Of a DNA stretch of 64,000 nt, positions 1 to 64,000 are shown piece after piece. The DNA comes from Lutimaribacter saemankumensis. GTDB lineage: Bacteria > Pseudomonadota > Alphaproteobacteria > Rhodobacterales > Rhodobacteraceae. The notes below the pieces were generated by a model, which saw only the letters and a program-made list of their open reading frames with translations, was not told the origin of the DNA and ran no database searches. Every line of letters begins with the position of its first letter. The stretch's first letter is position 1. A program made the position numbers and the translations under genes. The stretch lies in NCBI RefSeq assembly GCF_900100005.1, contig NZ_FNEB01000001.1, positions 372,001 to 436,000 of the forward strand, in the 5' to 3' direction.

Positions 1-1
1 G

Positions 2-778
2 GGCGGGCAGCGGGACGCGCGGATGCTGATGGCGCATGTGCTGGGGATTTCGCAATCGCGCTTGCTGCTGGTCGAAACGGACGAAGCCGATCCGCGCCAC
101 ATCGAAGACTTCGAACGGTTGATCGCCCGTCGGCTGGCCCGCGAACCGGTGTCGCACCTGACGGGCCTGCGCGCCTTCTTCGGTCGGGATTTCAAGGTGA
201 CACGGGATGTCCTTGATCCTCGGCCCGAAACCGAAACGCTGGTCGAGGCGGCGTTGCAGGTGCCTTTCCTTCGGGTTCTCGATCTTGGCACGGGCTCCGG
301 GGCGATCCTGCTGAGCCTGCTTGCAGAGCGCCCCGCGGCGACCGGACTGGGCACGGACCTGTCCGAAGCCGCGCTGTCGGTGGCGCGGGAAAACGCCCGG
401 TCGCTTGCCTTGGCCGAGCGGGTCGAGTTTCGTCAAAGCGACTGGGTCTCGCAGGTCGACGGGCGTTTCGATCTGATCGTATCGAATCCGCCCTACATCG
501 CATTTGGCGAAATGGGCGCGCTTGCGCCCGAACTGACCCATGAGCCGCGCATGGCCCTGACAGACGAGGGCGACGGGCTGACGGCCTATCGCGCCATCTG
601 CATCGGGGCACCCGCGCATCTGCAGCCCGGTGGATGGCTGATGGTGGAAATCGGCTGGCAACAGGGGAAACCCGTATCGGACCTGTTTGCAGATGCGGGA
701 TTTTCAAAGGTCGCGGTACTGCCCGATCTGGACGGCCGCGACCGCGTCGTTCAGGGACAATGGCTGTCAGCGGTATGA
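2..778 (+). CDS. prmC: Peptide chain release factor N5-glutamine methyltransferase, 5' end outside window
   Basis: This enzyme methylates the glutamine of the GGQ motif in release factors, using S-adenosylmethionine. The frame stays open to base 2, and the residues before the first in-window Met continue the family's N-terminal helical domain, so the gene starts upstream and only about 20-25 residues are missing. Visible are the SAM-binding motif LDLGTGSGAI (near visible residue 95) and the glutamine-binding motif NPPYI (near 162). The family identity is firm. Its substrate RF2 is encoded in the same window (prfB), though not in the same operon. Confidence 0.93.
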   Translation, partial: GGQRDARMLMAHVLGISQSRLLLVETDEADPRHIEDFERLIARRLAREPVSHLTGLRAFFGRDFKVTRDVLDPRPETETLVEAALQVPFLRVLDLGTGSGAILLSLLAERPAATGLGTDLSEAALSVARENARSLALAERVEFRQSDWVSQVDGRFDLIVSNPPYIAFGEMGALAPELTHEPRMALTDEGDGLTAYRAICIGAPAHLQPGGWLMVEIGWQQGKPVSDLFADAGFSKVAVLPDLDGRDRVVQGQWLSAV

Positions 779-995
779 AATTGGCAACAAATCTGCCGTT
801 TTTCAGCATTTTTCCGCCATGCCCTCTTGCCAGACCCACCAAACAGTGATTACTCATTTCGTGTCAGCGCGGTGGATGCCTTAGGGCGGTCCCGCTCGGC
901 ACCAAGCCAGAAAACTCTGCCACTTTCGAATGGTCAGGCGCATAGGGCGCACCACTGGTGGCAATCGCATCGGACGAAGGCTGGAAATCTAAAGC

Positions 996-1559
996 ATGAG
1001 ATCATCTAAATCCCGCTCGCGGTCTAAGGGCAACCGTAACAACCGCTCGGTCGGAAACATCGTGAACCGCGTGTTCGACAGCTCGGGCCCCGAGGGCAAG
1101 GTGCGCGGTACGCCACAGCAAATCATCGAGAAGTACAACCAGCTGGCGCGTGATGCCCAACTGGGCAACGACCGCGTCGCGGCGGAAAACTTTCAGCAGC
1201 ATGCAGAACATTACCTGCGTATGCTGAGCGCCGCGCAAAAGGAACAGGACGCCCGCCGCGAAGAGCAGGAGCGCCAGAACCGTGAACGCCAGGCGGAACG
1301 GGATCGCGAACGCGCCCAGCGTCAGGAACGCGAATCCGCCGAAGCGGGTCAGCCCCGCAGCGACGAGAGCGAATACACCGAAAACAACAACGCCGGTGAT
1401 GACGAGCAGGACAGCGGTCTTGTCGAAACGCCGGAAAGCAAGTCGGAAAAGCCCAAGCGCCCGCGCAAGCCCCGCGCTCCCAAAAAGGACGCGGCCGAAA
1501 CCGGTGAGACCGACGACGGCGCGCACCAGGCGCCGGCCACGGACAGCGCGGCGGAATAA
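996..1559 (+). CDS. DUF4167 domain protein, probably RNA-associated
   Basis: This 187-residue protein has three parts. A basic Arg/Ser/Asn-rich N-terminus (1-30) leads into the conserved DUF4167 block (about 35-80, with a TPQQIIEKYNQLARDAQ core). A Gln/Glu/Arg-rich segment (80-125) is likely helical or coiled coil. The tail is acidic then basic, with a KRPRKPRAPKK patch near 150. The family is common in Alphaproteobacteria and commonly sits beside prmC, as here. No enzymatic residues are evident. The charge pattern suggests nucleic-acid or ribosome association, which is inference. A strong bidirectional terminator follows. Confidence 0.85.
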   Translation: MRSSKSRSRSKGNRNNRSVGNIVNRVFDSSGPEGKVRGTPQQIIEKYNQLARDAQLGNDRVAAENFQQHAEHYLRMLSAAQKEQDARREEQERQNRERQAERDRERAQRQERESAEAGQPRSDESEYTENNNAGDDEQDSGLVETPESKSEKPKRPRKPRAPKKDAAETGETDDGAHQAPATDSAAE

Positions 1560-1581
1560 CCCCCGCCTGCATGGAATTGGA

Positions 1582-1610
1582 AAACGCCGCCTGCACCGGG
1601 CGGCGTTTTT
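1582..1610. terminator. Bidirectional intrinsic terminator between the DUF4167 gene and rsmA
   Basis: Eight-base arms ACGCCGCC (1584-1591) and GGCGGCGT (1599-1606) enclose a 7-base loop. The + strand continues into TTTTT, and the A-run before the left arm gives a T-run on the minus strand. It lies in the 54-base gap between convergent genes and can serve both. Confidence 0.85.
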
Positions 1611-1613
1611 CGT

Positions 1614-2447
1614 TCAGACCAGACGCGCCAGTGCGCAGAACCGTTCAAGATCGACGGTTTCGGCCCGGTCGGTGGGCTGAATGCCCGCAGCGATCAGCTT
1701 GTCCTCGATATCCGGGGCAAACCCCTTGAGCGCGGCACGCAGCATCTTGCGGCGCTGGTTGAAGGCGCGGGCGACGACTCGTTCCAGTTTCTGCGGGTCT
1801 GCAGGGAACCGCGGCGCGGGCAGCGCCGTCAGATGCACGACGGCGGAACTGACCTTGGGCGGCGGGGTGAACGCCCCCGGTGGCAGCGACATGGCGATAT
1901 GCGCCTCGCAGCGCCATTGCGCCAGGATAGCAAGACGGCCATAGGCCTTCGATCCGGGCTGAGCGACGATCCGCTCGGCCACCTCGCGCTGGAACATGAG
2001 CGTCAGGCTGTCCCAGAATGGCGGCCACTCTTTCGGGGTGAGCCAGCGCACCAGCAATTCGGTGCCCACGTTGTAGGGCAGGTTGGCCACGATGCGGATC
2101 GGTGGCGTCAGATGCGCCAACGGGTCGATATCCAGCGCGTCCCCGTTGATGACCGTCAGGCGGCCCGGATAGGCGGCGGAAATCTCTTCCAGCGCGGGCA
2201 GGCAGCGGGCGTCCTTTTCGATGGCCAGCACCCTGCGCGCGCCTTGCGCAAGCAGGCCGCGCGTCAGCCCGCCCGGGCCTGGGCCGATCTCGAGCACGTC
2301 TGCCTGGGTCAGGTCGCCCGCCTGCCGCGCAATCTTGGCCGTCAGGTTGAGGTCCAGAAGAAAGTTCTGACCCAGCGACTTTTTCGCGGAAAGCCCGTGG
2401 GCAGCGATCACCTCGCGCAGCGGGGGCAGGGTGTCGATGCCGCTCAT
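1614..2447 (-). CDS. rsmA: 16S rRNA (adenine1518/1519-N6)-dimethyltransferase
   Basis: RsmA (KsgA) dimethylates two adjacent adenines in the 3' hairpin of 16S rRNA late in 30S assembly. The 277-residue product has the N-terminal KKSLGQNFL signature (22-30), the SAM-binding [10 protein letters not shown] motif (53-62) and the catalytic NLPY motif (122-125), and has the usual family length. Its ATG overlaps the pdxA stop as ATGA, so it is translationally coupled as the last gene of the lptF-lptG-lptD-surA-pdxA-rsmA operon. The surA-pdxA-ksgA order is widespread in proteobacteria. Confidence 0.96.
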
Positions 2448-3415
2448 GCCGCGCGCGCCTGTGCCATCTCGGCCGCCATGCGCAGCGCCGCGATCAGAGA
2501 GGACGGATCGGCAACGCCTTGCCCCGCGATGTCGAAGGCCGTGCCATGATCCGGCGAGGTCCGCACGAATGGCAACCCCAGCGTCACGTTGACACCGCCT
2601 GCGAAATCCAGCGTCTTGATCGGTATCAGCGCCTGGTCGTGATACATCGCGACGGCCACGTCATATCGCGCCCTGGCCGTGGCGTGAAACATCGTGTCGG
2701 CAGGCAGCGGCCCCGAGATGGCCAGGCCTTCGGCATGCAGACGATCGAGCAGCGGGGCGATCCAGTCGATCTCTTCGGTGCCCATGGCGCCGCCTTCGCC
2801 GGCATGGGGGTTCAGCCCGGCCACCGCGATGCGCGGCGCTGCAATGCCGAAATCGCGCTGCAGGCCGTCATGCGTGATGCGGATCACCTTTTCCAGCCCG
2901 TCAGCCGTCAGCGCGGTGGGCACCTCGCGCAGCGGGATGTGGATCGTCGCAGGCACCACGCGCAATTGCGGGCAGGCCAGCATCATCACGACATCTGCAT
3001 CCCCGCCAAGCGCCGCAAGGTATTCGGTATGGCCCGGATAGGCGAACCCGGCCCCATCCTTGAGCGCCTTCTTGTTGATCGGCGCGGTGCAGACCGCGCT
3101 GGTCTCGCCGGATTGCGCAAGATCCACGGCGCGGGCGATCACGTCGATCACACCTTGGGCATTTGCGGGGTCCGGCGTTCCGGGAACCGCATCGCCTGCA
3201 AAGTCATGGCGCAGGACGGGCAGGGCATCGGCCATGACGCGACCCGCCTCGGACGGCGTTGCGATTTCGCAAAAAACCGTGCCCTTCGGCAAATGACGGG
3301 GGTCACCGATCCAAAAGAACGCCAGTTCAGTGTTCAGCCGTTCCCAGGCGCGGGCCGCGATTTCAGGGCCGATGCCCGCGGGCTCACCGCAGGTCAGCGC
3401 GATTGGCGCTGTCAT
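2444..3415 (-). CDS. pdxA: 4-hydroxythreonine-4-phosphate dehydrogenase
   Basis: PdxA oxidises 4-phosphohydroxy-L-threonine in the DXP-dependent pyridoxal phosphate pathway. The start [18 protein letters not shown] matches the family N-terminus. The longer open frame upstream is discarded because this ATG overlaps the surA stop as ATGA. Metal-ligand and substrate regions are visible: [20 protein letters not shown], and the C-terminal [12 protein letters not shown] and [13 protein letters not shown] segments. The 323-residue length is normal. Confidence 0.95.
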
Positions 3416-4638
3416 TGCTCGATGATGCGCGCATCGGCCTGGAGTTGGGCCAGGTAGCCTTCGGCCAGGGATTGCAGGCGCTGCGCGCGCAATTGCACCC
3501 GGATGGTTTCGCGGTCCTGGTCCTCGGCCAGTTGCGGGGTGCGCCCGCACAGCATCAGGAACACGAGGGTCTGGCCGTTTGCGCGGGTCAGCGCGGTCGA
3601 AACTTCGCCCGGATCGAGCTTTGCCAGCTCGACCGCAATGTCGGCGGGAATTTCACCGGGCTGCTTTGCGCCGCGTTCCAGAACCTCGGGCGGCTGGCCC
3701 TTGGCAACACCATACAGATCATCGCATGTGTCGACCTCGGCCTTGATCTTGGCGGCACGCGCCAATGCGGCATCGCTGCGTCCGCCTTCGATGTAATAGG
3801 CGGCGTATTCGATGGCCGCGTATTCCGGCGCCTGCACATCGGTTTCCTCGATTGCGCGAAGCTGGAACAGCGCGATGGCATTTTCCAGAGGCAGCGGATC
3901 GGTCACCTCACCCGGCGCAAGCGACAGGATGATTGGCCGCAACTGCGGCGGCAACTGGGTAATCGGCATCCACCCCATGCGTCCGCCACGGCCGCTGCTG
4001 CCGGAGGCCGAATACTGTCGCGCTTCGGCGGCAAAGGCGGGCAGGGTGGTGATCTGGCTGATGCGTTCGGCACGGGCCATCACGGCCTGCATCTCTTCGG
4101 GCGGGGCGGGCATGATGATTTCCGACAAAAGAACCCGCACCGACGACCCGCTGGACAGCGCGTTCAGGGCGCGGTCGACCTCGGCCTCGGAAATTTCAGC
4201 GCGGTTGGCGAACCGCGTGCGCACGAGTTCACGCCACAAAACGCCGTTGCGTACGAAATCACGAAAGGTCTCCGGGCTCACGCCGCCGGATTGCAGCGCC
4301 TGCATGAACTGTTCGGTGGTCAGGTTGGTGCGCGCTGCGAACTCTTCCATCCCGGCGTCGATGCCTTCTTGCGTGACCTCGATCCCGGCCTCCTCGGCGG
4401 CCTCGGCCTTGAGACGCTCTTCGATAAGCTGGGTCCGCGCCAGTTCGGCAGGATTGCCCGGCGCGCGGAAGAGCCGCAGCATTTCGGCGCGCTGTTCAAG
4501 CTCGTAACTTGTGATGACCTGATCGTTCACGGTTATGACCGGCGCAAACAGGTTCTGTGCCTGCGCTGTCCCAATGCCGGCAAGCGGAACCGATGCGGCG
4601 ATCAGGGCGAATGCGATCCGGCGTATCTGTCGTTTCAT
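3412..4638 (-). CDS. surA: Periplasmic peptidyl-prolyl isomerase/chaperone SurA
   Basis: SurA escorts unfolded outer-membrane proteins, notably LptD, across the periplasm. The 408-residue product has a signal peptide with cleavage after GTAQA (about residue 27), a SurA N-terminal helical domain (30-160) and a parvulin-like PPIase domain (about 165-290), followed by a C-terminal extension. The PPIase domain is divergent, so chaperone function may dominate over isomerase activity (inference). It lies only 6 bases after lptD, which encodes a known SurA client. Confidence 0.9.
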   Translation of the reverse strand: MKRQIRRIAFALIAASVPLAGIGTAQAQNLFAPVITVNDQVITSYELEQRAEMLRLFRAPGNPAELARTQLIEERLKAEAAEEAGIEVTQEGIDAGMEEFAARTNLTTEQFMQALQSGGVSPETFRDFVRNGVLWRELVRTRFANRAEISEAEVDRALNALSSGSSVRVLLSEIIMPAPPEEMQAVMARAERISQITTLPAFAAEARQYSASGSSGRGGRMGWMPITQLPPQLRPIILSLAPGEVTDPLPLENAIALFQLRAIEETDVQAPEYAAIEYAAYYIEGGRSDAALARAAKIKAEVDTCDDLYGVAKGQPPEVLERGAKQPGEIPADIAVELAKLDPGEVSTALTRANGQTLVFLMLCGRTPQLAEDQDRETIRVQLRAQRLQSLAEGYLAQLQADARIIEQ

Positions 4639-4644
4639 GTCGTT

Positions 4645-6774
4645 CTAGTTCCTGCAGGTTCGCGTGTAACTGTTGTTGAAGCCCTGGGCAGAAAACCCCC
4701 GAAGCCCGACGGTAATACCGATATCGGTGGATGGATCAACGATAGAGGAAGAGGTGAACCGGCGCGAGAGCGAAAGGTTCACATCGACGCATTCGTTCCG
4801 GTATTGCATGCCCAGCCCCGCTTCGGTCGATCTTCTTGCGTTTATGTCGTAACGCCAATTGGCGGTGCCCGTCCAGTGCCGGGAAATCCGGTAGCTGCCA
4901 TCAATGGACCATTCCGACACGGAGTCGGTGCGGAATTCCTCGGGATCGTCCTCGAGCCAGATGTAGGATGCGCCAAGGCCCATCTTGGGCGTGATCCAGG
5001 CGGCGCGCGCTTCGGCCTTGCTGATCGTCAGCCCGGTATCGACCAAGGCCCGGCCGATCAGCGAAAGCCCCGAAGCGGTGCGGAACTGCCCGGCGACCAG
5101 CAGGTTCGAATTCAACCCGTCGAGACCCGAGGTGCTGGTGAAATCCGGCTGATCTTCGTCGCGCACGATATGACCCAAGGTCAGGCGCGCGGACCAACCA
5201 TCAGGATCTTCGCGTGTCCAGCTGGCACCATAGGCCAGGCTCAGCCCGCGTTCGCGGCGGTCCGACGCGGGAAACCGCGACAGAGACAGCAGGTTGCCTT
5301 CGTCGAATTCGACCGCGGTGCTTTGGTCGTTGGGAACGTCCGGGCTGGCGCCTCCGACCCATCCGATCATTGCGACGGGTTCCAGGATTTGTGTGGCGCC
5401 GCCCTTTTCCGTCTTGATCAGCGGCCACCGCAGCGTCAGCCCTGCGCGCGGGGTGACTTCGCTTTCCGTGCCCGAATAATTGCTGTCCTGGCGAATGCGA
5501 AACGTGTCGACGGCCACACCGGTTTCCAGGCTGGCGCGGATACCGGCGGGCAAGGTCCAGCTGCGCAGCCACGCGATATCCGCCTCGGCCCGCGCGCCGT
5601 CGCGTCCGAGAACATCAAGATCGGAGTAGCGCCGGAACCCGAAGGCCCCGTAGGACATCCGCAATTCACCGCCGACTGCCTTGGGAAACAGCCGTTTTTC
5701 ATACACCAGTTCACCGACGATCGTGGGGATTTGCGAGTTGTTTTCAGTTGCCCGCAGCGTCTGATACCCGGTCAGACTGACATCGATATATTCATCGCGC
5801 TGCGCCCGGCTGAGCGAGACCGCGCTCGCCAGGCGGTCCTTGGAGGTGTAGTCGTAGACCGACAGGTAGCCGCGGTCGGTCACTGCCTCGACATTGAAGC
5901 GCAGCTTGAACCCGCGGGCGACATCGAAGGCTGCGCGCGCGAACAGATATCCGCGGGTTCCGTCGATCAGTTCGTCGCGCGACAGGGCGCCTTCGATCGA
6001 CAGGTCGCCGTTTCGGAACGCCTGCCGGTACCGGTATTCAAGCGTCCGCGTGTTGCCCGCGATAAACGGCGTCAGCGTCAGGTCGCGGTGATCGCCGATG
6101 CGGATGAAATAGGGGATGCGCAGCCCGGTGCCCAACTTCGAAGACTGGCTGAGCGACGGGATCAGAAACCCGGTCGACCGGGCCAGCGACGGGTCGGGCA
6201 ACCGTAGCCGGGGCAGCCAGAGGATTGGCACGTTGAGTACCCGCAACTGCGCGTTCTCGAAATAGATCTGTTTTTCCTGCTGGTCATGGACGGCACGGCG
6301 GGCACGGATCTGCCAGATCGGCGGCGTGTCCGAGTTGCAGACCCGGCAGGACGTTGCCGCGACCTTGTAAAGCTGGGTGTAGCGTCCGCCGACGCGGTCG
6401 ATCCTCGGTGACGCCAATTGCACCCGGCGCGACAGGATCAGCCGCGCGCCGCGCAGCAGCCCGTTTCGCATGTCTGCGTCCAGCGATCCTGCATCGGCCA
6501 GGATAATCGCGTCGGGCCCTTCGATCAGCATGATCGGACCGTCCAGGATCAACTGATCGGTCTTGCCATCATAAATGATCCTTTCGGCCTTGAGCCGGCT
6601 TTCCCCATAAAGCGCCTCGACATTGCCGTCGGCGATCAGCTTGTCGTCGTCCGTTATTTCGACCCGGTCGGCCACAAGCACGGCAGGCGCATCGCGAGAG
6701 GCATCCTGCGCAAGCGCAGGCATGCCCCATGAAAGAAGCCCCACAAGAACCACGATGATCAGGGAAAGGCGCAT
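4645..6774 (-). CDS. lptD: LPS-assembly outer-membrane protein LptD
   Basis: LptD is the outer-membrane beta-barrel that inserts lipopolysaccharide into the outer leaflet. The 709-residue protein has a signal peptide ending PALA (residue 22), an N-terminal OstA/LptA-like jellyroll (about 30-130) and a large C-terminal barrel. Cysteine pairs are visible near the end of the jellyroll (SCRVCNSD) and in the C-terminal region (NECVDV and a Cys three residues from the end), in line with disulfides between jellyroll and barrel. The chosen ATG overlaps the lptG stop by one base (TGATG). Confidence 0.93.
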   Translation of the reverse strand: MRLSLIIVVLVGLLSWGMPALAQDASRDAPAVLVADRVEITDDDKLIADGNVEALYGESRLKAERIIYDGKTDQLILDGPIMLIEGPDAIILADAGSLDADMRNGLLRGARLILSRRVQLASPRIDRVGGRYTQLYKVAATSCRVCNSDTPPIWQIRARRAVHDQQEKQIYFENAQLRVLNVPILWLPRLRLPDPSLARSTGFLIPSLSQSSKLGTGLRIPYFIRIGDHRDLTLTPFIAGNTRTLEYRYRQAFRNGDLSIEGALSRDELIDGTRGYLFARAAFDVARGFKLRFNVEAVTDRGYLSVYDYTSKDRLASAVSLSRAQRDEYIDVSLTGYQTLRATENNSQIPTIVGELVYEKRLFPKAVGGELRMSYGAFGFRRYSDLDVLGRDGARAEADIAWLRSWTLPAGIRASLETGVAVDTFRIRQDSNYSGTESEVTPRAGLTLRWPLIKTEKGGATQILEPVAMIGWVGGASPDVPNDQSTAVEFDEGNLLSLSRFPASDRRERGLSLAYGASWTREDPDGWSARLTLGHIVRDEDQPDFTSTSGLDGLNSNLLVAGQFRTASGLSLIGRALVDTGLTISKAEARAAWITPKMGLGASYIWLEDDPEEFRTDSVSEWSIDGSYRISRHWTGTANWRYDINARRSTEAGLGMQYRNECVDVNLSLSRRFTSSSIVDPSTDIGITVGLRGFSAQGFNNSYTRTCRN

Positions 6775-7868
6775 CAACCGTCCTCCATGATCAGCAGCAC
6801 GCCCAGACCCAGCAGGACAGAGGCCACCGGCGGCGACCAAGCGGCCATGAGAATCGGTATTTGTCCATTTTCACCAAGTATTTGCGCAAAGTTCCTGACG
6901 TAGTACAGCGAGAACCCGAGAATGATCGCCGCCAGCACCGCAAGCCCGGTGTTGCGGAACCGGACATGCCGCATGGTGAACGCCGCGCCGACCAACAGCA
7001 TCGCCACAAGGAACAGCGGGCGGGCCAGTTCCATCTGGAACCAGACGGCATGTCGGCGGGCCGAAAACCCGGCCTCTTCCAGTTGCGCCATATACGCGGG
7101 CAAATCCCAGATCGATATCACCGAGGGATCGCCGAAGCTGTCGCGGATGCGTTCCACGGTCAGCGACGATGGCACGCGGTACGTTGCATGCCGCGTGGCT
7201 TCGCCTTCGGGGTTGATCCCACGTTCGAGCGGCCAGACCTTAGCATCGGACAATTCCCAGGCACCGGCGACCAAGCGGGCGGAACGCGCCTCGATCCTTT
7301 GCACCGGCTCCCCATCGGGCGCGTGCGAGAAAAGCGTGACGTCGTAAAGAACGGTGCCATCCGGGTTGGCGCGGGCCGCCCGGATCACGGTTTGCCCGGT
7401 TTCGCCGCCCTGCCGCAGCCAAAGGCCCTCGGCGGATATCGAAAACACCTCTTGTCCGTCACTGCGATACCTTTCCTGCAGTTCCTCGAACCGCTTTGTC
7501 GTCGCCGCGACGATCGGGTTGAACATCGCAAGCGTGATCCCGCCGATCAATATGGTCACGACCAGCGGCGAAAGCAGCGCGCGCAGGGACGACCGGCCGG
7601 CCGATTGCGTCACCACCAGTTCGCTCGAGCGCGCAAGCCCCAGAAACATCGCCACAGTGGCAAGAATCATGATCAGCGGAAGAATGCCGTAGAGCCCCTG
7701 CGGCACGTTCAGCAATGTCAGGCCCAGCACCTCGGCAAAGGTGACGGTATCCCCGAACCTCCGCAATTGCTCAACCATGTCGATCAGGAACAGCAGCAGG
7801 ATGAAAACGCCGAAAACGCCTGCAAAGATCATCGCGAATTTCCGGGCGAAATAGGCGTGGAGAATCAT
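6774..7868 (-). CDS. lptG: LPS export ABC transporter permease LptG
   Basis: LptG is one of the two permeases of the LptB2FG complex that extracts LPS from the inner membrane. The 364-residue protein shows YjgP/YjgQ architecture: N-terminal membrane helices with a SSELVVTQSAG cytoplasmic coupling segment, a periplasmic jellyroll in the middle, and C-terminal membrane helices. The start MILHAYFARKFAMIF is selected because its ATG overlaps the lptF stop (ATGA). No lptB lies in the window. Confidence 0.93.
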   Translation of the reverse strand: MILHAYFARKFAMIFAGVFGVFILLLFLIDMVEQLRRFGDTVTFAEVLGLTLLNVPQGLYGILPLIMILATVAMFLGLARSSELVVTQSAGRSSLRALLSPLVVTILIGGITLAMFNPIVAATTKRFEELQERYRSDGQEVFSISAEGLWLRQGGETGQTVIRAARANPDGTVLYDVTLFSHAPDGEPVQRIEARSARLVAGAWELSDAKVWPLERGINPEGEATRHATYRVPSSLTVERIRDSFGDPSVISIWDLPAYMAQLEEAGFSARRHAVWFQMELARPLFLVAMLLVGAAFTMRHVRFRNTGLAVLAAIILGFSLYYVRNFAQILGENGQIPILMAAWSPPVASVLLGLGVLLIMEDG

Positions 7869-8992
7869 GCGCCGACCTCCACCAGGCGCCGGCGCGGCCG
7901 CCGGGGCCGCCCGACATACCACAGGATCGCCATTGAGGCTGCAAGCCCGAAGACGATCGGCAGATAGGTAAGCGGCCAGAGCGACGGATCTTTCTGCACG
8001 GGATCGGTCACCAGCCCCTCGATGAACTTGACCATCACCAGCAGGACCAGCGCACCCAGGATCTGACGCCAGACACCGAAGCGCGAATAACCACCTATCA
8101 ACAATGAGGAAAACCCGACAAGCGCCGCGACGACGCACAGAAACGACTGCGACATGCGGCTGTGGAGCTCTTCGACCACATGTCCGGGTTTGAATTTCTG
8201 CTCGGCTATGATGCCATCGAAATTCCTGAGAAACTGCATGGTTGGAATGTCGCGCACACGCAGCGCCGGGGCAACGGTCTTTTCCACCGCGGCGCTGATA
8301 TCGAAATTGTAATCGGTGAAATGCGTGGTCGACAGGCGGTTCTCGGAAAGCGAAAAGTTCTGTGCAAGACCGTCCAGCATCACCATGCGCGACCCGGCGT
8401 CGTCATTGACCAGATAGGCACGCGCGGCGGTGTACGTGATGGCCCGGTCGGGCGCGCGGCGGTCGGACAGGAAAACGTCGCGCAGGGTTCCGTCGGGGTC
8501 GATTTCGCGGATGTAGAAAGTGACACCGTCCGTGGGATGCAGAAAGGTGCCCTCGGTCAGCAGACGCGCCGTGACGTTGCGCGCGACTTCGGCCTCGCGC
8601 AATTGGAGTTGCGCCAAGCTCGATGGCACTAGGTAATGCGTCAGCGCCGCCATCATCAGCCCCGTTCCGATCCCGAAGACGACAACCGGGCGTGCTAGCC
8701 GCCAGGGGCTGAAACCGGTGGCCTGCATGACGACCAGTTCGCTTTCGTTGCTCAGGCGGTTGGTGACATAGACCGTGGCCGCGAACACCGCCATCGGCAG
8801 AACCATGCGGATCACGTTGGCCAGCGACAGCACGGTGAATTCCAGGAACACGAAAGCCGATTGCCCGTCACCGATCAGGCGGTCGAACAGCCGCACCGCC
8901 TGGTTGATCCAGTAGATCGACACCAGGACGAGGGCGAAAAACCCGAACAGCACCAGGAGCTGCGACAGAACATAACGGTCGAATCTCGACAC
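7865..8992 (-). CDS. lptF: LPS export ABC transporter permease LptF
   Basis: LptF is the partner permease of LptG. It has the same layout, with an ESELVVMQATGFSP coupling helix after the second membrane segment and a periplasmic domain in the middle. The start is taken as GTG at 8992 (VSRFDRYVLSQLL), where family homology begins. No in-frame ATG lies nearby, and an AAAGGGGAG stretch about 25 bases upstream is too far to be an ideal ribosome site, so the exact start is uncertain. It heads the operon running to rsmA and diverges from pepA across 129 bases. Confidence 0.92.
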   Translation of the reverse strand: MSRFDRYVLSQLLVLFGFFALVLVSIYWINQAVRLFDRLIGDGQSAFVFLEFTVLSLANVIRMVLPMAVFAATVYVTNRLSNESELVVMQATGFSPWRLARPVVVFGIGTGLMMAALTHYLVPSSLAQLQLREAEVARNVTARLLTEGTFLHPTDGVTFYIREIDPDGTLRDVFLSDRRAPDRAITYTAARAYLVNDDAGSRMVMLDGLAQNFSLSENRLSTTHFTDYNFDISAAVEKTVAPALRVRDIPTMQFLRNFDGIIAEQKFKPGHVVEELHSRMSQSFLCVVAALVGFSSLLIGGYSRFGVWRQILGALVLLVMVKFIEGLVTDPVQKDPSLWPLTYLPIVFGLAASMAILWYVGRPRRPRRRLVEVGA

Positions 8993-9121
8993 CAGCCCCC
9001 CCGAGGCTTGGATGAACTCCCCTTTTGTTACAGGAACCACCGGCGGGGGCAAACTGCTATCTGGCCAACCCGGCGGGGCCGCGCTAGGACTCGGACCAAC
9101 CAAGCACGAAAGGGAGCCACG

Positions 9122-10594
9122 ATGACCACGCCGCAAACCATCCGTTTCGCCGAAACCGATCTGGACGCCATCGCGGCGCATGAGGGGCGGGTTGCCATCA
9201 TTGTTACCCCGGACGGCAAGCTTGACCCGGCCGCGCGCCGGGTCAATCGCCTGACCAAGGGCGCCGTTGCCCGGCTTGCCGACTCGGCACGTTGGGGCAA
9301 GGCCAAGGCGGGCGATGTGACGACGCTGGTGATGCCGGTGGGTCTGGCCGCCGAGGCGCTGGATGTCCTGTGCCTCCCGCGGCGCCCATCGGTAGACGAA
9401 GCGCGGCGTGCCGGTGTGGAACTGGCCAAGGTCCAGGGCGGCAAGGCTCTTTTGGCTTTGATGGGCGGCACGACACGGATCGAGCATCTTGCGCTCGGTC
9501 TTGCGTTGCGTGCGTATGATTTCGCCGATCACCGGACATCGGAAGACGACAAGGGCACGGCCGAAGCCGTGTTGATGGTCACCAGGCCCGACGAAGCGAA
9601 AACCGCAGCCGCGCCTTTGCTGGCGGTGGCCAAAGGCGTCTTCTTTACCCGCGATCTCGTGAGCGAACCTGCCAACATCCTGACCACGACGGAATTCGCC
9701 AAGCGTCTGACCGAAATGGAAAAACTTGGCCTGAAGGTCGAGGTTCTGGAAGAAAAGGACATGGAAAAGCTGGGCATGGGCAGCCTGCTGTCGGTCGGAC
9801 AAGGCAGCGACAGCCCTTCCAAGCTGGTGGTGATGCGCTGGGACGGCGGCAAGAAAGGCGAGGCGCCGCTGGCGCTTGTCGGCAAGGGCGTCGTGTTCGA
9901 CACCGGCGGCATCAGCCTGAAACCCGCCGCAGGCATGGAAGACATGACCATGGACATGGGCGGCGCGGGCGTTGTCGCGGGCGTGATGCGCGCCATCGCG
10001 CTGCGCAAGGCCAAGGCCAATGTCGTGGGGCTGGTGGGGCTGGTCGAAAACATGCCCTCGGGCAATGCCACGCGCCCCGGCGACATCGTGAAATCCATGA
10101 AGGGCGACACGATCGAGGTGATCAACACCGACGCCGAAGGCCGGCTCGTTCTGGCCGATGTGATGTGGTACGCGCAGGACCGGTTCAAGCCCGTGGGCAT
10201 GATCGACCTGGCCACGCTGACGGGTGCGTGCATCATAGCGCTCGGGCATGAAAACGCGGCCGTGTTCTCGAACAACGACACGCTGGCCGATCAGTTTCTC
10301 AAGGCCGCGGCGGCCGAGGGCGAGGGCGCCTGGCGCATGCCGCTGGGCAAGGCGTATGACGACATGCTCAAAAGCCCCATCGCGGACATGAAGAACGTGG
10401 GCGGGCGTCCGGCCGGGTCGATCACCGCCGCGCAGTTCCTGCAGCGCTTCGTCAAGGACGACACGCCGTGGATTCACCTCGACATCGCGGGCGTCGCGCA
10501 TGTGAAATCCGACACCGCATATGCGCCCAAGGGTGCAACGGGTTGGGGCGTCATGGCGCTGAACCGTCTGATCGAAGACACGATGGAAGGCTAG
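9122..10594 (+). CDS. pepA: Leucyl aminopeptidase (M17 family)
   Basis: This is a cytosolic two-metal exopeptidase that removes N-terminal amino acids. The 490-residue product has the M17 signature NTDAEGRL (335-342), and metal and substrate residues in GKGVVFDTGGISLKP and the MDMGGAGVV segment. AAGGGAG lies 5 bases before the ATG. The longer open frame upstream overlaps the divergent promoter region and is rejected. It pairs with holC 7 bases downstream; a pepA-holC pair is a familiar arrangement in proteobacteria. Confidence 0.95.
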   Translation: MTTPQTIRFAETDLDAIAAHEGRVAIIVTPDGKLDPAARRVNRLTKGAVARLADSARWGKAKAGDVTTLVMPVGLAAEALDVLCLPRRPSVDEARRAGVELAKVQGGKALLALMGGTTRIEHLALGLALRAYDFADHRTSEDDKGTAEAVLMVTRPDEAKTAAAPLLAVAKGVFFTRDLVSEPANILTTTEFAKRLTEMEKLGLKVEVLEEKDMEKLGMGSLLSVGQGSDSPSKLVVMRWDGGKKGEAPLALVGKGVVFDTGGISLKPAAGMEDMTMDMGGAGVVAGVMRAIALRKAKANVVGLVGLVENMPSGNATRPGDIVKSMKGDTIEVINTDAEGRLVLADVMWYAQDRFKPVGMIDLATLTGACIIALGHENAAVFSNNDTLADQFLKAAAAEGEGAWRMPLGKAYDDMLKSPIADMKNVGGRPAGSITAAQFLQRFVKDDTPWIHLDIAGVAHVKSDTAYAPKGATGWGVMALNRLIEDTMEG

Positions 10595-10601
10595 GGGCGC
10601 G

Positions 10602-11063
10602 TTGGGGGCGGCATTTTTCTACCACCTGACACGCAGCCCGCTGGAACGCGCGTTGCAGATGCTGCTGGAGCGCTCTCTGGCCAACGGGTGGCGGGTCGTG
10701 GTGCGTGGAAACGATCCCGCGCGGATGGATTGGCTGGACCAGAAATTGTGGCTGGGGACAGAGGACCAGTTTCTGCCGCACGGTTTGTCGGGCGGCGCGC
10801 ATGACGCGCTGCAACCGGTTCTTCTGACCTGTGCCGCCGAGGCGCCCAACGATCCCGCATGCCTGATGGCCGTCGACGGGGCCGATGTGTCGCCACAGGA
10901 AGTGCAGTCGCTGGACCGCGTATGCATCCTGTTCGACGGGCAGGACGACAGTGCCGTTTCGGTGGCGCGTGGCCAGTGGAAAACGCTGACCGATGCTGGC
11001 TGCGCCGCGCAATACTGGTCGGAAGAATCCGGCCGCTGGGAAAAGAAGGCGGAAAAGGGCTGA
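10602..11063 (+). CDS. holC: DNA polymerase III chi subunit
   Basis: HolC links the clamp loader to single-stranded DNA-binding protein at the replication fork. The 153-residue protein matches the family from FFYHLTRSPLERAL through WLGTEDQFLPHG. The only plausible start is TTG at 10602, preceded by AAGGCTAGGGG, which places a ribosome site at a reasonable distance. It probably shares a transcript with pepA. Confidence 0.9.
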   Translation: MGAAFFYHLTRSPLERALQMLLERSLANGWRVVVRGNDPARMDWLDQKLWLGTEDQFLPHGLSGGAHDALQPVLLTCAAEAPNDPACLMAVDGADVSPQEVQSLDRVCILFDGQDDSAVSVARGQWKTLTDAGCAAQYWSEESGRWEKKAEKG

Positions 11064-11090
11064 GCGGAAACCGCGCCCGCCTGCCAACCC

Positions 11091-11672
11091 CTATCGTGTC
11101 AGAACCAGCGCGCCGTCGGTGATTTCGATACGGGCATAGCGGTTGAGATAGCTCATCCCGAGAAGGGAAATGTCCATCTGCCCGTCATTGACGAAGGCCC
11201 GCACGCCATCGTCCTCGATCGCGCCGATCGCCAGCCGGTCAAGCCTTACGGGCGCAGTGGCCACGGGGCCGTTGGCGCTGTAGGCGCGGCCTGAAAAGAT
11301 AAGGTCGTCCATCGCGATACCGGCGGTTTCCGCATCCTCGCGGCTGAGAACGATTTCGGTCGCGCCCGTGTCAACGACGAAGCGGATGGGCTGACCGTTG
11401 ACCTCGGCGGTGACGTAGTAGTGCCCGTCAGGCGCGCGCGGCAGTTCGATCCGGCCTTCCGAGGCGAGAACGGTCTGGCGCGGCATCACCGTGTTTCGGA
11501 TATCGCCCCACATGCCGACCGCCGCGATCACCCCCAGAAACAGCAGCCCCCAGACAACGGCGTGCTGCATCGTGCGGCCAAGATTGTTGCGGTTCTGAAC
11601 GACGAACCAAAAGGTGATCGCCGTGCCCAGCACGACGAGATACAGCAGGTTTCCGATTTCGATGTCGTTCAT
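11091..11672 (-). CDS. Membrane-anchored retropepsin-like aspartic protease
   Basis: This is a 193-residue protein with two N-terminal membrane segments (about 7-25 and 38-54) and a periplasmic single-domain aspartic protease fold. The catalytic motif is DTGA (D101-T-G) within FVVDTGATEIVLS, and a second conserved block is LGMSYLNRYARIEI. One catalytic Asp per chain implies action as a homodimer, as known for retropepsins. The family is conserved in Alphaproteobacteria and its substrate is not known to me. It converges on holC with a 27-base gap. Confidence 0.85.
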   Translation of the reverse strand: MNDIEIGNLLYLVVLGTAITFWFVVQNRNNLGRTMQHAVVWGLLFLGVIAAVGMWGDIRNTVMPRQTVLASEGRIELPRAPDGHYYVTAEVNGQPIRFVVDTGATEIVLSREDAETAGIAMDDLIFSGRAYSANGPVATAPVRLDRLAIGAIEDDGVRAFVNDGQMDISLLGMSYLNRYARIEITDGALVLTR

Positions 11673-11733
11673 GTCAGACCCCTTGGCGCGCCTTTCCGAT
11701 ATAGGCACGCGGGCAGGGGGCAGCAACCTGCGC

Positions 11734-12351
11734 CTAGCTGGCAAAACCAAAGGCGCGCAGCCCGTCCAGAACGAACTGGACCGACAGCGCGGCCAGCAAC
11801 ATCCCCAGCAGGCGCGTGACGACATTGATCCCCGTCTTGCCAAGCGCGCGCTCCAGCAATCCCGCCGAGAGGAACAGCAGCAGCACGATCAGCAATACCG
11901 CCACCATCACGGCCAGCGTGGCAACCAATCCCTGCCAGCCCGGCGATTGACCCGCCAGCAGGATGACCGAGGCGATGGCACCAGGCCCCGCGATCAGCGG
12001 AATCGCAAGCGGGAACACCGATGGGTCGGGACCGTCCTCTTCGTCGGCCTGATCCTCGCGGCGCTTGGTGCGGCGTTCGAACAACATGTCGAGCGCGGTC
12101 AGGAACAGCAAGACGCCGCCCGCAATGCGGAACGCGGGCATGGAGATACCCACGAACCCCAGCACCGCCTCGCCGAACGCCGCGAACAGGCACAGGATGA
12201 ACGCCGCCGTAACGCAGGCCCGCAACCCGATGGCCCGGCGCGCCTGTGCGGTCATGCCCTGCGTCAGCGCCACGAAAAGCGGCGTCAGGCCGATCGGGTC
12301 GATGATCACGAAGAGCGTGACAAAGGCGGTGATGAAAAACGCGGTATCCAT
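11734..12351 (-). CDS. MarC family inner-membrane protein
   Basis: This is a 205-residue protein with about six hydrophobic helices and the family's N-terminal DPIGLTPLFVALTQG block. MarC proteins (formerly UPF0056) have no established transport substrate, and the old link to antibiotic resistance in E. coli was not upheld. A charged loop (ERRTKRREDQADEED, near 92-106) interrupts the helices. The ATG at 12351 is where similarity begins. Confidence 0.88.
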   Translation of the reverse strand: MDTAFFITAFVTLFVIIDPIGLTPLFVALTQGMTAQARRAIGLRACVTAAFILCLFAAFGEAVLGFVGISMPAFRIAGGVLLFLTALDMLFERRTKRREDQADEEDGPDPSVFPLAIPLIAGPGAIASVILLAGQSPGWQGLVATLAVMVAVLLIVLLLFLSAGLLERALGKTGINVVTRLLGMLLAALSVQFVLDGLRAFGFAS

Positions 12352-12389
12352 GGGTGAGCCTTTGCAGATGCAGGGTGCCGGCGCAAGCG

Positions 12390-14252
12390 TCAGGCGCCCT
12401 GGGTCTCGGCCGCGTCCAGTTTTTCCTGTGCCGCCTCCCACAGGGTTTCGGCGCGCGCAAGCCCGTCCATTATCTCGGCGTATTTGCGGTTCCAGACCTC
12501 AAGCTCGCCGGCCTTGGCGTCTTCGTAAAGCGAAGGGTCTGCCAGCTTGGCCGACAGTTTCTCGCGCATCTCTTCGATCTTGGTTACGCGCTCTTCGCAT
12601 TTGCGCAGTTCGGCGCGCAGGGCCAGGATTTCGTCGCGGCTGGCGCGTTTGGGCTTGGGGCTTTCCTTGGCCTTCTGCGATTTCGCTGGCGTATCGACCG
12701 CCAGGAGCATCTTGCGGTAACTTTCGAGATCGTCCTGGTAAGGCGTGACCGCCCCGTCCTTGACCAGCCACAGCCGGTCAGCCACCAGGCTGAGAAGGTG
12801 CATGTCGTGACTGATCAGGATCACCGCGCCGGTATAGGTGTTCAACGCCTCGACCAGCGCCTCGCGGCTTTCGATATCGAGATGGTTGGTCGGTTCGTCC
12901 AAGATCAGAAGATGTGGCGCATCGAGCGTCGCCAGCAGCAGCGACAGCCGCGCCTTTTGTCCGCCCGACAGGCGGCCGACCTCGGTTTCCGCCTGATCGG
13001 CCATCAGCCCGAATCCGGCCAGCCTGGCGCGCAGTTGCGCCGGTGCCTGATCCGGCAGAACGCGGCGCAGGTGCTGGACCGGCGTTTCGTCCAGATGCAA
13101 CTCGTCCACCTGGTGCTGGGCGAAAAACCCGATGCGCAGTTTGGACGACCGGGTGATCCGGCCCTCCATCGGGGTCAGACGGTCCGACAGCAGCTTGGCG
13201 AGCGTCGATTTGCCCTGACCGTTCTTGCCAAGCAGCGCGATCCGGTCGTCCTGGTCGATGCGCAGGTTCAGATTGCGCAGCACCGGCTTGCCGTCATAGC
13301 CCACGCTGACGCCCTCGGTTGCCAGGATCGGCGGCGAAAGCTCTTCGGGTTCGGGAAAGGTAAAAACCCGCCGAGCGGCCTCTTCGGGGGCGGCGATGAA
13401 ATCCATCTTTTCGATCATCTTCAGACGCGCCTGCGCCTGCTTGGCCTTGCTCGCCTTGTAGCGGAACCTGTCCACGAAACTTTGCAGATGGGCGCGGCGG
13501 GCCTCTTGCTTTTTCGCCATCGCGGCCTGCACGGCGCGCTGTTCGGCGCGCTGGCGGGCGAACTGGTCGTAGGGGCCGGAATAGTAGGTCAGTTTGCGAT
13601 CTTCGAGATGCAGGATCGCTCCGACCGCCCGGTTCAAAAGGCCCCTGTCATGGCTGATGATGATGACCGTGTGCGGATATTTGTGCAGGTAGCTTTCCAG
13701 CCACAGCGCGCCTTCGAGGTCGAGATAGTTCGTCGGCTCGTCCAACAGCAGCAGATCGGGCTGTGCGAACAGCACCCCCGCCAGCGCGACGCGCATCCGC
13801 CAGCCGCCCGAAAAAGCCGAACAGGGCATAAGCTGTTCCTCGGCGTCGAAGCCCAACCCCCGCAGGATCGAACTCGCCCGGCCTTCGGCCGACCACGCGT
13901 CGATATCGGCGAGACGCGTTTGGATATCCGCGATGCGGGCGGGGTCCGTGGCAGTGTCCGCCTCGGCCATGAGCGCCGCGCGTTCGGTATCGGCGGCGAG
14001 AACGGTATCGAGCAGCGACACCTCGTTTCCCGGCACCTCTTGCGCCACGCCACCGACGCGCGCGCCCGATGGCAGCGAGATATCGCCGCCTTCAAGCGCA
14101 AGCTCGCCACGTATCAGGCGGAACAGCGTGGTCTTACCAGCCCCATTGCGGCCAACAAGGCCAACCTTGTGGCCATCGGGGATGACGGCGCTTGCGCCGT
14201 CGAACAGGGGGCGCCCTTCGACCGAATAGGAGATATCCGAGATCTTCAACAT
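12390..14252 (-). CDS. ABC-F family ATPase (YheS/Uup type)
   Basis: This is a 620-residue soluble protein with two ATP-binding cassettes in tandem and no membrane helices, the mark of ABC-F ribosome-associated factors. The first cassette has Walker A GRNGAGKTT (35-43) and signature FSGGWRMRVAL. The second has GKNGQGKS and signature LSGGQKARLSLL. The linker between them is rich in charged residues, and the C-terminus (about 540-620) looks like the Uup-type coiled coil. The start is at MLKISDISYSVEG. Whether it acts on stalled ribosomes or in resistance cannot be told from sequence. Confidence 0.92.
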   Translation of the reverse strand: MLKISDISYSVEGRPLFDGASAVIPDGHKVGLVGRNGAGKTTLFRLIRGELALEGGDISLPSGARVGGVAQEVPGNEVSLLDTVLAADTERAALMAEADTATDPARIADIQTRLADIDAWSAEGRASSILRGLGFDAEEQLMPCSAFSGGWRMRVALAGVLFAQPDLLLLDEPTNYLDLEGALWLESYLHKYPHTVIIISHDRGLLNRAVGAILHLEDRKLTYYSGPYDQFARQRAEQRAVQAAMAKKQEARRAHLQSFVDRFRYKASKAKQAQARLKMIEKMDFIAAPEEAARRVFTFPEPEELSPPILATEGVSVGYDGKPVLRNLNLRIDQDDRIALLGKNGQGKSTLAKLLSDRLTPMEGRITRSSKLRIGFFAQHQVDELHLDETPVQHLRRVLPDQAPAQLRARLAGFGLMADQAETEVGRLSGGQKARLSLLLATLDAPHLLILDEPTNHLDIESREALVEALNTYTGAVILISHDMHLLSLVADRLWLVKDGAVTPYQDDLESYRKMLLAVDTPAKSQKAKESPKPKRASRDEILALRAELRKCEERVTKIEEMREKLSAKLADPSLYEDAKAGELEVWNRKYAEIMDGLARAETLWEAAQEKLDAAETQGA

Positions 14253-14355
14253 GATGGCCCTGTAACAGAGGGTGTGCGCCGCTGCCAGAGGTCTCGGCCT
14301 TGCACAGCGCGGCAAGCGGGCGTAGCCATAAGCGCGCAACAAGACATGATTTCTC

Positions 14356-15540
14356 ATGACCCTTCCCAAGAAACCCAGCCTGCTGACGCTGGTTCTGCTG
14401 ACTTCGATCAGCGTGCTGTCGTTGAATCTCTTTCTGCCCTCGCTCAGCCGGATCGCGGCCGAGTTCGAGGCAGACTATGCTTTGGTGTCGCTTTCCATCG
14501 GCGGCTACCTCGCGGTGTCGGCGGTGTTGCAGGTGATCATGGGGCCGCTGTCGGATCTGTACGGGCGCAGGCCGGTCCTTTTGGCGGGGCTGGCCATCTT
14601 CGTGGCCGCATCGGTCGGATGCTACCTGGCGCAGGATATCTGGGTGTTTCTGGGCTTTCGCCTGCTGCAAAGCGCGGTGGTCTGCGCAATGGTCATCAGC
14701 CGCGCCGTGGTGCGCGACATCGCGCCCCAGGCCGAGGCCGCGCGTCTGCTGGGCCTGATCGGCACAGCGATGGCGCTGGCCCCGCTCATGGGTCCGGTGC
14801 TGGGCGGTGTTCTGGATGAGCTGTTCGGCTGGCGCGCGAATTTCGCGGCCTTCGTTCTGATCGGACTGGCGATGTTCGCGCTGACCTGGGTCGACCTGCC
14901 GGAAACCAACCCGCATCTTGGGGCAGGCTTTGCACGCCATTTCCGCAGCTATCCCGAATTGCTGGGCGTGCCGCTGTTCTGGGCGCATTGTGGCAGCCTG
15001 GTGTTTTCGGTGGGCGGCTTTTACGCCTTTCTGGGCGGTGCCCCTCAGGTGGCCGAGGCGCAATTCGGCCTGTCGCCCGCCTGGGTCGGCGTGGGCATGG
15101 GCAGCATCTCGGCAGGCTTCATGCTGGGCAACTACCTGACGGGGCGCCTGTCGGGCCGGGTGCCGCTGTCGCGGATCGTGCTGGCGGGGCGTTGGCTTGC
15201 TCTGATCGGGCCGGCGCTTGGGGTTGTGCTGTTTTCGCTGGGCGCAAATCACCCGCTTTTCATGTTCGGCTGCGTTCTGTTCATCGGGCTGGGCAACGGG
15301 CTGACCATTCCCGGCGTGAATGCCAGCGTCATGTCGGTCGCCCCGCATCTGGCCGGCAGCGCATCGGGGCTGTCGGGTGCGCTGACACTTGCGGGCGGTG
15401 CCGCGCTGACCGCCGTGTCGGGGCTCGTCGTGGGCGGGGCAGGGGGCGCGCTGGCGCTGCTGTCGCTTCTGGTCGCCGTTTCGGCACTGGCGCTGTTCTC
15501 GGCGCAATATGCCTACCGGCTCGAAGCCCGCACAGCCTGA
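14356..15540 (+). CDS. Bcr/CflA-type multidrug MFS exporter
   Basis: This is a 394-residue, 12-helix major facilitator. The MFS loop motif GPLSDLYGRRPVLL (after helix 2) and the helix-4/5 region VISRAVVRDIAPQAEAARLLG fit the drug:H+ antiporter 1 group. It diverges from the ABC-F gene across about 100 bases. The substrate cannot be assigned. Confidence 0.88.
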   Translation: MTLPKKPSLLTLVLLTSISVLSLNLFLPSLSRIAAEFEADYALVSLSIGGYLAVSAVLQVIMGPLSDLYGRRPVLLAGLAIFVAASVGCYLAQDIWVFLGFRLLQSAVVCAMVISRAVVRDIAPQAEAARLLGLIGTAMALAPLMGPVLGGVLDELFGWRANFAAFVLIGLAMFALTWVDLPETNPHLGAGFARHFRSYPELLGVPLFWAHCGSLVFSVGGFYAFLGGAPQVAEAQFGLSPAWVGVGMGSISAGFMLGNYLTGRLSGRVPLSRIVLAGRWLALIGPALGVVLFSLGANHPLFMFGCVLFIGLGNGLTIPGVNASVMSVAPHLAGSASGLSGALTLAGGAALTAVSGLVVGGAGGALALLSLLVAVSALALFSAQYAYRLEARTA

Positions 15541-15646
15541 CCAATCGCGGCTTTTCAAGCCACCAAAGCCATGCTAGAGCGCGCCTCGATCCATACAGCC
15601 CGCGGCATGGGGCCGCGCGCATACGAAAACAGGACGGAAAACCGAC

Positions 15647-16069
15647 ATGGCCATTCAGCGCACGTTTAGCATCATCAAGCCCGACGCCACCAAGCGCAAC
15701 CTGACCGGCGCGATCAACGCCAAGATCGAGGCCGCCGGCCTGCGTATCATCGCGCAAAAGCGCATTCATCTGACCAAGGCACAGGCCGGCGTGTTCTACG
15801 AAGTGCACAAGGAACGCCCCTTCTATGACGAACTGTGCGAATTCATGGCCTCCGGCCCGATCGTCGTGCAGGTTCTGGAAGGCGAAGACGCCATCGCGAA
15901 AAACCGCGAAGTGATGGGCGCCACCAACCCCGAAGAAGCCGCCGAAGGCACCATCCGCAAGGAATTCGCGCTGTCGATCGGTGAAAACTCGGTCCACGGT
16001 TCGGACGGCGAAGACACTGCCAAGGTCGAAATCGCCTACTTCTTCTCGGGTCTGGAACTGGTCGGCTAA
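15647..16069 (+). CDS. ndk: Nucleoside diphosphate kinase
   Basis: Ndk transfers the gamma phosphate of ATP to nucleoside diphosphates through a phosphohistidine. The 140-residue product carries the active-site His117 in SVHGSD and the N-terminal [10 protein letters not shown] segment. An AGGACGGA ribosome site lies about 9 bases before the ATG. Its stop overlaps the convergent TfoX-domain gene by 4 bases. Confidence 0.97.
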
Positions 16070-16398
16070 CGCCGCCGTTCGATCACCCCGATTTCCGCAA
16101 GGGCCGCGTCCAGCCGGGCGCGGCCCTTGTCGTGCCGGCTGGCCTTCAGGGCATCGAACCGTGCGCGCAGGGCCTTTTTCTCGTCGCCCTTGCAATCGTT
16201 CCAGGGGCGGCCCTGCAGCGCCATGACCAGCACATAATAGCCGATGAAATGCGGCCGTACACCTGCCGCCAGCATCCGGCCATAGGCCTCGTCCGGGCCA
16301 AGGGCGCGCAGCTCTTCGGCGGAATGGATACCCGCACGGGCGCATTGCGCCTCGAAGGCGGGGCCAAGGTTGCGGATCGAGGAAACAGGTGCGCTCAT
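16066..16398 (-). CDS. TfoX/Sxy C-terminal domain protein
   Basis: This 110-residue protein consists only of the TfoX C-terminal helix-hairpin-helix-like domain ([27 protein letters not shown]) and a basic tail. The TfoX N-terminal domain is absent. In gammaproteobacteria the full TfoX/Sxy regulates competence. Stand-alone C-terminal domains are common in Rhodobacteraceae and have no established role. It overlaps the end of ndk on the other strand. Confidence 0.8.
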
Positions 16399-16428
16399 GC
16401 AGTCACTCTATCGCGATCTGCGCATCTG

Positions 16429-17154
16429 TCAGCCACCGACGATCCAACCGACCACAAAGGCGACGAGTGCACAGACGGTGCCGACGATCACCGTTTCGCC
16501 CACGCAGCGGGCAAGCCGTTCCCCGGTTGCGTTCCAGCGTAGCAAGCCAAGCGCCGTCAATGCGCTGAGCGTGGCCAACACCGACAGCACGAAGGTACTC
16601 TGCGTGGCGTCGAACAGGAAATAGGGCACAAGCGGAATGCCCCCGAACACCAGGAAACTGCCAAAGGTGAACATCCCGTTGATCACGGGGTTTTCCACGT
16701 CAGGATTCGACATGCCGAATTCGTAGGTCATCATCATGTCGGCCATGAATTCCGGGTGACGGGCCAGAACGCGGGACGTCGTTTCCGCCTCGTCGGGATC
16801 GAGCCCGCGCTGCCGCAGGATGTCGACCATCTCCAGGCGTTCCTGTTCAGGATCGGATTTTATCCCGCGCAGTTCGTTGGCGCGGCGTGCGCGGTACAGA
16901 TCGGCCTGGCTTCGCGCCGACAGAAATTCGCCCAGGCCCATGCTGACACCGTCGGCAAAGAGATTCGCCAGCCCGAAGACCAAAACCGCCAATCCGCCGA
17001 TCTGCGCCACGCCGTCCGCTGCGGCCCCCGCAAACCCCGCAACGATGGCGAAAGTGGTCACGATTCCGTCATTGCCGCCATATACGATCTGCTTGAGAAA
17101 TTCCTGGGTGCGCCCCAGCTGATGCGCGTCGCGGCGGTGTGCTTGCCAATCCAT
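16429..17154 (-). CDS. VIT1/CCC1 family membrane protein
   Basis: This is a 241-residue protein with helices near 25-70 and three more toward the C-terminus, of the family that includes vacuolar iron transporters. The YGGNDGIVTTFAIVAGFAGA segment and GLANLFADGVSMGLGEFLSARSQ are family hallmarks. The cytoplasmic ERLEMVDILRQRGLDPDEAE stretch corresponds to the metal-binding loop. Iron or manganese transport is inferred from the family. The start MDWQAHRRDAHQ is preferred over the longer frame, which has no family match. Confidence 0.87.
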   Translation of the reverse strand: MDWQAHRRDAHQLGRTQEFLKQIVYGGNDGIVTTFAIVAGFAGAAADGVAQIGGLAVLVFGLANLFADGVSMGLGEFLSARSQADLYRARRANELRGIKSDPEQERLEMVDILRQRGLDPDEAETTSRVLARHPEFMADMMMTYEFGMSNPDVENPVINGMFTFGSFLVFGGIPLVPYFLFDATQSTFVLSVLATLSALTALGLLRWNATGERLARCVGETVIVGTVCALVAFVVGWIVGG

Positions 17155-17419
17155 CCGGGTCTCCGGCTGCCTGAATTGGCGGAACCATAGACGGCCCTGC
17201 GCGCGGCGCAACGGAAACAGGCCACGGGCAGGGAACTGATTATCGCACGAACCCGAAGCGTTCCTCGTAACGCACCCACCCTGCCACAACCGAAGATTGG
17301 CATGGCATCATGGGAAATTCGCGGGGAAAATCCTGCGTTTCACCGCATCGGCGATCTCTGGCCATAGCCGCGCGGAACACCTATAGTCGCGCCAACACGC
17401 CAATCACAGGACCGATCCA

Positions 17420-18370
17420 TTGCGCGACCTGAAAATCCCAGAACAACGCCACCCTGAAAAGGCACACCGCCCGGACAACGCCCAACCCCGCAAGCCCGAC
17501 TGGATTCGGGTCAAGGCGCCGACCTCGGACGGGTACCGCAAAACGCACCAGATCATGCGCGAGCACAAGCTGGTCACCGTCTGCGAAGAGGCCGGATGCC
17601 CCAATGCCGGCGAATGCTGGAGCCAGGGCCACGCCACGATGATGATCATGGGCGACATCTGCACGCGTGGATGCACCTTCTGCAACATCGCGACGGGGCG
17701 GCCGGAGTCTCTGGACGTGTTCGAACCGGGCCGCGTGGCCGACGCCGTGCAGAAGCTGGGTTTGAACCATGTCGTCATCACAAGCGTCGACCGCGACGAC
17801 CTCGAAGATGGCGGGGCCGAACATTTCGCCCAGACGATCCGCGCGATCCGCCACCGCTCGCCCGACACCACGATCGAAATCCTGACGCCCGATTTCCTCA
17901 AGGCCGCGCCCGGCGCGCTGGAAACCGTGGTTGCGGCGAAACCGGACGTGTTCAACCATAACCTGGAAACCGTGCCCGGCCTCTACCCCGAGGTCCGGCC
18001 CGGCGCGCGGTATTTCCATTCGCTGCGTCTGTTGCAGCGGGTCAAGGAAATGGACCCGGCGATGTTCACCAAGTCGGGCATCATGGTGGGCCTGGGCGAG
18101 GACAAGCAGGCCGTCCACCAGGTGATGGACGACATGCGCGCCGCCGATATCGATTTCCTGACCATCGGCCAGTACCTGCAGCCCACGCCGAAACACCACG
18201 CCGTTGACCGTTTCGTCACGCCCGAGGAATTCGCGGCCTACGAAAAAGCGGCCTATGGCAAGGGGTTCCTGATGGTTTCGGCCACACCGCTGACGCGCTC
18301 GTCCTACCATGCGGGCGACGATTTCGCCCGGCTGCGGGAAAACCGTCTGAAGAAACTGGGCCAGGTATAG
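17420..18370 (+). CDS. lipA: Lipoyl synthase
   Basis: LipA inserts two sulfurs into protein-bound octanoyl groups, using radical SAM chemistry. Both iron-sulfur clusters' ligands are visible: C55, C60 and C66 for the auxiliary cluster, and C81-x3-C85-x2-C88 for the SAM cluster. The C-terminal RSSYHAG carries the Ser that ligates the auxiliary cluster. The start appears to be TTG at 17420, after ACAGGA. An ATG start would lie inside conserved sequence. Length is 316. Confidence 0.95.
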
Positions 18371-18423
18371 GCCGATCACTGGTGTTGGGCTAAGCTGCGG
18401 CACGCCTTGCCGGAGCTTCGCCG

Positions 18424-19704
18424 ATGCCAACCGATCCTTACGGAAACCCGCTGCATACTGCCAGCGCCACCGCGCGTGACGCCTATTGCGAGGCATTGGT
18501 GGCCTATCTCGACGCGCTGCCCGGCGTGGACGAAGCGCTGGACCGCGCGATTTCGGCAGACCCGGACTTCGCACAGGCCTATATGCTCAAGGCCCGCAAC
18601 GCGCAGGTTTTCGCGCGAATGACCGACGCGCGGGCGCTAATGGCGCAGGCGGTCGGGAACGGCCGCGATCTGTCGGGTCAGGCACGGGCGCAGATCGACA
18701 TTTTCGACCATCTCATCAATGGCCGCCCGCGCGAAGGCTATGCCGCTGTCCGTGCGCACCTGCTGGAGTATCCGCGCGACGCGCTTGTCGCGCAGACCTG
18801 CCTTGGCGTTTTTTCCCTGATCGGGTTTTCCGGTCAACCCGGCCGCGAGGCCGAGCATCTGGCGCTGGCGGAAATGCTGGCGCCCGCCTACGGGCAGGAC
18901 GGCTGGTTTCTGGCCCAACTCGCATTTGCGCAGATGGAGGCGGGCCAACTGGCCCCGGCTGAACGCGCAATAGATGCGGCATTGGCGCAGCGGCCGCGTT
19001 CGGCGCATGGGGCGCATATCCGCGCGCATCTGTTCTATGAAACCGGCCAGACCGCCGCGGGCCGTGATTACCTGTCGGACTGGCTGGCGGGGTACGACCG
19101 CGCGGGCATGATGCATTGTCACAATTCCTGGCATGTGGCGCTTTGGTCGCTGGCCGTCGGGGATATCGACCGCATGTGGCAGATCGCCGATCACGACCTG
19201 TCGCCCGACGCTTCGCAAAGCCCGCCGCTGAACATCCTGACCGATCTCGCCTCGCTCTATTGGCGGGCCGAACTGGCGGGGCAGGCGGTGGCGCCGGATC
19301 GTTGGGCGCGGCTGTCGGACTATGCCGCGCGCGCCTTTCCCGAACCGGCGCTGGGGTTTGCCGATATCCATGCGGCGCTTGCCCATGCGATGGCCGGGCA
19401 GGACGAACCGCTGATGCGTATCCTGGAAAACGCCAGGGGGCCGGCGGCGGATCAGGTCGCACCCTGCGCCACCGCGTTCCGCGCCATCGCCCGGCAGGAT
19501 TGGTCCGGGGCCGAGGCGGCGTTGCTTCCGGTCATGGCACAGCATGAACGGCTGGGCGGCAGCCGGGCGCAGCGTGACCTGCTGGACTACACCCTGTTGC
19601 ACGCGCTGATCCGGCAAGGCAAACCCGACGAGGCCCGGCGCCTGTTGGCGACGCGGCGGCCATTGACAGACAGCCGTGGCGCGGTGGCGGGATTGGCCGC
19701 GTGA
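18424..19704 (+). CDS. Tetratricopeptide repeat protein, TTC38-like
   Basis: This 426-residue protein has no signal peptide and consists of helical repeats throughout. It resembles the TTC38 group of TPR proteins: DPYGNPLHTASATARDAYCEA at the start, a HCHNSWHVALW segment near 235, and alanine-rich repeat helices. A cytosolic scaffold role is inferred; no catalytic role is assigned. It follows lipA by about 50 bases on the same strand and may be cotranscribed. Confidence 0.75.
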   Translation: MPTDPYGNPLHTASATARDAYCEALVAYLDALPGVDEALDRAISADPDFAQAYMLKARNAQVFARMTDARALMAQAVGNGRDLSGQARAQIDIFDHLINGRPREGYAAVRAHLLEYPRDALVAQTCLGVFSLIGFSGQPGREAEHLALAEMLAPAYGQDGWFLAQLAFAQMEAGQLAPAERAIDAALAQRPRSAHGAHIRAHLFYETGQTAAGRDYLSDWLAGYDRAGMMHCHNSWHVALWSLAVGDIDRMWQIADHDLSPDASQSPPLNILTDLASLYWRAELAGQAVAPDRWARLSDYAARAFPEPALGFADIHAALAHAMAGQDEPLMRILENARGPAADQVAPCATAFRAIARQDWSGAEAALLPVMAQHERLGGSRAQRDLLDYTLLHALIRQGKPDEARRLLATRRPLTDSRGAVAGLAA

Positions 19705-20592
19705 TCAGGGGCGCGCGGCAACCCTTTTAAGATACGCAGCCACGGCCTGCCGGTCCGCATCCGTCAACTGGGCAAAGTTCTGGACAACCTCGGCCATATG
19801 CCCGCCCGCGCTGTCGTATTCGGGCGTGAACCCCGTTTCCAGATAGGCGGCGATATCGACGGCCGACCAGTCCAACCCACCGGGCGTGATATTCGGAATC
19901 GTGCCGCGCCCGGACGGGTTGGGGGCGCCGGCCAGCCAATTCGCAGTGTCGAGCCCGCCCAGCGGCCCGCGCGGCGTATGGCACTCGCCACAATGTCCCA
20001 AAGCCTCGGCCAGGTAGCGGCCGCGCTCTTCCTGCGCGGTCAGATCCCCGTCGACGATCCAGGAATCGTCCAGGTAAAGCCATTTCCAAAAGCCCAGCGT
20101 GCGCCGGATATTGAACGGAAAGCCCAGGTCATGCAGCCGGTTGGGTGTCGCATCGGCGGGCAGGGTGGCCAGATAGGCATGCAGGTCCACCACATCCTGC
20201 GTCGTGGCGCGGGTGTAGGACGTGTAGGGGAATGCGGGATAGTAGTGCGCGCCTTCGGGTGAAACCCCACGCATCATCGCGTTGGCCAGATCCCGCGCGC
20301 TCCATCCCCCGATGCCGGCCTGTGGGTCGGACGAGATATTGGGCGCGTGGAATGTGCCAAAGGGCGACGCGAACGCCCGGCCGCCCGACAGAACCAGCCG
20401 GGCCGACCCTTCGGCGCCTTCGGCCGCGTGGCAGGATGCACAGCCCCCGGCGTCGAACACCGCCTTGCCGCGCGCGGCATCGCCCGTCAAACCGGCGAGC
20501 GCATCATCAGGCAGGGGGCGTGGCGCGCTCACCATCCAAGCGGCAAGCGCACCAAGAACACCAAGCAGAATAATCCAGCGCAGAAAGCGCAT
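19705..20592 (-). CDS. Diheme c-type cytochrome, membrane-anchored
   Basis: This 295-residue protein has an N-terminal membrane segment (about 5-22) and two class I cytochrome c domains with haem sites CASCH (51-55) and CGECH (201-205). It probably works on the periplasmic side as an electron carrier. It begins 8 bases after the end of the upstream cytochrome c'-like gene, so the two form an operon. The physiological partner is unknown. Its fold resembles the cytochrome subunits of periplasmic dehydrogenases, but no dehydrogenase is adjacent. Confidence 0.87.
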   Translation of the reverse strand: MRFLRWIILLGVLGALAAWMVSAPRPLPDDALAGLTGDAARGKAVFDAGGCASCHAAEGAEGSARLVLSGGRAFASPFGTFHAPNISSDPQAGIGGWSARDLANAMMRGVSPEGAHYYPAFPYTSYTRATTQDVVDLHAYLATLPADATPNRLHDLGFPFNIRRTLGFWKWLYLDDSWIVDGDLTAQEERGRYLAEALGHCGECHTPRGPLGGLDTANWLAGAPNPSGRGTIPNITPGGLDWSAVDIAAYLETGFTPEYDSAGGHMAEVVQNFAQLTDADRQAVAAYLKRVAARP

Positions 20593-20600
20593 GACGCGGA

Positions 20601-21077
20601 TCAGTTTTCAGGGGCGCGATAGGCCTTGTGGCAGGCGCCGCACGCACCACCAACGGCACCGATCTGACCCTGGACGGCCTCGAGCCCGTTGCCCGCGACG
20701 TCTGCCATGGCGGCGGCCGCCTTCATCAGGTCGTCACCCTTGGTCATGAAATCATCCATGTTGTCCCAGATTTCGGCCTTGGCGCGGGTCTCGATGCTCA
20801 TCTCGTCCGATCCTTCCGGCCAGAGCCGCGACTGATCGAGCGCCGTCAACGCGGCCAGATTGCTGGCCGCAGCCTGTGCGGCGGCGGCATCATAGGGAAC
20901 CGTGCCCTTCGCCATGTCACCCAGTAGCCCGAGGTTGAACGCATAAAGGCCCATCTGCGCCTCGCGCGCGCTTTGCGCTGCCCCGGCGGCCTTGTCCTCA
21001 TGCGAACCGCCGATTGCCGTGCCTGCCATCGCCAGGGCGACAAGTCCGCCGGCAAGAAATGCAAAACCCTTATTCAT
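20601..21077 (-). CDS. Cytochrome c'-like protein (cytochrome c class II)
   Basis: This is a 158-residue periplasmic protein with a signal peptide (1-23) and a four-helix bundle pattern. Its single C-terminal haem site is CGACHKAYR (C146-H150), the typical class II position. Class II cytochromes bind NO or CO, or act in electron transfer; the role here is not known. ATG at 21077 is chosen over the one two codons upstream because GGGGAG sits 7 bases before it. It is the first gene of a two-gene operon and diverges from a LysR regulator. Confidence 0.86.
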   Translation of the reverse strand: MNKGFAFLAGGLVALAMAGTAIGGSHEDKAAGAAQSAREAQMGLYAFNLGLLGDMAKGTVPYDAAAAQAAASNLAALTALDQSRLWPEGSDEMSIETRAKAEIWDNMDDFMTKGDDLMKAAAAMADVAGNGLEAVQGQIGAVGGACGACHKAYRAPEN

Positions 21078-21170
21078 CGTCATTCTCCCCGTTAGGTTGT
21101 TTCTCAAAACTAGTATACCTGTGAGGATTTTCAAAAGAATATGACAATACTGCAAAAGGGGTGTCGATTC

Positions 21171-22028
21171 TTGCACAACGCGAACTGGGATGATCTGCGC
21201 TACGTCCTGGCGGTGGCCGAAACCGGATCTCTGTCAGCCGCTGCACGGCAGTTGGGCGTCAATCACGCAACCGTCCTGCGCCATGTCCATGCGTTCGAAG
21301 CCGCCCATGGCGGGCCGGTTTTCGACCGGACGCCACAAGGTTACGCCGTGCTGGCCGACAGGGCGCGCGTCATCGACGCCGCGCGCGACGCGGCAAGCGC
21401 GATGGAGAACGTCGCCCGGCTGATGGCGGGCAGCCGCACACCGTTCCTGGGCACCGTGCGGATTTCCGCCACCGACACGCTGTGCACCACGATCCTGCCA
21501 CAGGTCGCCGCGCGCATCATGGCCAAGTCCGAGGGTTTGAGACTCGAAATACGCAACAGCAATGCCCATGACGACTTTGCCCGGATGCAGGCCGACATCG
21601 CCGTTCGTCCTTCCGTACGCCTGAGCGATGACATGACCGGCAGCATCGCCGCGCACATGGCGTTTGCAGAATATGCCACGCCCGATGCGCCGGATCTCTG
21701 GCTGGGATTGTCGGGGCATTTGTCCCGTGCCGTGCCAGCAGAATGGATGGCCGCGCATGTCGCACATGACGAAACCGCTGCCTCGGCAAACAGCTTTGTC
21801 ACCTTGCGGGACATGGCGGGCGAAGGGGTCGGACACGCGATCCTGCCCTGCATTCTGGGTGATGCCGATCCCCGTCTGACCCGTCTCGACGGTCGTTTTC
21901 CCGGGATGACCGTTCCCCTGTGGGTCGCGTCCCATGCCGACCTTGCCGACAGCCCGCGTATACGGATGGTCGCCAGCCGTCTTGTCCGGCGCATCCAGGC
22001 ACACGACACGGCCCTGTCGGGGGGCTAG
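21171..22028 (+). CDS. LysR family transcriptional regulator
   Basis: This protein has an N-terminal winged helix-turn-helix (LRYVLAVAETGSLSAAARQLG) and a LysR effector-binding domain. The start is taken as TTG at 21171, since AGGGGTG is well placed before it and the family homology starts at HNANWDDLRY. An ATG at 21141 would add 10 residues. It diverges from the cytochrome c'/diheme cytochrome operon across a short gap, so control of that operon is likely but unproven. Its stop shares the CTAG bases with a convergent small gene. Confidence 0.88.
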   Translation: MHNANWDDLRYVLAVAETGSLSAAARQLGVNHATVLRHVHAFEAAHGGPVFDRTPQGYAVLADRARVIDAARDAASAMENVARLMAGSRTPFLGTVRISATDTLCTTILPQVAARIMAKSEGLRLEIRNSNAHDDFARMQADIAVRPSVRLSDDMTGSIAAHMAFAEYATPDAPDLWLGLSGHLSRAVPAEWMAAHVAHDETAASANSFVTLRDMAGEGVGHAILPCILGDADPRLTRLDGRFPGMTVPLWVASHADLADSPRIRMVASRLVRRIQAHDTALSGG

Positions 22029-22198
22029 TTCCGCAGCCCCCAGGGCTTGCTTGGCGTCAGCGCCTCAGGCCAGCCCACAAAGCGTTCCGTTGCGGCCAGC
22101 GCAAGACACACCGCAAGAACCCAGAAAACCAGCCTGACACGCGCCTTGCTGGGCGGGTGACGCACCCATCGGGCCATGCGCAGCAAACGGATCATCAT
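22025..22198 (-). CDS. Small single-pass membrane protein, 57 residues
   Basis: This short gene has ATGATG at its start, preceded by AAGGAG about 11 bases upstream. It encodes a basic N-terminus (RLLRMARWVRHPPSKARVR), one hydrophobic helix (about 23-37, LVFWVLAVCLALAA) and a short Trp/Pro-containing tail ending PWGLRN. The basic-helix-tail pattern predicts an inner-membrane protein with the N-terminus inside. I recall similar short proteins in Rhodobacteraceae but know of no function. Its TAG overlaps the LysR gene's stop. Confidence 0.7.
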   Translation of the reverse strand: MMIRLLRMARWVRHPPSKARVRLVFWVLAVCLALAATERFVGWPEALTPSKPWGLRN

Positions 22199-22270
22199 CG
22201 GCACACGGGCTCCTTCTTGCCGGGGCGGTCGATTGCTGTAGTCTCGCCCCGAGCCAAGGCGAGATCAACC

Positions 22271-23173
22271 ATGCGTGCCCTGTTTACCGTCCTGATCCTG
22301 TTAACCGCCACACCCGTCCTGTCCGAGGAAGACGCCATTGCCCGCGCGGCCGATGCGTATGCCCGCGGGAACCATGCCGAAGCGCTGAAGGTGATCGAAC
22401 CCGCGGCCCGCGCCGGCGACCCCGAGGCGCAGGTTCTGCTGGGCACCGCTTATGACACGGGGCAGGGCAAGGATATCAGCCCAAGGCTTGCGCGCGACTG
22501 GTTTACGCGGGCAGCCGAGCAGGACAACGCCACCGCACAGCTTGCGCTGGCGCTGATGGCGCTGGATGGCCGCACGGGGATGCCTGCCGATCCCGTGGCA
22601 GCCGTGACCTGGCTGGAACGCGCGATGGCGCAAGGCGAGCCACGCGCCTTTCTGACCCGCGCGCGGATGTTGCTGGAGGGTATCGGTGCCCCGGCCAACC
22701 CCGCGGCGGGAGCAGCACTGCTGATCACCGCGCTTGAGCTGGGCGAACCGCAAGCGGCGATGGCCCTGGGCGATCTTTACGCACGCGGCGAAGGCGTGGC
22801 GCAGGATCTGGCAAAGGCGCGCGCGGCCTATGGCCGAGGCGCGCAGATGGGTCACGGCCCGGCCATGGCGCAACTGGCGGTGATGTACGAACTGGGGCAG
22901 GGCGGCCCGCCCGACCCGGCCGCCGCCTTCACGCTTTACCAGGAGGCGGTGAACCTGGGCGAGGCCAGCGCAGCGGTAAACCTGGCGCTGTTCATGCAGC
23001 AAACCGACGGTTACTGGACCGATCCGGCCCTGGCCTATGCCTATTGCCTTTGGGGCAGCCGCAACGCGGCGCCGAACTTGCGGGAACCTTATGAAACGCG
23101 CTGTGGCGCCTTGGCCGAGGGCTTGACGGCGCAGGAACGCACAGAGGGTGCCCGCCTTGCTGCGAGGTTCTAA
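22271..23173 (+). CDS. Sel1-like/TPR repeat protein, exported
   Basis: This is a 300-residue protein with a signal peptide ([18 protein letters not shown]) and repeated Sel1 motifs of about 36 residues, such as [36 protein letters not shown] and [19 protein letters not shown]. Such proteins usually act as periplasmic protein-interaction scaffolds. The ATG at 22271 is chosen because it gives an export signal; the longer frame upstream lacks one and overlaps the small gene on the other strand. Its end overlaps the convergent hpt stop by 4 bases. Confidence 0.83.
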
Positions 23174-23715
23174 CCGTCGTCGGTAAAGCGCACCTTGCCG
23201 ATAAAGGGCAGGTTGCGGTTGCGTTGCGCAAAGTCGATACCGTAACCCACGACGAATTCGTCGGGGATTTCGAACCCGGTCCAGTCCGCCTTGATCGGCG
23301 CCTCGCGGCGCGAAGGTTTGTCGAGCAGCGCAATGGTGCGCAGCTTGCGCGGCTTGCGCGCCTTGAGCAGGCCGATGACGTGAAACAGCGTGTGCCCGGT
23401 ATCAACGATATCCTCGACCACCAGCACATCGCGCCCCTCGATCGCGCCGCGCAGATCCTTGAGGATCTTGACCTCGCGGCTCGACTCCATCGCGTTCCCA
23501 TAGCTGGACGCCTCGAGAAAATCGACCTCGACGGCAAGGTCAAGTTCCCGCACGAGATCCGCGATGAAGACGAACGACCCGCGCAACAGACCGACAACCA
23601 CCAGCTTGTCGGTATCCGAAAACTCATGCGCGATCTCGCGCGAAAGCTCTTCGATCCGCGCCGCGATCTGCTTGGCCGAGATCATTTCGTCGATGACATA
23701 AGGACGCGTAGGCAT
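23170..23715 (-). CDS. hpt: Hypoxanthine phosphoribosyltransferase
   Basis: This purine-salvage enzyme makes IMP (and GMP) from the free base and PRPP. The 181-residue product has the PRPP-binding motif [12 protein letters not shown] (99-110) with the acidic pair E101-D102, and the GLLRGSFVF loop (42-50). Length and motifs are standard. ATG 23715 is chosen because the much longer open frame upstream is antisense to the neighbouring gene. Confidence 0.94.
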
Positions 23716-23784
23716 CTGTCCCCCTTGCTTTTTGTGGCGCAGAATACGAAATGAGGCCCCACTGTCACGACAAAAAGAGGCACC

Positions 23785-24243
23785 ATGCCCACCCACGCCG
23801 AGACACGCACGCTGCCTTACACCGCGCAGCAGATGTACGACCTTGTCGCCGATGTGGCGGCCTATCCCCAATTCCTGCCCTGGTGTGCCGCGGCGCGCGT
23901 ACGAAGCGTCACGCCCCGGCCTGACGGCAGCGAGGTGATGGAGGCGGACCTGGTGATCTCGTTCAAGGTGTTCCGTGAACGTTTCGGCAGCCGTGTCGTT
24001 CTGTGGCCGGACCAGAAAAAGATCGACACAGAATATCTTGACGGGCCTTTCAAATACATGAAATCCAATTGGGAATTCAAAGACGTGGAAGGCGGCGTTG
24101 ATGTGTCTTTCTTCGTCGATTTCGAATTTCGCAACAAGCTGCTGCAAGGCGCGGCGAGCATGTTCTTTTACGAGGCAATGCAGCGGATCGTGCGCGCGTT
24201 CGAAGCGCGTGCACAAACCCTGCACGGGGCAGATAAAACATGA
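23785..24243 (+). CDS. RatA/COQ10-type START-domain protein
   Basis: This 152-residue START/SRPBCC-fold protein begins with the family signature [26 protein letters not shown]. In mitochondria, Coq10 binds ubiquinone; in E. coli the homologue RatA is described as blocking ribosome subunit joining. In an alphaproteobacterium a quinone-related role is the more natural guess, but sequence cannot decide. Its stop overlaps the next gene's start as ATGA. Confidence 0.87.
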
Positions 24244-25541
24244 ACATCACATCGGAACTCGCTGATTTTGCAGCAAATACGAAAGTCGAAGACGTACCAT
24301 ACGATGCGGCCCGCATGTTGCAACTGTCGCTGCTCGACTGGATCGCGGTGGGGCGCGCAGGCGCTGACGAACCGGTTTCCCGCATAACCCGTGACATGGT
24401 GCTTTCCGAGGGCGGCGCCGAACAGGCCGCCGTCTTCGGCACGGGGCGCAAATTGCCTGCCCGCGCCGCGGCGCTGAGCAATGGCACGACCAGCCACGCG
24501 CTGGACTATGACGATACGCATTTCGCACATATCGGCCATCCATCAGTCGCTGTCCTTCCTGCGGCACTGGCCGTTGCCCAAAATCTGGGCGCCAGCGGCG
24601 AGGCGTTCCGCCACGCCGCGCTCATAGGGATCGAAGCGTCGATCCGCGTCGGCGTCTGGCTGGGCCGCAATCATTACCAGACAGGCTTTCACCAGACCGC
24701 GACCGCAGGCGCCTTTGGCGCAGGCCTGGCCGCGGCGCGCCTGATGGGTCTGGGGGCAGGGGACATGGCCATGGTCCTGGGCTTGCTGGCCACCCGCGCA
24801 AGCGGCCTGAAGTCGCAGTTCGGCACAATGGGAAAGCCCTATAACGCCGGACTGGCCGCCGCCAATGGCGTCGAAGCCGCACAGTTGGTGGCGCGTGGGT
24901 TCGTGGCAAACCCCGAGGCGCTTGAGTCTGCGCAGGGGTTTGGCCCGACACATGCCGGCGAAAGCGTTAAGGCTGCCACGCAAGGCATTGGCAAGGAATG
25001 GCTTTTCAATAACGTCAGCCACAAGTTTCATGCCTGCTGCCACGGCCTTCATGCTGCGTTGGAAGCCCAGCACAGCCTGTTGCCTCTGACACCGGAACAG
25101 ATCGTACGGATCACCGTGCACACGCATCCGCGCTGGATGAGCGTGTGCAACCAGCCTGCACCCGATACCGGACTGGGCGCCAAGTTCAGCTATGCAACCG
25201 TGCTGCCGATGCAGATCCTCGGCCACGACACCGCGCGCCTGGATAGCTATTCGGCCGAAGTTTGCGCCGGCGACGCATTGCGCGCGCTGCGCCGCAAGGT
25301 CGAAGTAGTTTCGGATGACAGCCTGAGCGAAACACAGGCGCGCGTTCGCATTTCATTGACGGACGCCGAGGTAGAGGCGGAACACGATCTGGACGCACCA
25401 ATAAGCCTGACCGCGCGCGAGGAACGCCTGCGCGCCAAGGCCGACAGTCTGCTTGGTGCAGAACTGGCTGCAAGTATCTGGGATATCATCGAAAAAGGAG
25501 CAGAGCCGGACGCGATAGGCGCGAGCATTCAGCCCGGCTAA
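24240..25541 (+). CDS. MmgE/PrpD family protein
   Basis: This is a 433-residue member of the family that includes 2-methylcitrate dehydratase and cis-aconitate decarboxylase. It shows an N-terminal all-helical domain with GRAGADEP and [14 protein letters not shown] (about 80-95), and the conserved [15 protein letters not shown] region (near 263-277). No methylcitrate-cycle genes are adjacent, so the substrate is open. The 4-base overlap with the RatA-like gene implies coupled translation of two apparently unrelated proteins. Confidence 0.86.
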
Positions 25542-25672
25542 ACCTCAATCCATTAGTCGCATAATCAGTATTATGTAAATATTAGATCACACCGAATGAG
25601 CCTCTGACCGCGTTGCTCGACAAACCATCGGCATCGGTATTAATCTCTTCCGACAGTTTTCCTGCCCCGTAA

Positions 25673-25685
25673 CTTGTTCAACAAG
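25673..25685. promoter_or_regulatory. 13-base palindrome at the LuxR-gene ribosome site
   Basis: CTTGTT-C-AACAAG lies 10 bases before the LuxR-type ATG (25696), just ahead of the GGAA ribosome site. It could be an autoregulatory operator or a hairpin in the leader. The whole 154-base gap upstream (25542-25695) is AT-rich for this genome and is presumably the promoter of the regulator. Confidence 0.4.
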
Positions 25686-25695
25686 CGGAACTTTC

Positions 25696-26451
25696 ATGAT
25701 CAGCAGCCGCTATCTTGATGCCCTTACAACGGCCACGTCCATCGAAGAGCTGTGGAGCCTGCACACCAACCGCATGGCAAGCTATGGCTTCGACAGACTT
25801 CTTTACGGCTTCACGCGCTATCGCTTTGGCAGTTCGCTGGGCGATCCGGATGACTTCGTGATCCTGACCAACCATCCCGACAGCTACACCGAAGGGTTCA
25901 TTGGCGGCGGACTTTACAAGCACGCACCGATGACGAAATGGGCGCTCGAGAACGAAGGAAGCTGTAGTTGGCGTGCGATGGCTGAACGCATCGCCAAGAA
26001 CAGCCTGACCCCCGAAGAGCGCGATGTCGTCATCTTCAACCTCTCGCACAAGGTGCATGCCGGATACTCGATCAGTTTCCGGTCCATCTCACCCCGGTCC
26101 AAGGGCGCCATCGCTCTGACCGCACGTCCCGACATGGTCCAGGACGATGTGGACGCCATCTGGGAAGAGCACGGCACCGACATAACGGTCATGAACAACA
26201 TCGTGCATCTCAAGATCATGACCCTGCCCTACTACGGCGCCGCACGTGGCCTGACCAAGCGCCAGCGCGAGGTGCTGGAGTGGGTCGGCGACGGCAAGAC
26301 GACCCAGGATATCGCCACGCTTCTGGGGCTGACTCCTGCCACGGTTGAAAAACACCTGCGACTGGCGCGCGAAGCGCTGAATGTCGAAACCACGGCCCAA
26401 GCCGTTCTCAAGGCTGCATTCCAGAACCAGATGTTCGTGCTTGAGCCCTGA
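25696..26451 (+). CDS. LuxR-type autoinducer-domain regulator, solo
   Basis: This 251-residue regulator has an N-terminal autoinducer-binding domain (about 15-165) and a C-terminal LuxR helix-turn-helix (about 188-245, RQREVLEWVGDGKTTQDIATLLG). No luxI-type synthase lies in the window. Aligned by eye to TraR, the AHL-contact residues differ: W57 becomes Tyr64, Y61 becomes Phe68 and the amide-binding D70 becomes Ala77, while P71 (P78) and W85 (W92) are kept. That suggests a different ligand or none. A palindrome and a highly structured non-coding stretch follow directly. Confidence 0.9.
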   Translation: MISSRYLDALTTATSIEELWSLHTNRMASYGFDRLLYGFTRYRFGSSLGDPDDFVILTNHPDSYTEGFIGGGLYKHAPMTKWALENEGSCSWRAMAERIAKNSLTPEERDVVIFNLSHKVHAGYSISFRSISPRSKGAIALTARPDMVQDDVDAIWEEHGTDITVMNNIVHLKIMTLPYYGAARGLTKRQREVLEWVGDGKTTQDIATLLGLTPATVEKHLRLAREALNVETTAQAVLKAAFQNQMFVLEP

Positions 26452-26482
26452 AGCCCGTGAAAAAACTGTGAAACTCGCTGAG

Positions 26483-26498
26483 GTAGGGAATCCCCTAC
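26483..26498. promoter_or_regulatory. Lux-box-like palindrome downstream of the LuxR gene
   Basis: GTAGGG-AATC-CCCTAC has perfect 6-base arms around a 4-base spacer. Its size fits sites bound by LuxR-family dimers, and it sits 31 bases after the stop of such a regulator and just before the structured RNA region. A TAAAGC element at 26514-26519 could serve as a -10 box, which would put the palindrome near the -35 position. Binding is inferred. Confidence 0.45.
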
Positions 26499-26516
26499 TT
26501 CCATGACGCGAGGTAA

Positions 26517-26768
26517 AGCGACAGTCTGACCATGTTCCGTGAGTGGTGGCGTTAAGCCATTGGAACTGTCGGGCCGGATCCTTGCGATTACAAGGCTCTC
26601 CGGCCCGCACCTCCGAAGGCGTATCTATGTTCGATGCGTTGTTCGGATAGCGTTGGGCCCTCTCATCCCCAATGTCTCGGGGTCCGGCGGTATTTCGGCC
26701 GGTGCCATTCCCGCAAGGGGATGGCACCGTGTCGGATTAATGAGTGACCGCGCCTGAATTACGGGCGC
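26517..26768 (+). ncRNA. Candidate structured RNA after the LuxR gene
   Basis: The 486-base interval 26452-26937 has no credible gene but holds consecutive stem-loops. These are 26520-26570 (outer GACAG/CTGTC, inner TTCC/GGAA and GGTGGC/GCCATT); 26570-26607 (CGGGCCGG/CCGGCCCG with inner CCTTG/CAAGG and a 6-base loop); 26612-26647 (TCCGAA/TTCGGA with inner CGTATC/GATGCG); 26667-26682 (CCCC/GGGG); 26684-26702 (CCGGC/GCCGG); 26701-26728 (GGTGCCAT/ATGGCACC with inner CCC/GGG); and 26750-26768 (GCGCC/GGCGC). G-U pairs in two inner stems pair only in + strand RNA. A + strand terminator follows at 26879. It matches no RNA family I recognise. Confidence 0.55.
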
Positions 26769-26846
26769 TTATGTATTAGTATTTACTAGTAATTTTTTAA
26801 ATGGTTCCGGGTATCCGGGTTTGTTCGATCTAAGTGTGGTACCAGT

Positions 26847-26868
26847 AAAAAAACGGCTTCGTGCCGTT
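26847..26868 (-). terminator. Intrinsic terminator of the rpsB-tsf operon
   Basis: Read on the minus strand, AACGGC and GCCGTT arms (26852-26857 and 26863-26868) with a 5-base loop are followed by a run of seven T. It lies 70 bases beyond the tsf stop. A second hairpin nearer tsf has no T-run on this strand. Confidence 0.8.
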
Positions 26869-26878
26869 CGGTACGGGA

Positions 26879-26915
26879 AACGGCGCCGCCCTTTCGGGCG
26901 ACGCCGTTTTCTTTT
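26879..26915 (+). terminator. Intrinsic terminator on the + strand
   Basis: The hairpin CGGCG-CC-GCCC-TTTC-GGGC-GA-CGCCG (26881-26906) is followed by TTTTCTTTT. It faces the + strand although no + strand protein gene lies between it and the LuxR stop 430 bases upstream. It is therefore the likely 3' end of the structured RNA, or of a long LuxR transcript. Confidence 0.7.
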
Positions 26916-26937
26916 CTCGCGAATGCGTTAGGCGGTA

Positions 26938-27813
26938 TCAGCCCTGCGCAGCCTTGGCGACCTCGGCGGCGAAGTCTTCTTTTTCCACCTCGATCCCCTC
27001 GCCCACTTCCAGGCGGACGAAACCGGTGATCGTCGCGCCGGCTTCCTTGGCGGCGGCTTCGACGGTCAGGTCAGGGTTCACGACGAAGTTCTGGCCAAGC
27101 AGCGTCACTTCGCTCAGGAACTTCTTCATGCGGCCTTCGATCATCTTTTCGATGACCTGCTCGGGCTTGCCGGATTCGCGCGCGATGTCGATCTGGACCT
27201 GGCGCTCTTTCTCGACGACGGACGGGTCCAGGTCTTCGGGCGACAGCGACGCCGGGTTCACGGCCGCGATGTGCATGGCGACCTGCTTGCCAAAGGCTTC
27301 GTCGCCGCCGGTCATTGCAACCAGCACGCCGATCTTGCCCATGCCTTCTCCGGCGGCGTTGTGGATGTAGGACACAACGGTTTCGCCTTCGATCTTGGCC
27401 ATACGGCGCAGCGACATGTTTTCACCGATCGTCGCGATCTTGTCGGTGATGGTGTCCGCCACAGACTTGCCACCGATATCCGCGGATTTCAGCGCTTCGA
27501 CATCGTCGGCGCCCATCGCGGCTTCGGCGATCTTGGCGACCATGCCCTGGAATTCGGCGTTCTTGGCGACAAAGTCGGTTTCTGCGTTCACCTCGACGGC
27601 AACGCCCTTGCCACCTTCGACCTTGACGGCGACAAGGCCCTCGGCCGCGGTGCGGCCCGATTTCTTCGCGGCTTTCGCCAGGCCCTTGGTGCGCAGCCAG
27701 TCAACGGCGGCTTCCATGTCGCCATCGGTTTCGGTCAGCGCCTTCTTGGCGTCCATCATGCCTGCGCCCGTCTTGTCGCGCAGTTCTTTCACCAGTGCAG
27801 CAGTGATCGCCAT
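26938..27813 (-). CDS. tsf: Translation elongation factor Ts
   Basis: EF-Ts is the nucleotide exchange factor for EF-Tu. The 291-residue product begins [26 protein letters not shown], the family's N-terminal domain, and contains the core TDFVAKN motif (near 82). It is the second gene after rpsB, the usual order. The 100-base spacer between them holds two overlapping hairpins. Confidence 0.97.
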
Positions 27814-27845
27814 CTCGGGATCTCCCAATATCTCATTAAGGTTTC

Positions 27846-27901
27846 GGGACGCGCAGGTTGTGCCACGCGTCCCTTGTCGGTTTCACGACGCGCCGTGGCA
27901 C
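27846..27901. promoter_or_regulatory. Two overlapping hairpins in the rpsB-tsf spacer
   Basis: Hairpin A has 8-base arms GGGACGCG (27846-27853) and CGCGTCCC (27866-27873). Hairpin B has 8-base arms GTGCCACG (27860-27867) and CGTGGCAC (27894-27901). They share bases 27866-27867, and arm B lies inside the loop side of A, so both cannot form fully. No T-run follows either, so simple termination is unlikely. The arrangement could tune the S2:EF-Ts ratio. Confidence 0.4.
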
Positions 27902-27915
27902 GCCGATGCGAAAAA

Positions 27916-28695
27916 TCAGGCCTCGGCCGCTTCTTCGCCGGCTTCGGCAGCGGCTTCTTCGACCGGTGCGGCTTCGAGAGCGCCCAGGTCGACGCCTGCG
28001 GCACCCAGCTGCGCCTGCATGCCGTCCAGAGCGGCGCGGGCGGCCAGATCGCAATAAAGCGCGATGGCACGGGCCGCGTCATCGTTGCCGGGGATGATGT
28101 AATCGACGCCGGCGGGGCTGCAGTTGGTGTCGACGACGGCCACGACGGGGATGCCCAGCTTGTTGGCTTCGGCAACAGCCAGTGCTTCTTTCTTGACGTC
28201 GATGACGAACAGCATGTCCGGCACGCCGCCCATTTCACGGATGCCGCCAAGCGATGCCTGCAGCTTCTGCTGGTCGCGCTCCATGTTCAGGCGCTCTTTC
28301 TTGGTGAGGCCTTCTGCTCCGGCTTCCATCTGCTCGTCGATCTGCTTGAGGCGGTTGATCGACTGCGAAACGGTCTGCCAGTTGGTCAGGGTGCCGCCCA
28401 GCCAGCGGTGGTTCATGTAGTACTGCGCGCATTTCTCGGCGGCGTCGGCGATCGGGCCGGCTGCCTGGCGCTTGGTGCCGACGAACAGCACGCGGCCACC
28501 CTTGGCGACGGTTTCGCGGATCGCGTTCAGCGCCGCGTCCAGCATCGGGACGGTCTGCGTCAGGTCGACAATGTGGATGCCATTGCGCGCGCCATAGATG
28601 AACTCGCCCATCTTGGGGTTCCAACGCTGCGTCTGGTGGCCGAAGTGAACGCCAGCTTCCAACAGCTGACGCATGGAGAACTCGGGAAGAGCCAT
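27916..28695 (-). CDS. rpsB: 30S ribosomal protein S2
   Basis: The 259-residue product matches S2 from [29 protein letters not shown] onward. It has an alanine/glutamate-rich C-terminal extension ([18 protein letters not shown]), typical of alphaproteobacterial S2. A GGAAAGGA ribosome site precedes the ATG. It is the first gene of the rpsB-tsf operon. Confidence 0.98.
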
Positions 28696-28815
28696 GTCTT
28701 TTTCCTTTCCGGTTTGCGCCTTGGCGGGGGTGATAGCGCGGATGCGCCAACCGGTGGACCGTATGGGGATGTCTCCCCCAAGGGCCCGACCCCGCCTGCG
28801 GGATTAAGTGGCGCG

Positions 28816-28844
28816 CGTATACAGGCCGATTTCCCGATGCGCAA
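28816..28844 (-). promoter_or_regulatory. Predicted rpsB promoter
   Basis: On the minus strand, TTGCGC (28844-28839) and TATACG (28821-28816) are separated by exactly 17 bases. They lie about 120 bases before the rpsB ATG, leaving a leader of roughly 110 bases. Long leaders are usual for S2 mRNAs and can carry autoregulation. The leader contains GGGGGAGACATCCCC, a possible hairpin. Confidence 0.55.
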
Positions 28845-28865
28845 CCCTGCAAGCGCGCAAAAAGC

Positions 28866-30119
28866 CTAGCGATGGCGAATCCTGCGCGATCTGACCCGCG
28901 TCGCACCGCGCAAAAGCAGCCCCAGCGCCACGCCAACGGCGATGGCAACGGCAAGATCGGCCAGCACGGTCAGCACAAGCGTGACCAGCAGCAACAGCAG
29001 TTCGGACCGGGGCAAGGCCAGATAGCCGCGCCACAGGTGGGGCTCGGACATGTTCCAGGCCGTCAGGATCAGCAAAGCCGCCAGCGCAGGCATCGCCAGC
29101 ATGCCGGCCAGCGGCGCGGCAAAGCTGAGGATTGCCAGCACCACGAGCGCATGAACCATCCCGGCCACCGGTGTGCGCCCCCCTGCCCTGACATTCGTGG
29201 CGGTGCGCGCGATGGCGCCCGTCGCAGGCAATCCGCCGAACAGGGCCGATCCGATATTCGCCGCACCCTGCGCCATCAGTTCGGCATTGGGCCGGTGGCT
29301 GTCGCGGATCATGCGGTCTGCGACCATCGCGGACAGCAGCGACTCGATGGCGGCCAGGAATGCGATCAGAACCGCCGAGGGCAACATCTCGACCACCTTC
29401 GACAGTGCCGGCACTTCGAAATGGGGAACCGGCAGTCCGGCAGGCAGCGCGCCGAACCGGTCGGCGATGGTCTCAACCGGCCAATCCAGCAGCAGCGCCA
29501 CCCCCGATCCAAGGCCAACCGCCACGATCAGGCCGGGAAAGGACGGCGCAAGCCGGCGCAACGCCACGATCAGACCGCCGGTCAGCGCGGCGATGGCCAG
29601 CGCTTCGGGGCCGAGCGTATCGCGCGCCTCCCACAGGGCGGCCAGCTTCGGCAGGAATTCGGCCGGAACCTCCGCCAGGCTCATCCCCAGCGCGTCCTTC
29701 AACTGGCTTGTCGCGATGATCACCGCGATCCCGATGGTGAACCCGTTGATCACCGGCTCCGGCACATAGGCGATCAACCGCCCCGCCCGTAACAGCGCCG
29801 CCGCCAGCAGGATGACGCCCGCCATGGCCGTGGCCAGCAACAGCCCGTCATAGCCGTGCGCCGCGATCACACCATGCACCACGACGATGAAGGCGCCGGT
29901 CGGCCCGCCGATCTGGACCCGGCTTCCGCCAAGCGCCGATATCAGGAAACCCGCGACAACGGCCGTCACCAGACCCTGCGCCGGCGTTCCGCCCGACGCG
30001 ATGGCAATCGCGATCGACAGCGGGATCGCGACCATGGCGACGGTAAACCCGGCCGCCAGGTCCGATACCAGCGCCCGGCCACCATAACCCGGCAATGTCG
30101 ACAGGATTTGCGGCTTCAT
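28866..30119 (-). CDS. SulP family anion permease lacking STAS domain
   Basis: This 417-residue protein has 10-14 hydrophobic segments and SulP-type motifs: GLVTAVVAGFLISALGGSRVQIGGPTGAF near the N-terminus and ANIGSALFGGLPATGAIARTATNVRAGGRTP in the second half. Family members move sulfate, bicarbonate or dicarboxylates. The usual C-terminal cytoplasmic STAS domain is missing: the protein ends in a short basic tail (RGATRVRSRRIRHR) right after the last helix. The substrate is not assignable. Confidence 0.88.
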   Translation of the reverse strand: MKPQILSTLPGYGGRALVSDLAAGFTVAMVAIPLSIAIAIASGGTPAQGLVTAVVAGFLISALGGSRVQIGGPTGAFIVVVHGVIAAHGYDGLLLATAMAGVILLAAALLRAGRLIAYVPEPVINGFTIGIAVIIATSQLKDALGMSLAEVPAEFLPKLAALWEARDTLGPEALAIAALTGGLIVALRRLAPSFPGLIVAVGLGSGVALLLDWPVETIADRFGALPAGLPVPHFEVPALSKVVEMLPSAVLIAFLAAIESLLSAMVADRMIRDSHRPNAELMAQGAANIGSALFGGLPATGAIARTATNVRAGGRTPVAGMVHALVVLAILSFAAPLAGMLAMPALAALLILTAWNMSEPHLWRGYLALPRSELLLLLVTLVLTVLADLAVAIAVGVALGLLLRGATRVRSRRIRHR

Positions 30120-30172
30120 GCCAGATCGTTAGACCCGCGCCGTATCCAGCGCAAGCCGCAGCAATGTCGCGC

Positions 30173-31492
30173 TTACAGGAACACCCGCTCGACGAACCAG
30201 AACGCCCCGACCCCGGCAATTGCCACCGAGGCCGGGATCGCCACGAAGCGTCGATAGCTTTCCAACTGGTCGACAAAGGTCACGGCCAGAACGCAAGCCA
30301 GGCACAGCGCCGCAAGCGGCCATAGGAATACCGGCGCTCCGGCCCCCATGTAATCGACGAAGCCAGGCCCATCGAGTGCAAAGCTGAGTGCGACGAATGC
30401 CAGCATCGCAATGCCATATCCGATTTGGGCCGGACGCAGGTCGGCCTCGCCCCGGTCGACGCGCTGCGCCAGCGCGACAATCAGGAAAGCGATTGCGATC
30501 ACCGTCAACTGCCCGAACTCGACCCCGACATTGAACCCTATCAGCGCCGGGATGAACTGCCCCTCGGGCAAGCCGAACTCGCCCAGAACGCTGGCAAACC
30601 CCAACCCGTGCAGCAGGCCAAAGACGAAAATCACCGCTGGCCGCCACGGGTTCAGACCATGCGCAAAGATGTTTTCGACCGCGACATAGACGATCGAGGC
30701 TGCGATCAGCGGCTCGACGATGGACGCGGGCACATTGACCCACCCAAGCGCCCCCAGCGCCAGCGTGACGGTGTGTGCGAGGGTAAACGCCGATACCTGC
30801 CAGATCAGCGGCTTAAGATGCGTGGACAGAAAGAACAGCCCCAACACGAAAAGGATATGATCCAGCCCCTTGGGAAGGATGTGATCGAAACCCACGGGGA
30901 TGTATTCGGCAAAGACGGCAATGCCGGCTTTCGGCGGGCCCTGCCCCGCCAACGGAATATCCGGGCTGGTTTCGCCGCCCGACAGATACCCCGTGAACGG
31001 CTCGTCCACCCCTTGCTGGCGCAGGATCAGCGCCCCGTTGCCCTGCCCCCATTGCAAGGTCACGGATTGCGCGCCGGCAGGCAGCTCGCCTGTCAGCACC
31101 ACCTGCGACGGGCGCGGCAGGTCGACATTGCCGGGATCGCCCACGTCGACCGACTGCAATGCCAGCGGAATCGGCTGCTGACCTGCGCGCAAGGTGATAT
31201 CTGCGGCAATCCCGGGCCAGGCCGCGCGCAACCTGTCGGCCATTTGCTCGGCGGGCAGCGCCCGCAACGCGTCATAGTCGCTCGCATTGTCTGCTTCATT
31301 GGTGTCTTCCAGGCCGTCAAGGTCGATACCGGCCACGAAAGCCTCGGCATTCAGACGCAGGCCAAGCGTCACCACCCCCTCTGACACCGAAAGATCGCCA
31401 ATCGTCGGCTGCACCTCGTGTGCGCGGGCAGGAAGCGCCAAAAGCATCAGGACGCTTGACAGAACCAGCCACCGCGCCACTTTCGCCATCAT
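30173..31492 (-). CDS. HupE/UreJ-type permease with exported N-terminal domain
   Basis: This is a 439-residue protein. A signal peptide is cleaved after ARA, leaving His-Glu at the mature N-terminus. A soluble periplasmic domain (about 25-200) precedes a C-terminal HupE-like membrane domain (about 215-439). Family motifs are visible: H-x6-DH (HILPKGLDHILFVLG), SAFTLAHTVTLALG and GLLHGLGFA. HupE/UreJ proteins transport nickel or cobalt in characterised cases. The start ATG (31492) overlaps that of the divergent DUF4198 gene; an alternative ATG lies at 31510. GAAGAG sits about 6 bases before 31492. Confidence 0.8.
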   Translation of the reverse strand: MMAKVARWLVLSSVLMLLALPARAHEVQPTIGDLSVSEGVVTLGLRLNAEAFVAGIDLDGLEDTNEADNASDYDALRALPAEQMADRLRAAWPGIAADITLRAGQQPIPLALQSVDVGDPGNVDLPRPSQVVLTGELPAGAQSVTLQWGQGNGALILRQQGVDEPFTGYLSGGETSPDIPLAGQGPPKAGIAVFAEYIPVGFDHILPKGLDHILFVLGLFFLSTHLKPLIWQVSAFTLAHTVTLALGALGWVNVPASIVEPLIAASIVYVAVENIFAHGLNPWRPAVIFVFGLLHGLGFASVLGEFGLPEGQFIPALIGFNVGVEFGQLTVIAIAFLIVALAQRVDRGEADLRPAQIGYGIAMLAFVALSFALDGPGFVDYMGAGAPVFLWPLAALCLACVLAVTFVDQLESYRRFVAIPASVAIAGVGAFWFVERVFL

Positions 31493-32309
31493 GAAAACTC
31501 TTCGCGCCATACCTCTCGTTCCCTTCGTTCTTTTTGCGCTCGCGCTCCCCGCCGCTTCGCATGAGTTATGGATCGCTCCGTCGGAATATCAAGTTTCGTC
31601 AGATGCACCTGTCGTGGTCAACCTGCGCAACGGCCAAGGATTCGAAGGGATCGATCTCGCTTGGTTCGACAAGCGTATCTTGCGCTTCGACCGGCTGCAG
31701 AACGGGTCGGTCACGCCTGTCGAAGGGCGCTCTGGCGACATCCCGGCCGCCCGCATCGAAACCGCGGGTGACGGCCTGATCGTTCTTGTCTACGAAAGTG
31801 CGCCCAGCACCCTGACCTACAGTGAATGGGAGAAGTTCACGGATTTCGCAAAGCACAAGGACCTGGACGGAACGCTTGAATCCCATGCCGCCCGCGCCCT
31901 GCCGCAGACCGGGTTCAAAGAGGTGTATAGCCGCTACAGCAAGGCATTGATCGGCGCAGGCCAGGCGAAGGGTCAGGACCGGGCGTTCGGATTGGAGATC
32001 GAGTTCGTGGCGCTCGCCAACCCCTATACCGATCCGATGGACCAGGGACTTCCGGTGCAGGTCAACTATCGGGGAGAACCGCGCCGCGATGCGCAGATCG
32101 AGGTGTTCGAACGCGCGCCCACAGGCGCTGTGGCCATTTCCACGCTTCGGACAGACGATAACGGCCAGGCGACGATCCCTGTGAAGCCCGGCCATGAATA
32201 CCTGCTGGATTCCGTCGGGATGCGCGAACCCGCGCCCGATCTCGCAAAGGACAAGGGCGCCGTTTGGGAATCGCTCTGGGCGGCGATGACGTTCCGCATC
32301 CCCGGCTGA
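31491..32309 (+). CDS. DUF4198 domain protein, periplasmic
   Basis: This is a 272-residue protein with a signal peptide (1-23, ending PAAS), so the mature protein is predicted to start His24-Glu25-Leu-Trp. DUF4198 proteins were once annotated as periplasmic components of cobalt/nickel transport and have an immunoglobulin-like C-terminal part (here about 185-265, with FERAPTGAVAISTLRTDDNGQ). Divergence from a HupE-type permease supports a metal-uptake role, by inference. There is no good ribosome site before the ATG. Confidence 0.78.
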   Translation: MKTLRAIPLVPFVLFALALPAASHELWIAPSEYQVSSDAPVVVNLRNGQGFEGIDLAWFDKRILRFDRLQNGSVTPVEGRSGDIPAARIETAGDGLIVLVYESAPSTLTYSEWEKFTDFAKHKDLDGTLESHAARALPQTGFKEVYSRYSKALIGAGQAKGQDRAFGLEIEFVALANPYTDPMDQGLPVQVNYRGEPRRDAQIEVFERAPTGAVAISTLRTDDNGQATIPVKPGHEYLLDSVGMREPAPDLAKDKGAVWESLWAAMTFRIPG

Positions 32310-32357
32310 CGCGCGATCCCCCTTGCCGCCCGTGCGCGCCACGTGCATCAAGGAGGC

Positions 32358-33254
32358 ATGACCAACCGCCCCGATATTCTGTGCATCGGTTCCGTGCTGT
32401 GGGACGTGATCGGCCGCTCGGCCAGCGTGATGCGCGCCGGATCGGACGTGCCCGGACGGATCACGCGGCTTCCGGGTGGTGTCGCTCTCAACATCGCGAT
32501 GGCACTGGCGCGGTTCGGGTTGCGCCCGGCCCTGCTGTCCGCCGTCGGGCGCGATGCGGAGGGCGACGAACTTGTCGCCGCCTGTGCCGCGCTCAACCTC
32601 GAAACGGGGTATCTCTATCGCTCGGATGACCTGCCGACCGACCGCTACATGGCCGTCGAAGGCGCGAATGGCCTGATCGCGGCCATCGCCGATGCCCACT
32701 CGCTCGAAGCTGCGGGCGACAAGATCCTGCGCCCGTTGCTTGATGGCAGGCTCGGCACGGCGGAAACGCCATTCGGCGGTGTCGTCGCGCTTGACGGAAA
32801 CCTGACCCAGTTCCTGCTGGAGCGCATCGCGACGGACCCTGCCCTTGCACAGGCCGATCTGAGGGTTGCGCCCGCCTCTCCGGGAAAGGCGGAACGGCTC
32901 ATGCCGTTCCTGACCCATCCCCGTGCGGTGCTTTACGTCAACCTCGAAGAGGCGGGTCTGTTGGCCCAACGCAGTTTCGACGACAGCCAGGCCGCGGCGG
33001 AAACGCTGGTGGCGCGTGGGGCCAAGCGCGTCCTTGTGACCGATGGCGGAAAACCCGCCGCCGAGGCCGTGGCAGACGCGCCCACGCTCAGCCGGCAACC
33101 GCCCGAAGTGCTGGTCACCCGTGTCACCGGTGCCGGCGACACCTTCATGGCCGCCCATATCGCCGCCGAGCGCGAAGGCGCGGACCGCGCCGCGGCTCTG
33201 TCGCGCGCGTTGGAAGTTGCGGCCCAGTACGTATCAGGAGATACCAGCCTATGA
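32358..33254 (+). CDS. psuK: PfkB-family kinase, probable pseudouridine kinase
   Basis: This ribokinase-fold protein of 298 residues begins DILCIGSVLWDVIGR and has the catalytic GAGD loop (TGAGDTF, D261) that marks PfkB kinases. The overlap (ATGA) with psuG points to phosphorylation of pseudouridine to its 5'-phosphate. The Shine-Dalgarno AGGAGG ends only one base before the ATG at 32358, which is too close, so the true start may be slightly downstream or the upstream GTG at 32343. Confidence 0.87.
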   Translation: MTNRPDILCIGSVLWDVIGRSASVMRAGSDVPGRITRLPGGVALNIAMALARFGLRPALLSAVGRDAEGDELVAACAALNLETGYLYRSDDLPTDRYMAVEGANGLIAAIADAHSLEAAGDKILRPLLDGRLGTAETPFGGVVALDGNLTQFLLERIATDPALAQADLRVAPASPGKAERLMPFLTHPRAVLYVNLEEAGLLAQRSFDDSQAAAETLVARGAKRVLVTDGGKPAAEAVADAPTLSRQPPEVLVTRVTGAGDTFMAAHIAAEREGADRAAALSRALEVAAQYVSGDTSL

Positions 33255-34171
33255 TCCGCCCCACCCTGTCACCCGAAGTCGCCGACGCGCTGGCAGATGG
33301 CCGCCCCGTGGTCGCGCTGGAAAGCACGATCATCACCCACGGGATGCCCTGGCCGCAGAACCTGGAAACCGCGCGGTTGGTCGAAGAAACCGTGCGGTCC
33401 GGTGGTGCGGTGCCGGCGACGATCGCGGTGATCGACGGGGTTCTCTACGCCGGGCTGACTGCCGAGCAGCTTGAAGCGCTGGCACGGGCGCAGGGCGTCG
33501 CGAAACTCAGCCGGGCCGACATCGCGGCCTGCATGGCGCAGGGCCGCACCGGGGCCACGACCGTGGCCGGCACGATGATCGGCGCGCATCTGGCCGGGAT
33601 CGACGTGTTCGCCACCGGCGGCATCGGCGGTGTGCACAAAGGTGCCGAAGACAGTTTCGACATATCCGCCGATCTGCACGAGCTGGCCCGCACGCCCGTG
33701 ACGGTGGTCGCGGCCGGGGCGAAAGCGATTCTCGACCTGCCCAAGACACTGGAGGTCCTGGAAACGCTGGGCGTTCCCGTCTTTGCCTATCGTCAGGACG
33801 ACTTTCCGGCGTTCTGGTCGCGTTCCTCTGGATTGACAGCCCCCTTGCGCGCCGAAAGCCCGGCCGAAATCGCCGCCGCGCACCGCCTGCGTGGCGATCT
33901 CGGGCTGGACGGCGGTCAGCTGGTCGCGAACCCGATCAAGGCCGGGGATGAAATCCCCGCCGAAACCCTTGCCCCGATCATCGCTCAGGCACAGGCCGAA
34001 GCCGAGGCGCAGGGCATATCCGGCAAAGGGGTGACGCCCTTTCTGCTGCAACGGATTTTCGAACTTACCGACGGAAGGTCGCTTACTTCCAACATCGCTC
34101 TGGTGTTGAACAACGCGAGGCTGGGTGCTGAAATTGCGCGCGAACTGGCAACACCGGCGTTATCGGCCTGA
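33251..34171 (+). CDS. psuG: Pseudouridine-5'-phosphate glycosidase
   Basis: PsuG cleaves the C-C glycosidic bond of pseudouridine 5'-phosphate to uracil and ribose 5-phosphate. The 306-residue product shows ALESTIITHGMPWPQN (Glu24 is the catalytic acid), the GGIGGVHKGAEDSFDISADL block (123-142), and Lys158 in AGAKAILDL, the Schiff-base lysine equivalent. Together with psuK this is a complete two-step degradation pathway. No nucleoside transporter is adjacent. Confidence 0.95.
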   Translation: MIRPTLSPEVADALADGRPVVALESTIITHGMPWPQNLETARLVEETVRSGGAVPATIAVIDGVLYAGLTAEQLEALARAQGVAKLSRADIAACMAQGRTGATTVAGTMIGAHLAGIDVFATGGIGGVHKGAEDSFDISADLHELARTPVTVVAAGAKAILDLPKTLEVLETLGVPVFAYRQDDFPAFWSRSSGLTAPLRAESPAEIAAAHRLRGDLGLDGGQLVANPIKAGDEIPAETLAPIIAQAQAEAEAQGISGKGVTPFLLQRIFELTDGRSLTSNIALVLNNARLGAEIARELATPALSA

Positions 34172-34252
34172 CGCCCACGATGCCGGATATTGTGGCCGGG
34201 CGGTTTAACGCCTAAATGACATAAAGGCTCAGCCGAGCCATGTAGGCCACAA

Positions 34253-34999
34253 ATGAACACCCCATTCGAATTCAACGACCATCCCGAACCGCCGCGCAAG
34301 CCCGGTCTGTTCGCGCGGCTGCGGTCGTCTTTCCTGACCGGCCTTGTGGTCATCGCACCTGTCGGCCTGACGATCTGGCTGATCTGGACGGTCATCGGAT
34401 GGGTCGACAGTTTTGTCCTGCCCTTCATCCCCGAGGCATATCAGCCTGACGTCGTGTTGCGCGCGTTGATCGGCGCCGAGCGTTATGCAAGCTGGATCGG
34501 CGACGACACCCAGCTCCATATCCGCGGCGTGGGCGTGGTCATCTTTCTTCTGTTCACCATCGTTGTCGGCTGGCTGGCCAAGGGGTTCATCGGGCGTTCG
34601 CTGATCCGCTGGGGCGAAGGGCTGGTGGACCGGATGCCGGTGGTGCGCTCGGTCTATAACGGGGTCAAGCAGCTTGCGGAAACCGTGTTCGCGCAGTCCG
34701 AAAGCAGCTTTGAAAAGGCCTGCCTGATCCAGTATCCACGCAAGGGCATCTGGGCGATCGGGTTCATTTCGACCACCGCCAAGGGCGAAATCGCCGGACG
34801 CGCGGAAACGGCCGGCGGGCTGCTGTCGGTCTTCGTCCCGACCACGCCCAACCCGACATCCGGTTTCCTGCTGTTCTTTCCCGAAGAGGATGTCGTCGAA
34901 CTCGAGATGTCTGTCGAGGACGCGGCCAAGCTGGTGATCTCGGCCGGGCTTGTCTATCCGAATCCCAAAGATCCGACCAAACCACCCAAAAAGCCGTAA
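34253..34999 (+). CDS. DUF502 family membrane protein
   Basis: This 248-residue protein has two membrane segments (about 27-50 and 88-110), followed by a soluble C-terminal domain containing GIWAIGFIST and TTPNPTSGFLLFFPEEDV, both hallmarks of DUF502. The N-terminus is basic. The function is unknown in bacteria; related sequences are widespread in proteobacteria and plants. Confidence 0.85.
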   Translation: MNTPFEFNDHPEPPRKPGLFARLRSSFLTGLVVIAPVGLTIWLIWTVIGWVDSFVLPFIPEAYQPDVVLRALIGAERYASWIGDDTQLHIRGVGVVIFLLFTIVVGWLAKGFIGRSLIRWGEGLVDRMPVVRSVYNGVKQLAETVFAQSESSFEKACLIQYPRKGIWAIGFISTTAKGEIAGRAETAGGLLSVFVPTTPNPTSGFLLFFPEEDVVELEMSVEDAAKLVISAGLVYPNPKDPTKPPKKP

Positions 35000-35055
35000 C
35001 TTCGCGCCTTAAGCCATTGCCATAAATACGTTTTCGCAGAAAATGCGGCATTCAC

Positions 35056-36096
35056 CTAGTCATACATCGCCTGAAGGTTGAGCGTTGCGCGCTTCCCAAG
35101 ATCGGATTTGTGCGCGGCCAGAAACGCATCGGCTGCCGCCCTGCCCGCAGATTTCAGACGGCCGAGCAAGACTGGTCCGGGCGATAGCTTGGTCGCAACG
35201 GACAATTCGGTCATCAAGGCGTCATCGGCGATCATGTGAACGAGAACGTCCTTCATGCTGCCGGGTTTGATGTTGCCCGCGGCAAGCAGGCGTTTGACGA
35301 AACCGATCGCCCGCAATTCGCGCAGAAGTGAACTGTTAAAGCTGATCTCGTTGATGCGGTTGTGTATCTGCTGCGGGGTGATCGGCACTTCGCTTCGTTC
35401 CAGCGGGTTGATGCTGACGATCAGGATATCGTCGGGAAGATCCGGGTCGAAAAGCGGGAACAGCGCCGGATTGCCGGTGTATCCGCCATCCCAGAACGCT
35501 TCGGTCTTGCCGGTGTCCGGGTTCTCGATTTCGACCGCCTGGAACAGCGTGGGCAGGCAGGCCGAGGCCAGGATCGCATCGGGCGTGATATCGTCGCCGG
35601 TGAAAATGCGTATCTTGCCCGAATGCACGCTTGTTGCGCCAATAAAAAGACGGGGCCCGTCGGCGGCACATACGGCGTCATAATGAAAGCGTTCGGCCAC
35701 CGTGCGCAGCGGATTGTCATAGAACGGCCCCAGCGCATAGGGCGATGAAAACCGCGCCGCCGCATCCGCCAGCGCAGATCCCACCGAATATTCCATCGCG
35801 CGCCCCAGAAAGGCCGTGGACGGTGCAAAGGCCAGCAACCACGCGGTCATCGGTGTCTCCTGCAGGGCTCCAAGCTGCTGCCAGAGCCAGTCGAGGTTCG
35901 CGCGCGCCCCGTCGCGCCCGCCTTCAAGCCAGCCGGATTTGAACGCAGCCCCGTTCATCGCGCCGGCCGATGTGCCTGAAATCCCTGCGATTTCTATGTC
36001 TTCGTCATCCAGCAGGCGGTCGAGCACACCCCAGGTAAAGGCGCCATGCGCGCCGCCCCCTTGCAGCGCAAGGTTAATGCGAATGGGCTTGGCCAA
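35056..36096 (-). CDS. Patatin-like phospholipase
   Basis: This is a 346-residue serine lipid hydrolase with the patatin catalytic dyad. It shows the oxyanion loop GGGAHGAF (13-20), nucleophile Ser43 in GTSAG and Asp203 in DGG. The start is read as TTG at 36096 because GAGGAG lies 8 bases before it and homology begins at AKPIRINLALQGGG; an ATG at 36156 would add 20 residues. It diverges from the flavoprotein gene, and bdhA lies beyond that. Patatins near 3-hydroxybutyrate dehydrogenase occur in other Alphaproteobacteria and may act on lipids or on polyhydroxybutyrate granules. Confidence 0.87.
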   Translation of the reverse strand: MAKPIRINLALQGGGAHGAFTWGVLDRLLDDEDIEIAGISGTSAGAMNGAAFKSGWLEGGRDGARANLDWLWQQLGALQETPMTAWLLAFAPSTAFLGRAMEYSVGSALADAAARFSSPYALGPFYDNPLRTVAERFHYDAVCAADGPRLFIGATSVHSGKIRIFTGDDITPDAILASACLPTLFQAVEIENPDTGKTEAFWDGGYTGNPALFPLFDPDLPDDILIVSINPLERSEVPITPQQIHNRINEISFNSSLLRELRAIGFVKRLLAAGNIKPGSMKDVLVHMIADDALMTELSVATKLSPGPVLLGRLKSAGRAAADAFLAAHKSDLGKRATLNLQAMYD

Positions 36097-36236
36097 GCTG
36101 TCTTCTCCTCGATGGTTTTTCTCGTTTGCGCCTGCACGCACGCCTTTTGCGCGCATTTTATGTTTCCATACGCGCACTGGCTGTTTATCGTCAGAGGTGC
36201 CTTGCATCAAATCTAACCTGACTCTGAGGAATATCC

Positions 36237-37880
36237 ATGCAAACACCAAAGACCATCACCGATTGCCTGATCGTCGGCGCCGGCCCTGCCGGACTGCAGG
36301 CGGCCTATTTCCTCGAGAAAAAGGGCATCGGCTTTCACATCCTCGAACGCGGCAAGGTCGGACAGTTCTTTCGCCAGTTCCCCCGCCACAGGATGCTGAT
36401 TTCGATCAACAAGGTGAATACCGGTCTGTCCTCGCCCGACACGAAACTGCGGTTTGACTGGAACAGCCTCCTGAACGATGAAGGCCAGCTTTTCACGGAT
36501 GTCAGCCGGCGCTATTTCCCCAATGCAGACGATTACGTCGGCTACCTCGACGCGTTCGCGGACCGTTTTGCCGACCGCATAACATGCGGCGTCAAAGTCG
36601 AACGCATCGCCAAAGAGGGCGATCTCTTCGCTGTCGAAACCGACGACGGCACGACACATCATGCCCGCACGGTGATCGTGGCGACCGGCGTGTCGCGCCC
36701 GTGGGATGCCGATATCGAAGGTATCGACCTGGCCGAGCAATATTACGATTTCGACACCACGCCCGAACGGTTCCGCGACAAGCGCGTGGCGATCCTTGGC
36801 AAGGGAAATTCGGCGTTCGAAACAGCGGATTCCCTGGTCGAAGAGGCGCAGGCCATCCACGTCATCAGCCCCAACCCGGTCAAGTTCGCCTGGAACACGC
36901 ATTTCGTGGGCAATCTGCGCGCGGTGAACAACAATTTCCTCGATACCTATCAGCTCAAATCGCAAAACGCCGTGGTCGACGGGGCCGTGACGAAGATCGT
37001 GAAGGAAGGTGACGGGCTGACGGTTCATGTCGCCATGACCGCGGCCGAAGGTCACGAGATCGTCCTGCATTACGACCATGTCATCGCCTGCACCGGATTC
37101 CGGTTCGACGACAGCATTCTCGACCCCGCGATCCGCCCCGAGATGCGGCACATGGGCAAGTTCCCGGCCATGACCGAGCAATGGGAAAGCGAGGCCGCAC
37201 CGGGCCTGTTTTTCGCAGGCACGATCATGCAATGCCGGGATTTCAAGAAAACCATGTCCGGCTTTGTGCACGGGTTCCGTCACAACGTGAAATGCCTGTC
37301 CGAGTTCGTGGCGAACCGCGTCACCGGGGCACCCTACCCCCACAGCACCGCCCCGCTTGCGCAGGAATCGTTGACAGCCACGCTGATCGACCGGATCAGC
37401 ACGGCGTCCGGCATGTTCCTGCAGCCGTCCTTCCTGGGCGATGTGGTCGTGCTCGATGGCCCGGACGCCGGCGCGCATTACATCGACGTGCCGATGCACT
37501 GGGCGGACCGGGCCGACGAGTTCAAGGGCCGCACGGTTCTGCGCGTGACGCTGGAATTCGGCAATTTCGGCCCCAACCCGATGCATGTGAAGCGCGCCCA
37601 CACCACCGACGGGGACGAGGCCGATCCCTTCATCCATCCCGTGCTGCGGCTTGTCCGCGATGGCGAGGTTCTGGTCCAGGCGCATCTGTCAGATCACCTG
37701 GACAGCGACTGGCGCGCGCCCGAAGCCAAGGACAAGGGCGCCGGCACAGTGCAGCGCATGACCTATGTCGATGCCGGGCAGACCCTGTCCGGCAACGAGG
37801 TGGCGAAACGGCAGATCGACGCGTTCTTCCGGCGCGCGGGCCTATTCACGCAAACGCCCGAAGCGATCCCCGCGCAATAA
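36237..37880 (+). CDS. FAD-dependent oxidoreductase resembling FOXRED2/ERFAD
   Basis: This is a 547-residue two-dinucleotide flavoprotein. It has an FAD-binding GAGPAGLQAAYFLEKKG (15-31), an ERGKVGQFFRQFPRHRMLISINK stretch, a second nucleotide site GKGNSAFETADS (near 188-199), and the conserved segments NTHFVGNLRA, DTYQLKS and GFVHGFRHN. These blocks resemble, from memory, vertebrate FOXRED2 (ERFAD) rather than typical bacterial monooxygenases. No signal peptide is present, so it is cytosolic here. About 150 C-terminal residues fall outside the flavin core. GAGGAA lies 6 bases before the ATG. Confidence 0.8.
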   Translation: MQTPKTITDCLIVGAGPAGLQAAYFLEKKGIGFHILERGKVGQFFRQFPRHRMLISINKVNTGLSSPDTKLRFDWNSLLNDEGQLFTDVSRRYFPNADDYVGYLDAFADRFADRITCGVKVERIAKEGDLFAVETDDGTTHHARTVIVATGVSRPWDADIEGIDLAEQYYDFDTTPERFRDKRVAILGKGNSAFETADSLVEEAQAIHVISPNPVKFAWNTHFVGNLRAVNNNFLDTYQLKSQNAVVDGAVTKIVKEGDGLTVHVAMTAAEGHEIVLHYDHVIACTGFRFDDSILDPAIRPEMRHMGKFPAMTEQWESEAAPGLFFAGTIMQCRDFKKTMSGFVHGFRHNVKCLSEFVANRVTGAPYPHSTAPLAQESLTATLIDRISTASGMFLQPSFLGDVVVLDGPDAGAHYIDVPMHWADRADEFKGRTVLRVTLEFGNFGPNPMHVKRAHTTDGDEADPFIHPVLRLVRDGEVLVQAHLSDHLDSDWRAPEAKDKGAGTVQRMTYVDAGQTLSGNEVAKRQIDAFFRRAGLFTQTPEAIPAQ

Positions 37881-37919
37881 GACCGGCGGGCGCGGCCTGG
37901 CGGTCGCGCCCCGCCCCTG

Positions 37920-38693
37920 TCACAGCGCGGTCCAGCCGCCATCCACGCTGATCGTGGTGCCGGTAATCTGGTCTGCTGCCGACGAACACAGGAACACCGC
38001 CGTTCCGCCGATCTGTTCGACCGTGGCGAATTCCTTGGACGGCTGCCGTTCCAGGATGACCTTCTGGACGGCCTCTTCCTCGGTCATGCCGTATTTCTCG
38101 GCGGTGTCGGGGATCTGCGCCTCGACCAGCGGCGTCTTGACGTAGCCGGGGCAAATGGCGTTGCAGGTGATGTCCTCCTGCGCGGTTTCCAGCGCGGTGA
38201 CCTTGGTCAGGCCGACAACCCCGTGCTTGGCCGCGACATAGGCCGATTTGTAGGGCGACGCGGTCAGGCCGTGGGCCGACGCGATATTCACGATCCGGCC
38301 CCACCCTGCCTTGCGCATCATCGGCAGTGCGGCAGCGGTGCAGTGAAAGGCCGACGACATGTTGATCGCGATGATCGCGTCCCACTTCGCGGTGGGGAAA
38401 TCCTCGATCGGGCTGACATGCTGGATGCCCGCGTTGTTGACCAGGATATCGCAGGCGCCCGCCTTTTCGATCAGCGCGCGGCATTCATCGGGTTTGGACA
38501 TGTCGGCCTGTATGTAGCGCGCCTCCACATCGAATTCAGCGGCCAGATCTTCCGCCAGCTTGTGATCTTCCTTGGTGTCGGTGAAGGAGTTCAGCACGAT
38601 ATTCGCGCCGGCGCGCGCAAGTTCACGCGCGACCCCCAGCCCGATACCCGAGTTCGATCCGGTGATGATGGCAGTCTTTCCTGCAAAGCTCAT
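37920..38693 (-). CDS. bdhA: D-3-hydroxybutyrate dehydrogenase
   Basis: This 257-residue short-chain dehydrogenase interconverts 3-hydroxybutyrate and acetoacetate with NAD, the step that feeds polyhydroxybutyrate breakdown products into central metabolism. It has the cofactor motif TGSNSGIG (11-18) and the catalytic residues Ser139, Tyr152 and Lys156. The HGLTASPYKSAY and GYVKTPLVEAQIPD segments are typical of BdhA. AAGGAG precedes the ATG. A separate minus-strand RNA unit ends just upstream. Confidence 0.93.
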   Translation of the reverse strand: MSFAGKTAIITGSNSGIGLGVARELARAGANIVLNSFTDTKEDHKLAEDLAAEFDVEARYIQADMSKPDECRALIEKAGACDILVNNAGIQHVSPIEDFPTAKWDAIIAINMSSAFHCTAAALPMMRKAGWGRIVNIASAHGLTASPYKSAYVAAKHGVVGLTKVTALETAQEDITCNAICPGYVKTPLVEAQIPDTAEKYGMTEEEAVQKVILERQPSKEFATVEQIGGTAVFLCSSAADQITGTTISVDGGWTAL

Positions 38694-38774
38694 GAATGGC
38701 TCCTTGTCTGGATTCGGCGCCATCCTGGCATTCTGCACCTGCAAAAGGAACCGATACACGGATCACGACCGCGT

Positions 38775-38805
38775 AAAAAAAAAACGCCGGCACAAGGCCG
38801 GCGTT
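38775..38805 (-). terminator. Intrinsic terminator of the candidate small RNA
   Basis: On the minus strand, 9-base perfect arms AACGCCGGC/GCCGGCGTT (38783-38791 and 38797-38805) with a 5-base loop run directly into about ten T. Confidence 0.85.
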
Positions 38806-38852
38806 CAGTTATTGAGGCAGGTTTCATACAGGCAAGAAACCTATCGAGCAGT
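38775..38852 (-). ncRNA. Candidate small RNA with own promoter and terminator
   Basis: A minus-strand terminator lies upstream of bdhA with no gene in front of it. Going upstream on the same strand there is a hairpin with 7-base arms AGGTTTC/GAAACCT (38819-38825 and 38836-38842), then TATAAA and TTGGAG boxes with 17-base spacing. The predicted start is near 38852, giving a transcript of about 78 bases with two stem-loops and a T-run of about ten. No open frame of any length is present. It matches no family I recognise. Confidence 0.65.
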
Positions 38853-38858
38853 GCTCTC

Positions 38859-38887
38859 TTTATAAGCAATCCGCTGCGCGACTCCAA
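38859..38887 (-). promoter_or_regulatory. Predicted promoter of the small RNA
   Basis: On the minus strand, TTGGAG (38887-38882) is followed after exactly 17 bases by TATAAA (38864-38859). This is one of the closest matches to a housekeeping-sigma promoter that I noticed in the window. Confidence 0.6.
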
Positions 38888-38966
38888 GCTAAAAGTTTGA
38901 AAAGCAATGAATCCACGGCTACGGTCACCGCCAAGAAAACAAGGGCAGAGCAGGATTGTTGCAGAA

Positions 38967-40781
38967 ATGCGGTCTATATTTTTCCGTAAATCCCGGGCCG
39001 CCGTTATCGCCGCAGCCTTTGTTTTGCAGGCCGCAACGGGAATCGCGGAACCCGCCCATGGCATCGCTATGTATGGCGCACCCCAGCTACCACCCGATTT
39101 TGTGTCTTTGCCCTATGCGAACCCGGATGCCCCCAAGGGCGGGCGCCTGATCGAGGGCAATACCGGCGGGTTCGATTCGCTCAACCCTTTCCTGCGCAAG
39201 GGCACGGTACCGTGGCAGTTGCGTTTTTATGCCTATGAATCGCTGATGGCGCGAAATTGGGACGAACCCTTCGCTTTGTACGGCCTTTTGGCCGAATCGG
39301 TCGAGATCGCCGATGACCGGTCCTGGGTGGAATTCACGCTCCGCCCCGAGGCCCGATTCTCGGATGGCAACCCCGTCACGGTCGAGGATGTGATCTGGTC
39401 GTACGAGACCTTGGGCACGGTGGGGCATCCCCGTTACCTGGGCTTCTGGACGCAGGTCGACAGGATCGAACAGACCGGCCCGCGCAGCGTGCGCCTGACA
39501 TTCGATGGCAACAACCGCGAGCTGGCCTTGATCGCCGGACTCCGGCCGATCCTGAAAAAGGCGCAATGGGCGGGCCGCGATTTCACCGACGGCACGATCG
39601 ACGACATTCCCATCGGAACCGCGCCCTACGTCGTCACCGATTTCGAACCGGGCCGGTTCGTCACGCTGACCCGCGATCCCGATTACTGGGGCGCCGATCT
39701 GCCGATCCGACGCGGCACCGCGAACCTCGACGAGATACGGATCGAGTTTTTCGGCGACGAGAACGTGATGTTCGAAGCGTTCAAGGCCGGTGTTCTGAAT
39801 TTCTACCGGGAATCGAACGCCGAGAAATGGGCCACGCAGTATGATTTTCCCGCCGTGCAGTCGGGCAAGGTCGTCCTGTCGGAAATTCGCCACGAACGCC
39901 CGACCGGGATGACAGGATTCGTCATGAACACGCGCCGCCCGCAACTGGCCGACTGGCGGGTGCGCGAGGCGCTGATCCTTGCCTTCAACTTTCCCTATAT
40001 CAACGGCACCGTGACCGGCGGCCGCCAGCCGCGCATCACCTCGTATTTCGCCAATTCCGATCTTGCCATGCGGCCCGGCCCGGCCGAGGGGCGCGTCCGC
40101 GATCTTCTGGCCCCCTTTGCCGATGCGCTGCCACCGGGTGCGCTCGACGGCTATGCCCTGCCCGAAGGCGATGCGTCGCCGCGCAATCGGCGTGACCTGC
40201 GGCGGGCGGTCGATCTGCTGGAACAGGCCGGCTGGACAGTGCAGGACGGCATCCTGCGCAATGCAGAAGGCGCCGCTTTCCAGATCGAGGCGGTTCTGCG
40301 CCAGGGCGACAAGCGCATGGAATCGGTCTTGCAGATCTATACCCAGTCGCTTGAGCGGTTGGGGATTTCGCTGACGATCCGCAGCATCGACAATGCCCAG
40401 TTCACCGAACGCGAGGCCGCGACCGATTTCTATATCATGCCGTTCCGGCGTGACCTGTCGCTCAGCCCCGGCACCGAACAGCGTCTATACTGGGGCTCGG
40501 ACGGCGCGGACCGGGACGGCACCCGCAACCTGATGGGCGTCCAAAGCCCGGCGCTCGACGCGATGATCGACGCGCTGCTGACCGCCGAAAGCCCCGCGGA
40601 TTTCACCGCCGCCGCCCGTGCGCTGGATCGGGTGCTGATGGCGGGCCGGTTCGTCATTCCGATCTGGACCACGTTGACCGACCGCGTGGCCCATGCCGGA
40701 AACTTGAAATTTCCCGAAAATACGCCGATATATGGCGACAGGATCGGCTGGATGCCCGATGTCTGGTGGTCCGAAGAATAA
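38967..40781 (+). CDS. ABC transporter extracellular solute-binding protein, family 5
   Basis: This 604-residue periplasmic binding protein is of the oligopeptide/dipeptide class, closest in style to YejA (microcin C/peptide uptake). After a signal peptide, the mature part begins HGIAMYGAPQLPPDFVSLPYANPDAPKGG, and the family motif region ARFSDGNPVTVEDVIWSY follows. No permease or ATPase genes adjoin, so it would have to work with a transporter encoded elsewhere. The start is taken at the Met giving a proper signal peptide; a Met at 38907 would add 20 non-signal residues. Confidence 0.86.
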   Translation: MRSIFFRKSRAAVIAAAFVLQAATGIAEPAHGIAMYGAPQLPPDFVSLPYANPDAPKGGRLIEGNTGGFDSLNPFLRKGTVPWQLRFYAYESLMARNWDEPFALYGLLAESVEIADDRSWVEFTLRPEARFSDGNPVTVEDVIWSYETLGTVGHPRYLGFWTQVDRIEQTGPRSVRLTFDGNNRELALIAGLRPILKKAQWAGRDFTDGTIDDIPIGTAPYVVTDFEPGRFVTLTRDPDYWGADLPIRRGTANLDEIRIEFFGDENVMFEAFKAGVLNFYRESNAEKWATQYDFPAVQSGKVVLSEIRHERPTGMTGFVMNTRRPQLADWRVREALILAFNFPYINGTVTGGRQPRITSYFANSDLAMRPGPAEGRVRDLLAPFADALPPGALDGYALPEGDASPRNRRDLRRAVDLLEQAGWTVQDGILRNAEGAAFQIEAVLRQGDKRMESVLQIYTQSLERLGISLTIRSIDNAQFTEREAATDFYIMPFRRDLSLSPGTEQRLYWGSDGADRDGTRNLMGVQSPALDAMIDALLTAESPADFTAAARALDRVLMAGRFVIPIWTTLTDRVAHAGNLKFPENTPIYGDRIGWMPDVWWSEE

Positions 40782-40805
40782 CAGGCGAACGAAGGCAGAG
40801 CAGAG

Positions 40806-40928
40806 ATGAAAATCGCAAGGCAAATGGCGCTTGTGGCAACCGTGGCCCTGTTGGCCGGCTGCGCCACGATTGACGGTGTCGGTCAGGATATTTCCGGCGC
40901 CGCGCGCACCGTGCAAACCTGGTTCTGA
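40806..40928 (+). CDS. Entericidin-like small lipoprotein
   Basis: This 40-residue lipoprotein gene lies 24 bases after the binding-protein gene. It has a basic start, a hydrophobic stretch and lipobox LLAGC (Cys19), then a short mature peptide (ATIDGVGQDISGAARTVQTWF). Length, lipobox position and the GVGQDI segment match the entericidin A/B family, small stress-linked lipoproteins. An AGAGATG-type ribosome region precedes the ATG. Confidence 0.75.
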   Translation: MKIARQMALVATVALLAGCATIDGVGQDISGAARTVQTWF

Positions 40929-40935
40929 GGCGGCG

Positions 40936-41559
40936 TCAGACCAGCGACGTGACCCACAGGATCGTCGCGTCTTCCTGGCTGACCGAGATCACGTTGTGAC
41001 CCATCGCAGCGTCGTAATAGGCGCTGTCGCCCCGGCGCATTTCGACGGGTTCGTAAAACTCGGTATACAGGCGGATCACGCCGGTAAGGACATACAGGAA
41101 CTCTTCGCCATCGTGGCGCACCCATCCGTCGAATTCATCCATCGACCGCGCCCGCACCCGCGCGCGGTAGGGCAGCATCTTCTTCTTGGTCAGGCTTTCG
41201 GCCAGCAACTCGTGCTCGTAGGTGGCGGTGGCATGCGCGGACCCGTCATCGGATTTCGTCACCACCATGCGCCCGTTGATCTGGTCGCGCTGCGGCGGAG
41301 TGAAAAGCTGCGGCACCGAAATCGCAAGTCCCGTGGCCAGCTTCTTCAACGCCTCGTAGGTGGGTGACATCTGGCCGTTCTCGATCTTGGACAGCGTCGA
41401 GCGCGCCAATCCCGCCCGCGCGGCGGCCTGTTCCAGTGTCCAGTCGCGCGCCTTGCGCAATTCGCGTACCCGGCTGCCAAGGTCGAGCGGCTCTGCCGCC
41501 TCGTCCTCGCCGGTTGCCCGCGCGATGCGGATCAGGGCCTTGGGATCTCTTTCGGTCAT
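40936..41559 (-). CDS. XRE-family regulator with C-terminal cupin
   Basis: This is a 207-residue protein with an N-terminal helix-turn-helix (about 28-82, LRKARDWTLEQAAARAGLARSTLSKIENGQMSP) and a C-terminal cupin domain (about 125-205, with GEEFLYVLTGVIRLYTEFYEPVEMRRGDSAYYDAAMGH). This architecture senses small molecules or metals and often controls a neighbouring catabolic gene. The divergent acyl-CoA synthetase starts 59 bases away and is the obvious candidate target. Confidence 0.88.
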   Translation of the reverse strand: MTERDPKALIRIARATGEDEAAEPLDLGSRVRELRKARDWTLEQAAARAGLARSTLSKIENGQMSPTYEALKKLATGLAISVPQLFTPPQRDQINGRMVVTKSDDGSAHATATYEHELLAESLTKKKMLPYRARVRARSMDEFDGWVRHDGEEFLYVLTGVIRLYTEFYEPVEMRRGDSAYYDAAMGHNVISVSQEDATILWVTSLV

Positions 41560-41618
41560 GGCGCTGCTATAAGCGGCCACCACGGGCCTTGCAACTGCGC
41601 GCGCGCGGGCCTAACCCA

Positions 41619-43136
41619 ATGGCCATGCTGTCCATATTCGACAATGGCGCGCCCGCGCCCTGCCCCAACCCGTTCAACATGGCCGCCCATGTGCTGGCCC
41701 ATGCCGATGACCTGCCCGACAAGATCGCGCTGGCGGTGTTGTCGCCCAGCGGGGCCGACCGCTGGAGCTATGCCAAGCTTGCGGCGGCCGTGCGCGGCAC
41801 CGGCACCGGGCTGTTGCAGGCCGGGTTCGCACCGGGCGACATCCTGCTGATGCGGCTGGGCAATACGGTGGAATTTCCCATCGCGTATCTGGGCGCGATC
41901 GCCGTCGGGCTGATCCCGGTGCCCACCTCTAGCCAGCTGACCGCCCCCGAAATCAAAAAGATGATCGCCGGGCTGAAACCTGCGGGCATCCTGCGCGATG
42001 CGGGCGTGCCTTGCCCGGACGATCCCGGCGTGCCGGTCATCGGCACCGACGCGCTGGAACAGATGCGCACCCTGCCGCCCTGCGACTACGCCATGGGCGA
42101 TCCCGACAGGCTGGCCTATATCGTCTACACCTCGGGCACGTCGGGGCTGCCCCGCGCGGTTTGTCACGCGCACCGCGCGATCTGGGCAAGGCGGATGATG
42201 CATGACGGCTGGTATGGCCTGGGACAGGACGACCGGCTGCTTCATGCGGGCGCTTTCAACTGGACCTTCACCCTGGGCACCGGCCTGATGGACCCGTGGA
42301 GCGTCGGCGCCACCGCGCTGATTCCGGCCAAGGGCGTCGGCCCCGAAGCCCTGCCTTTGCTGCTGAAACGGCATGACGCCACGATCTTTGCCGCCGCGCC
42401 GGGCGTCTACAGGAAGATCCTGAACCATCACGACCAGATCGCCCTGCCCCGCCTGCGCCACGGTCTGGCGGCGGGAGAGAAGCTGTCCGACAGCATCCGC
42501 AAGCACTGGAACGACGCCACCGGCACCCGAATCTACGAAGCCTACGGCATGTCGGAATGTTCGACCTTCATTTCCGGCAGCCCCGCGCACCCGTCTCGCC
42601 CTGGCATGCTGGGCCAGCCGCAGCAGGGCCGCCGCGTCGCGATCGTGAACGAGCAAGGCCAGCCCGTCGAAATGGGCGCGGCCGGTACGATTGCCGTCGC
42701 GACGACCGATCCGGGCCTGATGCTGGGCTATCTCGGCGCCGAGGCGGAAACGGCGTCCCGGATACGCAACGGATGGTTCCTGACCGGGGACCAGGGCCAT
42801 ATGGAGAAGGATGGCCAGATCGCCTATCACGGGCGCGACGACGACATGATGAACGCAGGCGGCTACCGCGTATCACCGCTGGAGGTCGAGGCGGCCCTGC
42901 TGGCCCATCCCGGCATCACCGAGGCCGGCGCCACGGATATCGAGGTGAAAGAGGACGTGCGCCTGATCGCCGCCTTCTACACCGGGCCGGCCGACATCCC
43001 CGAAGAAGACCTGCGCGCCTGGTGCGAAGAACGGCTTGCCCGCTACAAGCAGCCCCGCATCTTCCGGCGCCTCGACAGCCTGCCGACGAACCCGAACGGA
43101 AAACTGCAGCGCAAGGCCCTGAAACCGCTGGCCTGA
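41619..43136 (+). CDS. AMP-binding acyl-CoA synthetase
   Basis: This is a 505-residue adenylate-forming enzyme. The P-loop TSGTSGLPRA (171-180) departs from the usual TSGTTGxPKG by Ser and Arg. Downstream are the EAYGMSE motif (near 309), the hinge/adenylate GDQGHMEKDGQIAYHGRDDD block and the C-terminal catalytic lysine in NPNGKLQRKAL. The overall layout is closest to benzoate or medium-chain ligases. The substrate is not evident. The start at MAMLSIFDNG lacks a clear ribosome site. Confidence 0.86.
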   Translation: MAMLSIFDNGAPAPCPNPFNMAAHVLAHADDLPDKIALAVLSPSGADRWSYAKLAAAVRGTGTGLLQAGFAPGDILLMRLGNTVEFPIAYLGAIAVGLIPVPTSSQLTAPEIKKMIAGLKPAGILRDAGVPCPDDPGVPVIGTDALEQMRTLPPCDYAMGDPDRLAYIVYTSGTSGLPRAVCHAHRAIWARRMMHDGWYGLGQDDRLLHAGAFNWTFTLGTGLMDPWSVGATALIPAKGVGPEALPLLLKRHDATIFAAAPGVYRKILNHHDQIALPRLRHGLAAGEKLSDSIRKHWNDATGTRIYEAYGMSECSTFISGSPAHPSRPGMLGQPQQGRRVAIVNEQGQPVEMGAAGTIAVATTDPGLMLGYLGAEAETASRIRNGWFLTGDQGHMEKDGQIAYHGRDDDMMNAGGYRVSPLEVEAALLAHPGITEAGATDIEVKEDVRLIAAFYTGPADIPEEDLRAWCEERLARYKQPRIFRRLDSLPTNPNGKLQRKALKPLA

Positions 43137-43200
43137 TGCGCCTGCGCTTTTCTTCCCGGCACACGCCTGATACCCAGACAGGACGCGAAAGAGGCCCTGA

Positions 43201-43845
43201 ATGATCAAGCTCGACATATTCTCGGATCCGATCTGCCCGTGGTGCTATATCGGCAAGACGCGGCTGGACCGTGCGCTGGAACAGCGCCCGGATCATCCCT
43301 TCACGATCGAGTGGCATCCCTTCCAGCTCAATCCCGACATGCCGCGCGAGGGGATGGACAGGCGCGCCTATCTCGAGGCCAAGTTCGGCGGGAAAGACGG
43401 CGCCGTACGCGCGTATATGCCCGTGGTCGAACATGCCGAACAAGCCGGACTCAAGATCGATTTCGAAGCGATCCAGCGCACGCCGAACACGCTCGATGCA
43501 CATCGCCTGATCCATTGGGCGGGGATCGAGGGGCGGCAGACCTTTGTCGTCAGCGCGCTGTTCCGGGCCTATTTCATCGAAGGCCGCGACATCGGCGACC
43601 ACGAGGTTCTGGCCGATATCGCCGACAGCGCCGAGATGGATGCAGGCGTGATCCAGCGCCTGCTTGCCTCGGACGCGGATGTTCAGAACATTCGCGACCG
43701 CGATGCTGCCGCCCGCGAAATGGGCATCAACTCGGTTCCGACTTTTATCGTCAACCGCCAGCACGCCGTGCCGGGGGCACAACCGACCGAACTGTGGCTC
43801 AAGGTGATGGACGAGATCAGCGAACAGGTTCAACAGGGCGACTGA
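43201..43845 (+). CDS. DsbA-family oxidoreductase, FrnE-like
   Basis: This 214-residue cytosolic thioredoxin-fold protein has a helical insertion, an N-terminal active site CPWC (C12-C15) and the cis-proline segment NSVPTFIVN. The FrnE group acts as dithiol oxidoreductase/isomerase and is linked to oxidative-stress tolerance in Deinococcus. It has no signal peptide. It follows the acyl-CoA synthetase by 64 bases and could be cotranscribed. Confidence 0.87.
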   Translation: MIKLDIFSDPICPWCYIGKTRLDRALEQRPDHPFTIEWHPFQLNPDMPREGMDRRAYLEAKFGGKDGAVRAYMPVVEHAEQAGLKIDFEAIQRTPNTLDAHRLIHWAGIEGRQTFVVSALFRAYFIEGRDIGDHEVLADIADSAEMDAGVIQRLLASDADVQNIRDRDAAAREMGINSVPTFIVNRQHAVPGAQPTELWLKVMDEISEQVQQGD

Positions 43846-43939
43846 ACCACGCGTCAAAACGCCCGCAGGACTTGCCGATGCTGGACCTTTGTCGCCAGGT
43901 TTGCGAATGGATCGGGCATAAGGAAAGCCGGAGGGCCCC

Positions 43940-44269
43940 ATGAACACCGAAGCCGCAAAGGTCATTATCGGCGCGCTCGTCACCGTTGTGGCAATGGGCA
44001 CGGTGTTCTTTCACCTCGTCGAAGGCTGGAGCTGGCTGGATTCCTATTTCTTCACGGTCGTCACCCTATCGACCGTCGGGTATGGCAATCTGGTGCCGGT
44101 CACGCCACTTGGAAAGATCGCAACCACCGTCCTGATCTTTGCCGGTTTGGGAATTTTCGCCGCAGCGATCCAGCATTTTTCCAACATCACGATTTCCAAC
44201 CGTCTTAGAAAAAGACGGGCGGAGCGTGAAAAGCAACGCGCCGCCACCGACGAGGATCAGGCCGGCTGA
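43940..44269 (+). CDS. Two-helix potassium channel
   Basis: This is a 109-residue ion channel subunit with TM1 (8-26), a pore helix and selectivity filter TVGYGN (45-50), and TM2 (58-80), followed by a basic cytoplasmic tail (RKRRAEREKQR). There is no RCK/NAD-binding domain, so gating is not obvious. It would function as a tetramer. GGAGGG lies close before the ATG. Confidence 0.88.
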   Translation: MNTEAAKVIIGALVTVVAMGTVFFHLVEGWSWLDSYFFTVVTLSTVGYGNLVPVTPLGKIATTVLIFAGLGIFAAAIQHFSNITISNRLRKRRAEREKQRAATDEDQAG

Positions 44270-44379
44270 ACCCCTGGTGGTTTCCGCTACGTCAACCGCC
44301 GCAAAGACCCGCCAAGGGTTGCTACCAAAGGTAGATCGGTGTTCTTTCGAGCACACTCTTGTGATGTGACTGCTTGATT

Positions 44380-45594
44380 ATGCGCGCGAACGCTTTGTCC
44401 CGAACCGAATTCATCGCCCTCATGGCGATGCTCTTTGCCACCATCGCGTTTTCCATAGACGCGATGTTGCCGGCCTTGCCGCAGATCGCGCGCGAGTTGA
44501 CGCCAGACGCGCCGAACCACGTTCAGATGATCGTCACCAGCTTTGTCATCGGGATGGGGATCGCCACATTCTTTGTCGGGCCGTTGTCCGACGCGCTGGG
44601 CCGAAGGGTCGTTCTGCTTTCGGGCGCGGCGCTGTATATCGCGGCCTCGGTTCTGGCATGGCGCGCGCAGACGCTGGAATTCCTGCTGGCGGCGCGGGTT
44701 CTGCAGGGCATCGGCGCATCGGGACCGCGGGTCGTGGCGATGGCCATCGTCCGCGACCTTTACAGCGGACGGCAGATGGCGCGCATCCTGTCCTTCATCA
44801 TGATGACCTTTACTTTGGTGCCCGCGGTGTCGCCGCTGATCGGTGCGTGGATCGCCGCAGCCGCAGGGTGGCGGGCGATTTTCGTGGCCTTCATCGTGTT
44901 TGCCGTGATCTCGGCCCTGTGGCTGGCCCTGCGCCAACCCGAATCCCTCCCGGTCGAGAACCGGCGGCCGATGCGCTTGTCGCTGATGCTTGCCGCCCTG
45001 GTCGAGATGGCCCGGCATCCGACGGTCAGCCTGGCCCTTCTGGCTCAAGCGCTGTGTTATGCGATGCTGTTCCTGATGATCAGCCTTGTTCAGCCGGTTT
45101 ATGACCACGTCTTCGACGCCTCCGACAGCTTTCCCTACTGGTTCGCGCTGGTGTCTTTGATCGCGGCCAGCGCCTCGTTCCTCAACGCGGCGCTCGTGAT
45201 GCGGCTTGGCATGCGCCGACTGGCCACCGCGGCCTTCGGCGTTCAGGTCATCCTGTCGCTGAGCATGACGGCAATCTCGGTGTCGCCGCTTCCGCAATCG
45301 GTGGTCTTCGGCCTGTTCATCGCCTGGCAGGCCAGCGTCTTTTTCCAGACCGGGCTGACCATCGGCAATTTGAATGCCATCGCGATGGAGCCGATGGGCC
45401 ATGTCGCCGGGATGGCCGCGAGCGTGATCGGATCGGTTTCCACGCTTGCAGGCGCGCTGCTGGCGGTACCGATCGGGCTCGGGTTCGACGGAACCGTCCT
45501 GCCGCTGACCCTTGGCGTGGGCACGGTATGTGCAGGCGCCTTTGGCGTGATGATCGTCATGCGCCGGGCCGAAAGACGCCTCGGCCCGGTCTGA
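44380..45594 (+). CDS. Bcr/CflA-type multidrug MFS exporter
   Basis: This is a 404-residue, 12-helix transporter with the loop motif GPLSDALGRRVVLL and helix-5 region AIVRDLYSGRQMARILSFIMM, typical of drug:H+ antiporters such as Bcr. It is a second, distinct member of the same subfamily as the gene at 14356. A small dyad CTACC-AAA-GGTAG (44322-44334) lies in its upstream region. The ATG two codons inside the open frame is preferred to TTG. Confidence 0.87.
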   Translation: MRANALSRTEFIALMAMLFATIAFSIDAMLPALPQIARELTPDAPNHVQMIVTSFVIGMGIATFFVGPLSDALGRRVVLLSGAALYIAASVLAWRAQTLEFLLAARVLQGIGASGPRVVAMAIVRDLYSGRQMARILSFIMMTFTLVPAVSPLIGAWIAAAAGWRAIFVAFIVFAVISALWLALRQPESLPVENRRPMRLSLMLAALVEMARHPTVSLALLAQALCYAMLFLMISLVQPVYDHVFDASDSFPYWFALVSLIAASASFLNAALVMRLGMRRLATAAFGVQVILSLSMTAISVSPLPQSVVFGLFIAWQASVFFQTGLTIGNLNAIAMEPMGHVAGMAASVIGSVSTLAGALLAVPIGLGFDGTVLPLTLGVGTVCAGAFGVMIVMRRAERRLGPV

Positions 45595-45674
45595 GCGCAC
45601 GCGGGCAACGCATCGCGCGTGACCCCGGCGATCGGGCGCGTTAAGACAGGCACACCCCGCCCGAAGGAGAGCCC

Positions 45675-46013
45675 ATGCCAACCCATGTCTACCTGATCCT
45701 GGCCCTTGCCATCCTGGCCGAAACCGTCGGCACATCGGCGTTGCAGGCCAGCCAGCAATTCACACGGCTCTGGCCCTCGGTCCTGGTGGTCGTCGCCTAC
45801 GGGATCAGCTTCTACCTGCTTTCGGTCACGCTCAAGGTGCTGCCGGTGGGGATCGTCTATGCGATCTGGTCCGGCCTGGGCATCGTGTTCATTGCCTTGA
45901 TCGGCTACCTGGTATTCCGGCAGGCGCTCGACTGGCCGGCGGTAACCGGCATGGCGATGATCCTGGGCGGGATCGTGGTCATCCATCTGTTTTCGAACGC
46001 GACCCCGCACTAG
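45675..46013 (+). CDS. Small multidrug resistance (SMR) family exporter
   Basis: This 112-residue protein has four membrane helices and the essential Glu16 in LAETVGTSALQAS, plus the YAIWSGLGIVFIALIG helix-3 block. These are features of EmrE-like proton-coupled exporters of quaternary cations, which work as antiparallel dimers. AAGGAGAG lies 5 bases before the ATG. It follows another exporter by 80 bases. Confidence 0.92.
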   Translation: MPTHVYLILALAILAETVGTSALQASQQFTRLWPSVLVVVAYGISFYLLSVTLKVLPVGIVYAIWSGLGIVFIALIGYLVFRQALDWPAVTGMAMILGGIVVIHLFSNATPH

Positions 46014-46017
46014 CAAA

Positions 46018-46040
46018 GGCCGGGCTGTTCGCCCGGCCCC
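46018..46040. terminator. Terminator-like hairpin between convergent genes
   Basis: Eight-base arms GGCCGGGC/GCCCGGCC (46018-46025 and 46031-46038) with loop TGTTC lie in the 37-base gap between the SMR gene and the minus-strand dehydrogenase. The T-run is weak on both strands, so Rho may assist. Confidence 0.6.
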
Positions 46041-46050
46041 CATTCTTGCC

Positions 46051-46914
46051 TCAGCGCAGCCGCTTGATCAGCGACGAGGTATCCCAGCGCCCACCGCCCA
46101 TGTTCTGCACATCCTTGTAGAACTGATCGACCAAGGCCGTTACCGGCAATGCCGCGCCCAGTTCGTTGCCGGTGGACAGGCAGATACCCAGATCCTTGCG
46201 CATCCAGTCCACCGCGAACCCGTATTCAAAGAAATCGTCCAGCATGGTTTCGTGGCGGTTTTCCATTTGCCAGCTTCCCGCCGCGCCGCCTTTGATCACC
46301 TCGACCACGGCCTTGCCGTCGAGCCCGGCCTTTTGCGCAAAGGCCAAGCCCTCGGACAGGCCCTGCACAAGCCCCGCGATGCAGATCTGGTTGACCATCT
46401 TGGTCAGCTGCCCCGCGCCGCTTTCACCCAGGCGTTTGATCGACCGACCATAGGCCTGCATCACCGGCTCGGCACGGTCATAATGGCCTTCATCGCCGCC
46501 GCACATGATCGACAGCACGCCGTTCTCGGCCCCCGCCTGTCCGCCGGAGACCGGCGCATCGACGAAACCCACGCCCTGCCCTTTGGCCGCCTCGTAAAGC
46601 TCTGCCGTGACCTTGGCCGACACCGTGGTGTGATCGACGAAAACCGTGCCTTCGGCCATGCCGGCCAGCGCGCCGTCATCGCCCAGCACCACGCTGCGCA
46701 GGTCGTCGTCATTACCGACGCATGCCATCACGAATTCCGCGCCCTCGGCGGCCTCGCGCGGGGTCGCGGCGCTGCTGCCGCCGTGCTCCGCCACCCACTT
46801 TTCCGCCTTTGCTGGCGTCCGGTTGTAGACGCAGACCTCGTGCCCCGCTTTCGCGAGGTGGCCCGCCATCGGATATCCCATCACCCCGAGCCCCAGAAAC
46901 GTCACCTTGGCCAT
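46051..46914 (-). CDS. 3-hydroxyisobutyrate dehydrogenase-like NAD(P) oxidoreductase
   Basis: This is a 287-residue beta-hydroxyacid dehydrogenase. It has the N-terminal Rossmann motif GLGVMGYPMAGHL, the substrate-binding DAPVSGGQAGAENG (near 119-132) and catalytic Lys172 in GAGQLTKMVNQ. The family covers 3-hydroxyisobutyrate, tartronate semialdehyde and glyoxylate/succinic-semialdehyde reductases, so the substrate is uncertain. Of two adjacent ATGs the second is preferred, with GGAGG 6 bases upstream. Confidence 0.86.
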   Translation of the reverse strand: MAKVTFLGLGVMGYPMAGHLAKAGHEVCVYNRTPAKAEKWVAEHGGSSAATPREAAEGAEFVMACVGNDDDLRSVVLGDDGALAGMAEGTVFVDHTTVSAKVTAELYEAAKGQGVGFVDAPVSGGQAGAENGVLSIMCGGDEGHYDRAEPVMQAYGRSIKRLGESGAGQLTKMVNQICIAGLVQGLSEGLAFAQKAGLDGKAVVEVIKGGAAGSWQMENRHETMLDDFFEYGFAVDWMRKDLGICLSTGNELGAALPVTALVDQFYKDVQNMGGGRWDTSSLIKRLR

Positions 46915-46999
46915 CATACCCCTCCTTCTAGTGTTTGTGTTCGCCTTGGTTTGTGTCTAGGGAACGGGGCAAAGGCAAGGATGAACTGGACAGAGGGCA

Positions 47000-49465
47000 A
47001 TGGTGCAGGTTTTCCAATGGCTCCTGCGGATCACGGGCGGGCTGATCGTGCTGACGCTTCTGGCGCTGTTCGTGACCTATTACCTCGCCGCCCGGTCCCT
47101 GCCCGATTATGACGCCACGCACGATGTAACGGGACTGTCCGCGCCGGTCGAAATCGTTCGCGACAACGCCAACGTCCCGCACATACTGGGCAACAGCGAT
47201 GCCGACGTGTTCTTTGGCCTTGGCTATGCCCATGCCCAGGACAGGCTGTGGCAGATGGTTGTGCTGCGGCGCACCGCCCAGGGCCGCCTGAGCGAGGTCT
47301 TCGGCACCCGCACCGTGGAAACCGACATGCTGATGCGGCGGCTGGATATCTACGGTGCCGCCCAAGCCTCGGTCGAGGTACAGGATGCCGCGACTATGGC
47401 GGTCCTGCGCGCTTATGCCGATGGCGTGAATGCCCGCCTCGCCGAAATCAACGAACGGGCCCTAGGCCGTGGCGCGCCGGAAATGTTCCTGTTCAACCCC
47501 GCCGTCGCCCCCTGGCAGCCGGCCGATTCCATCGCGCTGGTCAAGCTTATGGCCCTGCAGGTCACCGATCACCTGCAGGCCGAGGTCCGGCGCGCACGGG
47601 TGTCGCTGCTGTTGCCCGATACCGCGCGGGTCGCCGACATCCTGCCCGAAGCGCCCGGCAGCGGCGTGGCCGCCCTGCCCGATTATGCCGCGCTATACGA
47701 CGCGCCGATGCCACGGATCGCAGGGGCCACCCGCCATAACGATGACCCGCTATGGCCTGTCGCCCGCGCGGGCCTGTCCGGCGCCTCGAACGCCTGGGCG
47801 GCTGCCCCCAAACGCTCGGCCTCGGGCGGGACGCTGATGGCCAACGACCCGCATCTGCCGCTGACCGCCCCCGCCATCTGGTATCTCGCCCGGCTGGAAC
47901 TGGCCTCGGGCGGGGTGATCGGCGCGACGATTCCGGGCATACCCGTCGTCATGTCAGGCCGCAGCGAAGACCTCGGCTGGGGGATCGCTGCCTCCTACAT
48001 GGACGATCAGGACGTGTTTTTCGAAAAGCTGAACCCTGACGACCCCGAGCAATACGAGACACCCGACGGGTTCGCCACGTTCGAAACCCGCCGCTCGATC
48101 CTGCGGATCAAGGATGAAATGCCGGTTACGCTGACCCTGCGCTGGACGCAGAACGGCCCCGTGCTGCCCGGCTCGGAGTTCGACCTTTCGACGATCACCC
48201 CGCAGGGTCATGTCGCGGCGCTGGCCTGGACAGGGCTGTCGCCCGAGGATCGGTCGATCGCGGCCTGGCTGCGCCTGATGCAGGCCAAGACCGTGCAGGA
48301 CGCCATCGCCGCGGCCGAACCCCATGTCGCGCCGTCGCTGAACCTGGTCGCCGTCGATGGCGTGCAGATCGCCATGAAAACGATAGGCGCCGCCCCGCGC
48401 CGCGACGCCGAACACCAAAGCCAGGGGCGCCTGCCCGCGCCCGGATGGCTGGACCGCAACCGCTGGAAAGGGATCAGCCCCTATTCCTCCAACCCGGAAT
48501 TCATCTCGCCCCCTGGCGGAATTGTCGGGACGACCAACAACAAGATCGTGGACCGGCCCTTTCCGCTCCACATGTCGTTTCACTGGGGCGACACGCAGCG
48601 GGTGCAGCGCTGGACGCGCCTGATGCAATCGCGCCAGGTGCACACCCGCGACAGCTTCATCGAGGCGCAGCTCGATACCGTGTCGCCGACAGCGCGCACC
48701 TTGCTGCCGCTTATCGGCGCCGATCTGTGGTTCACCGGAGTGGCCGCGCCCGAAGGTACGCCCGAGCGCCAGCGCCAGGATGCGCTGGCCCTGCTGGCGA
48801 ACTGGACGGGCGAAATGAACGAACACCTGCCCGAACCGCTGATCTATTCCGCATGGGTTCGCGCGCTGCAGGACCGGCTGATCCGGGATGAGCTGGGCCC
48901 GCTTGCGCAGGACTTCACCCATATCGAGCCGCTGTTCATCGAGCGCGTCTTTCGCAACGTGGATGGCGCAGGGGTCTGGTGCGACGTGATCCAGAGCGCG
49001 CCGCGCGAAAGCTGCACCGACATGGCACGGCTTGCGCTGGATGACGCGATCATCTGGCTTGAGGAAAACTATGGCACCGCGCTGGAATCGCTTAGGTGGG
49101 GCGATGCGCACCAGGCCACGCACCAGCATCCGACGCTTGGCCAGGTTCCGCTGTTGCGCTGGGTGGTCAATATCCGCCAATCCACCTCGGGCGGCGACAA
49201 CACGCTGCAACGTGGCCTGACACGCGGCAGCGGTCCGGCCCCGTTCGAAAACGTGCATGCCGCCGGGTATCGCGGCGTCTACGACTTCACAGACCCCGAC
49301 AGTTCGGTCTTCATCATCGCGACGGGCCAGTCCGGCCATCCGCTGTCGCGCTACTACGACGACATGGGCGAACTGTGGCGGCGTGGCGAATACATCCCGA
49401 TGTCCCTGGACCTGAACCTGGCCCGGGCCGCAGCCGTCGGCGTGACCCGCCTGGAACCGCGCTAG
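47000..49465 (+). CDS. Penicillin acylase family Ntn hydrolase
   Basis: This 821-residue exported or anchored enzyme has one N-terminal hydrophobic helix (about 9-30). It is expected to self-cleave into two chains, exposing Ser263 of the GASNAW motif as the catalytic N-terminal nucleophile. Family blocks include VEIVRDNANVPHILG near the start of the alpha chain and NDPHLPL just after the nucleophile. Members hydrolyse beta-lactam side chains or N-acyl-homoserine lactones. Given the LuxR solo in the window a quorum-quenching role is conceivable, but this is speculation. Confidence 0.88.
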   Translation: MVQVFQWLLRITGGLIVLTLLALFVTYYLAARSLPDYDATHDVTGLSAPVEIVRDNANVPHILGNSDADVFFGLGYAHAQDRLWQMVVLRRTAQGRLSEVFGTRTVETDMLMRRLDIYGAAQASVEVQDAATMAVLRAYADGVNARLAEINERALGRGAPEMFLFNPAVAPWQPADSIALVKLMALQVTDHLQAEVRRARVSLLLPDTARVADILPEAPGSGVAALPDYAALYDAPMPRIAGATRHNDDPLWPVARAGLSGASNAWAAAPKRSASGGTLMANDPHLPLTAPAIWYLARLELASGGVIGATIPGIPVVMSGRSEDLGWGIAASYMDDQDVFFEKLNPDDPEQYETPDGFATFETRRSILRIKDEMPVTLTLRWTQNGPVLPGSEFDLSTITPQGHVAALAWTGLSPEDRSIAAWLRLMQAKTVQDAIAAAEPHVAPSLNLVAVDGVQIAMKTIGAAPRRDAEHQSQGRLPAPGWLDRNRWKGISPYSSNPEFISPPGGIVGTTNNKIVDRPFPLHMSFHWGDTQRVQRWTRLMQSRQVHTRDSFIEAQLDTVSPTARTLLPLIGADLWFTGVAAPEGTPERQRQDALALLANWTGEMNEHLPEPLIYSAWVRALQDRLIRDELGPLAQDFTHIEPLFIERVFRNVDGAGVWCDVIQSAPRESCTDMARLALDDAIIWLEENYGTALESLRWGDAHQATHQHPTLGQVPLLRWVVNIRQSTSGGDNTLQRGLTRGSGPAPFENVHAAGYRGVYDFTDPDSSVFIIATGQSGHPLSRYYDDMGELWRRGEYIPMSLDLNLARAAAVGVTRLEPR

Positions 49466-49519
49466 CCATCCCGCAAGGCGGGAACCGCATCAAATTATCA
49501 CCCGAATGCCGCCATGAAA

Positions 49520-49548
49520 TTGACACATACCTTAACGACAGTGTCGTC
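49520..49548 (+). promoter_or_regulatory. Possible promoter with overlapping palindrome
   Basis: A perfect -35 box TTGACA (49520-49525) is followed by the palindrome ACGACA-G-TGTCGT (49535-49547), which occupies the expected -10 region. No good -10 sequence is present, so the promoter, if real, might need an activator or be blocked by a repressor at the palindrome. No gene follows before the terminator 30 bases on. Confidence 0.35.
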
Positions 49549-49576
49549 ATTCGTGAGAGTGTGATTTGAGAATTTC

Positions 49577-49620
49577 CAGCCTGCCGCGCTTGATAGTGCG
49601 GCGGGCTGATTCTTTTTTTT
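49577..49620 (+). terminator. Strong intrinsic terminator
   Basis: Eleven-base arms (CAGCCTGCCGC at 49577-49587 and GCGGCGGGCTG at 49598-49608, one T-G pair) with a 10-base loop are followed by ATTC and eight T. The T-G pair suits + strand RNA. It would end the penicillin-acylase transcript or a short independent RNA. Confidence 0.85.
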
Positions 49621-49661
49621 GGCGAACGCGATCTGGACGCGCATGGCGTGTCGGGCTCGGA

Positions 49662-50786
49662 TCAGTCCTCGCCCTGCGCCTCGGCGCGGGATTTCCCGGC
49701 GACATTCATTGCCAGTGTCGCGGCCATGAATTCATCCAGGTCGCCATCGAGCACACCCTGCGTATCGCTGGTTTCGTGGCTTGTGCGCAGATCCTTGACC
49801 ATCTGGTAGGGCTGCAGCACGTAGGACCGGATCTGGTTACCCCAGCCCGCCTCGCCCTTGGCTTCGTGCGCCTCCTGGATCGACGCCGTGCGCTTTTCCA
49901 GTTCCAACTGGTAGAGCCGCGATTTCAGCGCCTTCATGGCGATGTCGCGGTTCTGGTGCTGGGATTTCTCCGAACTCGTCACCACGATCCCCGTCGGAAT
50001 GTGGGTAATCCGCACCGCCGAGTCGGTGGTGTTGACGTGCTGACCGCCCGCACCGGACGAACGGTAGGTGTCGATACGGATATCGGCCGGGTTCACTTCG
50101 ATCTCGATATTGTCGTCGACGACAGGATAGACCCAGACCGAGGCAAACGAGGTTTCGCGCGTGCCCTTGCCGAAGGGTGAAATACGCACAAGGCGATGCA
50201 CACCGGATTCGGATTTCAGCCAGCCATAGGCGTTCTGGCCCTTGATCTGGTAGACGACCGATTTGATCCCGGCCTCGGTGCCGGGGCTCATGTCCTGCTG
50301 ATCGACGGTGAAACCGCGCCGCTCGGCCCAGCGGACATACATCCGCGCCAGCATCTGCGCCCAGTCGCAGGCCTCCGTGCCCCCGGCCCCGGCATTGATT
50401 TCAAGGAAGGCGTCATTGCCATCCGCCTCGCCGTTCAGCAGCGCCTCGAGTTCCTTGGCCGCCGCCTTTTGCGCCAGTGACTTCAGCGCGGTTTCGGCCT
50501 CTGACACGACCTCTTCATCGCCTTCCATCTCGCCCAGTTCGATCAGTTCGACATTGTCCGACATTTCCTGCCGGATGGACTCGTAGGTGTCGATGGAATC
50601 GACCAGCACCTGGCGGTCGCGCATCAGCTTTTGCGCGGCGGCCGGATCGTCCCACAGATTGGGATCCTCGACGCGCGCATTGAATTCCTCCAGCCGGTGC
50701 TGGGCCGTGTCCCAATCCATCCGCTGGCGCAACAGCTCCAGCGATTTTTCGATCTCGGCAACGGTATTCTGGGCCTCTGCGCGCAT
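49662..50786 (-). CDS. prfB: Peptide chain release factor 2
   Basis: RF2 terminates translation at UGA and UAA. The 374-residue product has the anticodon-mimic SPF (ISPFGKG) and the GGQ motif (GAGGQHVN) that PrmC methylates. The reading frame is continuous from MRAEAQNTV, so the programmed frameshift found in many bacteria is absent here. It follows the PBP1A gene by 90 bases on the same strand. Confidence 0.96.
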   Translation of the reverse strand: MRAEAQNTVAEIEKSLELLRQRMDWDTAQHRLEEFNARVEDPNLWDDPAAAQKLMRDRQVLVDSIDTYESIRQEMSDNVELIELGEMEGDEEVVSEAETALKSLAQKAAAKELEALLNGEADGNDAFLEINAGAGGTEACDWAQMLARMYVRWAERRGFTVDQQDMSPGTEAGIKSVVYQIKGQNAYGWLKSESGVHRLVRISPFGKGTRETSFASVWVYPVVDDNIEIEVNPADIRIDTYRSSGAGGQHVNTTDSAVRITHIPTGIVVTSSEKSQHQNRDIAMKALKSRLYQLELEKRTASIQEAHEAKGEAGWGNQIRSYVLQPYQMVKDLRTSHETSDTQGVLDGDLDEFMAATLAMNVAGKSRAEAQGED

Positions 50787-50876
50787 CGCATTGTCCTGAT
50801 TTGGTGTTTCAGACCGGGGTGATAGACCACCGCCTGCCAAGGGGCAAGCGGCGAGAACGCGGGGCGGGCACTGGCG

Positions 50877-53405
50877 TCAGTACAGCCCGCCCGAGCTAAG
50901 TGTCCCGAAATTCGCTTTCGGACCGACGACGGCCTTCTTGCCCGTCGATGTGGTCACTTCGCGGCCGGTGGCGCTACCGACCTCTTCGACAAGCGGCAGG
51001 TTCGCCCCCATGGCGAAACCGCCGTCAAAGGTAATCCCGAACAACGGCTCTTCGCCTTCGCGGAAACATTCGGCCACTACATTGTCGCCCGTCGCGTCAT
51101 CGCTCAGCCGGGCGCCGGTAAAGCGGTCGATCTTGATGAACATGCATTCGTCGGGGATGCGGAAGCGGCCGCCGCCATACTTCTCGATTGCCTGCGTCAT
51201 GAACCGCTGGAACACCGGGCCGCAGAACCCGCCGCCGGACGCGCCCCGCCCCATGCTGCGCGGTTGGTCATACCCGATATAGCAGCCCGCGACGACCGAG
51301 TTGGTGAACCCGATGAACCACACGTCCTTGGCATCGTTGGTGGTGCCGGTCTTGCCCGCGACGGGAACCGGCAGGTTTACCGTGCCAGACGCGGTCCCGC
51401 GCTGCACGACGCCTGTCATCATCGAGGTCAACTGGTAGGCCGTGACCGCATTCATCACCCGCTCCCGGTTCGACAGGATGCTGGGGCTCTGGCTGGGCGG
51501 GATCGTGGGATCGTTGCAGTCGATGCAATCCCGCTTGTCATGGCGGTAGACGGTGTTGCCGTAACGGTCCTGGATACGGTCGACCAGCGTCGGTTCCACA
51601 CGCTCCCCGCCATTGGCGAACATCGCGTAGGCGGCGACCATCTTGAACAGCGTCGTTTCCTCGGACCCCAGCGAATTCGCCAGGAACCGGCCCATATTGT
51701 CGTAAACGCCGAATTTCTCGGCGTAGTCGGCCACGACGTCCATGCCCACCTCTTGCGCGAGGCGGATGGTCATCAGGTTCCGCGACCGTTCGATGCCGGT
51801 GCGCAGCGGCGTCGGGCCGTAATAGGTGTTCGACGCGTTCTTGGGCCGCCACAGGCCCTGGGGCGTGTCGATTTCGATCGGGGCGTCGATGATGATGGTT
51901 GCGGGCGTGTAGCCACTGTCCAGCGCCGATGCATAGACAAACGGCTTGAACGACGACCCCGGCTGGCGCTGGGCCTGCGTGGCCCGGTTGAACACCGAAT
52001 GCTGGTACGAAAACCCGCCCTGCATCGCGATCACGCGGCCGGTATTGACGTCCATCGCCATGAACCCGCCCTGCACCTCGGGCACCTGCCGCAGGCTCCA
52101 GCGGATGAAATCGCCGGCGCCATCGTCGCCGCTGGTCATCCGGCGCACCAGAACCACATCGCCGACCTTGAAATTGTCGAAGAAATCGCCGCGCATCCAC
52201 GCGATATCCTTGCGCGGGACAACAAAAGGCTCGGCGTCGGTCTCGTCGACGCCTTCGACACCGATGCGCAATTGCTGATCTTCGACCGCCAGAACGACCG
52301 CGGGATACCAAGTTCCGTCCAGTTCGATGTCGCGCGGCACCTCAGCCGAGGCCAAAGCCGCGCGCCAGGCCTCTTCGCTGCCCAACTGGTCTTCGGGGAT
52401 GGTCACCTCGGTGCCGCGCCAGATGCCGGCCCCGCGGTCATATTCTTCAAGCTGGCGGCGCAGCGACTTTGCTGCCACCTTCTGCATCTCGGGGTCGATC
52501 GTGGCGCGCACGGTCATGCCGCCGGAAAAGAACTCGTCCTCGCCGAAGGTATCCGACAATTGGCGGCGAATTTCATCGGTGAAATAGTCGCGCGGCGGCA
52601 GCGCCGACTTGAAACTGTCGAAATCGCCATTCTGCACCGAGCGCAGCGGCATGTCGCGTTCGCTCAGGTACTGTTCTTCGGTCAGGTACCCGTTTTCGAA
52701 CATTTCCTTCAGAACGAAATTGCGCCGCGCCAGAAGGCGGTCTTTCTGCCGGACTGGGTGATAATCGGACGGCGCCTTGGGCATCGAGGCCAGCGTCGCG
52801 GCCTCGTGCGGGGCAAGCTGGCTCAGCGTCTTGTTGAAATAGGTCTGCGCCGCCGCCGTCACCCCATAGGAATTCTGCCCCAGGAAGATCTCGTTGAGAT
52901 ACAGTTCCAGGATCTTGTCCTTGGACAAGGTTTCTTCCAGGCGGGTCGCAAGGATGATTTCCTTGATCTTGCGTTCGGCGCGGCGCTCGCCACCCAGCAG
53001 AAAGTTCTTCATGACCTGCTGCGTGATCGTCGATGCACCGCGGATATCCTGTCCGCGCGAACGAACGGCGTCGATCGCCGCACTGGCGATGCCGCGCGCG
53101 TCGTAACCCTTGTGGGTGTAGAAATTCTTGTCCTCGGCACTGATGAACGCCTGTTTGACAAGATCGGGTATCTCGTCGGCGGGCGTGAACAGACGCCGTT
53201 CCTGCGCGAATTCGTCGATCAGCCGCCCCTGGGCCGAATAGATCCGGCTGATCGTGGGCGGCGTGTATTGCGCAAGGCTTTCGTGGCTCGGCAGATCGCG
53301 GCCATACATCCAGAAGATCGCGCCGATGCTCAGCGCGACCATGAACAGGCCAAGCGTGATCAGCGTGAAGATCGCGCCGAAAAAGGACAGAACGAACCGT
53401 ATCAA
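50877..53405 (-). CDS. mrcA: Bifunctional penicillin-binding protein 1A
   Basis: This is an 842-residue class A PBP that polymerises and cross-links peptidoglycan. It has one N-terminal membrane helix (about 5-32), the GT51 glycosyltransferase domain (about 50-225; catalytic Glu91 in EDKNFYTHKG, GASTITQQVMKN), an OB-like insert, and a transpeptidase domain with nucleophile Ser484 (SSFK), an SRN motif and KTG (685-687). It lies between the amidase and prfB genes in what looks like one operon. Confidence 0.95.
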   Translation of the reverse strand: MIRFVLSFFGAIFTLITLGLFMVALSIGAIFWMYGRDLPSHESLAQYTPPTISRIYSAQGRLIDEFAQERRLFTPADEIPDLVKQAFISAEDKNFYTHKGYDARGIASAAIDAVRSRGQDIRGASTITQQVMKNFLLGGERRAERKIKEIILATRLEETLSKDKILELYLNEIFLGQNSYGVTAAAQTYFNKTLSQLAPHEAATLASMPKAPSDYHPVRQKDRLLARRNFVLKEMFENGYLTEEQYLSERDMPLRSVQNGDFDSFKSALPPRDYFTDEIRRQLSDTFGEDEFFSGGMTVRATIDPEMQKVAAKSLRRQLEEYDRGAGIWRGTEVTIPEDQLGSEEAWRAALASAEVPRDIELDGTWYPAVVLAVEDQQLRIGVEGVDETDAEPFVVPRKDIAWMRGDFFDNFKVGDVVLVRRMTSGDDGAGDFIRWSLRQVPEVQGGFMAMDVNTGRVIAMQGGFSYQHSVFNRATQAQRQPGSSFKPFVYASALDSGYTPATIIIDAPIEIDTPQGLWRPKNASNTYYGPTPLRTGIERSRNLMTIRLAQEVGMDVVADYAEKFGVYDNMGRFLANSLGSEETTLFKMVAAYAMFANGGERVEPTLVDRIQDRYGNTVYRHDKRDCIDCNDPTIPPSQSPSILSNRERVMNAVTAYQLTSMMTGVVQRGTASGTVNLPVPVAGKTGTTNDAKDVWFIGFTNSVVAGCYIGYDQPRSMGRGASGGGFCGPVFQRFMTQAIEKYGGGRFRIPDECMFIKIDRFTGARLSDDATGDNVVAECFREGEEPLFGITFDGGFAMGANLPLVEEVGSATGREVTTSTGKKAVVGPKANFGTLSSGGLY

Positions 53406-53502
53406 AAGCGTTTCCCTTGCAGTCTGCGGCCTCTATACGCGCGCGACCGGTCGCGGTCAAAACAACTTGGCGTGGGGCATGGGCAAAACCTTGCCCGCCG
53501 GG

Positions 53503-54720
53503 TCACTGCCTGCGCAGCGCATTGCGCGCGATATCGTCGTCGGCCCAGGCCCGCAGCGCATCGCGCATGCCCTGCGCCATCGCCTGGCGCCACTCCGGGT
53601 CGCGCAGGTTTTCCGCGTCCCGCGGGCTGGACAGGAACCCGACCTCGATCAGAACCGACGGAATATCGGCGGCCTTGAGCACGGAAAACGCTCCGCGCCG
53701 GATCGGCCGCCGGTTCACGGGCCCGCCAGCGGCCATCAGCCCTTTGACCAGCGCCTCGGCCAGGCGTTCGGTGCGCGGTTTCGTCTCCTGGCGGGCGAGG
53801 TCCATCAGAACACCGGCCACCACGTCATCCTGACCGTCCAGGTCGACGCCCGAAAGCAGGTCGTCACGGTCGTGGCGCTCGGCCAGCAAGCGGGTGGCGG
53901 CATCGCTGGCCTCATCGTCCAGGACGTGCACGGTCGCACCATGCGCCTGCCCCTGCGCCAGCGCGTCGGCATGCAGCGACAGGAAAACATGGGCACGTTT
54001 TTCATGGGCAATGGCGACGCGCCGTTCCAGCGACACGAAACTGTCATCCTCCCGCGTGAGGATCACTTCGAACCCACCTGTCCGGCGCAGGATGTCGCGC
54101 AGTTCGCGCGCGAAAGTCAGCATGAGATCCTTCTCGGTCAGCCCGTCATGTTCGGCGCCAGGATCTATCCCGCCATGACCGGGATCGAGCACCACGACAA
54201 TCGGTCCCTCGCCCATCGGACGCGCAGGCGCGATATCGAAGGTGCTGCGCTCCGGCAAATCCCAACGCGGATCGTGCGGCGACCCGGAGACCGCGGCAAA
54301 CGCATCGGCCGATACATCGTCCAGCGAAACCAGCAGCCGTGCCACGCCGGTGTCGGGCGTCACCTTCATCTCGGCCCGCGAAACCGCCAGCGGAGAGGCA
54401 AGATCCAGCACCATGCGCGACCAGCCTGGCCGGAACCCGCCGAACCGTACGTCCTGCACCTTGTCCGCCTGGTCAAAGCGACTGCGTTCCAGCCCTTCCC
54501 AAAGAACCTCGCGGAAATCGAGAACCAGCCGTGCCGGGTCTGTCAGCGTGTAGACCCGCCAGGGCACCCCCTGGCTGATCGACAGGGTCAATTCGGCCCC
54601 GCCACGCCGGTCGACGACGCCACTGTCATCTGGCACCACGCGCGCCAGCGCGCTGAAATCCGCGGCGACCGCCCATGTGCCCCACAGAACGAATAGGATA
54701 ATCGAAAACAGCCTGCTCAT
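53503..54720 (-). CDS. N-acetylmuramoyl-L-alanine amidase with AMIN domain
   Basis: This is a 405-residue periplasmic zinc amidase that splits the glycan-peptide bond of peptidoglycan, mainly during cell separation. It has a signal peptide (1-20), an AMIN septal-targeting domain (about 25-130) and an Amidase_3 catalytic domain (about 173-395) with zinc ligands His182 (DPGHGG), Glu197 and His250 (SLHAD), and a C-terminal IEVGFLSS glutamate. It resembles AmiC. Next to PBP1A it forms a wall-remodelling pair. Confidence 0.93.
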   Translation of the reverse strand: MSRLFSIILFVLWGTWAVAADFSALARVVPDDSGVVDRRGGAELTLSISQGVPWRVYTLTDPARLVLDFREVLWEGLERSRFDQADKVQDVRFGGFRPGWSRMVLDLASPLAVSRAEMKVTPDTGVARLLVSLDDVSADAFAAVSGSPHDPRWDLPERSTFDIAPARPMGEGPIVVVLDPGHGGIDPGAEHDGLTEKDLMLTFARELRDILRRTGGFEVILTREDDSFVSLERRVAIAHEKRAHVFLSLHADALAQGQAHGATVHVLDDEASDAATRLLAERHDRDDLLSGVDLDGQDDVVAGVLMDLARQETKPRTERLAEALVKGLMAAGGPVNRRPIRRGAFSVLKAADIPSVLIEVGFLSSPRDAENLRDPEWRQAMAQGMRDALRAWADDDIARNALRRQ

Positions 54721-54791
54721 ACATCGCCCCTGGCCGGTGTCTGCCCGGCCTTTTCCTCAAACTAACAGCTAAGCGCACCGCAAGAAAGCGC

Positions 54792-55664
54792 CTAACGCAT
54801 CACCGGCGGCAGGCACCCGGCGCGTTGGGCGGCGCCGATCAGGAATTCGATCACCGAACCTCGAATATCGGCGCGTTCCAGCAGGTAGTGGCCGCCATCG
54901 ACGATCTGGACACGGATGTCATGCGGAAATCCCTGTTCCTCCAGACGTGCGGCGGCCGCCTGCGCCATCATCGCCGAGGGCCAGACTTCATCCTGTGCTG
55001 CGCCAATCAGCTGCACCGGACCCGCGATCCGCTCAACGGGAATCGTGGCCAGTCGGACCGCCTCTTCGTTCTCCAACGCCCGGAGATACATTTCGGCAAA
55101 GTGGTTCCCGCTCAGCACACCGCGCACCGTCGAAAGGTCCAGCGGGAACGGCACAAACGCCACCGGCGCTCGGCCCCGCCGCCACGAGCTTTGCCGGATC
55201 GGCGTGACACGCGGCGACTGAAAGACGACATGCGCGGGCGCCACGGCAGAAACCGCGCCGACCGCGTCATTCCCGGACGCCAGCAAAAGCGCAAGCTCTG
55301 CCCCTTTGGACGCCCCGGCGATGAAAACGCACTGTTCGAATACGTCCGGCCGTGCCGAAAGCTTGGCCACCAGCGCATCGAACGGATCGAGCGCGATCCG
55401 GTCGAGCTTGGCCGGAGTGCCCGGCGCACCGAAATAAGCCACGCGCGCAACATGAAACCCCGCGTCGCGCAATTCCTGCACCATTGGATGGGACGCGGCA
55501 AAGCGCCCGCCTTCGGACCCGCCCAGAAGCAGCACCACGGGTGACCGGTTCGCCCGCAGGTCAAGCTCGGGTGCGATCGCCGCAGGGGCCGGACCCAAGC
55601 GCCAGATAAGCGCCGCCACCATCAGGATGATCGACATGATCAAAAGGGCGATGATCCGTCTCAC
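54792..55664 (-). CDS. Alpha/beta hydrolase with BAAT-type C-terminal domain
   Basis: This is a 290-residue protein with one N-terminal membrane helix (about 4-21) and an alpha/beta-hydrolase domain of the BAAT/acyl-CoA thioester hydrolase type. The probable triad is Ser119 (GASKGAELALLLAS), Asp225 and His259 (DGGHYL). BAAT enzymes conjugate acyl groups to amino acids with a Cys nucleophile. A Ser here favours plain thioester or ester hydrolysis. The upstream aminotransferase ends inside this gene's start (4-base overlap), implying joint expression. Confidence 0.78.
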   Translation of the reverse strand: MRRIIALLIMSIILMVAALIWRLGPAPAAIAPELDLRANRSPVVLLLGGSEGGRFAASHPMVQELRDAGFHVARVAYFGAPGTPAKLDRIALDPFDALVAKLSARPDVFEQCVFIAGASKGAELALLLASGNDAVGAVSAVAPAHVVFQSPRVTPIRQSSWRRGRAPVAFVPFPLDLSTVRGVLSGNHFAEMYLRALENEEAVRLATIPVERIAGPVQLIGAAQDEVWPSAMMAQAAAARLEEQGFPHDIRVQIVDGGHYLLERADIRGSVIEFLIGAAQRAGCLPPVMR

Positions 55665-56812
55665 AGCCGGCCGGTCTCTTTCATGAAGCGTTCGAGGCGC
55701 GCCAGCCCTTCTTCGATATCCGCCGTGCTGCGCGCATAGGAAAACCGCAGCGTGCCGTGCCCGCGCGCGGGATCGAAATCCAGCCCCGGCGTCACTGCGA
55801 CCCCGGCCTTTTCCAGGATTTCCGTACAGAAGGCACGGCTGTCATCGGTCAGGTGGCTGACATCGGCATAGACATAGAACGCCCCGTCCGGCGGCGCGAT
55901 CCTGTCGAAACCGGCGCGCGGCAACCCGTCCAGCATCAACTGACGGTTCCGGCGGTAGACCGCCATGTTCGCCTCCAGCTCGTCCGTGGCGTCCATAGCG
56001 GCCAGCGCGGCCACCTGGCTGGCATGCGGCGGGCAGATGAACAGGTTCTGCGCCAGGCGTTCGACCCGGCGCACGTGATCGGGCGGCACGACCATCCAGC
56101 CCACACGCCAGCCCGTCATGCTGAAATACTTGGAAAACGAATTGATGACGTAAGCCTCGTCGCTGATTTCCAGCGCGGTGACGGCCTTCGCCTCGTATTC
56201 GATGCCGTGATAGATTTCGTCGCTGATAAAGGCCGCCCCCTGCGCCTGCGCGCCCTCCATCAGCGCGGCCAGCGCCGAGCGGTCAAGCATCGTCCCGCTG
56301 GGGTTGGCGGGGCTTGCGACCATAAGCCCCTGAAGATCCAGCCCTTCGAGATCCGCGGCAACGGGCTGAAGCCTGTTTTCCGCCGAGGTTTCGATCATGA
56401 CCGGCGTCAGATCCAGAGCCCTTAGGATCTGGCGGTAGCTGGGATAGCCGGGCGCCCCGATACCCACACGGTCACCGGCATCGAAGAGCGTTGTAAAGGC
56501 CAGGATGAAGCCACCCGACGAACCCGGCGTGACGACCACGCGGGCCGGGTCGAGATCGACGCCATACCATTCGCCGTAAAGCCGCGCGATGCGCTGCCGC
56601 AGCGCCGGCAGCCCCAGTGCCACGGTGTATCCCAATGGCTCGCTTTGCATTGCACGCGCCAGCGCATCACGCGCCGCGGCGGGGGCTGGCGTGCCCGGTT
56701 GGCCCACTTCCATGTGGATGATGTGACGCCCGGCGTCCTCGGCGGCGCGGGCTGCCTCCATCACGTCCATCACAATAAAGGGATCGACCTCGCCACGGGT
56801 TGAGTTCCGCAT
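55661..56812 (-). CDS. PLP-dependent class I/II aminotransferase
   Basis: This is a 383-residue fold-type I aminotransferase with PLP Lys228 in NSFSKYFSMTGWRVGW, substrate and cofactor motifs PGSSGGF (97-103) and SPANPSG (168-174), and SDEIYHGIEY. Specificity is not assignable (aspartate, aromatic or alanine groups are all possible). It is first in a two-gene operon with the BAAT-type hydrolase and diverges from the M48 protease gene across 60 bases. Confidence 0.9.
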   Translation of the reverse strand: MRNSTRGEVDPFIVMDVMEAARAAEDAGRHIIHMEVGQPGTPAPAAARDALARAMQSEPLGYTVALGLPALRQRIARLYGEWYGVDLDPARVVVTPGSSGGFILAFTTLFDAGDRVGIGAPGYPSYRQILRALDLTPVMIETSAENRLQPVAADLEGLDLQGLMVASPANPSGTMLDRSALAALMEGAQAQGAAFISDEIYHGIEYEAKAVTALEISDEAYVINSFSKYFSMTGWRVGWMVVPPDHVRRVERLAQNLFICPPHASQVAALAAMDATDELEANMAVYRRNRQLMLDGLPRAGFDRIAPPDGAFYVYADVSHLTDDSRAFCTEILEKAGVAVTPGLDFDPARGHGTLRFSYARSTADIEEGLARLERFMKETGRL

Positions 56813-56872
56813 GTCTTCCTTCCTATGCTTTGCCGCGAGGGGCCAATTCACAGCGAAACCGGACGAGGGTCA

Positions 56873-58198
56873 ATGTCTTACATCTGGCGAATTGCGGTTG
56901 CCACGGCTCTGACCGTGACACTGGCCCTGCCCGCCCAGGCACGCGGCCTGATCCGCGACCCGGATATCGAACACGCGCTGGGCGAACTGGCGCGCCCGGT
57001 GCTGAACGCCGCCGGCCTGTCGCCCGGCCAGGTGCGCATCATGGTGATCGACGATTCCAGCCTGAACGCCTTCATCGTCGACAATCGCCATATCTTCATC
57101 CATTCCGGCATGCTGCTGAAACTGGACAGCCCCGCACAGGTCCAGGCGGTGATCGCGCACGAAGCCGCGCATATCCAGAACGGCCATATCGCGCGGCGGC
57201 TGCAAAGCGCGCAAGCCGCCAGCTCGATCTCGGGCCTTGGCATCGCTCTGGCGCTGGCGGCGGCGGCCTCGGGGGCGGACGGGCGCACGGCAAGCGGCCT
57301 GGCGCTGGGCGTTGCAGGATCGGCCAACCGCGTCTTCATGTCCCATACCCGCGCCGAGGAAAGCAGCGCCGACGCCTCGGGGCTGCGCTACATGATGCGC
57401 GCCGGCGTCGATCCCAAGGCGTTCATCGACGTGCTGAACATCTTTCGCGGACAGGAATTGCTGTCGGAAACCCGGCAAGATCCTTACGCGCGCACACACC
57501 CGCTGTCGCGTGACAGGTTGCGCGCGGTCAGCGCCCTGGCCGATGCAGCCAAGACCGCCACGCCCCCGCAGGATGCGGCCTACTGGTTCGCCCGCGCGAC
57601 CGGCAAGCTGTCGGCCTTTACCCGCGCGCCCGCGTGGACGCTGCGGCGCGTCGCAGACTCCCCGACCGAGGATATCCGCCTGATGCGCGAGGCGATCGCC
57701 TATCACCGCAAACCCGACACGCGCCGCGCCATGGCCGCGATCGACAGGCTCGCCGCCCTGCGGCCGGGCGATCCGTTCGTGCATGAGTTGCGCGGGCAGA
57801 TCCTGCTGGAAAGCCGGCAGGCCAATGCCGCGGTCGCCGCCTACAAGCGCGCCACCGACCTTGCGCCCGGAAATGCGCTGGTCATGGGCGGCTACGGCCG
57901 GGCTCTGCTGGCCGCGGGCAATGCAAGCGCGGCGCGCAGCGTGCTGGAACAGGCCCGCGCCCGCGATTTTCGCGACGCGTCGATCCTGCGCGACCTGGCC
58001 GTGGCCTATGCCAAGACCGGCGACCCCGGTCTGGCGTCGGTCGTCACGGCGGAACGCTATGCCTTGCTGGGCCGCTTCGACGATGCGCTGGTTCATGCCA
58101 AGCGCGCCGAAGGACTGGTTCCGCGCGGTTCTCGTGCTGGCCTTCGGGCCCAAGATGTGATTTCTGCGGCAGAGTCCGCGCTCAGACAACGGAGATGA
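56873..58198 (+). CDS. M48 metalloprotease with TPR domain, BepA-like
   Basis: This is a 441-residue periplasmic protein. It has a signal peptide (1-23), a peptidase M48 domain with zinc motif HEAAH (96-100) and third ligand Glu163 (E-x3-D), then C-terminal TPR repeats (about 270-440). The architecture equals E. coli BepA/YfgC, which helps LptD mature or degrades misassembled outer-membrane proteins. A glycine/alanine-rich hydrophobic stretch (120-150) lies between the zinc sites. It is followed 5 bases later by a DsbA-like gene. Confidence 0.9.
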   Translation: MSYIWRIAVATALTVTLALPAQARGLIRDPDIEHALGELARPVLNAAGLSPGQVRIMVIDDSSLNAFIVDNRHIFIHSGMLLKLDSPAQVQAVIAHEAAHIQNGHIARRLQSAQAASSISGLGIALALAAAASGADGRTASGLALGVAGSANRVFMSHTRAEESSADASGLRYMMRAGVDPKAFIDVLNIFRGQELLSETRQDPYARTHPLSRDRLRAVSALADAAKTATPPQDAAYWFARATGKLSAFTRAPAWTLRRVADSPTEDIRLMREAIAYHRKPDTRRAMAAIDRLAALRPGDPFVHELRGQILLESRQANAAVAAYKRATDLAPGNALVMGGYGRALLAAGNASAARSVLEQARARDFRDASILRDLAVAYAKTGDPGLASVVTAERYALLGRFDDALVHAKRAEGLVPRGSRAGLRAQDVISAAESALRQRR

Positions 58199-58203
58199 CC
58201 CAT

Positions 58204-58953
58204 ATGAAACGCACCCTCGCCGCCGCCAGCCTGTCAATCGCGGCCCTTGCCGCACCGGCCGGCGCCTTTGACCTGACCGAAATGTCAGAGGATGAGCGTG
58301 CCGCCTTCCGGGCCGAAATCCGTGCCTACCTTCTGGAAAACCCGGAAATCATCATGGAAGCCGTGGGCGTGCTGGAACAGCGGCAGGCCGAACAGCAGGC
58401 GCAGGCGGATGTCGATCTTGTAAAGATCAATGCCGAAGACATTTTCAACGACGGCTATTCCTGGGTCGGCGGCAACGTCAACGGGGATGTGACGCTCGTG
58501 GAATTCGTCGACTACCGCTGCGGCTATTGCCGCAAGGCCCATGACGAAGTGGCGCAGCTGGTCGATACCGACGGCAATATCAAGTTCATCCTCAAGGAAT
58601 TTCCGATCCTCGGCGAAGAAAGCCTGATCTCGTCGCGCTTTGCCATCGCGACCAAGATGGTCGCGGGCGATGATGCCTACAAGCAGATGCACGACGCGCT
58701 GATCACCTTCAACGGCAATGTCGGCCGCGGGTCGCTGACTCGTCTGGCCGAAGGTCTGGGTATCGACCCCGAGCCGATTCTGGCCCGCATGGACGACCCG
58801 GAAATCGACGCCATCATCCAGAAGAACCGCGAACTTGCGGGGCGCCTGCAGATCAACGGCACGCCCACCTTCGTGTTCGAGGATCAGTTGCTGCGCGGCT
58901 ACGTTCCGTTGCAGGGCATGATGCAGATCGTCGACCAGATCCGCGCGAACTGA
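58204..58953 (+). CDS. Periplasmic DsbA-family thiol oxidoreductase
   Basis: This is a 249-residue exported protein with a signal peptide (1-21), an N-terminal helical segment (25-85, as in ScsC/Com1-type DsbA proteins), the active site CGYC (C106-C109) and the cis-proline motif NGTPTFVF. The N-terminal helices may mediate oligomerisation, by analogy with ScsC. It lies just after the M48 protease gene and just before a shorter relative. Met at 58204 is preferred to 58195, as GGAG lies 9 bases before it. Confidence 0.9.
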   Translation: MKRTLAAASLSIAALAAPAGAFDLTEMSEDERAAFRAEIRAYLLENPEIIMEAVGVLEQRQAEQQAQADVDLVKINAEDIFNDGYSWVGGNVNGDVTLVEFVDYRCGYCRKAHDEVAQLVDTDGNIKFILKEFPILGEESLISSRFAIATKMVAGDDAYKQMHDALITFNGNVGRGSLTRLAEGLGIDPEPILARMDDPEIDAIIQKNRELAGRLQINGTPTFVFEDQLLRGYVPLQGMMQIVDQIRAN

Positions 58954-58957
58954 CCCC

Positions 58958-59437
58958 ATGCGCCCCATCATCGCATTTGCCTGCGCCCTACTGGGCGCGG
59001 GCGGCGCGGCTTTGGCCGATACCGACTTCACCGCCCTGAGCGAACAGGAACGCGCGGCCATGCGGGCCGAAATCCGCGCCCTGCTGCTGTCCGAGCCCGA
59101 TATCGTGGCCCGTGCGCTTGCCGGGCCCTCGCCCTATTCGGCCGCGGTTGACCGCGATCTGGGGCTGATCGAGCGATACGCCGGAACGCTTTTCGCGGAT
59201 GGCGCGGCGGTCGCGATCTTCATCGACGGGAATTGCCCGGACTGCGACCGCGCCCTGGATGAGATTCGGGACGTAACCGAAGTCTATGGAATGGTTTTCA
59301 ATGTGCTGAACATGTCCGAGCACGCTGATATCGCACAGGCGTTAGAGCTGGACGCCGTGCCGTCATACGTCTTTCCCGACAAGATGGTGCGCGGACATGT
59401 TCCACCCATCGTGCTGAAACGCTACCTGCAGAAATAG
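58958..59437 (+). CDS. Short periplasmic thioredoxin-fold protein, CPDC
   Basis: This is a 159-residue exported protein with a signal peptide (1-20), an N-terminal helix closely similar to its upstream neighbour (LSEQERAAMRAEIRALLLSEPDIV against the DsbA-like protein's MSEDERAAFRAEIR), an active site CPDC (C93-C96) and cis-proline Pro135. The helical insertion of DsbA proteins is missing. It looks like a divergent, shrunken tandem relative of the preceding gene. Its redox partner is unknown. It starts 4 bases after the neighbour's stop. Confidence 0.82.
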   Translation: MRPIIAFACALLGAGGAALADTDFTALSEQERAAMRAEIRALLLSEPDIVARALAGPSPYSAAVDRDLGLIERYAGTLFADGAAVAIFIDGNCPDCDRALDEIRDVTEVYGMVFNVLNMSEHADIAQALELDAVPSYVFPDKMVRGHVPPIVLKRYLQK

Positions 59438-59438
59438 G

Positions 59439-60566
59439 TCACTCAGCGGCCTCTGCCGCGGTCTGCGCGTCGATTTCGGCGGCCTTCTTCTCGACCTGCT
59501 CGACGATGTGGTCGATCATCTGCTCGTTCAACAGCTTGTGGCTGGCTTTGCCCGCCAGATAGACCATGCCGCTTCCGGCCCCGCCGCCGGTAAAACCGAC
59601 ATCGGTCATCAGCGCCTCGCCCGGACCGTTCACCACGCACCCGATGATCGACAGGCTCATCGGTGTCTTGATATGTTCGAGGCGCTTTTCAAGGATTTCG
59701 ACCGTGCGGATCACGTCAAACCCCTGCCGAGCACAGCTTGGGCAGGAAATGATGTTCACGCCGCGATGGCGCAGGCCAAGCGATTTCAGAATCTCATAGC
59801 CGACCTTGACCTCTTCGACCGGGTCCGCCGACAGGCTGACGCGGATCGTGTCGCCGATCCCCATCCACAAGAGGTTGCCCAGACCTATGGCCGATTTGAT
59901 CGTGCCGGACATCAGCCCGCCCGCTTCGGTGATCCCGAGGTGTATGGGCGCGTCGGTCGCCTCGGCCAGCGCCTGGTAGGCGGCGGCAGCCATGAACACG
60001 TCCGAGGCCTTGCAGCTGATCTTGAATTCGTGAAAATCGTTGTCCTGCAACACCTTGATATGATCGAGCCCGGATTCGACCATCGCATCCGGCGTCGGCT
60101 CGCCATATTTTTCCAGCAGGTGCTTTTCCAGGCTGCCCGCGTTCACCCCGATGCGGATGGAACAATTATGATCCCGCGCCGCCTTGATCACCTCTCGCAC
60201 ACGGCTTTCGTCACCGATATTGCCGGGATTGATGCGCAAACAGGCCGCGCCGGCCTCGGCCGCTTCGATCCCGCGTTTGTAGTGGAAATGAATATCCGCC
60301 ACGATCGGCACCGGGCTTTCGCGCACGATCTCTTTCAGCGCGCGGCTGCTGTCCTGATCGGGAACCGAAACACGCACGATGTCCGCGCCCGCCTCGGCCG
60401 CGCGCACGACCTGATCTATCGTGCCTTTGACATCCGTCGTCACGGTGTTGGTCATCGTCTGCACGCTGATCGGCGCATCGCCCCCCACGGGCACGTTGCC
60501 CACCATGATCTGGCGGCTGTTCCGGCGATAGATGTTGCGCCACGGGCGGATTTCGTTCAGCGACAT
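59439..60566 (-). CDS. ispG: 4-hydroxy-3-methylbut-2-enyl diphosphate synthase
   Basis: IspG (GcpE) carries out the reductive step of the MEP isoprenoid pathway using a 4Fe-4S cluster. The 375-residue product has cluster ligands Cys275 and Cys278 (CPSC) and Cys310 ([12 protein letters not shown]), and the TIM-barrel N-terminus [20 protein letters not shown]. It lies downstream of the RodZ-like gene, an arrangement common in Alphaproteobacteria. Confidence 0.97.
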
Positions 60567-60637
60567 GTGTCAGGCCTCCTGCGCGGGTCTTATACAGGAC
60601 TTAGGCCGCACAGGGCGTTCGTGCAACGTGGAATCCG

Positions 60638-61867
60638 TCAGTCGACGGTCGGGGACGCGGCGGGAAGGCCCTGCAATTCGGCCACGACACGGGCCAAATC
60701 GCCATCCGCTTCGATATCGGCAACCTGGTAGGTGTCTAGCAGATTGGCGGCCGACAGGGCCAGACCGGATGTCACGGAGCCGCGCGGGCCAGCGGGGCCA
60801 TAGGTCTGGCCATCGACTGCGAAATAGATCGCGCCGCTTTCGCCCACACGGATCGTGTGCGGCTCTTCGGTCTGGGCGACCGTGTAGGTGTCCCCGGCCT
60901 CGAGGATCGCTTCGAACACGGTCGATCCATCCGCCGCGCGCACCCGCACCCACGAAGGCCGGGCCGCAACGATGGTCACGCCGGGGCCAAGCTTTTCGAC
61001 GACTTGCGGCAAGGGCGATGCCAGCGCTTCGCCGTCCTGTGCCTCGGCCAGGGCCTGCGCAATGGCGGTCGACCGGTCGACCTGTGGCAGGTCCGGCCCT
61101 TCGGGCGCTGCGAAAACGCCGACGGTGCTGGGATCGAGCGTCGAAATCGGCGCATCCCGCGCCACCAGAACCGGCACGTCCAGCGCCTGGGGGCGGTACA
61201 ACCGGTCCAGGGCCTCGGGCGCCGGGGCGACAGGATCGTTGGTGTCCGCGGATGTGGATGCACGTGCGCTTTGCAGCGGATCGAGATCGGACAGAACATC
61301 CGGCGTGTTCTCGACCGGAACGACCTGCACCTGCTGCACCTGGTTGAATACGGTCCAACCGCCAAAGCCGATCGACCCGATCAAAAGCAGAAGGACCAGC
61401 ACCGATCCGATGGCGCCCGGTTCGATGCGGCTGAAAAACGCCTCGCCCGCCGGAACGAACGGCGTCGACGGCGACGCAAAGGGATCACGCTCGGGCGGCA
61501 ACTGCTTGGGCGTGTCGATCTTGCGCACCGAACTGGCCGCGGCCGACATGCCGTGCGCCGTGGAAAACCCGCTCTCGGCGCAAAACTGCGCGAAGGCACG
61601 GTCCGGGTCCATGTTCAGATACCGCGCGTAGGAACGCACGTAGCCCGCGATGAAGCCGGGCGTATCGAATGCGGAAGGGTCGCAATTTTCGATCGCGGCG
61701 ATATACGCCGCCTTGATGCGCAATTCACGCTGAACGTCCAGAAGGGACTTGCCCATCGTGGCGCGTTCGCCGCGCATCACATCGCCAAGACGCAGGTCGT
61801 AGTCGTCGAACCCCTTGGGCTCGCCGGCTTGCACTTTTTCACTGCGCTGGGATTTGCGCCCGATCAT
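60638..61867 (-). CDS. RodZ-like protein (HTH, membrane helix, DUF4115)
   Basis: This 409-residue protein has a cytoplasmic helix-turn-helix (about 28-100, GKSLLDVQRELRIKAAYIAAIE), a linker, one membrane helix (151-174) and a periplasmic part ending in DUF4115 (about 305-385, with VRVRAADGSTVFEAILEAGDTY). RodZ links the MreB cytoskeleton to the wall-elongation machinery. The N-terminus also matches the HTH_25 family typical of RodZ. The middle periplasmic stretch is low-complexity and Pro/Asp-rich. Confidence 0.88.
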   Translation of the reverse strand: MIGRKSQRSEKVQAGEPKGFDDYDLRLGDVMRGERATMGKSLLDVQRELRIKAAYIAAIENCDPSAFDTPGFIAGYVRSYARYLNMDPDRAFAQFCAESGFSTAHGMSAAASSVRKIDTPKQLPPERDPFASPSTPFVPAGEAFFSRIEPGAIGSVLVLLLLIGSIGFGGWTVFNQVQQVQVVPVENTPDVLSDLDPLQSARASTSADTNDPVAPAPEALDRLYRPQALDVPVLVARDAPISTLDPSTVGVFAAPEGPDLPQVDRSTAIAQALAEAQDGEALASPLPQVVEKLGPGVTIVAARPSWVRVRAADGSTVFEAILEAGDTYTVAQTEEPHTIRVGESGAIYFAVDGQTYGPAGPRGSVTSGLALSAANLLDTYQVADIEADGDLARVVAELQGLPAASPTVD

Positions 61868-61975
61868 GCATCTGCCCCACTCTACCGACTTCGACCGAAC
61901 TCATCCCCGATTCGAGTCGCGTCTTTGTTACTCGCAAGTTACCACGATACAAGGACGTTTGCACCTTGGGGTTGC

Positions 61976-63205
61976 TCACGCACTCAATTCGGCACGATTC
62001 AGCGCACAATGCGACCAAAGCTCGTCCATGGCGTGAACCAGCTTGTCGATTTCATCCGGGCCGTGCACCGGCGAAGGCGTAAAGCGCAGCCTTTCGGTCC
62101 CGCGGGGAACGGTCGGAAAGTTGATCGGCTGAACGTAGATTCCGAACTGATCAAGCAGCATGTCGCTCAGCTTCTTGGTATGAACGGGGTCACCCACGAT
62201 CACGGGCACGATGTGCGATCCATGGTCGATGATCGGCAGCCCCAGCCCTTTCAGACGCAGCTTCAGAACGCCCGCCTGTTCCTGGTGCTTTTCGCGCAAG
62301 GCGCGGCCCTCGGCGGTCTTCAGATAGGCAACCGAAGCGGCCGCACCGGCCGCGACCGCCGGCGGCAGCGAGGTGGTAAAGATGAAACCCGGCGCATAAG
62401 ACCGGATCGCGTCGCACATCTTTTCGCTGGCGGCGATATACCCGCCCATGACGCCATAGGCCTTGGCCAGGGTGCCGTTGATGATGTCGATGCGATGCGC
62501 AAGGCGATCGCGCTCGGTCACGCCACCGCCGCGCAGGCCATACATGCCCACGGCATGCACCTCGTCGATATAGGTCAGCGCGCCAAATTCGTCTGCCAGG
62601 TCGCAGATTTCCTCGATCGGACCGAAATCGCCATCCATCGAATACACCGATTCAAAGGCGATCAGCTTGGGCGCGGCAGGGTCGTCCGCGGCCAGCAATT
62701 CGCGCAGATGCGCGACGTCGTTGTGACGGAACACCCGCTTTGCCCCGCCATTGCGGCGTACGCCTTCGATCATCGAAGCGTGGTTCAACTCGTCGGAATA
62801 GATGATGAGCCCCGGAAACAGCTTGGGCAGCGTCGAAAGCGTCGCGTCATTGGCGATATAGGCGCTTGTGAACAAAAGCGCCGCTTCCTTGCCGTGCAAG
62901 TCCGCCAACTCGGCCTCCAGCCGCTTGTGAAAGACGGTCGTCCCCGAAATGTTGCGCGTGCCGCCCGATCCGGCACCGGTGGCGTCCAGCGCCTCGTGCA
63001 TGGCGGCCAGCACGACGGGGTTCTGCCCCATGCCCAGGTAATCGTTGCCACACCAGATCGTGACAGGCTGTTTTTCGCCGTCCGGCCGGTGCCAGGTCGC
63101 GTGCGGGAAATTCCCTTTTTCACGCTCTATATCGATGAAGGTGCGATAGCGGCCTTCTTCATGCAGACGGTTGATTGCCTGATCCAGCTGGGCTTCGTAA
63201 TCCAA
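61976..63205 (-). CDS. hemA: 5-aminolevulinate synthase
   Basis: This PLP enzyme condenses glycine with succinyl-CoA, the first step of haem synthesis in Alphaproteobacteria. The 409-residue product has PLP Lys248 ([12 protein letters not shown]), a number that fits the known lysine of Rhodobacter capsulatus ALAS, and conserved [13 protein letters not shown] and [14 protein letters not shown] blocks. The start is TTG at 63205 with AAGGGAGAG before it; upstream codons do not match the family. It is the only haem gene in the window. Confidence 0.96.
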
Positions 63206-63327
63206 CGGGCTCTCCCTTCCGGTGGTCGGTCGCTCATATGGCGGTTTTGGAATTAGAACGGATATAGCCCCGTTCGCGTGTCCGCAACAGGTTACAAAAT
63301 GACACGGGGATACATCTTTGACTTCGG

Positions 63328-63355
63328 TCAAACCGCGCCCTTAATCCGGGCGCGG
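63328..63355 (-). terminator. Terminator of the VPLPA-CTERM gene
   Basis: Eight-base arms CCGCGCCC/GGGCGCGG (63333-63340 and 63348-63355) with a 7-base loop lie 15 bases after the stop of the minus-strand gene. The minus-strand T-run is only TTT, so it is modest. Confidence 0.55.
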
Positions 63356-63369
63356 CAGTCCTTTCGGCT

Positions 63370-64000
63370 TCAACGCCGGCCGCGCCGGCGCAAAAAAACC
63401 AGAGAGACCATGCCAAAAAACAGCAAACCCGCAGGTGCCGGCAAGGGGATCGCGGCGATTGTCGGGATCGCGATTCCGCCGATGGAGGTCTGGAACCTTT
63501 CGCCGGTTTCGTTATCGACGCCAAAAATCGTAAGCCGCCCCTCGTTGACCCAATGCGTGGCATCGGTCTTGATCGAAACGAACAGACTTTCTTCCGACGG
63601 CACCTGGAACAGCCCCGAGATAAAGATCGGGTCGAACACGAAACTCAACCGGTCGCCATCGCCGGACCGGCTGGCCGACAAGAGCCCTTTGTCGCCATCG
63701 CCGTCGAGCCGGAAATCGACATCGGTATCGAACAGCCCATAGGCCGCGAAATTGCCAAGCTCTATGCCGGTGATGCGGATGCTGTCGGCCTTGTAGGTGC
63801 TCGTCATATCCCGAAGCCGCAGGTTGAATACCAGATCGCCGGTCGTCGCGGATCTGACAACCCGGTCCTGCACATTGCCAAGCGCATAATAAAACAACCC
63901 CGACGGAACGATTGCGCCAAAGGATTCCAGATCGTCCTGCACGATGGAACCGGCCGGGTCGGGATCGGCCGCGGAGGTCGTGCCGGTGGGGAAAATCAGC
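63370..64000 (-). CDS. VPLPA-CTERM sorting-domain protein, 5' end outside window
   Basis: This is the C-terminal part (about 210 residues visible) of an exported protein. The frame is open to the window end. The last residues form a tripartite sorting tail: motif IPLPAPAG, a hydrophobic helix (LLFFGMVSLVFL) and a basic end RRRGRR. This is the VPLPA-CTERM form of PEP-CTERM sorting handled by exosortase-type enzymes in Rhodobacteraceae. The visible ectodomain is beta-rich with no recognised domain. No exosortase gene is in the window. Confidence 0.8.
   Translation of the reverse strand, partial: LIFPTGTTSAADPDPAGSIVQDDLESFGAIVPSGLFYYALGNVQDRVVRSATTGDLVFNLRLRDMTSTYKADSIRITGIELGNFAAYGLFDTDVDFRLDGDGDKGLLSASRSGDGDRLSFVFDPIFISGLFQVPSEESLFVSIKTDATHWVNEGRLTIFGVDNETGERFQTSIGGIAIPTIAAIPLPAPAGLLFFGMVSLVFLRRRGRR

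Follow-up and report, generated by a model that had tools for sequence, protein, structure and literature searches.

A small RNA gene beside bdhA in Lutimaribacter saemankumensis and its predicted pairing with the leader of the division and cell-wall cluster

The small RNA gene and its neighbors

In the window, i.e. the whole 64,000-nucleotide stretch of the Lutimaribacter saemankumensis genome analyzed here, the minus strand carries a small RNA (sRNA) gene between bdhA, encoding 3-hydroxybutyrate dehydrogenase, and a divergent gene for a solute-binding protein (Table 1). The gene, which has a promoter and a terminator of its own, is real and not a chance arrangement. An earlier note made from the sequence without database searches had described TTGGAG, a 17-base spacer, TATAAA, a hairpin and a terminator in this order between these two genes; every element was found in its place, and both protein assignments are borne out by profile matches. 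Some dimensions were revised: the 7-bp hairpin does have seven Watson-Crick pairs but gains a U-G pair to make eight, enclosing a 10-nt loop; the run of about ten T is present, while the terminator stem counts 10 pairs instead of 9; and the transcript, put at about 78 bases, is now predicted to be slightly shorter.

Table 1. Features at the sRNA locus (positions in the window)
Feature	Position	Strand	Remarks
bdhA, 3-hydroxybutyrate dehydrogenase	37920..38693	minus	stop included; TIGR01963, 369 bits (cut-off 307)
sRNA gene	38776..38852	minus	predicted transcript about 73-77 nt
Ten-T run at terminator	38775..38784	minus	first three T also pair in the terminator stem
Intrinsic terminator stem-loop	38782..38806	minus	10 pairs, including two A-U and one G-U
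Main pairing segment UGCCUGUAUGAAACCUG	38818..38834	minus	17 nt; loop plus 3' stem arm
Hairpin 1	38818..38843	minus	arms 38843-38836 and 38825-38818; nearly invariant
Hairpin 1 loop UUGCCUGUAU	38835-38826	minus	
5' segment CUGCUCG	38845..38851	minus	complement of second mraZ-leader site, CGAGCAG
Likely start	A38852	minus	predicted RNA end about 38776
-10 element TATAAA	38864-38859	minus	17-bp spacer to -35
-35 element TTGGAG	38887-38882	minus	C at 38888 also conserved
Inferred solute-binding protein promoter	38897..38925	plus	TTGAAA (38897-38902), 17 bp, TACGGT (38920-38925)
Solute-binding protein SBP_bac_5	38967..40781	plus	divergent; PF00496, 211 bits

The core of the RNA is ACUGCUCGAUAGGUUUCUUGCCUGUAUGAAACCUGCCUCA, running ACUGCUCG...CCUGCCUCA. 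Its predicted fold reaches -26.3 kcal/mol against -14.4 kcal/mol for shuffled sequences (z = -4.71), and none of 200 shuffles was as stable. When five U are counted at the 3' end, a length of 72-73 nt is predicted for 136 of 154 listed loci. The frame opened by an ATG within the hairpin is five codons long in 21 of the listed homologues, seven codons in 61, unclosed in 52 and of other lengths in the remainder; with frame length differing between species in this way, there is no sign of coding potential, as the claim that the gene holds no reading frame had anticipated.

A simple sigma-70 consensus scan returned no promoter within 37000-41000, and it skips the sRNA promoter because TTGGAG agrees with TTGACA in TTG only; the promoter call therefore rests on conservation. 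From 155 listed loci, 148 had enough flanking sequence and 147 of these were non-redundant. A TTGnnn-N16-18-TAnnn arrangement is found in 145 of the 147 listed homologues, with CTTGG at -35 in 125 and TATA at -10 in 133, and conservation climbs from 0.1-0.6 to 1.0 and then 2.0 bits at the predicted start. Dufour et al. (PMC3441632) report that C-37 and T-9 are over-represented in promoters for RpoHI, and C-14 and T-13 in those for RpoHII. If the start is set one base after A38852, the sRNA promoter has C-37, TTG, T-13 and A-12 and lacks C-14 and also T-9, a base important for RpoHI, so that RpoH control is at most compatible with its sequence.

On the opposite strand, the solute-binding protein probably begins with the Met at 38967, ahead of an apparent signal peptide; the longest open reading frame spans 38907-40781, and its first ATG falls inside the inferred promoter. 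At a spacing that suits this promoter, three bases of TAnnnT show conservation: the first T with 1.0 bits, the A with 1.1 and the last T with 0.7. Between 38882 and 38925 the -35 elements of the two genes stand back to back, 9 bp apart, and the bases between them are conserved as well. The most plausible reading of the resulting 16-bp conserved box, CAAACTTTTAGCTTGG, is a back-to-back pair of -35 elements that have their middle part in common; the box recurs once in the L. saemankumensis genome within three mismatches, at exactly three. A further motif, GGATTGTTGC, recurs directly before the start of the solute-binding protein gene, on the strand opposite to the sRNA promoter (e.g. at locus L001), and GGATTGT occurs in 64 of 150 listed leaders of this gene.

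The context of the sRNA was compared over 155 listed loci that contain the core, drawn from 35 genomes of the family, at least 118 named records and two plasmid records, some of which end too early to reveal a neighbor. The divergent solute-binding protein gene adjoins the sRNA in 143 of these loci, and 110 have bdhA no more than 600 bp downstream; both are present in 105 and neither in seven. One of these seven is only 139 bases long; in the other six the nearest frames resemble, as named by eye, a DUF502 protein, mfd, a CBS-domain protein and others. The trio of bdhA, sRNA and solute-binding protein gene is annotated on a 1.46-Mb replicon in Paracoccus ferrooxidans, and the sRNA is also found in three further Paracoccus plasmid records. 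No NCBIfam match at 1e-20 was obtained for ten open reading frames near the sRNA in relatives. At loci L053 and L135, mfd, as named by eye, lies near the sRNA in a MAG without the usual neighbors and a few kb upstream of it in Cereibacter flavus; this proximity is perhaps a trace of the ancestral location of the sRNA. A gene for a patatin-like phospholipase (PF01734) lies near bdhA at 35059-36249; many relatives have it behind bdhA in the same orientation, and it may be a lipid or PHB-granule partner of bdhA.

Because the solute-binding protein gene is so regular a companion, the sRNA might regulate this divergent gene from a shared back-to-back promoter region, and CAAACTTTTAGCTTGG, nearly unique in the genome, does span the two inferred -35 elements together with the intervening bases. 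Its upstream half, which is missing in loci without the gene, is also missing in some loci that have it (L029, L039 and L042), so that the box alone is no proof of co-regulation; a shared control or regulator of the two genes is possible. As a target, the solute-binding protein gene is highly unlikely: pairing of the sRNA with its leader was not above that of shuffled RNAs (4 of 40 as strong, at scattered sites), a 6-/7-mer test on the leader was not convincing, and the sRNA persists where the gene is absent.

The sRNA could alternatively be the leader of bdhA, an attenuator whose terminator usually stops transcription and occasionally lets it read through into the gene. Both are on the same strand, with some 82 nt between the sRNA and the start of bdhA, which is the usual downstream gene in the listed loci, and UpsM, a product of the long mraZ leader reported from Rhodobacteraceae, is itself such a read-through leader (PMC5089854). 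Against this, the core is kept where bdhA is absent (in loci found by an exact 36-nt core match), and an invariant hairpin combined with a freely varying terminator stem shows nothing to suggest alternative pairing. The bdhA start region, too, paired with the sRNA no better than the shuffle range allows, with 6 of 40 shuffled RNAs as strong and positions scattered. We regard this explanation as very improbable, though read-through may occur now and then. The start regions of the XRE regulator and the patatin gene likewise paired no better with the sRNA than with shuffled RNAs. Since six loci have unrelated neighbors, the sRNA is independent of bdhA; with no conserved bdhA pairing either, the link to hydroxybutyrate or carbon storage that the earlier note had drawn from the closeness of bdhA is not upheld.

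Spread and conservation of the sRNA

BLAST located the RNA stretch in 35 of the 36 same-family genomes, a family that we take to be the Rhodobacteraceae; of 24 genomes outside it, one gave a match, merely to a terminator-like piece. A covariance model built from 50 sequences then found the sRNA in 193 of 198 same-family genomes, including 172 of the 174 of good quality. Among 385 genomes drawn from the class, five exceeded 100 bits; all five are same-family genomes, that of L. saemankumensis itself included; 344 genomes, whose families are not listed, had no match. Sixteen genomes of other families reached 25.9-33.3 bits, and in the six of these inspected the likeness lay mainly in the terminator. 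A second match was seen in ten genomes at 27-48 bits, the 48-bit match lying at a contig end, and the sRNA appears to be single-copy, with one full copy per genome.

An exact 36-mer search recovered at least 118 named records carrying the core. Judged by their titles, they belong to Rhodobacteraceae-type genera (Ruegeria, Leisingera, Sulfitobacter, Yoonia, Paracoccus, Rhodovulum, Cereibacter and others), to Neomegalonema and to unclassified Alphaproteobacteria. Invariance of the core among them follows by construction, since the exact 36-mer was the query. The 35 genomes found by BLAST form an independent set, in which a 26-nt core is exact in 32, has one mismatch in two and four mismatches in one. 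The first 40 nt from the 5' end are nearly invariant and, by this comparison, are evidently held in sequence beyond what the fold alone would demand. Hairpin 1 varies too little to be able to show covariation, and the terminator stem covaries, with changes on both sides at six of its eight modeled pairs. For the two helices together, pairs occupy 99.4% of cells, and covariation scores 0.236 compared with 0.065 after shuffling. A search of the literature for strings of the core sequence found no match.

Predicted pairing with the mraZ leader

Genome-wide exact complements of TTGAGGCAGGTT amounted to little besides the sRNA gene itself. The seed CATACAGGCAA gave extra sites, of which 26 were read; these were first judged unspecific because most of them lie inside or antisense to open frames. 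Two of the 26, in genomes G006 and G009, fall in the leaders of mraZ, the gene that opens the division and cell-wall (dcw) cluster, where the site GGCAGGTTTCATACAGGCA complements the loop and the 3' stem arm of hairpin 1. In L. saemankumensis, UGCCUGUAUGAAACCUG is perfectly complementary over 17 nt to CAGGTTTCATACAGGCA in the mraZ leader.

The match was quantified by taking, for every genome, the longest piece of the up to 450 nt upstream of mraZ that is exactly complementary to the sRNA of that genome. Among 45 genomes considered, G024 had no mraZ match and G019 a leader of just 66 nt, leaving 43. The longest complement reaches 10 nt or more in 37 of the 43, 12 nt or more in 31 and 15 nt or more in 22, with a mean of 13.9 nt, whereas 500 shuffled cores gave a mean of 6.9 nt and a highest mean of 8.9 nt. 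One shuffled core did reach 10 nt in 21 of the 43 leaders, since the leaders are mutually related. Fifteen mraZ leaders from other families held complements of 5-9 nt, with 5 nt in the outgroup L297. In 35 of the 37 matches the complement is one aligned site, GGCAGGTTTCATACAGGCA, distinct from its variable upstream surroundings; G031 and G506 have their longest match at other places in the leader, and that of six genomes (G010, G016, G444, G467, G486 and G578) is shorter than 10 nt. The G031 leader (L326) carries, at another place, a 10-nt complement to the altered 5' end of its divergent RNA (L041), a hint of a rewired contact between sRNA and leader.

A second site, CGAGCAG, which pairs over 7 nt with the 5' end of the sRNA, follows 44-61 nt downstream of the first in 29 of the 37 leaders, compared with a mean of 2.5 and a maximum of 8 in 200 shuffled leader sets. 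In a joint fold of the L. saemankumensis RNAs both helices form, with a gain of -24.6 kcal/mol over the separate folds. The mean duplex energy is -42.4 kcal/mol against -28.2 kcal/mol for shuffled RNAs (20 sets, best -29.0). To look for compensatory change, five variant sRNAs were set against the common RNA on their own leaders; two paired better and three worse, a split that does not demonstrate compensation. For the variant of G019 the leader is broken by a contig end, and its one extra match is unlike a leader. The single-stranded bases that the earlier note had offered for target prediction (38806-38818 and 38843-38852) are in part the pairing ones: 38845-38851 pairs with the second site, while the main contact is made by 38818-38834. 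Taken together, these comparisons point to the mraZ/dcw leader rather than bdhA as the target of the sRNA.

Likeness to StsR and a possible role in division

StsR (formerly RSs0827) of Rhodobacter sphaeroides is described as an orphan sRNA of 72 nt (PMC8307010). It is made in stationary phase under RpoHI/RpoHII and binds both UpsM and the dcw 5' UTR (PMC8307010, PMC11354728, PMC8625941). The sRNA shares with it the predicted length of 72-73 nt, an own promoter and intrinsic terminator, the target (the UpsM/dcw 5' leader, here by computed pairing) and presumably the bacterial family; among the features compared by description, no difference was found. UpsM is the partner of the sRNA and not the same RNA, being a 206-nt product of the mraZ leader formed by termination, and its presence in Rhodobacteraceae (PMC5089854) agrees with the spread of the sRNA. 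The L. saemankumensis mraZ leader likewise has a terminator-like element, a 10-pair GC-rich hairpin seen by eye at about -109 to -74 and followed by TTTCGTTT; the terminator scan, which considers loops of 3-8 nt only, omits it.

Because the mraZ leader that it matches is UpsM, the target of StsR, the sRNA is very probably a trans-acting base-pairing RNA and the orthologue of StsR, as judged from the published description of StsR. StsR is also said to have rpoE mRNA as a target. With R. sphaeroides reported to have several other sRNAs, the RNA might alternatively be a distinct family-wide sRNA that shares the UpsM/mraZ-leader target. We consider this improbable given the one full copy per genome, the fitting length and the very strong match to the published target; it is hardly to be expected that two different sRNAs would share one 17-nt site.

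If the sRNA is StsR, the published sequence of events can be fitted to the pairing sites. The RNA would be made under stress or in stationary phase, and its loop would nucleate on the mraZ leader. The leader could then replace the 5' arm of hairpin 1, because its AGGUUUC (AGGTTTC in the DNA), after which comes the complement of the loop, is identical to that arm, and by displacing it would take the 3' arm to build about 17 pairs. At a distance of about 50 nt along the leader, the 5' end of the sRNA, CUGCUCG, would form another helix, of 7 bp. The leader would refold and expose an RNase E site, dcw mRNA would fall and division would be held back, in line with the published account of R. sphaeroides, in which UpsM refolding, RNase E cleavage and lower dcw mRNA are reported. 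Strand exchange together with second-site pairing would account for the lack of variation in the loop, the two arms and the 5' end. On this analysis, the sRNA most likely slows division under stress and does not act in carbon storage.

We further think it probable that this brake on division is family-wide, with the sRNA gripping the dcw leader at two sites in nearly all Rhodobacteraceae, the main one by strand exchange, and the match being kept although the gene occupies several chromosomal places and Paracoccus secondary replicons. The StsR work concerns one species, and the available text of the published StsR accounts contains no description of family-wide conservation. If the sRNA is StsR, the link from stress to division through the dcw leader would become a trait of the family, which record titles place in roseobacters, Paracoccus and genera of the Rhodobacter type; the pairing site being defined, the link could be tested in any of them.

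The Rfam search that the earlier note had suggested did not identify the RNA, as a scan of the window with Rfam 15 gave no match at the gathering score; a covariance model is now at hand for an RNA that Rfam 15 leaves unmatched there at this score. An abundant 80-nt RNA of Paracoccus denitrificans, 'Intergenic 60' (PMC5107571), resembles the sRNA in being conserved in Rhodobacteraceae, while its reported sphingomonad matches disagree with the spread seen here. SorX (RF02784) reached 24.1 bits, well below its gathering score of 46.6, in a match of architecture only: the two are alike in build, with a hairpin, a short linker and a terminator, and SorX differs in being, by the title of its reference, 3' UTR-derived. 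The Makes More Granules Regulator mmgR/suhB (RF00519), also of similar architecture, reached 21.2 bits against a gathering score of 41; in five genomes of the family that carry both RNAs (G003, G006, G010, G017 and G019), an above-cut-off RF00519 match lies at a locus other than that of the sRNA.
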